Part shown: positions 1-37,622 of the stretch, piece by piece | Numbering within the stretch: the stretch's first letter is position 1 | Layout: each line of letters opens with the position of its first letter | Source: a bacterium | Lineage (GTDB): Bacteria; Patescibacteriota; Minisyncoccia; UBA6257; JAUSGH01 | DNA length: 37,622 nt | Reading direction: 5' to 3' | Assembly: GCA_030649055.1 (NCBI GenBank) | Contig: JAUSGH010000018.1 | Location: forward strand, 1-37,622 | Notes under the pieces: generated by a model | Told to the model about the DNA's origin: nothing | The model's input: the letters and a program-made list of their open reading frames with translations, nothing else | Database searches by the model: none | Program-made: the position numbers and the translations under genes

Positions 1-452
1 CCTGTGACGCCGGCTTTCACGAGCATCAACGGCTTATATGGCTCGGGATACATCACCACTTCTTCGGGTTCGTGCGGACGCGGACCAACGAGTGAGAGGT
101 CGCCGAGCAGTACATTCACCAACTGCGGAAATTCGTCCAAACGGAATTTGCGAAGCACCTTCCCCATGCGCGTGAGGCGCGGATCGTTTTTGATTTTGAA
201 AAATGGGCCGTCGCTCCGCTCGTTCAAATGCGCGAGCTCCCATTTTTTTGCGTGCGCGCCGCACACCATTGAACGAAATTTCCACACGTAGACAATTTTT
301 CCTCCGGAAACGCGCGGCAAGCGCACCAACACCGGTCCGTGGCTTTCTAATTTAATAGCAAGAGCAATCAACGGCGCGAATGGAGCAATAAGTAAAAGTC
401 CCACCGTGGCGCCCAACATATCAATGGCTCGTTTCGCAATTTTATTGCCCAT
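1..452 (-). CDS. Sugar-phosphate transferase (WbaP/PglC type), 3' end cut off
   Basis: Initiating glycosyltransferase that would move a sugar phosphate from a nucleotide sugar onto the lipid carrier undecaprenyl phosphate, at the inner face of the membrane. The frame is open from an ATG at 452 leftward off the window edge, so 150 residues are visible and the C-terminus is missing. Residues 9-33 form the hydrophobic membrane-entering helix. The family motifs follow: KFRSM (58-62), the catalytic Asp-Glu in RLDEFPQL (106-107) and SLVGPRP (120-126). The protein starts directly at this core, as in the short PglC-like forms, with no large N-terminal membrane domain. It is divergent from the glycosyltransferase at 471 with only 18 bp between start codons, which suggests a shared polysaccharide or glycoprotein locus. 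No clear Shine-Dalgarno site is seen. Confidence 0.9.
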   Translation of the reverse strand, partial: MGNKIAKRAIDMLGATVGLLLIAPFAPLIALAIKLESHGPVLVRLPRVSGGKIVYVWKFRSMVCGAHAKKWELAHLNERSDGPFFKIKNDPRLTRMGKVLRKFRLDEFPQLVNVLLGDLSLVGPRPHEPEEVVMYPEPYKPLMLVKAGVT

Positions 453-470
453 ACGATAAAGTATATAGTA

Positions 471-1580
471 ATGCGTATCGCTTTAGTACACGATTATTTA
501 AATCAGTGGGGTGGGGGAGAACGCGTACTTCAGGTACTCGGCGGAATGTTTCCCGAAGCCGATATATACACACTCCTCCATGACGCAAATGCAGTAGGGG
601 GACGCTTTGCACGCCGTGCCGTGCATACCAGTTTTTTGGATACGCCGTTTATCCGCAAACACCACCGCTGGTTTATTCCGCTTATGCCGATTGCCGCTGA
701 ACTCATGACCATCAGCGGTTATGACCTCGTGATTTCGGACAGTTCCGGGTTCGCAAAAGGCGTCCACGTAGCCGGAAAAACGCCGCATATTTCCTATATC
801 CACTCACCGCTCCGCTACGCGTGGGATAAAAATTATCTCGTGGAGGAGCTAAAGCATGTGAATCTTTTTTCATATTTCCCGTCATTCATACTGCGCGCCG
901 CAACCGCGCCGATTGCGTGGTATCTCCGCCGGTGGGACAAACGCGCCGCAACAAAGCCACAACTCCTTCTTGCGAACTCCAACTATATTGCCGAGCAGAT
1001 CAGCCGCCATTATGGCCGCGCCGCCACGACGCTTTATCCGCCCGTTGATACGTCTTTTTTTTCACACGATCCGCGCATCGCGCGCAAAAACTATTTTCTT
1101 GCCGTCAGCCGGTTTGTGAGCTACAAACGCCTTGACCTCTTGATTGATACATTCAACGTGTCGCATCTGCCACTGAAAATTGTCGGCGCGGGGCGCGATG
1201 AGGCGCGGCTCCGGGCGCGCGCCGCGTCACCGAACATTGAGTTTGTCGGCGCGGTATATGACGAAAAGCTGCGCGCGCTCTACAGGGAAGCAACCGCCTT
1301 TCTTTTTCCGCAAGTTGAGGACTTCGGCCTTGCGGCCGCCGAGGCAACCGCCTGCGGAACGCCGGTTATTGCCTATGCCGCGGGGGGCGCGCTTGAAATT
1401 GTCCGCGATGGCGAAAACGGGGTATTGTTCCGCGAGCAAACCCCGACAGCACTCGTGGAAGCCATCGCGCGGTGCCAAACAACAAGCTGGGACCACGCGG
1501 CCATCGCCATAAGCGCGGAACGATTTTCACAAGCAAACTTTGAAGCCGGCATTCGGGCTGCAATTGCACGGCTTCGTTAA
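471..1580 (+). CDS. Glycosyltransferase family 4 (GT-B fold)
   Basis: Retaining glycosyltransferase of the GT4 class (369 residues), likely adding a sugar to a lipid-linked glycan begun by the divergent sugar-phosphate transferase. The N-terminus MRIALVHDYLNQWGGGERV is the typical GT-B start with the Gly-rich acceptor-domain loop. The nucleotide-sugar domain begins near residue 205 (YFLAVSRFVSYKRLD). The family E-x7-E region is EDFGLAAAEATACGTP at about residues 283-298. Sugar donor and acceptor cannot be read from sequence. The start codon lies 18 bp from the start of the divergent gene and has no Shine-Dalgarno site. It ends in a palindromic intergenic repeat. Confidence 0.9.
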   Translation: MRIALVHDYLNQWGGGERVLQVLGGMFPEADIYTLLHDANAVGGRFARRAVHTSFLDTPFIRKHHRWFIPLMPIAAELMTISGYDLVISDSSGFAKGVHVAGKTPHISYIHSPLRYAWDKNYLVEELKHVNLFSYFPSFILRAATAPIAWYLRRWDKRAATKPQLLLANSNYIAEQISRHYGRAATTLYPPVDTSFFSHDPRIARKNYFLAVSRFVSYKRLDLLIDTFNVSHLPLKIVGAGRDEARLRARAASPNIEFVGAVYDEKLRALYREATAFLFPQVEDFGLAAAEATACGTPVIAYAAGGALEIVRDGENGVLFREQTPTALVEAIARCQTTSWDHAAIAISAERFSQANFEAGIRAAIARLR

Positions 1581-1581
1581 T

Positions 1582-1653
1582 CCTGTCATTCTCGGGCTCG
1601 ACCCGAGAATCCAGCGTTGCGGGCTAGATTCCCGCTTTCGCGGGAATGACGCT
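1582..1653. repeat. Dispersed palindromic repeat with two hairpins
   Basis: Two short perfect hairpins in tandem: arms 1589-1596 / 1602-1609 and 1628-1635 / 1640-1647. The motif (GTCATTC... and GCGGGAATGAC ends) resembles a repeat type scattered through many bacterial genomes. It lies just after the glycosyltransferase stop and may act as a transcript end or mRNA stabiliser; there is no T-run. Confidence 0.65.
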
Positions 1654-1665
1654 TTGAACTGGCCA

Positions 1666-1695
1666 TTGACGAATATCCTGCGTTTCCTATATACT
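1666..1695 (+). promoter_or_regulatory. Promoter of rpsB, probably leaderless
   Basis: TTGACG (1666-1671), an 18-base spacer, and TATACT (1690-1695). Only 8 bases separate the -10 box from the rpsB ATG, so transcription would start at or next to the start codon. Confidence 0.65.
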
Positions 1696-1703
1696 TATCC
1701 GTA

Positions 1704-2513
1704 ATGATTACCGACGACACAAAGGAAGTTACGATCGAGGAATCGGTCGCAAAACAGGAGATTGAAATCCTTTCCGCCGAAGATACGGCGAATTTACCGA
1801 CGCTTGAAGAAATGATGAAAGCGGGGCTTGCCTATGGCCGCAAGCGCTCAAAGCTTAACCCGAAGATGAAGCCGTATTTATACGCCATGCGCGCCAACAT
1901 GGCGGTATTTGACCTCCCGAAGACGCTCGCTGCGTTAAACGATGCCGTTGTCGCTATCAAAGCTGTTGTCGCCAAGGGCGGAAAAGTGCTTATGGTCGGC
2001 ACGCAACCGGCAGCAAAGGCGGCCGTCCTGAAGTTTGCCGCGCAAACAAAGCACCTGACCGTCACCGAGCGCTGGCTCGGCGGAACACTGACAAATTTCA
2101 AGACTATTCTGAAGCGCATTGAGCATTTCAAAAAACTGAAAGAAGACCGCGACGCCGGTCGGTTGCAGAAGTATACCAAAAAGGAGCGGTTGGATATGGA
2201 TAAAGAACTTGAGCGCGGCGACCGTCTTTTCGGTGGCATTTCAGAAATGACCACGCTCCCCGGTATTGTCGTCGTGATTGACGCCTTGGTACATGACACC
2301 GCGATCCGCGAAGCACTCCGCGTGAAGCTTCCGATTGTGGCCTTAATGACCAGCGACGCCAATCCGGACCAAGTAACCTACCCCATTCCGGGCAACAGCA
2401 ATGCTATTCCCGCGATCACCTGGATTGTTGACCGCATCATCACCGCAGTCAAAGAAACGCCTCTGGCCGTGCCGGCACCGGTGGTAGTGAAGCCAGCACT
2501 GAAAACGAACTAG
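1704..2513 (+). CDS. rpsB: 30S ribosomal protein S2
   Basis: Small-subunit ribosomal protein S2 (269 residues). Diagnostic stretches are ERWLGGTLTNFKTI near residue 122 and DANPDQVTYPIPGNSNAI near residue 217. There is an acidic N-terminal extension of about 33 residues before the usual start of the fold. The usual GxHFGH motif is replaced by GLAYGRKRSKLNPKMKPY. It has its own promoter directly upstream and is followed by tsf, the standard rpsB-tsf order, but a 90-bp palindromic repeat separates the two. Its stop codon is the first three bases of that repeat. Confidence 0.97.
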   Translation: MITDDTKEVTIEESVAKQEIEILSAEDTANLPTLEEMMKAGLAYGRKRSKLNPKMKPYLYAMRANMAVFDLPKTLAALNDAVVAIKAVVAKGGKVLMVGTQPAAKAAVLKFAAQTKHLTVTERWLGGTLTNFKTILKRIEHFKKLKEDRDAGRLQKYTKKERLDMDKELERGDRLFGGISEMTTLPGIVVVIDALVHDTAIREALRVKLPIVALMTSDANPDQVTYPIPGNSNAIPAITWIVDRIITAVKETPLAVPAPVVVKPALKTN

Positions 2514-2600
2514 TATCAAGTATGGGGTATTGAGAAGAGAGTATAAGGCGGAGGAAGGTTTGCCCTATACACTATTCTTGATACTCAATACTCTATACTC
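2511..2600. repeat. Palindromic word repeat, family 1, copy A
   Basis: Imperfect inverted repeat made of AGTAT-type words. The left arm (about 2513-2547) and right arm (about 2568-2600) can pair around a G-rich centre. The same arm wording recurs at 3054-3143, 18249-18342 and 33283-33386. It fills the whole rpsB-tsf spacer. Confidence 0.8.
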
Positions 2601-2603
2601 TTT

Positions 2604-3047
2604 ATGAATGCACTGGATATCCAAAAACTCCGTGAAGCCACCGATGCCGGCATCATGGACTGCAAGAGAGCGTTAACCGATTCCGAAGGTGACTATGAAA
2701 AAGCAAAGGCGCTTCTTTTTGAACGAGGCATCGTGAAGGCCGAAAAAAAAGCTGACCGCGCGACGGGCGCCGGCGTGCTTGAATCTTACATCCACGCAAA
2801 CCGCGTGGGGGTACTCCTGGACATCCGCTCGGAAACCGATTTTGTGGCGCACTCGGACCCCTTTAAAGAACTCGCGCATAATTTGGCTATGCATATTTCC
2901 GCGATGAATCCGCAATCCGTTGATGAATTGAAAACCCAGCAGTATGTTAAGGACCCCGCCCTCACCGTTGACCAGGTGGTAAAAAGCGTCATCGCAAAAG
3001 TGGGGGAAAACATCCGCGTTGAACGGTTTTGCAGATACGAGCTTTAA
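2604..3047 (+). CDS. tsf: Elongation factor Ts, minimal single-core form
   Basis: Guanine-nucleotide exchange factor for EF-Tu. At 147 residues it is about half the length of the E. coli protein. The N-terminal UBA-like region has LREATDAGIMDCKRAL (9-24). The core has the RSETDFVA motif near residue 75, and the C-terminus KVGENIRVERFCRYEL matches the end of the short Thermus-type EF-Ts (RFCRFEL). Compared with that form, the helical linker between the core and the last motif is also missing, so this is close to the minimum unit. It is not truncated, because both family ends are present. It lies between two copies of the family 1 repeat. Confidence 0.95.
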   Translation: MNALDIQKLREATDAGIMDCKRALTDSEGDYEKAKALLFERGIVKAEKKADRATGAGVLESYIHANRVGVLLDIRSETDFVAHSDPFKELAHNLAMHISAMNPQSVDELKTQQYVKDPALTVDQVVKSVIAKVGENIRVERFCRYEL

Positions 3048-3053
3048 CACGCA

Positions 3054-3143
3054 AGTATTGAGTATATAGTATTAAGAAGCAGGTATTTGGGGCGACCTCG
3101 CGGAGCCCATACTTTCTTCTTTATACCTGATACACAATACTCC
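3054..3143. repeat. Palindromic word repeat, family 1, copy B
   Basis: Left arm about 3054-3093 and right arm about 3104-3143, pairing around a GC-rich centre. Wording matches copy A (AGTATTGAGTAT..., TAAGAAG...). It fills the spacer between tsf and the next gene. Confidence 0.8.
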
Positions 3144-3149
3144 ATTGTT

Positions 3150-3494
3150 ATGTACGACTTCCTCACCAACATCACGCTCGTCGTAAGCTCCGGGGTGATT
3201 ATCTATCTCCTCGCGCGTGCTTTGCCGCGCGTTCCCGATGTTGAGCTTTCGCCAAATGCAGAGCCCGGCGCGTTTGAGCGATTTATGCGACGCATTCCGC
3301 TTGCGAAAATCGACACGGCGCTCAGCGCCTTTTTTGAAAAATGGCTCCGCAAAATGCGCGTGATGGTACTAAAAACTGAGAATATTGTGAGTGCCGGCAT
3401 CAAACGGATGCAGTCCAAAACCAGCGTTCCACCGCCGCCGGGATCGTTGTTTGAGAAGAAGGAAGACGATCCTTCTGATAAGCCGAAGATTTAG
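3150..3494 (+). CDS. Small single-pass membrane protein, unknown function
   Basis: Not recognised. 114 residues. Residues 5-27 (FLTNITLVVSSGVIIYLLAR and on) form one membrane helix; the rest is basic and cytoplasmic-looking, with a charged tail ending in KKEDDPSDKPKI. The ATG at 3150 was chosen because any earlier in-frame start would place translated residues inside the palindromic repeat. It is the last gene before the tRNA cluster and is co-directional with rpsB and tsf. Confidence 0.65.
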   Translation: MYDFLTNITLVVSSGVIIYLLARALPRVPDVELSPNAEPGAFERFMRRIPLAKIDTALSAFFEKWLRKMRVMVLKTENIVSAGIKRMQSKTSVPPPPGSLFEKKEDDPSDKPKI

Positions 3495-3520
3495 CGCCTC
3501 TCGAAGAAAGTTGCGCCCCC

Positions 3521-3550
3521 TTGAGTATTCAATGCAGGATACTGTATAGT
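3521..3550 (+). promoter_or_regulatory. Promoter of the tRNA-Tyr / tRNA-Thr cluster
   Basis: TTGAGT (3521-3526), an 18-base spacer and TATAGT (3545-3550), placed 11 bases before the tRNA-Tyr 5' end. Confidence 0.6.
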
Positions 3551-3561
3551 GTTTTTATCAT

Positions 3562-3645
3562 GGGCAGGTGGTAGAGCGGTCAATTACACCACGCTGTAGA
3601 CGTGGCGCCTTTATGGCTACGGGGGTTCAAATCCCTCCCTGCCCA
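3562..3645 (+). tRNA. tRNA-Tyr (anticodon GTA)
   Basis: Class II tRNA. The acceptor arm 3562-3568 pairs with 3638-3644 and the discriminator is A3645. The anticodon loop is CTGTAGA, giving GTA. A long variable arm follows, as expected for tyrosine, and the T-loop is TTCAAAT. CCA is not encoded. It is the first of two tRNAs read from the promoter at 3521. Confidence 0.95.
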
Positions 3646-3665
3646 CAGTGAAAGCGGGAGTCAGC

Positions 3666-3737
3666 GCCACCTTAGCTCAGCGGTAGAGCAACTCTTTTGT
3701 AAAGAGAAGGTCCCCGGTTCAAATCCGGGAGGTGGCT
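3666..3737 (+). tRNA. tRNA-Thr (anticodon TGT)
   Basis: Cloverleaf with acceptor GCCACCT / AGGTGGC, D-arm GCTC/GAGC, anticodon stem ACTCT/AGAGA and loop TTTGTAA, giving TGT. T-arm CCCGG-TTCAAAT-CCGGG. CCA is not encoded. The ATG of the Nudix gene starts two bases after the discriminator base. Confidence 0.96.
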
Positions 3738-3738
3738 C

Positions 3739-4149
3739 ATGGCAGAAGACAAACAATTTTACGTAGGTCAAAAGGCGTTTATTGATAAAGGAGGGAGGGT
3801 TTTAATGTTGCACGATCCGATTGAAGGATTGGATTTTCCCGGCGGTAAAGTTCAAGAAGGAGAAACGAACTTTGAGGAGGCATTAAAGCGTGAGGTGCGC
3901 GAAGAAACCGGGCTGGAAATCGAGGTTGGCGAGCCGTTCGCGGTTTGGGATAACGTGTTCCCTCCGCAGCATCGCAACGCGGGCAAACATGTTTTTCTCG
4001 TCGCGTTCCGCTGCTCGTATAAATCCGGCGAAGTACGACTGAGCGAAGAACATGACCGGTTCCGCTGGATTAATAAAACTAACTATAAAGAAGTTGATGA
4101 TAGCACTAATTACTTCAAGGTGCTTGAAAAATACTTTAAAAATTACTAG
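3739..4149 (+). CDS. Nudix hydrolase
   Basis: Hydrolase of a nucleoside diphosphate linked to another moiety (136 residues). The Nudix box is GKVQEGETNFEEALKREV followed by REETGL (about residues 35-60), with the catalytic REVREE glutamates intact and one extra residue between the Gly-x5-Glu and Arg-Glu parts. The substrate cannot be read. The ATG begins two bases after the 3' end of tRNA-Thr(UGU), with no room for a Shine-Dalgarno site outside the tRNA, so translation may start on an mRNA freed by tRNA 3' processing. It ends 13 bases before the second threonine tRNA, so it sits between two threonine isoacceptors. Confidence 0.88.
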   Translation: MAEDKQFYVGQKAFIDKGGRVLMLHDPIEGLDFPGGKVQEGETNFEEALKREVREETGLEIEVGEPFAVWDNVFPPQHRNAGKHVFLVAFRCSYKSGEVRLSEEHDRFRWINKTNYKEVDDSTNYFKVLEKYFKNY

Positions 4150-4162
4150 TATATAGAGGTTC

Positions 4163-4450
4163 GCCGATGTAGCTCAGTGGTAGAGCAACTCCTTGGTGGG
4201 TCGCAAAATCCATTTTTCAAATGGGTTCGCATCCCCGCCCACCTCGACGGTAACGTCGGGGTGAATCCCGAATAACGGTTAAAGGCCTGCGTAGGCTAAG
4301 ACCGTGGCCCCGCAAGGCGGGGCCCGAACGACTGACAAGGGGCTCCGATGTAATATCGGAACAAGATACAGTCTAGCCCTCCCTGTAACGCCAAGAAAGG
4401 GGAGGTGTAAGCGAAGGAGTAGGTCGCGAGTTCGATTCTCGCCATCGGCT
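4163..4450 (+). tRNA. tRNA-Thr (anticodon GGT), interrupted by a group I intron
   Basis: Exon 1 is 4163-4197 and exon 2 is 4414-4450. Joined, they give a normal 72-base tRNA: acceptor GCCGATG/CATCGGC, D-arm GCTC/GAGC, anticodon stem ACTCC/GGAGT, loop TTGGTAA, T-arm GCGAG-TTCGATT-CTCGC. The anticodon is GGT. The intron interrupts the loop after anticodon base 36, between 36 and 37. CCA is not encoded. No other tRNA-Thr(GGU) is present in the window. Confidence 0.92.
4198..4413 (+). ncRNA. Group I intron inside tRNA-Thr(GGU), 216 nt
   Basis: A self-splicing group I intron without an internal reading frame. The 5' exon ends in U4197 and the intron ends in G4413, as the class requires. P1 forms between 4195-4200 and CCCGCC at 4234-4239, placing U4197 opposite G4237, the conserved U-G wobble at the 5' splice site. 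P2 is the CGACG-GTAA-CGTCG hairpin near 4244-4258. A P4-P6-like domain runs from about 4272 to 4326. P7 pairs GACTG (about 4331) with CAGTC in AAGATACAGTC (about 4365), with the P8 hairpin CCGAT/ATCGG between. P9 pairs CCTCCC with GGGAGG-like bases near 4380-4404. Size and host suggest the tRNA intron class (IC3-like), which is an inference. Confidence 0.88.
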
Positions 4451-4511
4451 CAGTAATACTCACGAGATTGCGGGTGTTGCAATTTTTATCACATAAGCGT
4501 ACTATATTCAC

Positions 4512-4679
4512 ATGGCTTCCAAGTACGGTGAACACATCATTAAGATGAAATGCACGGTCTGCAACCGGATTAATTATTATACGCGGAAAAACAAGAAAAA
4601 TACCGAGAAAAAGCTTGAGCTCAACAAGTACTGTAAGTGGTGCAAAAAGCATACGAAGCATAAAGAAACGAAGAAATAA
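4512..4679 (+). CDS. rpmG: 50S ribosomal protein L33
   Basis: Large-subunit ribosomal protein of 55 residues. It has both zinc-binding pairs, CTVC (14-17) and CKWC (41-44), and the [13 protein letters not shown] signature, so it is the Cys-containing L33 type. The start ATG lies just after a TACTATATT stretch that could be its own -10 box. It sits in a tRNA cluster, as rpmG often does near tRNA-Thr and tRNA-Trp in bacteria, but the usual secE and nusG neighbours are absent here. A strong terminator follows. Confidence 0.95.
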
Positions 4680-4684
4680 GCAGC

Positions 4685-4722
4685 AAGAAACAATCCGCCA
4701 CGAGGCGGATTGTTTCTTTTTT
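4685..4722 (+). terminator. Rho-independent terminator after rpmG
   Basis: A 15-bp stem (4685-4699 with 4704-4718) closed by an ACGA loop and running into a T-rich tail. Confidence 0.9.
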
Positions 4723-4745
4723 GTGTTAGTGTTTTTAGTTTATGC

Positions 4746-4751
4746 TATAAT
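4746..4751 (+). promoter_or_regulatory. -10 box before the HTH gene
   Basis: A perfect TATAAT preceded by TGC, an extended -10 promoter, 20 bases before the ATG at 4772. No good -35 box is seen. The gene therefore appears to have its own promoter, separate from rpmG. Confidence 0.6.
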
Positions 4752-4771
4752 GTAAGCATACATCTCGGTTC

Positions 4772-5428
4772 ATGAAAATTCCCGAACGCCACAAAGCAAT
4801 AGCGCTTCGTCGCCAAGGTCATTCGCTTAAGGAGATCGCCGCGACTCTGAACGTCGCCAAGAGTAGCGTATCTCTGTGGGTGCGCGACGTTGCGCTTTCT
4901 TCCTCGGCTAAAAAAATATTACTTGCAAAAATTACGCTGGGACAGTTTGTCGCCGCTGAACGGAAAAAGGCTAAAACTCGCGCTATCGAAGACGGGTACC
5001 TGCGCCAAGCCCGCGAGGAGCTCAGCGCAACAACGCTAAGTCCCGTGTACAAAAAATTACTGTGCGCATTAATTTATTGGTGCGAGGGAACAAAAAGTCC
5101 GAAAACCGGTGTTACTTTTATCAACTCCGACCCTCATCTCATTAAACAGTTTCTCTCTTTGCTGCGCACATCGTTTGAAATTGACGAGAGGAAATTTCAT
5201 CCATGTCTTCATCTTCACTCATATCATTCCAAGGAAAAACAACTTGATTTTTGGTCAGAAATCACTAATATAAACAGAAGTCAGTTTATCAAGCCTTACG
5301 TCAAGCCGAATACCGGAAAACGCATAAGGATTGGCTATCCTGGCTGTCTTTCGGTAAAGTATCACAGCAATGACCTGGCAAGGCGATTATTGGCTGTCGG
5401 TAAGGCATTTTTGAACAAGGGGGTATAG
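4772..5428 (+). CDS. Helix-turn-helix protein with LAGLIDADG-like region
   Basis: 218 residues. Residues 1-40 form a Hin/resolvase-type helix-turn-helix (ALRRQGHSLKEIAATLNVAK). Residues about 95-145 (LLCALIYWCEG, then VTFINSDPHLIKQFLSLLR) resemble a degenerate LAGLIDADG homing-endonuclease half: a hydrophobic helix ending in an acidic residue plus Gly, followed by a beta-strand and helix with NSDP. This match is from memory of the family pattern and is not certain. The last codons and stop lie inside tRNA-Trp, a 10-base overlap. With the group I intron 360 bp upstream and the repeated tRNA end downstream, a mobile-element or homing role is plausible. A plain DNA-binding regulator is the alternative. 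Confidence 0.6.
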   Translation: MKIPERHKAIALRRQGHSLKEIAATLNVAKSSVSLWVRDVALSSSAKKILLAKITLGQFVAAERKKAKTRAIEDGYLRQAREELSATTLSPVYKKLLCALIYWCEGTKSPKTGVTFINSDPHLIKQFLSLLRTSFEIDERKFHPCLHLHSYHSKEKQLDFWSEITNINRSQFIKPYVKPNTGKRIRIGYPGCLSVKYHSNDLARRLLAVGKAFLNKGV

Positions 5429-5490
5429 GCTTAATGGCAAACCGTCCGCCTCCAAAGCGGATTTTCCGGGTTCGAATCCTGGTGCCCCCG
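5419..5490 (+). tRNA. tRNA-Trp (anticodon CCA)
   Basis: Acceptor GGGGGTA/TGCCCCC, anticodon stem TCCGC/GCGGA with loop CTCCAAA, T-arm CCGGG-TTCGAAT-CCTGG, discriminator G. The D-stem has one mismatch. The 5' ten bases also encode the end of the HTH protein. The 3' end is copied 146 bp downstream. Confidence 0.93.
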
Positions 5491-5493
5491 CAA

Positions 5494-5532
5494 CCGAAAA
5501 GAAAGATCCCTTTGTGGGCTCTTTCTTTTCGG
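5494..5532 (+). terminator. Hairpin after tRNA-Trp
   Basis: A long, nearly perfect stem (5494-5509 region with 5516-5532) with a pyrimidine-rich descending arm. It probably ends the tRNA-Trp transcript, although no separate T-run follows. Confidence 0.65.
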
Positions 5533-5618
5533 CTTACGATGGAGCAAAAGGATTCGAACCGCGGGCCGCAAGCTTCGAAGAGAAGCTGAAGGTCTCGAGT
5601 TGTAGCAACAACGAGAGG

Positions 5619-5638
5619 CGAATCCTGGTGCCCCCGCA
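5619..5638 (+). repeat. Second copy of the tRNA-Trp 3' end
   Basis: Twenty bases identical to 5473-5492, which cover half of the T-arm, the acceptor strand and two bases beyond tRNA-Trp. The stretch between the copies carries a reverse-oriented tRNA T-arm-like string at about 5551-5561 and two small hairpins. This looks like an attachment-site duplication or the scar of a tRNA rearrangement. The remaining bases to 5755 show no gene. Confidence 0.7.
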
Positions 5639-5755
5639 GACAACATTTTTATCAAGCGGCTGCCTCAGCCGAGACGAGTCAGCAACCGAGATGCGTCAAC
5701 GTGCAATACCGTGCATTATTGATGCTCAATCTAACGAATCCATTTTCGTAGAATG

Positions 5756-5795
5756 AAAACGCCCGAACTCCTGTTGGAGCTCGGGCGTTTCGTTT
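5756..5795. terminator. Terminator, bidirectional in form
   Basis: Stem AAAACGCCCGA...TCGGGCGTTT (about 5756-5790) flanked by A-rich and T-rich ends. It most likely serves the minus-strand gene ending at 5809. Confidence 0.85.
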
Positions 5796-5808
5796 GCGTA
5801 CGAACCGT

Positions 5809-6501
5809 TTATGTCTTCGGTGCCGAAATGGGGTCGTAAATCAGGCAATATGTACCAGGTGGCTCATCCACAACGAACCCCGGAACACGCTTGGCAATTT
5901 CTCGGAAAATATCCCTCACCATGACACGTTCGGAATAGTCGCTCCAGCCGAGACGGAGACTCAGCAACGCCATCCCTTCATTCAAGCCGTACAACCTTTG
6001 CACGTCGTCCCAGTCGCGGATGATCATAGCCACGGTCGCGCTGCGCAGTTCGCTCTTTTTCTCCTGCTCGCGAAGGTACGGGGCGCAGTAATTCTTACGG
6101 CACTCCCAGCAACGATTGAACAGCGCCTTGGCATAGCGCTTCGCCCCGGCATCAGCAAACCAACTGGCGAATCCATACGTCATGACGGTACCGAACGGCA
6201 GCACCGCAGAGACGAACCACCACGGATGAGCCGCGATGAACGCCGGCCAATTGATGCCGAACGTGCTCAATGCCAATGCGAGAAGCAGTGGGAAAATCAG
6301 CCACGCGACGGGAAACAGCATGTCCCTTTTTGTCTCGCACGTATACACATGCGCGTGACAGAGGCCGCGGAGATGAGCGGCCGGGTCGTTTTTCTTCCGA
6401 TCCTTCCAGATCTCTTCCTCGCTCAACTCGCGCGCTTTCATCTTCGCGCAATACACGTTAAGTTCCTTCTGAATCTCGTCCGGACAGATCACGGTATCCA
6501 T
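5809..6501 (-). CDS. Membrane protein of unknown function
   Basis: Not recognised. 230 residues. Two membrane helices lie at about residues 60-85 (MLFPVAWLIFPLLLALALST) and 90-115 (WWFVSAVLPFGTVMTYGFAS). The N-terminal part has Cys/His residues (CHAHVYTC near 48-55) and the middle has CWECRKNYC (about 131-139), which might bind metal. The minus strand was preferred over an overlapping plus-strand frame because it has a canonical Shine-Dalgarno site (GGAGG, 10 bases before the ATG), a promoter (TTGCGG at 6571-6566, a 17-base spacer, TAGTAT at 6548-6543) and a terminator. The clear Shine-Dalgarno site is unlike most neighbours. Confidence 0.7.
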   Translation of the reverse strand: MDTVICPDEIQKELNVYCAKMKARELSEEEIWKDRKKNDPAAHLRGLCHAHVYTCETKRDMLFPVAWLIFPLLLALALSTFGINWPAFIAAHPWWFVSAVLPFGTVMTYGFASWFADAGAKRYAKALFNRCWECRKNYCAPYLREQEKKSELRSATVAMIIRDWDDVQRLYGLNEGMALLSLRLGWSDYSERVMVRDIFREIAKRVPGFVVDEPPGTYCLIYDPISAPKT

Positions 6502-6638
6502 GTATCGTCCTCCGAAAGTAGTTGCGGCGCGAACTGCTTGTCATACTATCAGCAGAACGCGTATTCCGCAACCGTAAAACTCTCTTGAGCTTATACGAGA
6601 TACCACATACCAAATACTTGATACTTTCCCCCCACCTA

Positions 6639-6667
6639 TTGACTTTTACCGTCGGGCACGCTATACT
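6639..6667 (+). promoter_or_regulatory. Promoter of the RRM protein gene
   Basis: TTGACT (6639-6644), a 17-base spacer and TATACT (6662-6667). Transcription would start near 6674, giving a leader of about 125 bases. Confidence 0.8.
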
Positions 6668-6673
6668 GGTAGC

Positions 6674-6799
6674 ATTGTAAGTTCGTAGCGTTCGCGTTCT
6701 CTCTCGGGCGAAAACCTTGAGGAAGAAAAGATAAGCGTAAAGAAAAAGGGTCGTCTTACAATAGAACTATTAGTAGTATCAAAAAAACAATCTGTAGTT
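6674..6799 (+). promoter_or_regulatory. Structured 5' leader of the RRM gene
   Basis: The first bases of the predicted transcript (ATTGTAAG, 6674-6681) are complementary to CTTACAAT at 6755-6762, closing about 70 bases into one long-range stem. A purine-rich stretch (6720-6750) lies inside and an A-rich stretch precedes the start codon. A leader of this kind could serve temperature control or self-regulation by the RNA-binding product; this is inference. Confidence 0.5.
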
Positions 6800-7141
6800 A
6801 TGGCAAAAAGATTATTTGTCGGAAGCTTGTCCTACAACACCACCCAGGACGCATTGCGTGATGCATTCGCCCAGGCGGGAACTGTTGAATCGGCAACGAT
6901 CATCATGGATAAGATGACGGGCCGATCCAAGGGTTTTGCGTTCGTAGAAATGAGCTCCGATGAGGAGGCAACGAAGGCGGTCGAAATGCTCAACGGAAAA
7001 GAGCTCGATGGCCGCACCCTCGTGGTAAACGAGGCACGCCCGATGGAAGCGCGCGCTCCGCGCCGTGATGGGGGAGGTTTCTCCCGTGGCGGTGGTCGCG
7101 GCGGTTTCGGAGGTGGCTCCGGCGGTGGCGACCAGTGGTAA
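6800..7141 (+). CDS. Glycine-rich RNA-binding protein with one RRM domain
   Basis: Single-stranded RNA-binding protein (113 residues). The RRM spans residues 2-80, with RNP2 LFVGSL (5-10) and RNP1 KGFAFVEM (44-51), including the aromatic positions. The tail from about residue 88 is Gly/Arg-rich (GGGFSRGGGRGGFGGGSGGG). This is the layout of the cold-induced Rbp proteins of cyanobacteria and of similar proteins in other bacteria, where they act as RNA chaperones. It has its own promoter, a structured leader and a strong terminator, so it is transcribed alone. Confidence 0.93.
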   Translation: MAKRLFVGSLSYNTTQDALRDAFAQAGTVESATIIMDKMTGRSKGFAFVEMSSDEEATKAVEMLNGKELDGRTLVVNEARPMEARAPRRDGGGFSRGGGRGGFGGGSGGGDQW

Positions 7142-7153
7142 ACTGGAAGCTAC

Positions 7154-7195
7154 AAACAAAAAACAGCCCCGCGTTGCGGGACTGTTTTTTGTTTA
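7154..7195. terminator. Bidirectional terminator between the RRM gene and the peptidase gene
   Basis: Long stem AACAAAAAACAG... with ...CTGTTTTTTGTT around a GC-rich tip, with A- and T-runs suited to both converging genes. It reaches to the stop codon of the minus-strand peptidase. Confidence 0.9.
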
Positions 7196-8218
7196 CTACT
7201 TTGCAAAAGGGTTTCTTGCCCCCATCACTTCAAAGTGCAAATGGCATCCCGTCGGGCCGTGGGTGTTACCGCTGTTACCGATATACGCAATAAGGTCGCC
7301 CTGCGCCACGTAGTCGCCAACCGAAACAGCATTTCGGTCATTATGCGCGTAACGGGTTTTTGTGCCGTTGGGATGCTCAATCATCACATAGCTGCCATAT
7401 CCTTCATTCCATTCAATGCCTGTTACCGCAGTGACCAATCCTTCGGCCGCGGCATAAATCGGCGTGCCGCAGGCATTGGCGATATCCACGCCATTGTAAT
7501 TATGCAGCTTGCCCCAATTCCAACCGGTCGTCGGAATGGCATAATATCCGCGAAGGTCGGGGAGTACGGCGGTCGCGGCAGAGGCAATTCCGGTCTGCGG
7601 CTTGGCATCCGGAATAATAAGATTGACACCCTGCCCGATGCCGCGCTGCACCACCCGTTTATTGTACTTCAGCATACGCGCCTCAGAAATGCCGTAGGTG
7701 CTCGCGATCGATTCCAGCGTCTCTCCCGCTTGAACCTGATGAATGACGCCCGAAACCGGCAAAATGGTGACTTCTTGTCCCACGCGAAGCGCCCCTCCTT
7801 TTATCCCTTTATTCGCCCAGTACACCGTATTGAGCGATATGCCGAAGTTCGCCGCGATACCGGAAAGCGTATCGCCTTTTTGCACTTTATACACCAGCGT
7901 ACCGTCGCGACCGAGCAGCATCGCGCTTTCAGGATTCGCGTTATTTAACACCGCGGAATCGCCGACAATAATCGCGCCGATATCCTCGTCATCTTCGGCA
8001 ACAATAGGCGCGCTATGCGGTGGCGCGGCGGCTTCAACGCTTGCCGCGGTGAATGCGTCAACCACGCTCGCCAGCTGACGTGCCGATGGGGCGCCGAAAG
8101 CGCTTTCCGCGTCCGGCGTCGCGCGCTGACCGCCGGCATTCAATGCCAGCGTGGCAATAACAAAAACAACCGGTATCACCGCGGTTGTATTCCTTATCAC
8201 CTGTATCAGACGCTTCAC
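7196..8218 (-). CDS. LysM and M23 peptidase, cell-wall hydrolase
   Basis: Exported murein endopeptidase (340 residues). An N-terminal membrane anchor or signal (RNTTAVIPVVFVIATLAL, about 9-26) is followed by a disordered region, two LysM modules (YKVQKGDTLSGIAANFGIS and HQVQAGETLESIASTYGIS) and a C-terminal M23 domain. The zinc motif HLHFE is present. In the first zinc motif the His sits two residues earlier than in the usual HxGxD (LHNYNGVDIA). The GTG at 8218 was chosen because AAGGA lies just upstream and the signal segment starts there; a longer frame would run into uvrD. It is divergent from the helicase with 37 bp between starts. Confidence 0.88.
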   Translation of the reverse strand: MKRLIQVIRNTTAVIPVVFVIATLALNAGGQRATPDAESAFGAPSARQLASVVDAFTAASVEAAAPPHSAPIVAEDDEDIGAIIVGDSAVLNNANPESAMLLGRDGTLVYKVQKGDTLSGIAANFGISLNTVYWANKGIKGGALRVGQEVTILPVSGVIHQVQAGETLESIASTYGISEARMLKYNKRVVQRGIGQGVNLIIPDAKPQTGIASAATAVLPDLRGYYAIPTTGWNWGKLHNYNGVDIANACGTPIYAAAEGLVTAVTGIEWNEGYGSYVMIEHPNGTKTRYAHNDRNAVSVGDYVAQGDLIAYIGNSGNTHGPTGCHLHFEVMGARNPFAK

Positions 8219-8255
8219 GCTATCCTTTTTTATGTGTATAGTAACCAATACGGTT

Positions 8256-10094
8256 ATGCTACCACAAAGCGACAAAAACCTCAATCCGCAGCAGAAAGAG
8301 GCAGTTGAGCACCCCGGGGGGCCGCTTTTGATCGTCGCGGGTGCCGGTTCCGGCAAAACAAAGACGCTCACCTCACGCATCGCGCACCTCATCGCCTCGG
8401 GCACCCCACCGGAAAAGATTCTTGCCGTTACCTTCACTAATAAAGCCGCCGAGGAGATGAAGGAGCGTGTCTCGGCCCTTCTACCAGCTACAAGCTACAA
8501 GCTACAAGCTCCCTTTATCGGCACCTTCCACTCCTGGGGCGCGCGGATGCTGAAAGCAAACGCCGCGTTGTTGGGGCGGTCGGCCGCGTTTTCTATTTTT
8601 GATGAAGACGACGCGCTGCGTTTGTGCAAAGAGGTAGTAAAAAAAATGGATCTTGATAAAGAGCGGTACAACCCGTCAGCGCTCCGATATAAAATTTCAA
8701 AAATTAAAGACGAGCTTATGGATGTTGGGGCACTCCGCGGAAACACCAACCACGCGGACGCTATTGCCATCAAAGTGTTTGACGCATACGAGGAAGGTCT
8801 CCGCACCAACAACGCGTTTGATTTTGATGACCTTATCGAAAAACCCGTTCGTCTTTTAGCGGCAACCCCCTTGCTCCTCGCGCAGTATCAGGAACGCTAC
8901 GCGCATATTTTGGTTGACGAGTACCAGGACATCAACACCGCGCAATATCGCCTCATCACGCTCCTTGCCGCTAAGCATAAAAACTTGAGCGTGGTCGGCG
9001 ACGATGCCCAATCCATTTACGCGTTTCGCGGTTCAGACTTCCGCATCTTCCTTAATTTTGACCGCGACTGGCCGAACGCGAAAGTGGTGAAGCTTGAGGA
9101 AAACTACCGCTCCACCGCCACCATCATCACCGCGGCATCGCGTGTCATCGCGAACAACAAAGAGCAGAAAGCAAAAACGCTGTGGACAAAAAATCCGAAC
9201 GGAGGCGCGGTGACGATCATTGGTGTTCCCGACCCGATTGAGGAAGCATATTACATTTCCTCACACATCACACCTCTTTTCCGCGACCCCAGCGTGGACC
9301 CGCAGATTGCAATACTCTACCGCACCAATGCCCAGTCACGCCCCATTGAACAAGCACTGCTCCAAGCGGGGACTCCCTATCGCATTTACGGAGGCCTGCG
9401 TTTTTACGACCGGATGGAAATTAAAGACATTATCTCCGCGCTGCGGTTCGCGCACAACCCCAAGGACAGCGTGTCCCTGGAGCGCATCCGGAAAAACTTC
9501 GGCAAACGCGAAGCGGCGTTTTTGGAAACCGAGCTTCCGCGGCTCGGAGGAGAATTGAAACTTTTAGAACTGCTCGGTTTTTTCCTGGAAAACACCAAAT
9601 ATATGGAATACCTTGAGCGTACGTTCAAAAATTCTCGCGAGCGCATTGAAAACGTCAAAGAACTTCTTGCGTTTGCTGGAACTTTTAACCATTTGGGAAT
9701 TGGTGATTTTCTTGAGCAAGTGAGTTTGGTCGCCTCAATGGATATGCCCAATGGCAAGCCTGATCCCAAAAAACTAGGGGTTGGGGTTGTCACCCTCATG
9801 ACCATCCACGCCTCAAAAGGGTTGGAGTTCAACCAGGTGTTTGTCGCAGGTTGCAACGAAGGGCTCATTCCGCACGAACAATCGTTCGTGAAAGCAAACG
9901 AGGTGGAGGAGGAGCGGCGCCTCATGTATGTCGCGATGACACGCGCGCGTTTTGCTTTGACCCTCACGTACTACAATGTGCCATCACGCTTTCTTTACGA
10001 AATTCCCTCGGAGTTCACCGACTTCAAAACTGTGGGCGTCCGTTTCCGCAATGAGCTTCCCGACGAGGACGAGCAATACATTGCTTATGATTAA
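8256..10094 (+). CDS. Superfamily 1 DNA helicase, UvrD/PcrA family
   Basis: ATP-driven 3'-5' DNA helicase (612 residues) for repair or replication restart. Motifs in order: Q motif LNPQQKEAV (9-17), Walker A AGAGSGKT (28-35), Ia AVTFTNKAAEEMKER, II LVDEYQDIN (about 219-227), III GDDAQSIYAFRGSD (about 248), IV LEENYRST, V TIHASKGLEF (about 517), VI EERRLMYVAMTRAR (about 551). It is shorter than UvrD/PcrA because the C-terminal tail is missing. Residues about 78-85 (TSYKLQA) are encoded by a tandem DNA word (8486-8510) that also occurs in ksgA. ATG 8256 was chosen because the Q motif follows closely. It overlaps the next gene by 8 bases. Confidence 0.93.
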   Translation: MLPQSDKNLNPQQKEAVEHPGGPLLIVAGAGSGKTKTLTSRIAHLIASGTPPEKILAVTFTNKAAEEMKERVSALLPATSYKLQAPFIGTFHSWGARMLKANAALLGRSAAFSIFDEDDALRLCKEVVKKMDLDKERYNPSALRYKISKIKDELMDVGALRGNTNHADAIAIKVFDAYEEGLRTNNAFDFDDLIEKPVRLLAATPLLLAQYQERYAHILVDEYQDINTAQYRLITLLAAKHKNLSVVGDDAQSIYAFRGSDFRIFLNFDRDWPNAKVVKLEENYRSTATIITAASRVIANNKEQKAKTLWTKNPNGGAVTIIGVPDPIEEAYYISSHITPLFRDPSVDPQIAILYRTNAQSRPIEQALLQAGTPYRIYGGLRFYDRMEIKDIISALRFAHNPKDSVSLERIRKNFGKREAAFLETELPRLGGELKLLELLGFFLENTKYMEYLERTFKNSRERIENVKELLAFAGTFNHLGIGDFLEQVSLVASMDMPNGKPDPKKLGVGVVTLMTIHASKGLEFNQVFVAGCNEGLIPHEQSFVKANEVEEERRLMYVAMTRARFALTLTYYNVPSRFLYEIPSEFTDFKTVGVRFRNELPDEDEQYIAYD

Positions 10095-10515
10095 GCGCGA
10101 TACCAATATGCAAATGCATGCCAATGATGCGAATAGCGAGAAGTTGATATATCCTCAACTATCTTATACTCTTACCGGTGTTTGTTTTGGTGCGCATAAT
10201 CAATTAGGACGCTTTGCCCGAGAAAAACAATACTGTGATATTATTGCCAAGTTGCTAGATGATTCGGGTATCACTTTCCAACGCGAACATGTAGTGCCCA
10301 ACACCGGAAATCGCGTCGATTTTCTCATTGAAAACAAGATCGTGCTAGAAGCAAAGGCGAAAAACTTCATGCTTAAAGATGATTATTATCAGCTGCAACG
10401 CTACCTCCAAACATTGGGTTGCAAATTGGGGCTTCTCGTTAATTTCAGAAATCGCTATCTTAAACCGTATAGGGTTATCCGCATTGACACTGACGCAAGG
10501 AAGAAATTTGTATAA
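10087..10515 (+). CDS. GxxExxY-type PD-(D/E)XK nuclease-like protein
   Basis: 142 residues of the GxxExxY family, whose role is unknown. Family marks are SYTLTGVCFGAHNQLG, FAREKQY at the naming motif (Gly replaced by Phe) and the nuclease-like core RVDFLIENKIVLEAKA, with the Asp and Glu-x-Lys of PD-(D/E)XK folds, then YYQLQRYLQTLGCKLGLLVNF. The ATG at 10087 overlaps the helicase stop by 8 bases, suggesting translational coupling; ATG 10108 is an alternative. The pairing with a helicase is suggestive of a DNA-processing role, but this is inference. Confidence 0.8.
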   Translation: MIKRDTNMQMHANDANSEKLIYPQLSYTLTGVCFGAHNQLGRFAREKQYCDIIAKLLDDSGITFQREHVVPNTGNRVDFLIENKIVLEAKAKNFMLKDDYYQLQRYLQTLGCKLGLLVNFRNRYLKPYRVIRIDTDARKKFV

Positions 10516-10516
10516 T
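10511..10516 (+). promoter_or_regulatory. -10 box of ksgA
   Basis: Perfect TATAAT overlapping the end of the preceding gene, 30 bases before the ksgA ATG. A TTGACA at 10484-10489 is 21 bases away, longer than usual. Confidence 0.5.
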
Positions 10517-10546
10517 TAGTATTCATTTGTATATTTGCATCGAGGT

Positions 10547-11347
10547 ATGCCACAAAAACTGGGACAGCATTTCTTAAAAAACAAAGCGGTTATCCAAAAA
10601 ATTATCGCGTCTTTGGATTTGCAGCCCGGCGAAACGGTTATTGAAATCGGCCCGGGAAAAGGGGCGCTCACTGTCCCGCTCTCGCGCGCGTGCACAGATG
10701 CCGGCTGCACTCTTGTCGCAATCGAAAAGGATTCTTCGCTGGCCGCCGAGCTAGCCGCGTTAAAGATTCTTGGTTTGGAAATTATCACCGGCGACGCATT
10801 GGAGGTAATTCCTCAGCTTGCTTCCGACTATAAGCTAAAAGCTATAAGCTATAAGCTTGCAGGTAACATCCCCTACTACATCACCGGGCACTTGCTGCGC
10901 GTCGTGAGCGAACTGGAGGTGAAACCTTCGCGCACCGTGCTGATGATTCAAAAGGAAGTTGCGGAACGGCTGACGGCAAAACCGGGTAAAATGAATCTAC
11001 TTGCGGCCGCAACACAAATTTGGGCGGACATTTCCATTATCGCGGCGCTCAAGCCCGAAGATTTCTCTCCAGCTCCGAAGGTAGATTCGGCGGTGATACG
11101 CATAGAAACAAAAAAGCATAAAAGCATAAAAGCAAGTGAGCTTGCCACGTACTACGCCTTCATTCACGCGGCGTTCAAACAACCCCGAAAAACTCTGTTA
11201 AATAACCTCTCGGAGGCTGCCGGGCGGTCAAAAGCCGATATGCTGCCGCCACTTCAGCAACTGGGGTTCACCGAGAAAACACGGGCGCAAGAATTGAGTG
11301 TTGATGACCTCATAAAACTCGCCACCGCGCTCCGAGAGGGGGAGTAA
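10547..11347 (+). CDS. ksgA: 16S rRNA dimethyladenosine transferase
   Basis: S-adenosylmethionine-dependent enzyme that dimethylates two adjacent adenines near the 3' end of 16S rRNA (266 residues). It has GQHFLKN (6-12), the SAM loop IEIGPGKGALT (about 32-42), AIEKDSS, the catalytic NIPYY (about 107-111) and the C-terminal helical domain with FKQPRKTLLNNL. Two stretches look repeat-made: DYKLKAISYKLAG just before NIPY (DNA 10827-10858) and KKHKSIKAS in the C-terminal domain (DNA 11112-11135). ATG 10547 was chosen over an upstream TTG because the conserved start follows it. Confidence 0.95.
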   Translation: MPQKLGQHFLKNKAVIQKIIASLDLQPGETVIEIGPGKGALTVPLSRACTDAGCTLVAIEKDSSLAAELAALKILGLEIITGDALEVIPQLASDYKLKAISYKLAGNIPYYITGHLLRVVSELEVKPSRTVLMIQKEVAERLTAKPGKMNLLAAATQIWADISIIAALKPEDFSPAPKVDSAVIRIETKKHKSIKASELATYYAFIHAAFKQPRKTLLNNLSEAAGRSKADMLPPLQQLGFTEKTRAQELSVDDLIKLATALREGE

Positions 11348-11414
11348 GACATTCGAGCTTCGTCCTCCACACCCCCTCAACAGCTTTTCCTCATGTTCCT
11401 AACAGGGGAAATGG

Positions 11415-11420
11415 TATACT
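11415..11420 (+). promoter_or_regulatory. -10 box of the secretion-cluster first gene
   Basis: TATACT ends 6 bases before the ATG at 11427, which predicts a leaderless mRNA. No good -35 box is seen. This may be the main promoter of the ten-gene run. Confidence 0.55.
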
Positions 11421-11426
11421 GAAATC

Positions 11427-12239
11427 ATGCCCAACCAAATTTGGCGAGCGGGCAGAACTTTTTTGGTATTCGGTACAACCGCAATGCTCGGTGTTTTTGT
11501 TTTTCTTTTTGCGTTAGGTGGTACGGAGACTTTGAAGAAGGTGCAAGCTCCGAGAACGGCAGTGATGAATAAAATTTCTCTGAAAGCTGTTGGCGTGACT
11601 ACCGATGCATTGCCCAATGCGGGCGAGACGACACAAAACGCGCTCGATGCGGGCGCGGGAATGAATGCCACGCAAGATCTTGCAAAACAACTCGCCGCGG
11701 AGATCGTCAAACGGAACCCGGCAGGTCCCGGCGCTGCGGGGGCGCAGAAGCTCAATCTCGTAAAACCCGCCGACGCGGTGGATAAATTCATCGCCGAAGG
11801 GCTGGCGTCATTTGATCCTGAAATATTTTATCCGCGCGTAGCCATCACCGACTTACATATCATTACCGACTCACAAGAAGCATTTCAAACCTACATCCGT
11901 GCCAGTCAGAATATCTTGCGTGAAAAATTTGCCGGAGTTCATTTCGAAAATTTGAACGACCTTTCAAAAATGAATTTTTCTTCCGTGCTCCCCGCGTACA
12001 AAGCCGCCGTTGATGCCCTGCTTCAACTCCCCGTACCCCAATCACTTGCTACGCTGCACCAGAAAGAAATCGCTCTGATTAAGGGGCAAGAGAAGATGAT
12101 GAGCTTCCTTGCCCGCTACAACGATGACCCACTACAAGCGTATTTAGCACTGAACGTCGGGAGTCAATTAAGCCAAGAGTTTTCCGCTTTGGATCTAGAG
12201 GTGTCAGATTTTATAACAAAACACCAAATTGCAATCTAA
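11427..12239 (+). CDS. Membrane-anchored protein of the secretion cluster, unknown function
   Basis: Not recognised. 270 residues. Residues about 12-31 (FLVFGTTAMLGVFVFLFALG) make one membrane helix; the remainder is outside and largely helical, with YKAAVDALLQLPVPQSLATL and QEKMMSFLARYNDDPLQAYL in its second half. It is the first gene of the co-directional run leading into the VirB6-like, PrgI and VirB4 genes, and its stop is 1 base from the next start, so it belongs to that operon. It may be a periplasmic or surface part of the apparatus. Confidence 0.7.
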   Translation: MPNQIWRAGRTFLVFGTTAMLGVFVFLFALGGTETLKKVQAPRTAVMNKISLKAVGVTTDALPNAGETTQNALDAGAGMNATQDLAKQLAAEIVKRNPAGPGAAGAQKLNLVKPADAVDKFIAEGLASFDPEIFYPRVAITDLHIITDSQEAFQTYIRASQNILREKFAGVHFENLNDLSKMNFSSVLPAYKAAVDALLQLPVPQSLATLHQKEIALIKGQEKMMSFLARYNDDPLQAYLALNVGSQLSQEFSALDLEVSDFITKHQIAI

Positions 12240-12240
12240 T

Positions 12241-13911
12241 ATGACGTATTGGGGGAAAATTTTTATCTTTGCCTTTGGGGTCTCGCTCCTCTCCTCGAGC
12301 TTTCCGGGTTTTATTGTGCCGCAAAAAGCGGAGGCGCTCGCTGCTATTGTCCACGATCCTATCAGCAATGCCACCGAAATCAAAAACACGGCCGAATCAA
12401 CCATTATCGCCGCCACCGTAGGCTCAAGTCTCAGCCAACAGCTTCTTGAATGGGGGCAGTCATTTGTTGTCTCAACACTCAAACGCCGCATTTTGGATGT
12501 GATGGTAGATCAGGTCGTAACTTGGGTTCAGGGCGGTGGCGAACCGCGCTTTATTACGGATTGGGAAACATTCCTCGGCGACATTGGCCAAGGCGCTGTT
12601 GGCGAATTTGTGGAGCAAATCGGCGCCGGGTTTCTTTGCGCGCCGTTCAGTCTGCAAGTACGCATCGGGCTCTTACCTGTGAATCGTTTCGCGAACAACT
12701 CCCCATTTACATGCACATTGGATCAGATTGTGCAAAACGTGGAAAATTTTTATGAAGACTTCCGAAATGGCGGCTGGATCGCGTATAATGCCACATCCGA
12801 ACTGCAAAACAATTATTATGGCGCGTTGCTGATTTCTTGGGACGCGCGCAACAGTTATGTTGCCGACAAAGTTGCCGCGGCGGCAAATAGCGCGTTGGCA
12901 AATAAAGGATTCCTTGGCACGAAGAAATGCTATGACACTGCCACCGGCCAAGAAGTATCAGAAAGCGACGCGGCCGGACAAGAGCGGGTGCGAGAGCGAC
13001 TCGTTGAAGGAGGAACTGGAAGCACGCGAGATTATACAACGGGAGGTGAAGTCAACGGCTCTTTCCGATCGCAGCAGCGCACCATCCGCTGTGAAGACAC
13101 CACCCCTGGCGGCGTCATAAGCGCCACGGTTGAAAAAGCCGTCGGTTCCGACTTTGACTTTATTGTGAATGCTCAACAACTCGGCGATTATGCCGCCGCA
13201 ATCGTGAACGCCCTTGTAAACCGCGTTATCATGGAAGGCGTCAACGGTCTCCGTGGAGTGCACTCCGGAAGCGGTGGAACGTATCAACCATCGGGAAATT
13301 CCAGAACAACATATGGCGGGCTTCAATCAGTAAGTTCTATTCCGCAATCCACGAGAAACGCTATCGCGAATAACGCGAGCACCTCGGGAGGAAGCATCAG
13401 CAACCTCTCGCGCGCCGAACTCGTCACCCGTCTAAACAATGTCCTCGCGCGACGCACCGCGCTTCGCCCCTTGCTCACCGAACCTTCATCTATTGCGCTT
13501 TCATACGCGCGGGTTGTTGAGGACACCCTTGCGTGCCACCAAACCGTTCCGGCGCTTCGTTCCGGCTCCATTCATGACGCTATTCTTCTGAAACAGAGCG
13601 ATGCGCAAGGGTATCTCACCTTCATCCAGCCGGTTATAGAAAATAATACCGAGGCGATTGATGAACTTACGCAAACCATTAACCAACTGAACCGCTTAAC
13701 CGACGCGCAGTTTACGGCGCGCATCAATGAATTCCAGGTTGTCTTCATCAACTCCGATCCCGCGATTGTCAGCGCGGAACTGAGCAAAGGTTCGGTCGCG
13801 GTCCAGCAGATTCAGACATTTGTTACTCCTGACGTTATTAATGACGCCCAGCGCGATTTAGACTATTGCGTCTCGCAAGGCGGAACCGCGCCGAACAGAT
13901 TTGCTGACTAG
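12241..13911 (+). CDS. Exported protein of the secretion cluster, unknown function
   Basis: Not recognised. 556 residues. It has a signal peptide (YWGKIFIFAFGVSLLSSSF, cleavage likely after KAEA near residue 32). The middle holds conserved-looking cysteines (GAGFLCAPF, SPFTCTLDQ, TKKCYD, TIRCED, TLACHQ, DYCVS), which suggests disulfides outside the membrane. Residues about 365-400 are Ser/Gly/Asn-rich and probably flexible. ATG 12241 was chosen over an in-frame TTG because it begins just after the previous stop. By position it would be an exported partner of the VirB6-like protein; a VirB5-like role is a guess. Confidence 0.7.
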   Translation: MTYWGKIFIFAFGVSLLSSSFPGFIVPQKAEALAAIVHDPISNATEIKNTAESTIIAATVGSSLSQQLLEWGQSFVVSTLKRRILDVMVDQVVTWVQGGGEPRFITDWETFLGDIGQGAVGEFVEQIGAGFLCAPFSLQVRIGLLPVNRFANNSPFTCTLDQIVQNVENFYEDFRNGGWIAYNATSELQNNYYGALLISWDARNSYVADKVAAAANSALANKGFLGTKKCYDTATGQEVSESDAAGQERVRERLVEGGTGSTRDYTTGGEVNGSFRSQQRTIRCEDTTPGGVISATVEKAVGSDFDFIVNAQQLGDYAAAIVNALVNRVIMEGVNGLRGVHSGSGGTYQPSGNSRTTYGGLQSVSSIPQSTRNAIANNASTSGGSISNLSRAELVTRLNNVLARRTALRPLLTEPSSIALSYARVVEDTLACHQTVPALRSGSIHDAILLKQSDAQGYLTFIQPVIENNTEAIDELTQTINQLNRLTDAQFTARINEFQVVFINSDPAIVSAELSKGSVAVQQIQTFVTPDVINDAQRDLDYCVSQGGTAPNRFAD

Positions 13912-13928
13912 AAGATTTGCTGAACTCT

Positions 13929-16900
13929 ATGATTTCCAGAATAAAAACTTATCTCAACCGATACCGTGTGGCACTGCTCTCCGCGGCGGCAAGCGTTATT
14001 GGCGTCTTTGGGGCAGTCGGCACATCCCACGCGCAATGGAACGCGCTCGGTGAAAGCTTGCTTGGCGTACTTGGCGGCGCGGTCGGATTTGTCGCGTACT
14101 ACATCGCGAACTTCTTAAACTTTGTTATTGTTAAACTTTTTACGTTTGCCGGTTTTTTGATTGACCTCGGCATCACGCTAAACCAGGGGATTATCCAGCA
14201 CGGACTTGTCCGCGTCGGGTGGCTCATCACGCGGGACGTTGCAAACCTCGGATTTACTATCGGAATCATCGCCATCGCCTTCGCAACCATTCTCCGTATG
14301 GAACAATTCGGCCCCAAAAAACTTTTGGGTAAGCTTATTATCGTCGCGCTACTCATCAACTTCAGCTTGGCAATCCCCGGAGTTATTTTGGACGCCACTC
14401 ATGTGTTCTCAAAGTTCTTCATGTCAAAAATCACCGGTGACAGCGCTGAGCTTCAGAAATTTTCGGAGTCTATCGCCAACGCATTTAATATGCAGGGCAT
14501 GCTAAAAGAACCGACCGCGGCGGCGCTGAATGTTGAGAGCATTTCGGATGTTGTCACGCTCATCAGCACCGTACTGTTTATGGCGCTTTTCGGAACACTC
14601 GGCGTCATCGCGCTCGGCGCCACCGCTTACATGGTTCTGTACCGATACATGGTGCTTACTTTTTTGTTTATTGTCGCGCCGCTTGCCTGGATATCGCTGT
14701 TTCTCCCGGGATTCGGCAAGCACTGGAAAGAGTGGTGGGATATGTTTCTGAAGTGGGCGCTATTCCTGCCGTTTATGACGTTCTTTTTCTATCTCGCGAT
14801 TTACGCCACGCAAAGCGCCGGCGAAATCGGCATTGTGGGGGCAATCAACGCGCAGACATCGCAAAGCTTGTCGGGTATAGCGTCGCTCGCGACCCTCGGG
14901 GGAGTGCTCGGGCAAATGGTGGTAATTCTGGGACTTCTTATCGGCGGACTTATGGTTTCGCAAAAGATGGGCATCGCGGGAGCCGCCGCGGCGGTGGGAA
15001 TGGCAACTGGAGTGAAAAACTTTGCGCTCGGCGCCATAAAGGGCACAGCAGTTGGCGCGGTTGCCGGACCGGCAAAATATCTTGGCACGCGGCCGGTCAA
15101 AGCCGGCGCGATGGGGCTGGCGAGCTTATTAAATCGTCCTGCTTTGCGTTGGATTCCGGGCGCGAAAGGCGCTGTTGCGGGGTTGAGTCAATTCGGACAG
15201 CACGGAGAGGAGATTAGCGCGTATCAAAAGCAGTATCTCTCTAAGAGCGCCCTTCCCGACGAAGAATTTAAGAAGGTTCTTAAAGGACGGTTGCCGGAAG
15301 GACCGGTCGCGCAGGCGGCATTACTCGCCGAAGCAGCCTCACGCGGTATGTTGAAAGAAATCAAGGATGATCCCAAGAAACTTCTCGCTCTTGCGAGCGC
15401 GGCTAAAGAAACAAACCCCGGAACCGAAGCAAAAGACGTGAAAGATATTCAGGCGCTTTTGGGTGTTATGCCGTCGCTCGCCGAAAAGATTACCGATGGC
15501 AAACTCACCACATACGAGGCGGCGCGCAGATTTGTGTCGGCGGACAAAGTAGCCGATCTCACCGCTGAAGAGCTGGGAAATGCCTCGGTTATCGCTTCAT
15601 TCACCCAGGCGCATTGGAAAAACCTCGCCGAGAGCCCGAAGGTGTCGGCTGAACAAATGGCCGCCGCACAAAACGCGCTTAAAAAGCTTGCTGGCGACGA
15701 CCTCATAGAATTGCAACGAGACTACGCCTTTGCGCAGTTGGAAATTGATCGTGCGAAAGATGAGGGTGTACCCGAAAATGACACGTTTGCACTGGACGAC
15801 AAAGGTAGAAAAATTAAAGGCGCGGATGGAAAGTTTGTCATTTCCAGAAAAGGCCTGAAGACGATGAAAAGAGAGAAGAAAGTCGAGCTCAACAAACGAC
15901 GAGACGAACTCTTTACAAAAACCTCAACAGTTACTGAAGCGGATAAGGAAAACTACACCGCAGTCATTAATGATCGCCGAATGAATGATCCGAAGTTTAT
16001 CGCAAACTTCAAAGCGCAATACGGACACGAACCAAGTAACGAGGAGCTTATTCTCATTGAGCGCGGCCGGGCGTATAAACAGCTCGAAGATAGCCAAAAA
16101 CAAATCGGCGGATTGTTCTACCGGCCTTATCCCCCAAGGGGTGGAGCGGGCGGGACAACTCCGCCGCCAACGCCGCCTACGGGTGGCGGCCCTGCGAGTG
16201 GTCCGGCGGGAACGCCAGCCGGCGGTGTTTCGCCGTCCTCTGCGCCTCAAGCTGGTGGAGGAGTTGCGACTCCGGCTCCCGCTAAGTCCTTACCTGAAAT
16301 GATGGCCCAATTACGGGCAAAACAACAAGCTGGTCAAGATGTTAAAGAAGCTGCCGATCAAGCCGCCGCGGAAACAGCGCGCGCCCAGCGAAGCACTGGA
16401 GGATTTTTGAATGAGACCGAAGAAGCCGAGGAGCGCGTTGTAGCCGAAAAAGAGGCGCGTGTTGCCGCGGCACAACAAGCAGAAGCTGAGAAGAATCGGG
16501 TAAAAGTTCCGCCCCCATCCCTTCCAGGCACACGCACCCCGACGACACCAACCGCGCAACCCGGAGCCGGACAACAACCGACGCAAACTCCTTTGCGTAC
16601 TCCTACAACGCCTCCGGTGCGACCCGCGACACCTCCACCTCCACCTCCACCTCCACCTCCAACTACACCGACGACCCCATTAGCGCAACCAGGCGCCTCA
16701 ACAACCCCCGCAACACAACCAAAGGCACAACCCGGAACAGAAGCGGCGAAGAAAGTTGAGCCGCGTCCCGCGACTATTGTTCCGCCCCGCGAGCCGTCAC
16801 GAGCCACCGCCGAGCAAGGCGAAGCCGCTGAAGCAGAACGCCGCGCGCAACGGGAACGCGAAGAATCCGCAAAACGCGTACGCGAAGAAGCGGAAGCGAC

Positions 16901-17438
16901 CGCGGCGGCGGAAAAAGAGCGTGCCGAGGCGGCAGCGCAAGCCGCGAAAGCAGAGGAAGTCAAAACTGCAGCTGCGGAAAAGGGCGCAGAGGCGGCGAGG
17001 AAAGAAGCGGAGGCGACAAAAGTGAAGCTCGACACACTTGGAGCTGCGCTTGGCATCGCGAAAGAAACCGGAGAAACGGAAGCGGACATCGCAAAAGAGC
17101 TCGAGAAAGGCGCCAAGGCCGCCGGAGAAATCAAAGAAGAGCTTAGAGGCGGCGCCGAAGCGGCGAGAAGAACCGGTGAAGAGCTAAAGAAAATCACTAC
17201 GCTCAGAAAAGCAGCAGATTTTTCTGAGGCGTTTATGAGAAAGGACGTGGAACAGTGGAGTGGGCAAGTAATTATTACTCCTGACAAGCGCGAGCGCGTC
17301 ATTCGGAGCGTTATTCGCGACAATGTAAACCCGATGAATACGACGATTAAAACCGAGGATGACGAAAACATCACGCTCCGCCAGCTCTACGGCTTTGCCG
17401 AAAAGGAAAATGCTGATGTTAAAATTTTGAGAAAATAA
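13929..17438 (+). CDS. VirB6/TrbL-like channel protein with long Pro-rich coiled-coil tail
   Basis: Polytopic inner-membrane component of a type IV secretion-like apparatus (1169 residues). A signal-like start ending in SHAQ is followed by at least six membrane helices up to about residue 360, including LGFTIGIIAIAFATIL, KLIIVALLINFSLAIPGVIL, TLISTVLFMALFGTLGVIAL and MVVILGLLIGGLMVS; this is the TrbL/VirB6 pattern. The tail of about 800 residues is cytoplasmic-looking, with helical parts, a Pro/Thr-rich zone and an Ala/Glu/Lys coiled coil (about 975-1045). A polyproline run is encoded by tandem six-base units at 16631-16660. ATG 13929 was preferred to an in-frame TTG 12 bases upstream. An 11-base direct repeat (13897-13907, 13913-13923) spans the junction with the previous gene. 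Confidence 0.8.
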   Translation: MISRIKTYLNRYRVALLSAAASVIGVFGAVGTSHAQWNALGESLLGVLGGAVGFVAYYIANFLNFVIVKLFTFAGFLIDLGITLNQGIIQHGLVRVGWLITRDVANLGFTIGIIAIAFATILRMEQFGPKKLLGKLIIVALLINFSLAIPGVILDATHVFSKFFMSKITGDSAELQKFSESIANAFNMQGMLKEPTAAALNVESISDVVTLISTVLFMALFGTLGVIALGATAYMVLYRYMVLTFLFIVAPLAWISLFLPGFGKHWKEWWDMFLKWALFLPFMTFFFYLAIYATQSAGEIGIVGAINAQTSQSLSGIASLATLGGVLGQMVVILGLLIGGLMVSQKMGIAGAAAAVGMATGVKNFALGAIKGTAVGAVAGPAKYLGTRPVKAGAMGLASLLNRPALRWIPGAKGAVAGLSQFGQHGEEISAYQKQYLSKSALPDEEFKKVLKGRLPEGPVAQAALLAEAASRGMLKEIKDDPKKLLALASAAKETNPGTEAKDVKDIQALLGVMPSLAEKITDGKLTTYEAARRFVSADKVADLTAEELGNASVIASFTQAHWKNLAESPKVSAEQMAAAQNALKKLAGDDLIELQRDYAFAQLEIDRAKDEGVPENDTFALDDKGRKIKGADGKFVISRKGLKTMKREKKVELNKRRDELFTKTSTVTEADKENYTAVINDRRMNDPKFIANFKAQYGHEPSNEELILIERGRAYKQLEDSQKQIGGLFYRPYPPRGGAGGTTPPPTPPTGGGPASGPAGTPAGGVSPSSAPQAGGGVATPAPAKSLPEMMAQLRAKQQAGQDVKEAADQAAAETARAQRSTGGFLNETEEAEERVVAEKEARVAAAQQAEAEKNRVKVPPPSLPGTRTPTTPTAQPGAGQQPTQTPLRTPTTPPVRPATPPPPPPPPPPTTPTTPLAQPGASTTPATQPKAQPGTEAAKKVEPRPATIVPPREPSRATAEQGEAAEAERRAQREREESAKRVREEAEATAAAEKERAEAAAQAAKAEEVKTAAAEKGAEAARKEAEATKVKLDTLGAALGIAKETGETEADIAKELEKGAKAAGEIKEELRGGAEAARRTGEELKKITTLRKAADFSEAFMRKDVEQWSGQVIITPDKRERVIRSVIRDNVNPMNTTIKTEDDENITLRQLYGFAEKENADVKILRK

Positions 17439-17450
17439 GTTTACGGTAAC

Positions 17451-17467
17451 CCTTCGACAAGCTCAGG
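17451..17467. repeat. Dispersed repeat unit CCTTCGACAAGCTCAGG, copy 1
   Basis: A 17-base word found again inside the next gene (18162-18178) and, in both orientations, at 21398-21470. It sits 11 bases before the ATG at 17478. Confidence 0.8.
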
Positions 17468-17477
17468 GAATAAAAAA

Positions 17478-18248
17478 ATGACAAACACCGCGACGCCACA
17501 AGAACTACGTCAAGCGTTCGTTGAATTACCGGACAATGTCCGCCAATGGCTTGCGTCCGAAAAAATCCTTGCCGTCGTCATAGACATAAACGAACGCCTA
17601 GAGTACTTCGGCGACAAAGTCAGCGTTATCCCGTGGCTCATCACGCGGTTGGCCACGAAAGACCTCGCGCCGAAATACTTTATGTCCGAGTTGCGCGACT
17701 ATCTTGTGGTCTCGGACGACGAAGCGCGCGCCATCACTGAAGAAATTGACAAGCGCATCTTGCGCCCTATTGAACCGGCGTTGAACCGCTTGGACATTGA
17801 TTTGAACTCGCTGTATTTGGGGCAGGCGGCACCGGTCGCGGCACAAAACCTGGCACCTCAACCCATAAGTCAAATGAGTCCAATAAGACCTATGAGTCCC
17901 ATAACAGAAGAAATGCCGACCGGCCCGGTCATTCTCCACACCGAAAAAGAGGAGATCGCGCAAACCGCGCAAGGGAAACCGGGGGAGGCAACAAACATGC
18001 CGCGCCCGACGTTTTCGATTAGTCTTCCACAATCAAAATACAAAAAACCGACCGCTCCGCCGGTGACGGTGAGGATTGAGACACCCGGGGAAGATGTAGG
18101 AAGTAAGAAGTATGAAGTAGGTGGAAAAGGGGAGGTGGAAACACAAAAACAGCAAGGTAGTCCTTCGACAAGCTCAGGAACTAAAGATCTGCCGCCGAAG
18201 ATAATGAAAGTGGTGCACTATAGCGATTTTCGGACACCGCTACAATAG
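17478..18248 (+). CDS. Cytoplasmic protein of the secretion cluster, unknown function
   Basis: Not recognised. 256 residues, no membrane segment. Residues 1-110 are helical and well ordered (ELRQAFVELPDNVRQWLASE; RLEYFGDKVSVIPWLITRLA). The rest is low-complexity and assembled partly from DNA repeat words: ISQMSPIRPMSPI (17864-17902), GSKKYEVGG (18098-18122) and SPSTSSGT from the CCTTCGACAAGCTCAGG unit (18162-18178). The N-terminal domain is therefore the likely functional part, and the tail seems to be a landing zone for repeats. Its place between the VirB6-like and PrgI genes suggests an assembly or regulatory partner. Confidence 0.7.
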   Translation: MTNTATPQELRQAFVELPDNVRQWLASEKILAVVIDINERLEYFGDKVSVIPWLITRLATKDLAPKYFMSELRDYLVVSDDEARAITEEIDKRILRPIEPALNRLDIDLNSLYLGQAAPVAAQNLAPQPISQMSPIRPMSPITEEMPTGPVILHTEKEEIAQTAQGKPGEATNMPRPTFSISLPQSKYKKPTAPPVTVRIETPGEDVGSKKYEVGGKGEVETQKQQGSPSTSSGTKDLPPKIMKVVHYSDFRTPLQ

Positions 18249-18342
18249 AAGTATTCAGTATTGAGTATCAAGAAGACAGTATGCGAGCGGGGCGCATGCG
18301 GGCCCATACTCACTTCTCAATACTTGATACTCAATACCTGAG
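18249..18342. repeat. Palindromic word repeat, family 1, copy C
   Basis: The best-formed copy. The left arm (18249-18282) and right arm (18303-18340) pair, and the GC-rich centre around GCGCATGCG is itself partly palindromic. It fills the spacer before the PrgI gene. Confidence 0.85.
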
Positions 18343-18344
18343 CC

Positions 18345-18830
18345 ATGCAATACCAAGTCCCACAATTTATTGAAACGGAAGATAAGATCATCGGGCCATT
18401 AACGCTAAAGCAATTCATTATTGCCTGCGCGGGTACGTTTGCCATTATTATTCTCTACCTCGTATTCACCACCTTCCTCTGGATTATGGTTTCCGCCGTC
18501 ATCGCTACCGTGACGGTTATCCTTGCGTTTGTTCAATATAATGGCCGACCAATTATTTCATTCATCGGTTCCGCGCTCAACTACTTCTTCCGTCCGCGAT
18601 TGTTTGTTTGGAAACGCAAAGAAGAGCTCGCGGAACTGCGCATGAAAGAAGCCGAGAAGTCCTCACCGTTGCAGCGTTTATTGCTCAACCTCACAACCGG
18701 CGTCGGCGCCATTGCCGGCCGCTCATCATCCGGCACGGTCCGTATTCCGAGCGGTGCGGAGGAACGATTTCAGGTAGTAAAGAAAGCAACGGGGGAGCAA
18801 AGAGCGGTGCGGCGCGTTGATTATCGTTAA
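18345..18830 (+). CDS. PrgI family membrane protein
   Basis: 161 residues with the PrgI pattern: the start MQYQVPQFIETEDKIIGPLT, then two close membrane helices (QFIIACAGTFAIIILYLVF, about 23-42, and WIMVSAVIATVTVILAF, about 46-62), then NGRPIISFIGSALNYFFRPR. PrgI proteins accompany VirB4 in type IV secretion systems of Gram-positive bacteria and Patescibacteria and are thought to be the VirB3-like partner. The VirB4 parts follow directly, which supports this. The C-terminal 70 residues are basic and probably cytoplasmic. Confidence 0.88.
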   Translation: MQYQVPQFIETEDKIIGPLTLKQFIIACAGTFAIIILYLVFTTFLWIMVSAVIATVTVILAFVQYNGRPIISFIGSALNYFFRPRLFVWKRKEELAELRMKEAEKSSPLQRLLLNLTTGVGAIAGRSSSGTVRIPSGAEERFQVVKKATGEQRAVRRVDYR

Positions 18831-18840
18831 CGTTCCCGAT

Positions 18841-18905
18841 CGTCATCCTGAGTAAAGCGAAGGATCCCTGAATTGTAGAGATTCTTCACTTCGTTCAGAA
18901 TGACT
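18841..18905. repeat. Dispersed repeat with GTCATCCTGAG / CAGAATGAC ends
   Basis: Imperfect palindrome of a type scattered through many bacterial genomes. It lies between the PrgI gene and the promoter of the next gene. Confidence 0.7.
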
Positions 18906-18932
18906 ACTAAAGGGCTCAAATGAGAAAACTGC

Positions 18933-18938
18933 TATACT
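18933..18938 (+). promoter_or_regulatory. Extended -10 box before the TraC-like gene
   Basis: TGCTATACT, an extended -10 element ending 6 bases before the ATG at 18945. It predicts a leaderless internal transcript covering the VirB4 genes. Confidence 0.55.
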
Positions 18939-18944
18939 AACCTT

Positions 18945-19601
18945 ATGCCGCAAGACGCTCGTCCCACACAAGAACTTGTAGATATTGACTACGTGAAAAA
19001 CGGCGTCGTGGTGTTGAAAAACGGCGCGTTACGGCAGATTTTGCTCGTCTCCGGCATCAACCTTGACCTGAAGTCCGAGGATGAGCAGCAGCTCATCATG
19101 AACTCATACCAGAACTTTTTGAATTCGCTGCATTTTTCCATACAAATTTTTGTGCACTCGCGGCGATTGAATATTGAGTCATATCTTAAAACACTGGGCG
19201 CGCGCCGCACTGAAGAAACGAATGAGCTCTTACAGAATCAGATTGACGAATATGTCCAGTTTATCCGCGGATTCGTCGGCAACAACGCCATCATGGATAA
19301 AAACTTTTTTGTTGTTGTGCCGTTTGACCCCATCCGCATCCCGGGAGCCGAAACCGCGACCGCGAAAAAGTTTTTTGGTCTTTTCGGTGGCAACAAAACC
19401 CCATCAACACCCGACGCCGAGCGCGAACACGCCGAGCGCGAAAACATTGGCCAGCTTACCCAGCGAGTGGAACAAGTGATGTCGGGGCTCCAGCAAATCG
19501 GGTTGCGCGTCGTGCCTCTTCAGAACGAGGAGGTGCTGGATCTTTTTTATAACCTTTACAATCCGGAAGCGGTGGAACGGAAAGGGGTGGTGAAGCTCTA
19601 G
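18945..19601 (+). CDS. TraC/VirB4 N-terminal domain protein
   Basis: 218 residues matching the N-terminal, non-ATPase part of VirB4/TraC proteins: TQELVDIDYVKNGVVVLKNG, ILLVSGINLDLKSEDEQQLI, then LHFSIQIFVHSRRLNIESYL and a C-terminal half with VVPLQNEEVLDLFYNLYNPE. It has no nucleotide-binding motif. The ATPase part is the next gene, 62 bases downstream, so VirB4 appears to be made as two polypeptides. The stop is followed by a word repeat, so the split is not a simple one-base frameshift. Confidence 0.82.
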   Translation: MPQDARPTQELVDIDYVKNGVVVLKNGALRQILLVSGINLDLKSEDEQQLIMNSYQNFLNSLHFSIQIFVHSRRLNIESYLKTLGARRTEETNELLQNQIDEYVQFIRGFVGNNAIMDKNFFVVVPFDPIRIPGAETATAKKFFGLFGGNKTPSTPDAEREHAERENIGQLTQRVEQVMSGLQQIGLRVVPLQNEEVLDLFYNLYNPEAVERKGVVKL

Positions 19602-19605
19602 GGCA

Positions 19606-19655
19606 ACAAAACAAAAAAGCAATAAAGCAAGGAAGCAAGGCTTACATTATTCGCG
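19606..19655. repeat. AAAGCAA word repeat between the two VirB4-type genes
   Basis: Tandem degenerate words (AAGCAATAAAGCAAGGAAGC) followed by ATTATTCGCGATTACTCC, both found at other sites in the window (25046-25148 and 29909-29982). Confidence 0.7.
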
Positions 19656-19663
19656 ATTACTCC

Positions 19664-21379
19664 ATGGACGATCAAAAACAACTGGAAAATGTCATCGCGC
19701 CGCCGGCGCTTGAGGTAAGCCCGAACTATCTCCGCATCGGCAACAAGTTTGCGAAGACGATGTTTCTTTTTACCTACCCGCGCTATCTTTCCTCGGGTTG
19801 GTTTTCCCCGGTCATCAATTTCCCCGACCTTTTGGATATTTCCATTTTTATTCATCCGGTTGATACCGCGCTGGCGCTCAAAAATCTCCGCAAAAAGTCC
19901 GCGCAGATTCAATCGCAAATTAACGAAGCGCAAGAAAAGGGGATGGTGCGCGACCCCATGCTTGAAACCGCGCTACAGGATGTTGAAACATTGCGCGACT
20001 CGCTCCAACAATCGCAGGAAAATCTTTTTGATGCCGGCGTTTACGTGACGTTCTATGCCGAATCGGTTGAGATGCTCGGGAAGCTTGAGTCCCAAATCAC
20101 CTCCATGTTTGAAAGTCGCATGGTGTATGCCAAACCCTCCACATTCCAGCAGGTGGAAGGGTGGCGCTCGGTGCTTCCGCTTGGCCAGGACGCGCTGCGC
20201 ATCTGGACGCCTTTGAATACTGCGCCTATTTCATCGTTTTTCCCGTTCGCTTCGGCAAACCTCACTTCCGAAGAAGGCATTTTGTACGGCGTGAACCAAC
20301 ACAACAATACCCTAATCATTTTTGACCGCTTCTCGCTTGAAAACGCGAACATGGTCATCTTTGCAAAGTCCGGCGCAGGAAAATCATACACTACAAAACT
20401 GGAGGCGCTGCGTCTTTTGATGCTTGGCACTGACGTCATCATCATTGACCCGGAAAATGAATATGAGAACCTAAGCAAAACCGTCGGTGGGAGTTTCTTT
20501 AAAATCTCGCTGGCGTCCGAACACCACATCAATCCGTTTGATATTCCGATTATTCCCGAGGGGGAGGACCCGTCGGATGTGTTGAAGTCCCACGTCGTGA
20601 ACCTCACAGGTCTTTTGAAGCTCATGTTGGGCGCGCTCACACCACAGGAAGACGCGCTTTTGGATCGCGCGATTACCGAAACATACGCTGCGCGCGATAT
20701 TGTCGCGGGTAAAGATTTTTCCGCCGCCACAGTCCCACTCTTAGAAGACTTGGAGATTGTACTCCGCGGTGTTGAAGGGGGAGTAAACATCGCCGAGCGG
20801 CTCTACAAGTTCACAAAAGGAAGTTACGCGGGGTTCACCAATAAAGCCACAAATATTGACGTCAAAAACCGCTTAATTGTGTTTTCCATCCGCGACCTTG
20901 AAGAAGAGCTCCGTCCGGTTGCGATGTATATGATTTTGAATTTCATTTGGAACCTTATTAAAGCCGAGCTTAAAAAGCGCGTGCTTATCATTGATGAGGC
21001 GTGGTGGATGATGAAAAATCAGGACAGCGCCGTATTCCTTTTCGGACTCGTGAAACGCGCGCGTAAGTACTTCCTTGGCGTGACCACCATCACGCAGGAC
21101 GTGGAAGATTTCTTGCTCTCACCGTATGGCCGCCCCATCATCACCAACTCATCGCTCCAAATTCTCTTAAAGCAAGCGCCGGCAATGGTTGACCTCATTG
21201 GAAAAACATTCAACCTCACCGAGGGGGAAAAGAATTTCTTGATCCAAGTCAGCGTCGGGCAAGGACTTTTCGTTGCCGGATTACAGCATGCCGCCATTCA
21301 AATTGTTGCGTCATATCTTGAAGACAAAATTGTCACAACGAAGCCGGAGGAGTTGCTGGAGCAGCGGCGGGCGGCGTAA
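19664..21379 (+). CDS. VirB4-type secretion ATPase
   Basis: Cytoplasmic ATPase that powers type IV secretion or conjugative pilus assembly (571 residues). Residues 1-200 belong to the CagE/TrbE-VirB4 region, including a coiled coil at about 65-110. The ATPase domain has Walker A SGAGKSYTTK (about 237-246), VIIIDPENEYENL, Walker B RVLIIDEAWWMM (about 438-449) and TQDVEDFL. All catalytic motifs are intact. The upstream gene supplies the missing first part of VirB4. No coupling protein (VirD4) is seen nearby. Confidence 0.92.
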   Translation: MDDQKQLENVIAPPALEVSPNYLRIGNKFAKTMFLFTYPRYLSSGWFSPVINFPDLLDISIFIHPVDTALALKNLRKKSAQIQSQINEAQEKGMVRDPMLETALQDVETLRDSLQQSQENLFDAGVYVTFYAESVEMLGKLESQITSMFESRMVYAKPSTFQQVEGWRSVLPLGQDALRIWTPLNTAPISSFFPFASANLTSEEGILYGVNQHNNTLIIFDRFSLENANMVIFAKSGAGKSYTTKLEALRLLMLGTDVIIIDPENEYENLSKTVGGSFFKISLASEHHINPFDIPIIPEGEDPSDVLKSHVVNLTGLLKLMLGALTPQEDALLDRAITETYAARDIVAGKDFSAATVPLLEDLEIVLRGVEGGVNIAERLYKFTKGSYAGFTNKATNIDVKNRLIVFSIRDLEEELRPVAMYMILNFIWNLIKAELKKRVLIIDEAWWMMKNQDSAVFLFGLVKRARKYFLGVTTITQDVEDFLLSPYGRPIITNSSLQILLKQAPAMVDLIGKTFNLTEGEKNFLIQVSVGQGLFVAGLQHAAIQIVASYLEDKIVTTKPEELLEQRRAA

Positions 21380-21395
21380 ATTTTGGTTTTTGTAT

Positions 21396-21470
21396 TCCTT
21401 CGACTGCGCCCCGTCTGACGGGGCTGCGCTCAGGAAATATAATTCATTATTCGCTGAGCTTGTCGAAGCG
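21396..21470. repeat. Inverted copies of the CCTTCGAC...CTCAGG repeat
   Basis: One unit (21398-21434) has a GC-rich hairpin inserted in its middle; a second lies in opposite orientation (about 21452-21470). Together they form an imperfect palindrome filling the spacer after the VirB4 gene. Confidence 0.75.
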
Positions 21471-21481
21471 ATACATTATTT

Positions 21482-22147
21482 ATGGAAGACGACGAACCCA
21501 AAATATCGCAAGTGGAGTCGTTTATTATTATCAGCATTCTCGCCGGACTCGATGTCGCCGACATCGCGCTCCTCGCGTTCGGACTTCCCGACTTTTTTAT
21601 CCTTGATATCTTCGCATTTCCTCTTACGCAGTTATACTTTAGAATGAAAGGGGTAAGGGCGAATTACGCGCTCATTGGCAACTTGGGCGAATTACTGCCG
21701 TATATTGATAAGTTGCCGATGCGCACCATTGGCGCAATCGCGACAATACGCGCCGCCAACCATCCGGAGGGACTCGTCAGTGAAGCGGTGAATATCGGTG
21801 GCGCGGTCGTCCGCAAAAAACTGCAAACGGCGCACAAGGTGAGTGATGCGACGGCTACGGAATCGGAGGGACAGCTAAAGGTAATACGAGCTGCCGCGGG
21901 TACAACTCCTTCTCAAGCCCCAAGCGCTGAAGCACAAAACGCGGAGCGCCTTGCCACGGAAGCGCGCCGCAACGCCGATGAGGCAAAAGAAAAATTCCGG
22001 AATTTTGAGATGCTGCGCCAAAAAGCGGCGATTGAACGGAATGTTTCACCCGAGGTGCCGGAAGAAGAGCAAAAGGAAGGGAATAGCGACAACGTGATAC
22101 GTCCGCCCTTCGGAGAGGAGCAAGGGGATTCCAAAGAAGCAGCGTAG
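21482..22147 (+). CDS. Membrane protein of the secretion cluster, unknown function
   Basis: Not recognised. 221 residues. The N-terminal half has hydrophobic segments at about 11-35 (ESFIIISILAGLDVADIALL) and 36-55 (GLPDFFILDIFAFPLTQLYF), then a region that may lie at the membrane face (LLPYIDKLPMRTIGAIATIR). The C-terminal 80 residues are charged and helical, a likely coiled coil (EAQNAERLATEARRNADEAK). Position between the VirB4 and pilin-like genes suggests a role in the same apparatus. Confidence 0.65.
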   Translation: MEDDEPKISQVESFIIISILAGLDVADIALLAFGLPDFFILDIFAFPLTQLYFRMKGVRANYALIGNLGELLPYIDKLPMRTIGAIATIRAANHPEGLVSEAVNIGGAVVRKKLQTAHKVSDATATESEGQLKVIRAAAGTTPSQAPSAEAQNAERLATEARRNADEAKEKFRNFEMLRQKAAIERNVSPEVPEEEQKEGNSDNVIRPPFGEEQGDSKEAA

Positions 22148-22158
22148 CAAAATTTCAG

Positions 22159-22881
22159 ATGGCAAATTTCAAATTTCAAATAATGCGTGGTAGGGGTGTA
22201 AGCGCCGTGTTTGTTTTGCTTTCTTGCTTTATTGCTTTCTTGCTTTATTTTTCTCCCGCGCACGCGCAAACCGTCGCAGCGCCGAATTTTTTCGTCACCT
22301 GGCGGTCCGGCGCGTATGTTGAAAGCGCTTATCAAGGAAAGATTCTTCCCACCGCCGGGGCGCCGCTCACGATTGCATTTGAACTTATTGACGGCGGTAA
22401 ACTCGCCAACCTTTCCAAAACCATGATCCGGTGGATCAAAAACGACAAAATCGTCCAATCCGGCATCGGACTCCAAACCGTTACTATTCCCACAAGCCCC
22501 ATAGCCGACCGGGACGAGATACGTATTAAGATTGTTGTGTCACAATATAAGGGAGCGGACCTTCCGCACAGTTTTGTGCTTCCGGTCGCGGCACCGGAGG
22601 TCGTCATCCGAGCGCCTTTTGTCAATCGCTTTATACCGACAGGGACCCAAACACTGCGCGCGCTTTTCTATTATTGGAATACCGACCGCGCCGGCACACT
22701 TATCGCAAACTGGTCTTTGCAAGGCGAACGCTTAACCACAAGCGGTGGGAACCGCGCCGCAACCATCACCCTCCCTCAAAGCGCTGCCGGACAATCCTTG
22801 CATCTTACGGTTTCCGCGACAAACGAAGCGGATAACCTTGAGCTCGCAAGTGCTTCTCAAACACTAACCATCGCTCAATAA
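22159..22881 (+). CDS. Exported beta-rich protein with repeat-built signal peptide
   Basis: Not recognised. 240 residues. The signal peptide VFVLLSCFIAFLLYFSPAHA is cleaved after AHA (about residue 36). The mature part is beta-rich and looks like two Ig-like domains (IRWIKNDKIVQSGIGLQTVT; LIANWSLQGERLTTSGGN). The first eight residues (MANFKFQI) come from a CAAATTT word repeat, and the signal-peptide core is encoded by CTTTCTTGCTTTATTG-type words (22215-22251), both also seen in spacers. ATG 22183 is an alternative start that skips the first repeat. It lies 2 bases before the pilin-like gene, so the two are co-transcribed. Confidence 0.7.
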   Translation: MANFKFQIMRGRGVSAVFVLLSCFIAFLLYFSPAHAQTVAAPNFFVTWRSGAYVESAYQGKILPTAGAPLTIAFELIDGGKLANLSKTMIRWIKNDKIVQSGIGLQTVTIPTSPIADRDEIRIKIVVSQYKGADLPHSFVLPVAAPEVVIRAPFVNRFIPTGTQTLRALFYYWNTDRAGTLIANWSLQGERLTTSGGNRAATITLPQSAAGQSLHLTVSATNEADNLELASASQTLTIAQ

Positions 22882-22883
22882 TT

Positions 22884-23915
22884 ATGACTACTGTGTTTTT
22901 AAAGTTGTTCTCCGCGACTGCCCACGCCCAAAACGCCGAGTACACATTAAATTACAAATTCCCGGGCCAGGAGCAGGTTATTTCGAACCCTTCGCAGTAT
23001 GTAAACACGCTTTTTCAGTTCGGTTTGGGCATTGTCGGGTTGGTCGCGTTAGGATTTGTTGTATACGGCGGCATCCGGTATATCCTTTCGGCCGGAAATC
23101 CGTCACAACTTTCCGATGCCAGAAGCCAGATGCTTTCGGCAATCATCGGCATAGGCCTCCTCTCCTCGGCGTATCTTATCCTTAACGAAATCAACCCTGA
23201 GCTTCTGAATTTGTCGGCGCTGGAAACTAATCCGTTATTAAAAGAATTAAAACCGGGAGTTGCGTTTAATTATGCTTTTCTCAAAGGAGAATGGGATAAG
23301 GCTGGCGCAGGCCTTGCTGGAATCCAGGCGCATATGGACGATATTAAAAAACGCGATACCGCGGCGTACAAAGCGGCTCTTTCTCAGATGTCCGATGCGC
23401 AGCGCCTTACATACTTCAAAGGGTTAGACCCGATTGCGCAAAAAAATTTCGTTGTAACGCTTTCGGCTTTAGGAATTCCGTTTGGCGGGCTTGTTACACA
23501 ACTAAACACCAATGAAACAACTGGGACTTATGAGAGTATGCAGGGGAGTTCCGAGCAGACAGCTTTTCTGCACAAGCTTACTCCTACCCAAACAACCGCT
23601 TTGTACTACAACTATGACGCCCAGCACCAGAAATATCTTTTAGCCCAAATGTCTGATGCTCAATACACGCCACTTTACAACAACTTCTTAGCCGAAGACA
23701 AGGCCGCCGCCGCCGAAGGAAAGGAGTCAAATCATGCGCGAGACTTCCTTCAACAAGTTAGTGGATATTACGATAACGATCTCAGAACACATATCGTTGT
23801 CGAGATTTATAAAAATACAGCCGACGGCGACAAACCGAAGTTTCTCACCGCTTTACGCGCCATTGACAGCAACCTTGCCTCAAATATTAGCGTTGCTCTT
23901 AGTGATGACGAATAA
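22884..23915 (+). CDS. T4SS pilin-like protein with C-terminal extension
   Basis: 343 residues. The N-terminal 125 residues match the VirB2/T4SS-pilin pattern: a short signal (FSATAHAQ), then YVNTLFQFGLGIVGLVALGF and a second helix LSAIIGIGLLSSAYLILNEI, separated by YGGIRYILSAGNPSQLSDAR, a stretch typical of this family. The rest (about 220 residues) is an added helical region (MSDAQRLTYFKGLDPIAQKN and the related MSDAQYTPLYNNFLAEDKAA, an internal repeat). True VirB2 pilins are much shorter, so this may be a membrane component rather than a pilus subunit. Confidence 0.8.
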   Translation: MTTVFLKLFSATAHAQNAEYTLNYKFPGQEQVISNPSQYVNTLFQFGLGIVGLVALGFVVYGGIRYILSAGNPSQLSDARSQMLSAIIGIGLLSSAYLILNEINPELLNLSALETNPLLKELKPGVAFNYAFLKGEWDKAGAGLAGIQAHMDDIKKRDTAAYKAALSQMSDAQRLTYFKGLDPIAQKNFVVTLSALGIPFGGLVTQLNTNETTGTYESMQGSSEQTAFLHKLTPTQTTALYYNYDAQHQKYLLAQMSDAQYTPLYNNFLAEDKAAAAEGKESNHARDFLQQVSGYYDNDLRTHIVVEIYKNTADGDKPKFLTALRAIDSNLASNISVALSDDE

Positions 23916-23936
23916 GTTGCTAATGCACTCATTTAT

Positions 23937-25049
23937 ATGCGCGCTGCTTTAAAAATATTTTTTATTCTTGCTCTCGTTGTTGTCGTCCTCGGGGGTGGAT
24001 ACTTAATTTATCGTTATATTTTTAAGGGTACTCTTCCGCTCGCACAGTCGCCTGTGGCGCAAGCTCCGGCAACAACTACTCAAACGCAACAAGCCCAGGG
24101 CGTCAAACTCTTCAGCCAGCAACTTATTTTTGACTACTGGGTGAACACCAAAACAAATGCGGTGTATATAGTGACTCCGGAGGGAAAAATTATAAAAACA
24201 TTTGGTGACGGCCGTGAGGAGGTAGTAAGCAGTCAGACACTCGGGGGATTACACCGTGTTGATCCCGCGCCGGATGGTATGCGCGCGCTTGTACAATTCA
24301 GCTATCCCTCAAGCGATATATTCGCCGTTTTTGATACCGAAACAAAAAGCTGGGAGCGGCTTCCGGCTGGCACGGTGATGGCAACACTTGACCCGACGGG
24401 ACAAAAAATCGCTTATGTGCGCCGCAACAATGGCGTAAGCTCGCTTTTTATTCTTTCACTTGCGGACAAGAAAACCGTTGAGGTGTTGCGGCTTGCCGTT
24501 GTTGACGGACTGCTTTCGTGGAAAGGCGCCGATGAAATTACTGTTTTGCCTATCCCAGAGGCGCGTTTTAGCGCGAACGCGCTTACTGTGAACATCGCGA
24601 AAAAATCCGTCCGCAAAGTTAACCTCGGTGCGATGTTTCTGCAAAACACCAACGGATCGCTGGGGTTAAAACTCTTACCTCCCAACGGAAGCCCCGCTGA
24701 GCTCCGCGTCGTGCGTGCCAATGATGGATTTGAACGCCAATTAACGTTTATCACCATTCCTTCAAAATGCGGGTTTGACGGTGTCGCGGCGCTCTATTGT
24801 GGCGTGCCGATTGAGTTTCCGAGCAGGAGCGTGATACCCGATGATTACCTGAAGGAATCTTTCTTCTCGCGCGACGCGCTCATCAAATATAGCTTCGCGA
24901 CCGGAGATGAAGAGGAGTTAATTGACCCCGCTCTTCAAACGGTTGACATTGACCACCCCACCGTCAAAGGCAAACAACTGCTCTTCAAAAACCGTTATGA
25001 TGAGAAGTTGTATGCGTTGGAGCTGCCGGTGGAGGCAAAGAAGCAATAA
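23937..25049 (+). CDS. Membrane-anchored beta-propeller-like protein
   Basis: 370 residues, family not certain. Residues 4-28 form an N-terminal anchor (IFFILALVVVVLGGGYLIYR). A Pro/Thr/Gln linker follows, then repeated beta units like WD40/TolB propeller blades (VYIVTPEGKIIKTFGDGREE; IFAVFDTETKSWERLPAGTV; LFILSLADKKTVEVLRL; YSFATGDEEELIDPA). It is the last gene of the run. Its final codons (EAKKQ and the stop) are inside an AAAGCAA-type word repeat that extends the terminator. Confidence 0.75.
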   Translation: MRAALKIFFILALVVVVLGGGYLIYRYIFKGTLPLAQSPVAQAPATTTQTQQAQGVKLFSQQLIFDYWVNTKTNAVYIVTPEGKIIKTFGDGREEVVSSQTLGGLHRVDPAPDGMRALVQFSYPSSDIFAVFDTETKSWERLPAGTVMATLDPTGQKIAYVRRNNGVSSLFILSLADKKTVEVLRLAVVDGLLSWKGADEITVLPIPEARFSANALTVNIAKKSVRKVNLGAMFLQNTNGSLGLKLLPPNGSPAELRVVRANDGFERQLTFITIPSKCGFDGVAALYCGVPIEFPSRSVIPDDYLKESFFSRDALIKYSFATGDEEELIDPALQTVDIDHPTVKGKQLLFKNRYDEKLYALELPVEAKKQ

Positions 25050-25148
25050 AGCAAAGAAGCATGTAAGCAATGACTGACAAGCAAAACTCCTCCGATGGCT
25101 ATCGGAGGAGTTTTGCTTTGCTTCACTGCTTCGTTGCTTTATTGCTTC
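25046..25148. terminator. Bidirectional terminator embedded in a word-repeat palindrome
   Basis: A perfect 18-bp stem (25079-25096 with 25101-25118, loop GGCT) forms the core. Outside it, AAGCAATAAAGCAAAGAAGC-type words on the left face their complements on the right, lengthening the palindrome. It separates the secretion cluster from the minus-strand jag gene. Confidence 0.92.
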
Positions 25149-25156
25149 TTGTTCCG

Positions 25157-25585
25157 TTAAATCGGCTTCACGATCACGTACCGTTCGCCGCCGACGCCGA
25201 CACTTTCAGTTTTCACATCCGGTCTGACCCCTAGTTCAGTATGCACCAATCGGCGCTCGTACGCGTTCATCGCGGGTAACGCCACCTCGGCTTTAGAAAT
25301 CACCGCTTTGCGCGCCGCGGCCTTCGCAATTTCCACAATCAAACGCTCGCGCTCTTTGCGATAGTTATTCACGTCCACAAACACATAGTCGGCGTCTTCT
25401 TTTTTCGCTGAAAGCCGCAATACGTGCTCCAAATCCGTCACCACCTTCGGCACCCAGGGTTTAAACCACTCACCTTCGTTGATGAAAATACGCAAACGCC
25501 GGCCTTCCGGCTCGGCATCCACGCTGAAATCGGAAAACCCCATCAGTTCAAGTAATTTTTTGGTCCTGTTGAGTATTACTTCCAT
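25157..25585 (-). CDS. jag: Jag/KhpB-type RNA-binding protein (KH and R3H)
   Basis: 142 residues. The first half is the KH-like domain (RLRIFINEGEW then VTDLEHVLRLSAKKED, YVFVDVNNYR). The R3H domain is residues about 105-140, with the family core AYERRLVHTEL and TESVGVGGERYVIVKP. The usual N-terminal Jag-N domain is absent. In other bacteria this protein binds RNA with KhpA and affects cell-wall growth and division. The start lies 38 bases inside yidC, in the usual yidC-jag order, so translation is probably coupled. Confidence 0.9.
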   Translation of the reverse strand: MEVILNRTKKLLELMGFSDFSVDAEPEGRRLRIFINEGEWFKPWVPKVVTDLEHVLRLSAKKEDADYVFVDVNNYRKERERLIVEIAKAAARKAVISKAEVALPAMNAYERRLVHTELGVRPDVKTESVGVGGERYVIVKPI

Positions 25586-26261
25586 ATACGCTTTTGTTGA
25601 TATATATCTGCTGCACGAGCGAAAACACGGACGCAGTAAGCCAGTAAAGTCCCACTGCCGCCGGAAGCGTGAAGAGTACCATCACCGTCAGCACCGGCCC
25701 CAAGAACACCATTTTCCGCGCTATATCCTGGGCGCTTCCGTCTTGTTTTGGCACGCTTGCAAGTCCTTGGTAGTACTGCACAATCGCTGCCAAAACTACA
25801 ATGAGTATACTGCGCTTTCCTAAATCAATCAAGCCCAGCGACACCGTGTTCATGTGTCCCGGGTTTGCGATGAATGCATAGAGATCCACAAGCGCCGTGT
25901 CTGCGAATCCTTTTAAAAATACTTGGTAAAGCGCGATCAGCACCGGAAGTTGAGCAAAAAGCAACAAGAAGCTTGAGAATGGGTTCACGTTGTGTTGACG
26001 ATACAGCTCCATCATCGCCTGCGCCTGACGCTCTTTATTCTCTTTGTGCTCATGCTGAATTTTCTTCAGCTCGGGCTGAATTTTCTGCATGATTGCCTGA
26101 TTTTTAAAACTTTTATAGAACAATGGGAAAAGAATGAAACGGATCGCGATGGTGAGCAAAATAATCGCCAAACCGACATCACGAAAGGCGATGGTGTTAT
26201 AGAAAAACACGAGCCCGTTAAACAGTGGTTGGTAGAAGATGGAGTGAAAGAGGGAGGACAT
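25548..26261 (-). CDS. yidC: YidC/Oxa1 membrane protein insertase
   Basis: Inserts and folds inner-membrane proteins (237 residues). This is the short form without the large periplasmic domain of Gram-negative YidC. Membrane helices are at about 28-50 (VGLAIILLTIAIRFILFPLF), 97-118 (FSSFLLLFAQLPVLIALYQV), 145-160 and 190-220. The hydrophilic-groove arginine is the one in ITIAIRFILFP; two cytoplasmic helices with KIQPELKKIQHEHKENKE follow. It ends in a short hydrophilic tail overlapping jag. It stands in the standard rpmH-rnpA-yidC-jag order next to dnaA. Confidence 0.95.
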   Translation of the reverse strand: MSSLFHSIFYQPLFNGLVFFYNTIAFRDVGLAIILLTIAIRFILFPLFYKSFKNQAIMQKIQPELKKIQHEHKENKERQAQAMMELYRQHNVNPFSSFLLLFAQLPVLIALYQVFLKGFADTALVDLYAFIANPGHMNTVSLGLIDLGKRSILIVVLAAIVQYYQGLASVPKQDGSAQDIARKMVFLGPVLTVMVLFTLPAAVGLYWLTASVFSLVQQIYINKSVYGSNTQQDQKIT

Positions 26262-26267
26262 AAGGGG

Positions 26268-26295
26268 TAGTATCTAGTATTTAGTATCTAGTATT
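26268..26295. repeat. TAGTATC word repeat at the rnpA end
   Basis: Three to four tandem copies of TAGTATCTAGTATT-type words. It encodes the rnpA C-terminus and reaches the yidC upstream side. Confidence 0.8.
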
Positions 26296-26606
26296 GCGGA
26301 TAGCTCGGCTTGCAGTTCTGCCTTGGTTTTGTTTTGCGCTCCTGGCTGCACTATACACATATAGTCAGCGATGGGGAGATTGGGCAGCGCTTTGCCGAAC
26401 ATATCATACGCTTGGCGTTTAATGCGGTTGCGCGCAGTGGCGCGCGCGTCTACTTTTTTTCCGATTACCACACCAACGCGCGCGCAATCCGCGGTAGATG
26501 GGTATGCTTTAACGGCAAATGAGGCGCTCCGCTCCACATGCGACGGTTTTTGACGCGCGTGAAGCGGAAACGCCTCAGTTGTCAGGCGAAACTTCTTTGC
26601 CAGCAT
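26274..26606 (-). CDS. rnpA: Ribonuclease P protein component
   Basis: Protein subunit of RNase P, which trims the 5' ends of tRNAs with the catalytic RNA (110 residues). The signature is VGVVIGKKVDARATARNRIKR split as VGVVIGKKVDARAT and ARNRIKRQAYD (about 45-70), the RNA-binding Arg-rich helix. The last residues ILDTKY and the stop codon are encoded by a TAGTATC word repeat (26268-26295), so the original C-terminus has been replaced or extended by repeat. It starts 8 bases after the rpmH stop. Confidence 0.95.
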   Translation of the reverse strand: MLAKKFRLTTEAFPLHARQKPSHVERSASFAVKAYPSTADCARVGVVIGKKVDARATARNRIKRQAYDMFGKALPNLPIADYMCIVQPGAQNKTKAELQAELSAILDTKY

Positions 26607-26614
26607 AATGGAAT

Positions 26615-26749
26615 CTATTTCGTCAGCTTTGCGCGTCCTTTCTGACGGCGCTTCCGCAGCACGCGGCGTCCGCCGAATGTCCGCGAGCGCTTCAAGAACC
26701 CGTGCGTTCTTGCCCTTTTTCTTTTTTTAGGTTGATATGTTCTTGACAT
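26615..26749 (-). CDS. rpmH: 50S ribosomal protein L34
   Basis: Large-subunit ribosomal protein of 44 residues, starting [19 protein letters not shown] and continuing with the family core [19 protein letters not shown], ending AKLTK. It is too short to appear in a normal reading-frame scan, but the match covers the whole family. It is the first gene of the minus-strand rpmH-rnpA-yidC-jag operon beside the origin. The -10 box lies 8 bases before the ATG, so the mRNA is probably leaderless. Confidence 0.96.
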
Positions 26750-26757
26750 TACTTTCT

Positions 26758-26787
26758 ATAGTACCAGAATGAGAGCAAGGAAGGCAA
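26758..26787 (-). promoter_or_regulatory. Promoter of rpmH
   Basis: Read on the minus strand: TTGCCT (26787-26782), an 18-base spacer and TACTAT (26763-26758) preceded by TGG, an extended -10 form. Confidence 0.55.
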
Positions 26788-26796
26788 GCCCCGGGG

Positions 26797-26888
26797 AGAA
26801 GTAAGACGTAAGAAATAAGAAGTAGGGTTGAGAAATAAAATTTTTTTCTTTGCTTTTCTTACCTCTTACTTCTTATATCTTATTTCTT
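26797..26888. repeat. AAGTAAGA word palindrome in the origin spacer
   Basis: Left arm of GTAAGAAATAAGAAGTA-type words (26797-26825) and right arm of their complements (26857-26888), around an AT-rich centre with a T7 run. Its low melting point could also make it a DNA-unwinding element. Confidence 0.65.
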
Positions 26889-26898
26889 TGCGCCGGAG

Positions 26899-26907
26899 TT
26901 ATCCACA
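26899..26907 (+). other. DnaA box, part of the probable replication origin
   Basis: A perfect TTATCCACA DnaA box in the 420-bp rpmH-dnaA spacer (26750-27170), beside the AT-rich repeat at 26797-26888 and the nested palindrome at 27005-27166. Other weak boxes (such as the CATACACAG nearby) are possible. This spacer and/or the dnaA-dnaN spacer is the likely oriC. Confidence 0.7.
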
Positions 26908-27004
26908 GGCCATACACAGTCGTAGATTTCTTTTATGGTTGCGATTCGCCTAGGACAGTTTACACTTAACTTGTAGATATACTGCGTAATTCCTTTTTGA
27001 CCAA

Positions 27005-27166
27005 TAGACCTACCGCGTAATTTCTTTTCTACTCCAATGCAAAAATCATGGCTGCAACTTGTCAAAAAAAGCTCACAAGATACGGTGTATATTGCTCGCT
27101 TTTTTTGACTGCGTTTCGCCTATGATTTTTGCATTTCGTAACGAAAATAATTACACAGTAGGTCTA
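27005..27166. promoter_or_regulatory. Nested palindrome upstream of dnaA
   Basis: Four pairs of inverted elements share one centre (about 27085.5): TAGACCTAC 27005-27013 with 27158-27166; GTAATT 27017-27022 with 27149-27154; a 13-base arm 27037-27049 with 27122-27134 (perfect); a 12-base arm 27061-27072 with 27098-27109 (perfect). Spacers between elements match in length on both sides but not in sequence. It ends 4 bases before the dnaA start. This looks like a symmetric protein-binding array for the origin or for dnaA control. Confidence 0.75.
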
Positions 27167-27170
27167 ATAC

Positions 27171-28535
27171 ATGAAAGATCCTAACGAACTTTGGAAGTTG
27201 GTGTTAAATGAAATGGAGCTTCAAGTCTCACGGCCAAACTTTGTTACGTGGTTAAAACACAGTCAATTGGTTCATTTTAACGAAGGGGTCGCGCTCGTCG
27301 GCCTTCCAAACGCATTTTCAAAGGAATGGGTGCAAAGCAAATACCATAAGTTGATTTTGGGTATTTTACGCACCAATGAGGACTCTATCAAGAACGTCTC
27401 GTATGTTGTCCAGCTCGCAAACACGCCGCAAATGCCGGTTGCCGCCCGCGTAGCCGTTGAAACAACCCTAAGCCCCCAACTCACCTTCCCGGAGCTCCGC
27501 ATTGACCAGGAAACAAACCTTAACCCGCGCTATACGCTGGAATCGTTTGTGGTTGGAAAAACAAACGAGCTCGCGTATGCCGCGGCAAGCGCGGTTATTG
27601 AAGATATCGGCAAGAAATATAATCCGTTGTTTATCTACGGCGGAGCAGGGTTGGGAAAAACGCATTTAATTCAAGCCGTGGGCAATGAAATTAAGAAACG
27701 TTATCAAAACCGCGTGCGTGTGCGGTATGTACACTCGGAAAAATTCACCAATGAAGTTGTTGCCGGCATTAAAAATAAACGAATGGAGGACTTGAAAGAA
27801 CGCTATCGCACGGTTGATGTCCTCATTATTGACGATATTCAGTTTATTATCGGCAAAGAAATGACGCAGGAAGAGTTTTTCCACACATTTAACGCGCTTT
27901 ACGAGACCAATAAGCAAATCATCATCTCTTCCGATCGTCCGCCTCGACACCTCCCGACGCTAGAGGAGCGTTTGCGCTCTCGTTTTCAGGGCGGAATGAT
28001 CGCGGACATCGGATTCCCTGACTACGAACTTCGGGCGGCAATTTTAAAAACAAAACTGCAAGAACGCAACGCCTCACTTCCCGACGACATCGCTCAACTC
28101 ATCGCCACAAAGGTGCAAAAAAATCTTCGCGAGCTTGAAGGAGTGTTAAACCGCATCCTTTTCCTTTCGCAAACCAAAAAACAAGAAGTGACGCTCGCCT
28201 CCGTGGAGCACATCATCAACGAGACCATTAGTCAGCCATTAAAAAACGCAAATCCGAACGTTGTTATTAAGTCGGTTGCTGATTTTTTTGAGATTTCGAT
28301 TGCTGACTTAATCGGCAACAGCCGCCGCAAGGAATTTGTTGAGCCGCGCCAGGTTGCCGCATATCTTTTGCGCGACTTGCTCGACCTTTCCTACCCTTAT
28401 ATCGGTGAAAAACTAGGAAAACGTGACCACACTACCGCTATTTACGCATGCGTGAAGATTGAGAAGGAATTGGCAAAAAATCAAGAATTAACTCAGAAGG
28501 TTCTTTTAATTAAAGATAAAATTGAACAGGCGTAA
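27171..28535 (+). CDS. dnaA: Chromosomal replication initiator protein DnaA
   Basis: AAA+ ATPase that binds DnaA boxes and opens the origin (454 residues). Domain I is residues 1-80 (LWKLVLNEMELQVSRPNFVT). The ATPase core has Walker A GGAGLGKTH (about 157-165), Walker B VLIIDDIQFI (about 218-227) and the sensor SSDRPP. Domain IV carries the DNA-binding helix-turn-helix with the signature KRDHTTAIYACVKIEKEL (about 417-434). Domain II is short, as in compact genomes. It lies directly downstream of the nested palindrome and divergent from rpmH, the classic origin layout. Confidence 0.98.
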   Translation: MKDPNELWKLVLNEMELQVSRPNFVTWLKHSQLVHFNEGVALVGLPNAFSKEWVQSKYHKLILGILRTNEDSIKNVSYVVQLANTPQMPVAARVAVETTLSPQLTFPELRIDQETNLNPRYTLESFVVGKTNELAYAAASAVIEDIGKKYNPLFIYGGAGLGKTHLIQAVGNEIKKRYQNRVRVRYVHSEKFTNEVVAGIKNKRMEDLKERYRTVDVLIIDDIQFIIGKEMTQEEFFHTFNALYETNKQIIISSDRPPRHLPTLEERLRSRFQGGMIADIGFPDYELRAAILKTKLQERNASLPDDIAQLIATKVQKNLRELEGVLNRILFLSQTKKQEVTLASVEHIINETISQPLKNANPNVVIKSVADFFEISIADLIGNSRRKEFVEPRQVAAYLLRDLLDLSYPYIGEKLGKRDHTTAIYACVKIEKELAKNQELTQKVLLIKDKIEQA

Positions 28536-28795
28536 CAGCGGCTCCGGATGGGCCAATGAATAAGTTGTTGATAAGTTGAACAATAAGATGCATATGGTCT
28601 ATAGAAATATTGTGCAGAAAAACATGCACCGTAACACATTCGCAAAACGCAATAACTAGCCGTCCACCTTCCCTCCACACCCGCCCTCACGTTATCCACA
28701 TCGCGCGATACTCGTTTCTCTCTATGGATCCTCACCGAAACAATGATTTCCACCGAAATGATTTCCTCTAATACGACTACTAATTCTTTATATAT
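28536..28795. other. dnaA-dnaN spacer with DnaA boxes
   Basis: A 260-bp spacer with no gene. It holds a perfect TTATCCACA DnaA box on the plus strand (28692-28700) and a TTATCAACA variant on the minus strand (28574-28566), plus AT-rich stretches near 28780-28795. A second candidate site for oriC, or a control region for dnaN. Confidence 0.65.
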
Positions 28796-29911
28796 ATGAA
28801 AATAACAGTACTAAAGAACAATTTAAAAAACGGTTTGGGGTTAATTGAGCATGCCATTGCCGATAACAATAATTTGCCGGTGTTACGGAACGTACTCCTA
28901 AAAACAGCGGGTAACAAAATTCAGCTTTCGGCGACAAATCTTGAAATCGGCATTACCACATCCGTTGCCGCGAAGATCGTGGAAGAAGGCGCGCTTACTG
29001 TGCCGTTCGCGACGTTTTACAGTATCGTCTCTAATCTTCCTAATGAGCGTATTGATTGCGAAGTGAAAAACAACACACTACTTATCACCACTGACAGTTA
29101 CGACGCAAAAATCCAAGGGCTTTCCGAAAGTGATTTTCCTATTATTCCCACTATTCAAACTCCAATCGCGACCATCACTATTGAAGCGGCAACACTAAAC
29201 GAGGCGTTGGCTCAAGTCGCGCTCGCCGCGCAGGTTTCAGAAGTCATGCCGGAAATCAGCGGCGCGCTTTTGTGTCGGGAAAACAACGATTGTAAATTGG
29301 CGGCAACCGACAGTTTCCGCCTCGCGGAGAAAACGTTAGCATCGCACCAAGTGCAGACAAAAGAAGGATCGTCGTTTCGCGTCATTATCCCATTAAAAAC
29401 CATTCAAGAGGTCCAACGCGCGTTTGCGGGAACCGGAATGGTTGATGTTGCTGTTGATGCCGCGCAAATTCTTTTCAAAAACGAGCACACCACACTTATT
29501 TCGCGCGTTATTGACGGTAAATATCCGGATTACGAACAAATAGTGCCGAAAACCAGCGAGACCGAGGTGGTTGTGGAGAAAGAACCGTTTTTGAACGCCT
29601 TAAAGCTTGTGAGCAGCTTCAGCGGCAAAGTGAACGAGGTGCGCCTTACAATCGATGGAGCAAAAAAGGTGTTGGAAGCCCACGCGGCAAACCAATTACT
29701 TGGCGAAAATAGTTATCTCATACCCGCAAAAATTAAAGGACCAAATGTTGAAGCGGTGAGTTTTAATTGGCGGTATTTATTTGACGGCCTTCGCGCCTTG
29801 CGCGGCAAGCAAGTGCTTTTTGTGCTGAACGGCAACGCCAAACCCGCGGTGTTAAGGTCGCCGGATGACGCATCGTATTTCTATATCGTGATGCCGATAC
29901 GGAACGCGTAG
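28796..29911 (+). CDS. dnaN: DNA polymerase III sliding clamp (beta subunit)
   Basis: Ring-forming processivity clamp (371 residues, normal length for the family). Three clamp folds are visible: residues 1-120 (start MKITVLKNNLKNGLGLIEHA, then NNNLPVLRNVLLK), 125-245 (ISGALLCRENNDCKLAATDS, FRLAEK) and 250-371, including RVIDGKYPDYEQIVP and the ending YFYIVMPIRNA, equivalent to the usual MPMR C-terminus. Its stop codon is part of an inverted repeat shared with the converging penicillin-binding protein gene. Confidence 0.97.
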   Translation: MKITVLKNNLKNGLGLIEHAIADNNNLPVLRNVLLKTAGNKIQLSATNLEIGITTSVAAKIVEEGALTVPFATFYSIVSNLPNERIDCEVKNNTLLITTDSYDAKIQGLSESDFPIIPTIQTPIATITIEAATLNEALAQVALAAQVSEVMPEISGALLCRENNDCKLAATDSFRLAEKTLASHQVQTKEGSSFRVIIPLKTIQEVQRAFAGTGMVDVAVDAAQILFKNEHTTLISRVIDGKYPDYEQIVPKTSETEVVVEKEPFLNALKLVSSFSGKVNEVRLTIDGAKKVLEAHAANQLLGENSYLIPAKIKGPNVEAVSFNWRYLFDGLRALRGKQVLFVLNGNAKPAVLRSPDDASYFYIVMPIRNA

Positions 29912-29982
29912 AGTAATCGCGAACAACCCGAGTTTATTCGCATTATTACCGAGCCTGATTCGCGTTATTCGTGATTACTCTA
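29909..29982. terminator. Palindromic spacer between dnaN and the PBP gene
   Basis: A 15-base arm (29909-29923) faces its near-perfect complement (29968-29982), with CGCGAATA-type words inside. It fills the whole convergent spacer, and the dnaN stop lies in one arm. Probably a bidirectional transcript end. Confidence 0.7.
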
Positions 29983-29983
29983 C

Positions 29984-32371
29984 CTACCGGAAGAGGATAA
30001 TGTCCTTTTCCACCATCTTGCTGTTTCCAGCGAGAACTTTAATGTTCAAAATGTTTTGAAGTTGGGGATTCGCAACCGGTATTTCGGTGCGGTAGCGATA
30101 GGTGTAGTCGCCGGTTTTTGTGAGCATTTGACCGCTTGCAATGCTCATAAGTTGGGTATTGAAACGCAACTCAATGTTGTCGACCGGAGAAGGGGACGTG
30201 ATTGTAATATCAACAATCACCGAGTTTTTAATAAACGACCCACTCACCGGTTGCTCGATGGTGAGCGTCAGCGCCCCTGCGTCGGTGGTTGATGCAATAA
30301 CTTGAGTTCCTCTTGGCAGTGTTTCAATTGGGTGGGTTTTAAGCCATTCCAGCACCGGATCCTCCCAATTTTTAAATTGTGAATCTTCGTCGGGAAAGAG
30401 TGGGGCCGGACCTTGTGGATCATTTTTGTTGACGTAGTATAAAATGTCATGGACTTGGTTGTTGACGACAATATCTCCCCGTAAAGCCGGCTTCTCAACA
30501 AATGTCGGTTCCGGACGCGAGAATGTTTCCATTGGCTTATCTTTTAGCAGTTCGTCCATAAAAGCGCCCCAAATCGGCACCGCGGCTAAAATGCTACTGC
30601 CACGCTTTATCATCGGCGCGTTGTCGTTGTTTCCGGCCCAAACCCCTACTACAAACGATGGTGTGTACCCAACAGCCCATGCGTCTCGATAGTCATTTGT
30701 TGTTCCGGTTTTTAGCGCTACCTCCTGGTTGGGGAACGTGGTGAGCAATAAGCTGTTTTGGAAGAGTGGCCGGCGCAAGTCAACATCAGAAAGAATCTCG
30801 TTAATCATACGCGGGTATTGCGGGTCAATCACTTGCGTCGCCTCGTCTTTGTACTCCTCAAGTATTTTTCCGGATGCATCTTCTACGCGGAGAATAAAGG
30901 TTTGCTTGTGGTGAACGCCGTCTTGGCTGAAGGTGGCATAGGCGCCAACGAGGTCAATGGGGCGCACTTCGCCGCCGCCAAGCACCAACGACAATCCGTA
31001 CCTACTACGTTCAGTGAGAGTCGTAATGCCGAAGTCGCGCGCGGTTTTCAGCACGCTATCAATGCCGGCAAGGTAGAGTGTTTTTACCGACGTTACGTTT
31101 ACTGATTGGACGAGTGATTCTTTCATGCGTACCGGGCCGCGGAATTGTTCGTCAAAGTTCTGCGGTTTATAGCTTTTTTCAGGGTCTTCGGAGGTGTCGA
31201 ACTCCGTTTCTAAATCAAACAGGATTGTGTCCGGCGTAAAACCTTTTTTGAATGCCGTAAGATACGCGAATGGTTTCATTGTTGAGCCCGGCTGACGGAG
31301 GCCCTGCGTGGCCACGTTGAAATTTCCATCAATCGTCGCGTCAAAATAATCGCGCGACCCGACCATCGCGAGGATTTGTCCGGTGCGCGCGTCTTGGGCG
31401 ACCAACGCCGCATTCTTTCCCGAATACAGCTCTTCGTTGCGTTTTGCTCCTTCCATAACCACACGCTCCGCGGCTTCCTGGAGTTTTGTGTCCAGCGTTG
31501 TAGTTACTTTTAATCCCGCGGTGCGCACAAATTCTTCGCCGTATTGCGTGTTTAAGTAATCCTGCACCGCCATCACGAAATGCGGCGCGGCAATTTGCGT
31601 GATTTGCTGCGTAAACTCAACAGACGCCTCCTTTGCTTTCGCGGCTTCGTCGGGCGCGACAAAACCAATGTCGGCCATGCGCTGTAATACTAAATCTTTT
31701 CGCCTCAGTAATTCGTCTTTGTGGTTGCCCCACGGCGAGTAGTAGCTTGGGGCGCGAGGCAGGCTGGCGAGCACGGCAATTTCCGGCAAAGACAACTCCT
31801 TCGCGGATTTTCGGAAATAGGTTTGACTTGCCGCTTCAATGCCGTACGCATTCGCGCCGTACGGGATTTGATTAAGATATAAGTCAAGAATTTTATCTTT
31901 GGCATATTGGCTTTCCAAGCGGAACGCTAACGCCAATTCTTTCAGCTTGCGTGAGATGGTTTTTTCAGGAGTTAAAAAAGCGTTTTTCGCGAGTTGTTGC
32001 GTGATGGTGGAAGCGCCCTGCGCCAAGCGCCTTTCGCGGATGTTTACCAGCATCGCACGGACGATAGATTTCCAATCCAACGCCGCGTGCTCGTAAAAAC
32101 CCGCGTCTTCAATGGCGATCGTCGCTTTTTTTGCGAGCTCGGGAATCGCGCTAAACGGAATAACCGTCCGATTTTCTTCGCCGTGAATTTCGTACAGCAA
32201 TGCCGCGCCCTCGCGGTCATAAATCTTGCTTGATTGCGCGACTTTTCTGCTGTCAAACGTGGCGGGATCCGGAAGATTTTTGCTGATATAAATAAACGTC
32301 GCAATGCCAAAAACAGCTCCTGCCGCGGCGAGCGCGATGCCGATACCGAGAATGTATTTTACTGTTCGCAT
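29984..32371 (-). CDS. Class A penicillin-binding protein (PBP1A type)
   Basis: Bifunctional peptidoglycan synthase (795 residues). One membrane anchor (about 5-30) is followed by the GT51 glycosyltransferase domain with IAIEDAGFYEHAALDW (the catalytic Glu is in the EDAGFYEH motif) and RRLAQGASTITQQLAKN. The transpeptidase domain has SxxK in PGSTMKPF (about 361-368), SxN in SVNV (about 422) and KTG in LKTGTTNDYRDAW (about 555). The C-terminal region after about 690 is beta-rich and Ig-like. All catalytic motifs are intact, so the cell makes murein, which fits the M23 peptidase in the window. Confidence 0.96.
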   Translation of the reverse strand: MRTVKYILGIGIALAAAGAVFGIATFIYISKNLPDPATFDSRKVAQSSKIYDREGAALLYEIHGEENRTVIPFSAIPELAKKATIAIEDAGFYEHAALDWKSIVRAMLVNIRERRLAQGASTITQQLAKNAFLTPEKTISRKLKELALAFRLESQYAKDKILDLYLNQIPYGANAYGIEAASQTYFRKSAKELSLPEIAVLASLPRAPSYYSPWGNHKDELLRRKDLVLQRMADIGFVAPDEAAKAKEASVEFTQQITQIAAPHFVMAVQDYLNTQYGEEFVRTAGLKVTTTLDTKLQEAAERVVMEGAKRNEELYSGKNAALVAQDARTGQILAMVGSRDYFDATIDGNFNVATQGLRQPGSTMKPFAYLTAFKKGFTPDTILFDLETEFDTSEDPEKSYKPQNFDEQFRGPVRMKESLVQSVNVTSVKTLYLAGIDSVLKTARDFGITTLTERSRYGLSLVLGGGEVRPIDLVGAYATFSQDGVHHKQTFILRVEDASGKILEEYKDEATQVIDPQYPRMINEILSDVDLRRPLFQNSLLLTTFPNQEVALKTGTTNDYRDAWAVGYTPSFVVGVWAGNNDNAPMIKRGSSILAAVPIWGAFMDELLKDKPMETFSRPEPTFVEKPALRGDIVVNNQVHDILYYVNKNDPQGPAPLFPDEDSQFKNWEDPVLEWLKTHPIETLPRGTQVIASTTDAGALTLTIEQPVSGSFIKNSVIVDITITSPSPVDNIELRFNTQLMSIASGQMLTKTGDYTYRYRTEIPVANPQLQNILNIKVLAGNSKMVEKDIILFR

Positions 32372-32407
32372 GTGTCTTTATCATACATCAAATCCCCGCT
32401 TCAGCTT

Positions 32408-32446
32408 TAAACTACAAAACTCCGCTAAAGGGAGTTTTGTAGTTTA
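32408..32446. terminator. Hairpin between the acidic protein gene and the PBP gene
   Basis: A perfect 16-bp stem (32408-32423 with 32431-32446) with A- and T-rich arms, placed after the stop of the acidic protein gene on the minus strand. Confidence 0.85.
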
Positions 32447-32463
32447 GAACCTCGCGCAGAGTT

Positions 32464-32616
32464 CTAGTATGCGCTTTCTTCTTCCTCTTCCTCGTCGTCT
32501 TCAAGGTCGCTATCGCCGAGCTCTTCCTCCTCTCCTTCTTCTAACTCCGCGTCCTCATCGTCGATGAGTTCGTCGTCGTCCTTCTTCGTGGCCATGGTGA
32601 TAGTTTTCTTTTTCAT
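32464..32616 (-). CDS. Small highly acidic protein, unknown function
   Basis: Not recognised. 50 residues: a basic start (MKKKTITMATKK) followed by a tail almost entirely of Asp and Glu (DDDELIDDEDAELEEGEEEE and on). The start at 32616 was chosen because the basic segment begins there; ATG 32592 (MATKK) is an alternative. It has its own promoter and terminator, which supports it being real. Such tails suggest a partner for basic proteins or RNA-associated complexes, but this is a guess. Confidence 0.65.
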   Translation of the reverse strand: MKKKTITMATKKDDDELIDDEDAELEEGEEEELGDSDLEDDEEEEEESAY

Positions 32617-32671
32617 AATATTAACCTTTGATTTTATTGCGGCGAGAAGCCACTTATTTAATAACAAAAAC

Positions 32672-32701
32672 AGTGTATCGGCGCACCGCAACCTTTGTCA
32701 A
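32672..32701 (-). promoter_or_regulatory. Promoter of the acidic protein gene
   Basis: On the minus strand: TTGACA (32701-32696), an 18-base spacer and TACACT (32677-32672). Confidence 0.7.
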
Positions 32702-32785
32702 TAGGGAGTAATCGCGAATAATGCGAATGGCGGTAAATAATGCGAATTAAACACTAACCTAAAAAAGAACCCTTTTTAATTATTC

Positions 32786-33271
32786 TCATTTTGCGCGCAT
32801 ATCAAATTTATACCGGTGCGCGCCGGTGATGGCAATTGCCAGCGCGTCGCTTACGTCATCCGGGCCTTTAATAACGGTCAAACCGAGAATTTTTTTTACC
32901 ATTTTTGCTACCGCGATTTTGTCCGCGGCGCCATTGTTTGTCACCGCTAGCTTTACTTCGCCTGGACCGTATTCAAAAAGCGGAATACCCGCTTCAAGTA
33001 TAAGCAGACAAATAGCGCCACGGGATTCCGCCACCACGATCCCGGTTTTTTGGTTTGTAGAGAAATACAGCTTCTCAACCGCCACAATATCGGGCGCGCT
33101 TTGTTTAAGCAGCGCGCGCATTTCCCGCGCGAGCGCGAGCAGTTTTTCGTGCGGGTCTTTTTGGCGCAACTCAATAAGGCCGTGCGTGATGGCGACAAGA
33201 CGTCGGCCGTCATCGGTGATAAGGCCGTAACCGATGCGCGCACTTCCGGGATCGATGCCGAGGATCTTCAT
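32786..33271 (-). CDS. ruvC: Crossover junction endodeoxyribonuclease RuvC
   Basis: Holliday-junction resolvase (161 residues) that works with RuvAB in recombination. The catalytic acidic residues are visible: Asp7 in ILGIDPGSARIGYG, Glu in VEKLYF (about 66), and the final pair in DDVSDALAIAITGAH (about 138-141). ATG 33271 was chosen because the conserved MKILGIDPG follows; an earlier in-frame start would lie in the palindromic repeat. ruvB starts at 37174 on the other strand; ruvA is not in the window. Confidence 0.95.
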   Translation of the reverse strand: MKILGIDPGSARIGYGLITDDGRRLVAITHGLIELRQKDPHEKLLALAREMRALLKQSAPDIVAVEKLYFSTNQKTGIVVAESRGAICLLILEAGIPLFEYGPGEVKLAVTNNGAADKIAVAKMVKKILGLTVIKGPDDVSDALAIAITGAHRYKFDMRAK

Positions 33272-33282
33272 GGGCTCAAATG

Positions 33283-33386
33283 TAGTATAGAGTATCAAGT
33301 ATACAGAAGACAGTATGGGAACACGGTGCTCGTGCTATAGTGAGCCCTTCGCATACGCTCTTCTCAATACTCAATACTTGATACCC
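33283..33386. repeat. Palindromic word repeat, family 1, copy D
   Basis: Left arm (33283-33318) and right arm (33354-33386) with the same wording as copies A-C, around a longer, less GC-rich centre. It fills the yebC-ruvC spacer. Confidence 0.8.
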
Positions 33387-33390
33387 GGGT

Positions 33391-33921
33391 TTACTCCGCG
33401 TTCGTGGAAACCCTCTGCACGTCTCGGTGTTCTTCCAGCGCATCAACTAATACGGATAGCTTTTCTACGTTTTCATCGGAAATAGCCTGCGGGAACTTCG
33501 CAATGCGTTCGGCACCGTATTGCGGCGGTTCAAATGCCCATTGCACGCTTCCCATGGCGCCCATTTTCCCTTCATGAAGTGCGAGTAAGTGTTTGATTTC
33601 AGCGATGGTGCGGTTGTGGCTGTCGGTTAAGGCATCAATAATGAGCGCTACTCCTTCGGGGCCATACGCTTCAATCACCAACTCCTCCATTGGTTTTTCC
33701 TCGCCGGCTTTTGCAACGGCGCGGGCGATGTTATCGTTTGGGACATTGTCGGCTTTTGCGGATTCAATAGCGCTGCGCAATCTGGGATTAAAATCCGGAT
33801 TTGGTTCGGTGACGGCAGCAGCCGCAATCGCGCGTAAATGCCGCGAAAAAACCACCGCTTTCTTTTTGTCGGTGATGCCTTTTTGGTGTTTGATCTGACT
33901 CCATTTTGAATGACCGGACAT
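33391..33921 (-). CDS. yebC: YebC/PmpR family protein, short form
   Basis: 176 residues; the family is usually about 240. The N-terminal domain is intact (MSGHSKWSQIKHQKGITDKK; KADNVPNDNIARAVAKA), then EAYGPEGVALIIDALTDSHN and GKMGAMGSVQWAFE. The C-terminal part is shortened. Members bind DNA as regulators or, in some bacteria, act in translation at proline-rich stretches. It precedes ruvC on the minus strand, the usual yebC-ruvC order, but with a repeat between. Confidence 0.92.
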   Translation of the reverse strand: MSGHSKWSQIKHQKGITDKKKAVVFSRHLRAIAAAAVTEPNPDFNPRLRSAIESAKADNVPNDNIARAVAKAGEEKPMEELVIEAYGPEGVALIIDALTDSHNRTIAEIKHLLALHEGKMGAMGSVQWAFEPPQYGAERIAKFPQAISDENVEKLSVLVDALEEHRDVQRVSTNAE

Positions 33922-33924
33922 ATG

Positions 33925-33966
33925 TTATAAGTCCAATAAGACTTATAAGTCCAATATGACTTATTC
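33925..33966. repeat. ATAAGTCCAATAAGACTT word repeat
   Basis: Tandem and inverted words of CTTATAAGTC type directly upstream of yebC. Similar wording occurs inside the gene at 17478 (about 17864-17902). Confidence 0.7.
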
Positions 33967-33980
33967 GTATTAAAATGAGA

Positions 33981-34018
33981 AGAGGCCCAAGCGATGCGCT
34001 TGCATCACTCGGGCCTCT
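33981..34018 (-). terminator. Terminator after the small exported protein pair
   Basis: Stem AGAGGCCC...GGGCCTCT (33981-33988 with 34011-34018) extended by GATGC/GCATC near the tip; on the minus strand it is followed by a T-rich stretch. Confidence 0.8.
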
Positions 34019-34022
34019 GCGC

Positions 34023-34343
34023 TTAGAACTCGTGGCGTTTGACGCGCCACGCCCCCACCTCATCAGTCTTGTAGAGGCGACTCTCGGGGTCAAAGAAGTC
34101 GCCAACGCCATTCATCTGCACCACTCGCACTGTGAGCCAAGCCCATCCGCGAGGGAAGGGCACGAGGCAGGACCTCCCCGGAGGGACGGTCACGCCGCTC
34201 ATCCCGCCACCGAAGACGGTGACGTTCGTGTCGGTGTCGTTCGTGACCACCACGCCACACTCCTCGCTCGTTGCCGCGACCGGCGTCGAAAGGCGAACGG
34301 TGAGAGCGAACACCGCTATCACGACCGTAAGTACCCGATTCAT
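34023..34343 (-). CDS. Small exported protein, paralogue of the next gene
   Basis: Not recognised. 106 residues with a signal peptide (VLTVVIAVFALTVRLSTPVA, cleavage after VAA). The mature part EECGVVVTNDTDTNVTV and VPPGRSCLVPF resembles the same region of the lipoprotein encoded 36 bases upstream (DGVVVTNCTSDCSIVV, LPPGESWVV). Both look like one small beta-rich exported domain. It has a strong Shine-Dalgarno site (AGGAGGA), unlike most genes in the window, and ends at a terminator. The two genes form an operon. Confidence 0.7.
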   Translation of the reverse strand: MNRVLTVVIAVFALTVRLSTPVAATSEECGVVVTNDTDTNVTVFGGGMSGVTVPPGRSCLVPFPRGWAWLTVRVVQMNGVGDFFDPESRLYKTDEVGAWRVKRHEF

Positions 34344-34379
34344 GTCTTCCTCCTTGAGAAAAGAATCACAGAAGCAATG

Positions 34380-34817
34380 CTACCGACAGTTCCAGTGCCC
34401 GTAGTGCCAGTGATCCGAGTGGACGTCGCAGTCGTGGACCATCCAGATGTCCCTGTGGGCCGTTTGTGGTGCGACGGAGACGCTTTGGAACTGCGCTCCA
34501 CCAATAAGCTTGCCGTTGCGGTACACCTCCGCCCAGATGAGGACGGTGTCGGAGCGGTTGTATGAGAGGTTTTTCGTGTCCACCACCCAGCTTTCGCCTG
34601 GCGGAAGCATAGGGCTTGAGACCACTCGTGCCGTGATCCCGGTGGACGTCCCACCGAGTTTCTTCACGACGATCGAGCAGTCGCTCGTGCAGTTCGTGAC
34701 CACCACGCCGTCCGGTTCCTCAATGACCGAGAGGCCGGTGAAGTGGATGGTCCCGCATCCCGTGAGGAATGCGGCAGGGACGATCATGATGAGCAGCGCC
34801 AACGTGAAGTTCCTCAT
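34380..34817 (-). CDS. Small lipoprotein, paralogue of the previous gene
   Basis: Not recognised. 145 residues. A lipoprotein signal peptide (FTLALLIMIVPAAFLTGC, lipobox LTGC, Cys at about 21) is followed by a beta-rich domain with GVVVTN, two further Cys (CTSDC) and a His/Trp-rich tail (HDCDVHSDHWHYGHWNC). ATG 34817 was chosen because the lipoprotein signal begins there and GGAGA precedes it. It is read from a very good promoter at 34866-34894. Function is unknown; the His/Cys-rich tail could bind metal. Confidence 0.75.
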   Translation of the reverse strand: MRNFTLALLIMIVPAAFLTGCGTIHFTGLSVIEEPDGVVVTNCTSDCSIVVKKLGGTSTGITARVVSSPMLPPGESWVVDTKNLSYNRSDTVLIWAEVYRNGKLIGGAQFQSVSVAPQTAHRDIWMVHDCDVHSDHWHYGHWNCR

Positions 34818-34865
34818 GCGAGGATCTCCAAAAGAGTGTTGGGAAGGTACAAAAACTACGCTAAA

Positions 34866-34894
34866 AGTATAGCATATCGCTATAACTTTGTCAA
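34866..34894 (-). promoter_or_regulatory. Promoter of the lipoprotein operon
   Basis: On the minus strand: consensus TTGACA (34894-34889), a 17-base spacer and TATACT (34871-34866). Confidence 0.85.
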
Positions 34895-34977
34895 TAGTCG
34901 TCTTGCGGTATAAAAAAATACCCGTTACGCTGATGGTAATAAGAGGTGGCTTTAAGAATACGTTACGAGTTCTGCTT

Positions 34978-36645
34978 ATGATTTCCGCCACTGACGAAAA
35001 ATTGGCGCAGATGCGCCGCGAAGCGGAAGAACGCGATGCCGAGCGACGGGCTGCAACGCTTGGCTTGCGGTATATTGACCTTGCAAAGTCCCCATTCGAA
35101 GTTGATGCCTTGCGGTTGGTGCCCGAAGATGAGGCGCGCAGCGCAAAAGTTGCCCCCATTCATGCGAAAGGCAAACGCGTGACGCTTGCGGCAATTGACG
35201 GCTCTGTCGTCGCGGTGCAGACGATTGTGAAGCGGCTCACCGACGACGGTTACGCAGTGGAGGTCGTCATTGGTTCGCTTTCAGGCCTGCTCCATCTTTG
35301 GGAGTCCTATCAATATTTACCGAAAGAGGCGGTACAGATTACCGGAAAGATTGTGATTGTGGGAGACGAGCTCGCAAGAGCGCGCGCGTCATTTAAGGTA
35401 CTCGCTCATGTGCGCGACGCCCTTTTGGCGTATGACCCGAAAGCCGCGAGCATCGCCGAGGTGCTCAATGAGGTGCTTTTGGGCGCGCTGGTACAGCGCG
35501 CATCAGATATTCACATTGAACCGGGAGACGATCATGTTCGCCTGCGCTATCGCATTGACGGATTACTCCACGACATCATGTTGGATTTTCCGAAAGAACC
35601 CTATGCGCGGCTCATGTCCCGCATCAAACTGCTTTCCAAGTTGAAGCTCAATGTGACCTCTGAGCCACAAGATGGGCGTTTTTCGCTGGTGCTTCCAGAA
35701 GGAAAAGAAATTGAAATCCGCGTTTCGGTGATTCCCTCGGAATACGGCGAAACCGCGGTGCTCCGCGTGCTCTATCAGGACGCGCTCGTGATGAGCTTGG
35801 ATTCACTTGGGCTCCGCGCTGATGATCTGGTGATACTAGAAGAAGAGCTGCAGGCGCCGAACGGCATGATTTTAAACACCGGACCGACCGGCTCCGGCAA
35901 AACAACCACTCTTTACGTATTCTTGCGCCACAAGCAGAGCGCAGAAATGAAAATCATCACCATTGAGGATCCTATTGAGTATCATTTAGAAGGCATCGAG
36001 CAAACCGGAGTTGATCGCGAAGCGGGGTATGATTTTGCTTCCGGGTTGCACTCCATTATGCGGCAAGACCCCGATGTTATTTTAGTCGGTGAAATCAACG
36101 ATAAGGAAACCGCGGACATCGGCATCCAAGCGGCGCTTACGGGGCATCTCGTGTTCTCCACCATTCACGCGAACGACGCGCCCGGCGCCATTCCTCGGCT
36201 TATTGATTTGGGCGTGAAGCCAGCGAGCATAGGGCCGGCGCTAAACCTTGTGATTGCGCAACGGTTGCTGCGGCGCTTGTGCCCCGAGTGCCGCGTCTTG
36301 GCACCGGTAGGTGATGCCACAAAAACAAAAATTAAGGCATTTATCGCGGCGCTTCCGAAGCGTGTCCAAAAACCGGCGCTTGAAATGGCAGCGCTTTATG
36401 AAGCAAAGGGATGTGACGCGTGCGGGGGGATTGGCTACCGCGGCAGAGTCGGCTGTTTCGAGCTTTTCCGTGTGGACGACGCGGTGGAGAAGGCGATTAA
36501 TACCGATCCCAGCGAGGTGCGGCTACAGGAATTGGCGGCCGGGCAGGGAATGACGACGGTGCAACAGGACGGAATCCTCAAAGCCCTTCAAGGACTGACA
36601 ACGCTGGAGGAAGTGCAGTCGGCGACGGGCAAAATCAAGTGGTAG
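34978..36645 (+). CDS. PilB/GspE-type ATPase, type IV pilus assembly
   Basis: Cytoplasmic motor ATPase for type IV pilus extension or type II-like secretion (555 residues). The N-terminal GspE-N domain spans about 1-130. The core begins with LVQRASDIHIEPGDDHVRLR. Walker A is GPTGSGKTTTL (about 301-311), the Asp box ITIEDPIEYHLEG, Walker B DPDVILVGEI, and the His box GHLVFSTIHAND. The four cysteines of the zinc loop are present: CPEC (about 435) and CDAC (about 480). ATG 34978 was chosen because the earlier in-frame codons lie in the divergent promoter region; ATG 34933 is an alternative. No pilus partner gene lies in the window. Confidence 0.92.
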   Translation: MISATDEKLAQMRREAEERDAERRAATLGLRYIDLAKSPFEVDALRLVPEDEARSAKVAPIHAKGKRVTLAAIDGSVVAVQTIVKRLTDDGYAVEVVIGSLSGLLHLWESYQYLPKEAVQITGKIVIVGDELARARASFKVLAHVRDALLAYDPKAASIAEVLNEVLLGALVQRASDIHIEPGDDHVRLRYRIDGLLHDIMLDFPKEPYARLMSRIKLLSKLKLNVTSEPQDGRFSLVLPEGKEIEIRVSVIPSEYGETAVLRVLYQDALVMSLDSLGLRADDLVILEEELQAPNGMILNTGPTGSGKTTTLYVFLRHKQSAEMKIITIEDPIEYHLEGIEQTGVDREAGYDFASGLHSIMRQDPDVILVGEINDKETADIGIQAALTGHLVFSTIHANDAPGAIPRLIDLGVKPASIGPALNLVIAQRLLRRLCPECRVLAPVGDATKTKIKAFIAALPKRVQKPALEMAALYEAKGCDACGGIGYRGRVGCFELFRVDDAVEKAINTDPSEVRLQELAAGQGMTTVQQDGILKALQGLTTLEEVQSATGKIKW

Positions 36646-36650
36646 AGTGT

Positions 36651-36780
36651 TCACGAATATCGCGAATAGGGCGCTAAAAATAACGCGAATACAGAAAAGA
36701 AGATAGAAGTTATTTTAAATGGTGTTCTTCGGTGTTCGCATTCGCGTTATTAAGCCGAAATATTCGAGATATTCGTGAGT
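36651..36780. repeat. 130-bp palindromic repeat, copy 1
   Basis: Left arm (36651-36690) and right arm (36738-36780) are complementary (TCACGAATATCGCGAAT... / ...ATTCGAGATATTCGTGA). It is 90% identical, without gaps, to 37035-37164 (117 of 130 by direct count). Confidence 0.9.
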
Positions 36781-36796
36781 ACTAAACATTGACAAC

Positions 36797-36983
36797 AAAA
36801 AATCGCCTCCAATGATCTGTGGGCAAATCCTCGCGATAAATCGCGAGACAGATGTGAATAACTCTTTCAATTTAAAGTTAAAAGAGGTTAGAATGCCTTT
36901 GAGGAATGGCCAAGCCGAAACCGAGCCACCCGAACTAAAAGGGATTCCCTGCCCACAGATCATTTGAGGCGATTACACCAACT
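36797..36983 (-). ncRNA. Probable structured small RNA, about 187 nt
   Basis: A candidate RNA gene with its own promoter and terminator. The ends pair in a 25-bp stem with one mismatch (36950-36974 with 36801-36825), extended by AATC/GATT inside. The 3' arm runs straight into a T6 run (36802-36797), so the closing stem also serves as terminator. Inside are a 7-bp hairpin (36830-36836 with 36841-36847, loop of four) on the 3' side and a hairpin 36881-36890 with 36859-36867. The layout (long closing stem, open middle, small 3'-side hairpin, about 190 nt) is like 6S RNA, but I cannot match its sequence. No convincing reading frame lies inside. Confidence 0.65.
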
Positions 36984-36990
36984 AGCAGCC

Positions 36991-37019
36991 ATTCTAGCAT
37001 AGGGGTTTTGGTTTGTCAA
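36991..37019 (-). promoter_or_regulatory. Promoter of the structured RNA
   Basis: On the minus strand: consensus TTGACA (37019-37014), a 17-base spacer and TAGAAT (36996-36991) preceded by TGC, an extended -10. Predicted start near 36983, 9 bases before the closing stem of the RNA. Confidence 0.85.
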
Positions 37020-37034
37020 TAGGGCGTGTAGTTT

Positions 37035-37164
37035 TCACGAATATCGCGAATTGGGTGCTAAAAATAACGCGAATATAGGAAAAGGGATAAAAGTTATTTT
37101 AGATAGTGTTCTCCGGTGTCCGCATTCGCGTTATTAAGCCGAAACATTCGAGATATTCGTGAGT
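37035..37164. repeat. 130-bp palindromic repeat, copy 2
   Basis: Same length and orientation as copy 1 (36651-36780), with 13 substitutions and no gaps. It ends 9 bases before the ruvB start. The two copies bracket the small RNA gene and its promoter. Confidence 0.9.
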
Positions 37165-37173
37165 ATTAAATAT

Positions 37174-37622
37174 ATGAATAACGAAAAACAGCAACAACCG
37201 GACGAAATGACCCTTGACGCGGCGCTCCGGCCGACAACGTGGGGCGAATACATCGGTCAGGAGAAGACCAAGCGTAATTTGCGCGTCATGTTGGACGCTG
37301 CGAAGAAACGGAATGAGACGCCGGACCACCTGTTGTTCTACGGACAAGCGGGACTAGGCAAAACAACACTCGCATACCTTGTGGCAAAAGAATTGGGCGC
37401 GAATTTGCGCGTCACCTCCGGCCCGGCGTTGGAAAAAATGGGGGACGTCGCCGCCATTCTTTCCAATCTTGAAGCAAACGATATTCTGTTCATTGACGAA
37501 GTGCATCGGTTGAACCGGTTGATTGAAGAAGTGCTGTATCCTGCGATGGAAATGCGGAAACTGCACATGGTCATCGGCAAGGGGCCGGCGGCGCGGACGC
37601 TTTCCATTGATTTGCCGCCGTT
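37174..37622 (+). CDS. ruvB: Holliday junction helicase RuvB, 3' end cut off
   Basis: AAA+ motor that drives branch migration with RuvA. 149 residues are visible before the right edge. The start is followed by the family pattern [20 protein letters not shown], Walker [10 protein letters not shown] (about 58-66) and Walker [18 protein letters not shown] (about 103-119), with the expected YPAMEM. It is on the opposite strand from ruvC and about 3.9 kb away, separated by other genes, unlike the usual ruvCAB cluster. Its upstream side is the second 130-bp repeat; no clear Shine-Dalgarno site is seen. Confidence 0.95.

Follow-up and report, generated by a model that had tools for sequence, protein, structure and literature searches.

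The window, i.e. the whole stretch of 37,622 nucleotides that was analyzed, comes from a Candidate Phyla Radiation bacterium with a tiny genome and carries on its minus strand a gene for a structured RNA, and it is almost certain that a family of such stand-alone structured RNAs exists. We lean towards the reading that this is a new family of non-coding RNA of the class Paceibacteria (Minisyncoccia), which occupies the slot between ruvB and pilB and would act in trans within a ribonucleoprotein.

The structured non-coding RNA covers positions 36797..36983 (187 nt, minus strand), and this assignment is based on the stability of its fold, covariance model matches and covariation. Upstream of the RNA, the -35 box TTGACA (37014..37019, read from 37019 to 37014) is followed after a 17-nt spacer by an extended -10 element, TGC-TAGAAT (36991..36999), with TG at 36999-36998 and TAGAAT at 36996-36991. 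The predicted start of the RNA, 36983, was set 8 nt past the -10 element. The two ends of the RNA form closing arms of 25 nt each (36974-36950 and 36825-36801), and the 3' arm runs into T6 (36797..36802), which resembles the end of an intrinsic terminator. Thus, the promoter TTGACA-17-TAGAAT with an extended -10 (37019-36991) and the 25-bp closing stem with one mismatch, both reported in the preliminary description, were borne out; the arms are 96% complementary.

Both boxes are conserved upstream of the homologs described below. Promoter-like sites with at least 10 of the 12 consensus bases were found in 50 of 67 homologs, as compared with 4.1% of shuffled sequences, and most of them consist of TTGAC(A/T), a 17-nt spacing and, usually, TGn-TAnnnT. 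A T-run of at least 5 nt was present just past the closing stem in 38/67 homologs (19% of shuffles). A conserved reading frame was not found: the longest ORF on the sense strand measures 0-49 aa, depending on the homolog, and no sequence was shared among the ORFs inspected. The possibility of a small peptide was dropped, since the ORFs are not conserved among homologs. Given the conserved promoter and U-run and the divergent and convergent orientation of the neighbors, the RNA gene is predicted to be an independent transcript. Conservation of the RNA and of its promoter, together with covariation, supports the idea of a stable small RNA that has a promoter and a terminator of its own.

The minimum free energy of the predicted 187-nt RNA was -82.6 kcal/mol, whereas dinucleotide shuffles gave -47.4 +/- 4.1 kcal/mol (z = -8.65), and none of the 200 shuffles was as stable. 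The closing stem, P1, is formed by a 5' arm (36949..36974) and a 3' arm (36801..36826) that leads into T6. The inner part of the 5' arm, CUGUGGGC, is conserved in sequence, and this arm contains pairs detected in the tree-aware tests below. The preliminary description reported two more internal hairpins inside P1. Inner helices are indeed present; their number is three (P2, P3 and P4). P2 (36890..36948) is a long arm with a base of the GGAAU/AUUCU type, an internal loop (UUAG-N / UC) and strongly conserved pairs of the GGA/UCC type; its apex is CGGUUUCGGCUUGG in this RNA, and the consensus is UUGGC-UUCG-GCUGG. P3 (36862..36886, CUCUUUUAA...UUGAAAGAG) and P4 (36829..36848, the CUCGCGAU-UUAU-CGCGAG region) are hairpins. 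Two-sided changes were found in all eight modelled pairs of P3. P4 was assigned from the fold, and its sequence and size differ among homologs and vary between genera.

In 66 homologs, P1 is 19-30 bp long (median, 24.5 bp). P1 continues straight into P2, with 0-2 unpaired nucleotides on the 5' side of the junction in 57/66 homologs, and the unpaired sequence at the junction has a median of 14 nt. A three-way junction was predicted in 17/66 homologs; the family as a whole has a three- or four-way junction. The parts conserved in sequence are inner P1 (CUGnGGG), the base of P2, the UUAG/UC internal loop together with conserved GGA/UCC, and the apex (UUGG...CUGG). The sequence of P3, P4 and outer P1 is free to change provided that pairing holds. 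In homologs from other orders (L086, L088 and L109), the apical loop of P2 contains an extra helix, and the flanking UUGG-type motif is kept. Thus, the tetraloop of P2 itself is not the conserved element. In six homologs (L090, L106, L107, L110, L074 and L080), one more hairpin separates P1 from P2 on the 5' side.

By DNA search, related sequences with identities of about 67-77% were detected in other genera; seven of them fold as the RNA in the window does. Covariance models were built from eight sequences (R1) and from 62 sequences (R2). R1 matched 148/200 genomes of the same order, in 116 of 153 genera and nearly always as one copy. In the class Paceibacteria, other orders included, R2 matched 120 of 286 genomes at E <= 0.001, E-values of such custom-built models being rough. 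In a sample of 380 genomes from the phylum, R2 gave 11 matches, and only one of them, a weak one, lies outside the class (G501, L091). This match was rejected, having neither an evident promoter nor ruvB or pilB nor the matching fold. When 84,980 species genomes were scanned with a degenerate pattern for the apex of P2, 19 records matched. The records titled with a taxon belong to Harrisonbacteria, Colwellbacteria, Portnoybacteria, the Parcubacteria group or Paceibacterota; the others are titled "bacterium". The pattern was not found in viral contigs. About 26% of the genomes in the order had no R1 match, which may reflect divergence, draft gaps or real loss; therefore, the RNA may not be indispensable. 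One genome (G029) possesses a second, diverged copy (L066:2501-2615, C6:9854-9968) with no ruvB or pilB within about 2.5 kb on each side.

The preliminary description suggested that homologous spacers next to ruvB or pilB be examined for covariation, and both conservation and significant covariation were found in the relatives. In the eight-sequence alignment, 25 of 55 consensus pairs showed two-sided compensatory changes. In the 62-sequence alignment, 93% of the cells pair, against 77% in shuffles and at most 54% when the partners were slid by one to three columns, and two-sided changes occur in 41/46 pairs. The GG/CC pairs of P2 are kept in 61-62 of the 62 sequences, and its apical stem covaries. 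To allow for the fit of the 62-sequence alignment to the structure, two further tests were made against a null model that preserves the tree. The tree-aware test detected 13 significant pairs in the structure-fitted alignment, all within the structure. With a structure-blind MAFFT alignment of 69 sequences, 13 significant column pairs were also detected: 11 in P1, two in the apical stem of P2 and none elsewhere. Covariation of this kind in the aligned sequences is taken as direct evidence of selection on the RNA fold.

No family of Rfam 15 (4227 families) matched the RNA above its gathering score. At E <= 10, the sole match was a snoRNA on the wrong strand, under its cut-off. The proposed check against 6S RNA and all other families thus identified no family, 6S included. 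A literature search did not find this RNA described; since few subscription papers or preprints were covered, an earlier description is possible. raiA, OLE, ROOL and Ms1 are widespread structured RNAs of bacteria whose function is unknown or was established recently. The present RNA resembles them in that it is stand-alone and strongly structured and has no evident mRNA target. However, it differs from them in size, architecture and taxonomic range, and no Rfam model matches it. Of the two alternatives named at the outset, a new class or a diverged 6S RNA, the new class is the one that agrees with the conservation, the covariation, the kept promoter and the lack of an Rfam match.

The second alternative, that this RNA is the 6S RNA (SsrS) of the lineage, too diverged for Rfam and binding the sigma-70 holoenzyme as an open-promoter mimic, was examined in detail. 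The RNA is like 6S RNA in its length of about 190 nt, its long closing stem and its small 3'-side hairpins, as well as in its own promoter, single copy and housekeeping-like spread. However, no match to RF00013 was obtained at the gathering score or at E <= 10, and the conserved motifs are unrelated. 6S RNA requires an open strand on the 5' side, which is the template for pRNA. Because only 0-2 nucleotides are unpaired 5' of the junction in most homologs, the RNA has no open central bubble of the 6S type.

A weak RF00013 match in a relative (G049) led to a different RNA (L092/L117, G049 C8:13747-13863), of which homologs were collected (L118-L124 and L137-L156). This 6S-like RNA has a closing stem, a bubble open on both sides, a hairpin at the end (GGGAGACC...GGUCACCC) and a small CACCCACCUGG hairpin on the 3' side, with a terminator in several members. 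RF00013 matches two of the members weakly and only below threshold (28.7 and 26.5 bits). A covariance model of the 6S-like RNA (R3) matched 152/200 genomes of the order, nearly always once, and 124/200 genomes carry both RNAs. The model of neither RNA matches the loci of the other, and R3 had no match in the window. Thus, this RNA at another locus appears to be the 6S RNA of the order, which Rfam misses or scores below threshold. In the source genome, the R3 search of 23 contigs did not detect a 6S-like RNA, and this is a point in favor of the 6S alternative. The single weak R3 match there (L191:6826, E 0.31) was taken as spurious because its middle is missing and the region folds poorly. Since RF00013 does not match, the anatomy differs and a separate RNA with true 6S anatomy exists, the RNA in the window is not the 6S RNA of the order. 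The co-occurrence of both RNAs, judged from these model matches, already refutes orthology, and we regard the 6S identity as highly improbable.

We also considered whether the RNA belongs to another known class. RNase P RNA (C4:36122) and tmRNA (in C3, L186) were both found in the source genome away from the RNA locus, and these identities were therefore rejected. With RF00169, no SRP RNA was matched in the source genome and 60 relatives of the order (61 genomes), yet the same search was positive in 12 of 14 control genomes. This leaves room for an RNA that replaces or is the SRP RNA, and the present RNA shares with SRP RNA (4.5S) a compact, stand-alone form with paired 5' and 3' ends. However, RF00169 does not match it, and the helix 8 motif bound by Ffh (a GGAA-type loop with an AGG/AGCA symmetric loop) was not seen in the aligned homologs. 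Furthermore, tblastn searches with the E. coli Ffh and FtsY proteins gave nothing convincing in the source genome or in the single-contig genome G043. Therefore, the whole SRP appears to be lost, and on these searches the signal recognition particle seems lost in the order. An SRP role is unlikely because SRP RNA (61 genomes) and Ffh and FtsY (two genomes) were not found; as a reading of this RNA, it has very little probability. In the closed genome G043 (562 kb, 98% scanned), Rfam detected only rRNA, tRNAs, RNase P RNA, tmRNA and the L10 leader. The homolog of the RNA and the 6S-like RNA are present there besides, as a single copy each.

In the window, the RNA gene is flanked by the 5' part of ruvB (37159..37622, plus strand), which is divergent, and by a gene for a pilB/gspE-type ATPase (34888..36645, plus strand), which is convergent; both are conserved neighbors. 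In 62/70 loci of the order, the RNA gene has the same setting, with ruvB divergent and pilB convergent. Outside the order, pilB is downstream in 20/20 and ruvB is upstream in 18/20 accepted loci. This shared position shows, as far as gene order can, orthology and vertical descent; alone, it is no proof of a function at either gene. A cis-regulatory leader or riboswitch was rejected, since the upstream gene is divergent and the downstream gene convergent in these 62 loci and the RNA is not a 5' UTR. At one locus (L064:2501-2651, G002), the RNA lies within the ruvB-pilB interval in reversed orientation relative to both genes.

The kept slot gives room for a local role, such as an insulator, a terminator or an antisense regulator of pilB. 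However, terminators do not require a conserved internal loop and apex in P2, and the RNA has its own promoter. In addition, the distance to pilB is about 1.3 kb at three loci of the order (L074, L078 and L080), the RNA is inverted in L064, and the second copy in G029 has neither gene within about 2.5 kb on each side. Thus, a cis-acting element of the interval is improbable. The four-way junction next to ruvB also prompted the idea of a Holliday junction mimic for RuvB, which was dropped as speculation because 17/66 homologs fold with a three-way junction.

The distribution of conserved bases also bears on the mode of action. A discrete transcript with an intrinsic-terminator-like end would suit a regulatory RNA that acts by base pairing. 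However, little sequence at the junction is unpaired, most conserved bases reside in helices and internal loops, and no match to Hfq or CsrA was found in the two genomes searched. A base-pairing sRNA is thus quite improbable, and a protein-binding face fits the conservation pattern better than a base-pairing seed. Two related ideas were dropped as well. A decoy for CsrA through GGA was rejected because GGA is almost always paired and CsrA was not matched in the same two genomes. A mimic of the 16S rRNA 3' end (GGCUGG-N-CUCC) was rejected since the bases in between are not kept but change in concert with the other strand.

An action like that of 6S RNA may also arise from non-homologous RNA. 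The P1 duplex and the junction would then mimic a nucleic acid and dock onto RNA polymerase or a different enzyme that binds DNA, and the long conserved duplex beside a junction, the housekeeping-like distribution and the single copy agree with this. However, the RNA has neither a symmetric bubble nor an exposed template strand, and most genomes already have the 6S-like RNA. We therefore consider such a mimic unlikely.

For the ribonucleoprotein reading, which we prefer, we propose the following. A discrete, stable RNA would be made constitutively from its own sigma-70-type promoter and not as the leader of a neighboring gene. Since the long closing stem often runs into a U-run, it could terminate transcription. 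The RNA would fold into a compact three- or four-way junction with one conserved arm (P2) and two variable hairpins, and would act in trans as the RNA component of a ribonucleoprotein. The surface in contact with protein would comprise inner P1, the P1-P2 junction and the internal loop and apex of P2, and P3, P4 and outer P1 would need only to be helical.

The nearly constant single copy, class-wide presence and fixed position suggest a housekeeping-like RNA, and a fixed place across a whole class with genomes of 0.5-1 Mb suggests a core job. Tentatively, the RNA may be the RNA component of a ribonucleoprotein not described before, with a central cellular function peculiar to Paceibacteria and passed down vertically from an early stage of the class; these cells have kept RNase P, tmRNA and mostly the 6S-like RNA and have apparently lost SRP. 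New RNA classes that are single-copy and class-wide with covariation this strong are rare, and for the Candidate Phyla Radiation no such class was found in the literature searched. With the covariance models and the ruvB-pilB landmark, the RNA is easy to find in existing metatranscriptomes. As by-products, the analysis yielded an apparent 6S RNA of the lineage missed by Rfam and indications that SRP was lost.

Two copies of a 144-bp repeat, 89% alike and with inverted ends, lie on either side of the RNA gene (36646-36789 and 37030-37173). A search of the source genome with this repeat gave 26 matches, the majority covering half-units of about 45 bp. The flanking sequence is thus a MITE-like or palindromic intergenic repeat.
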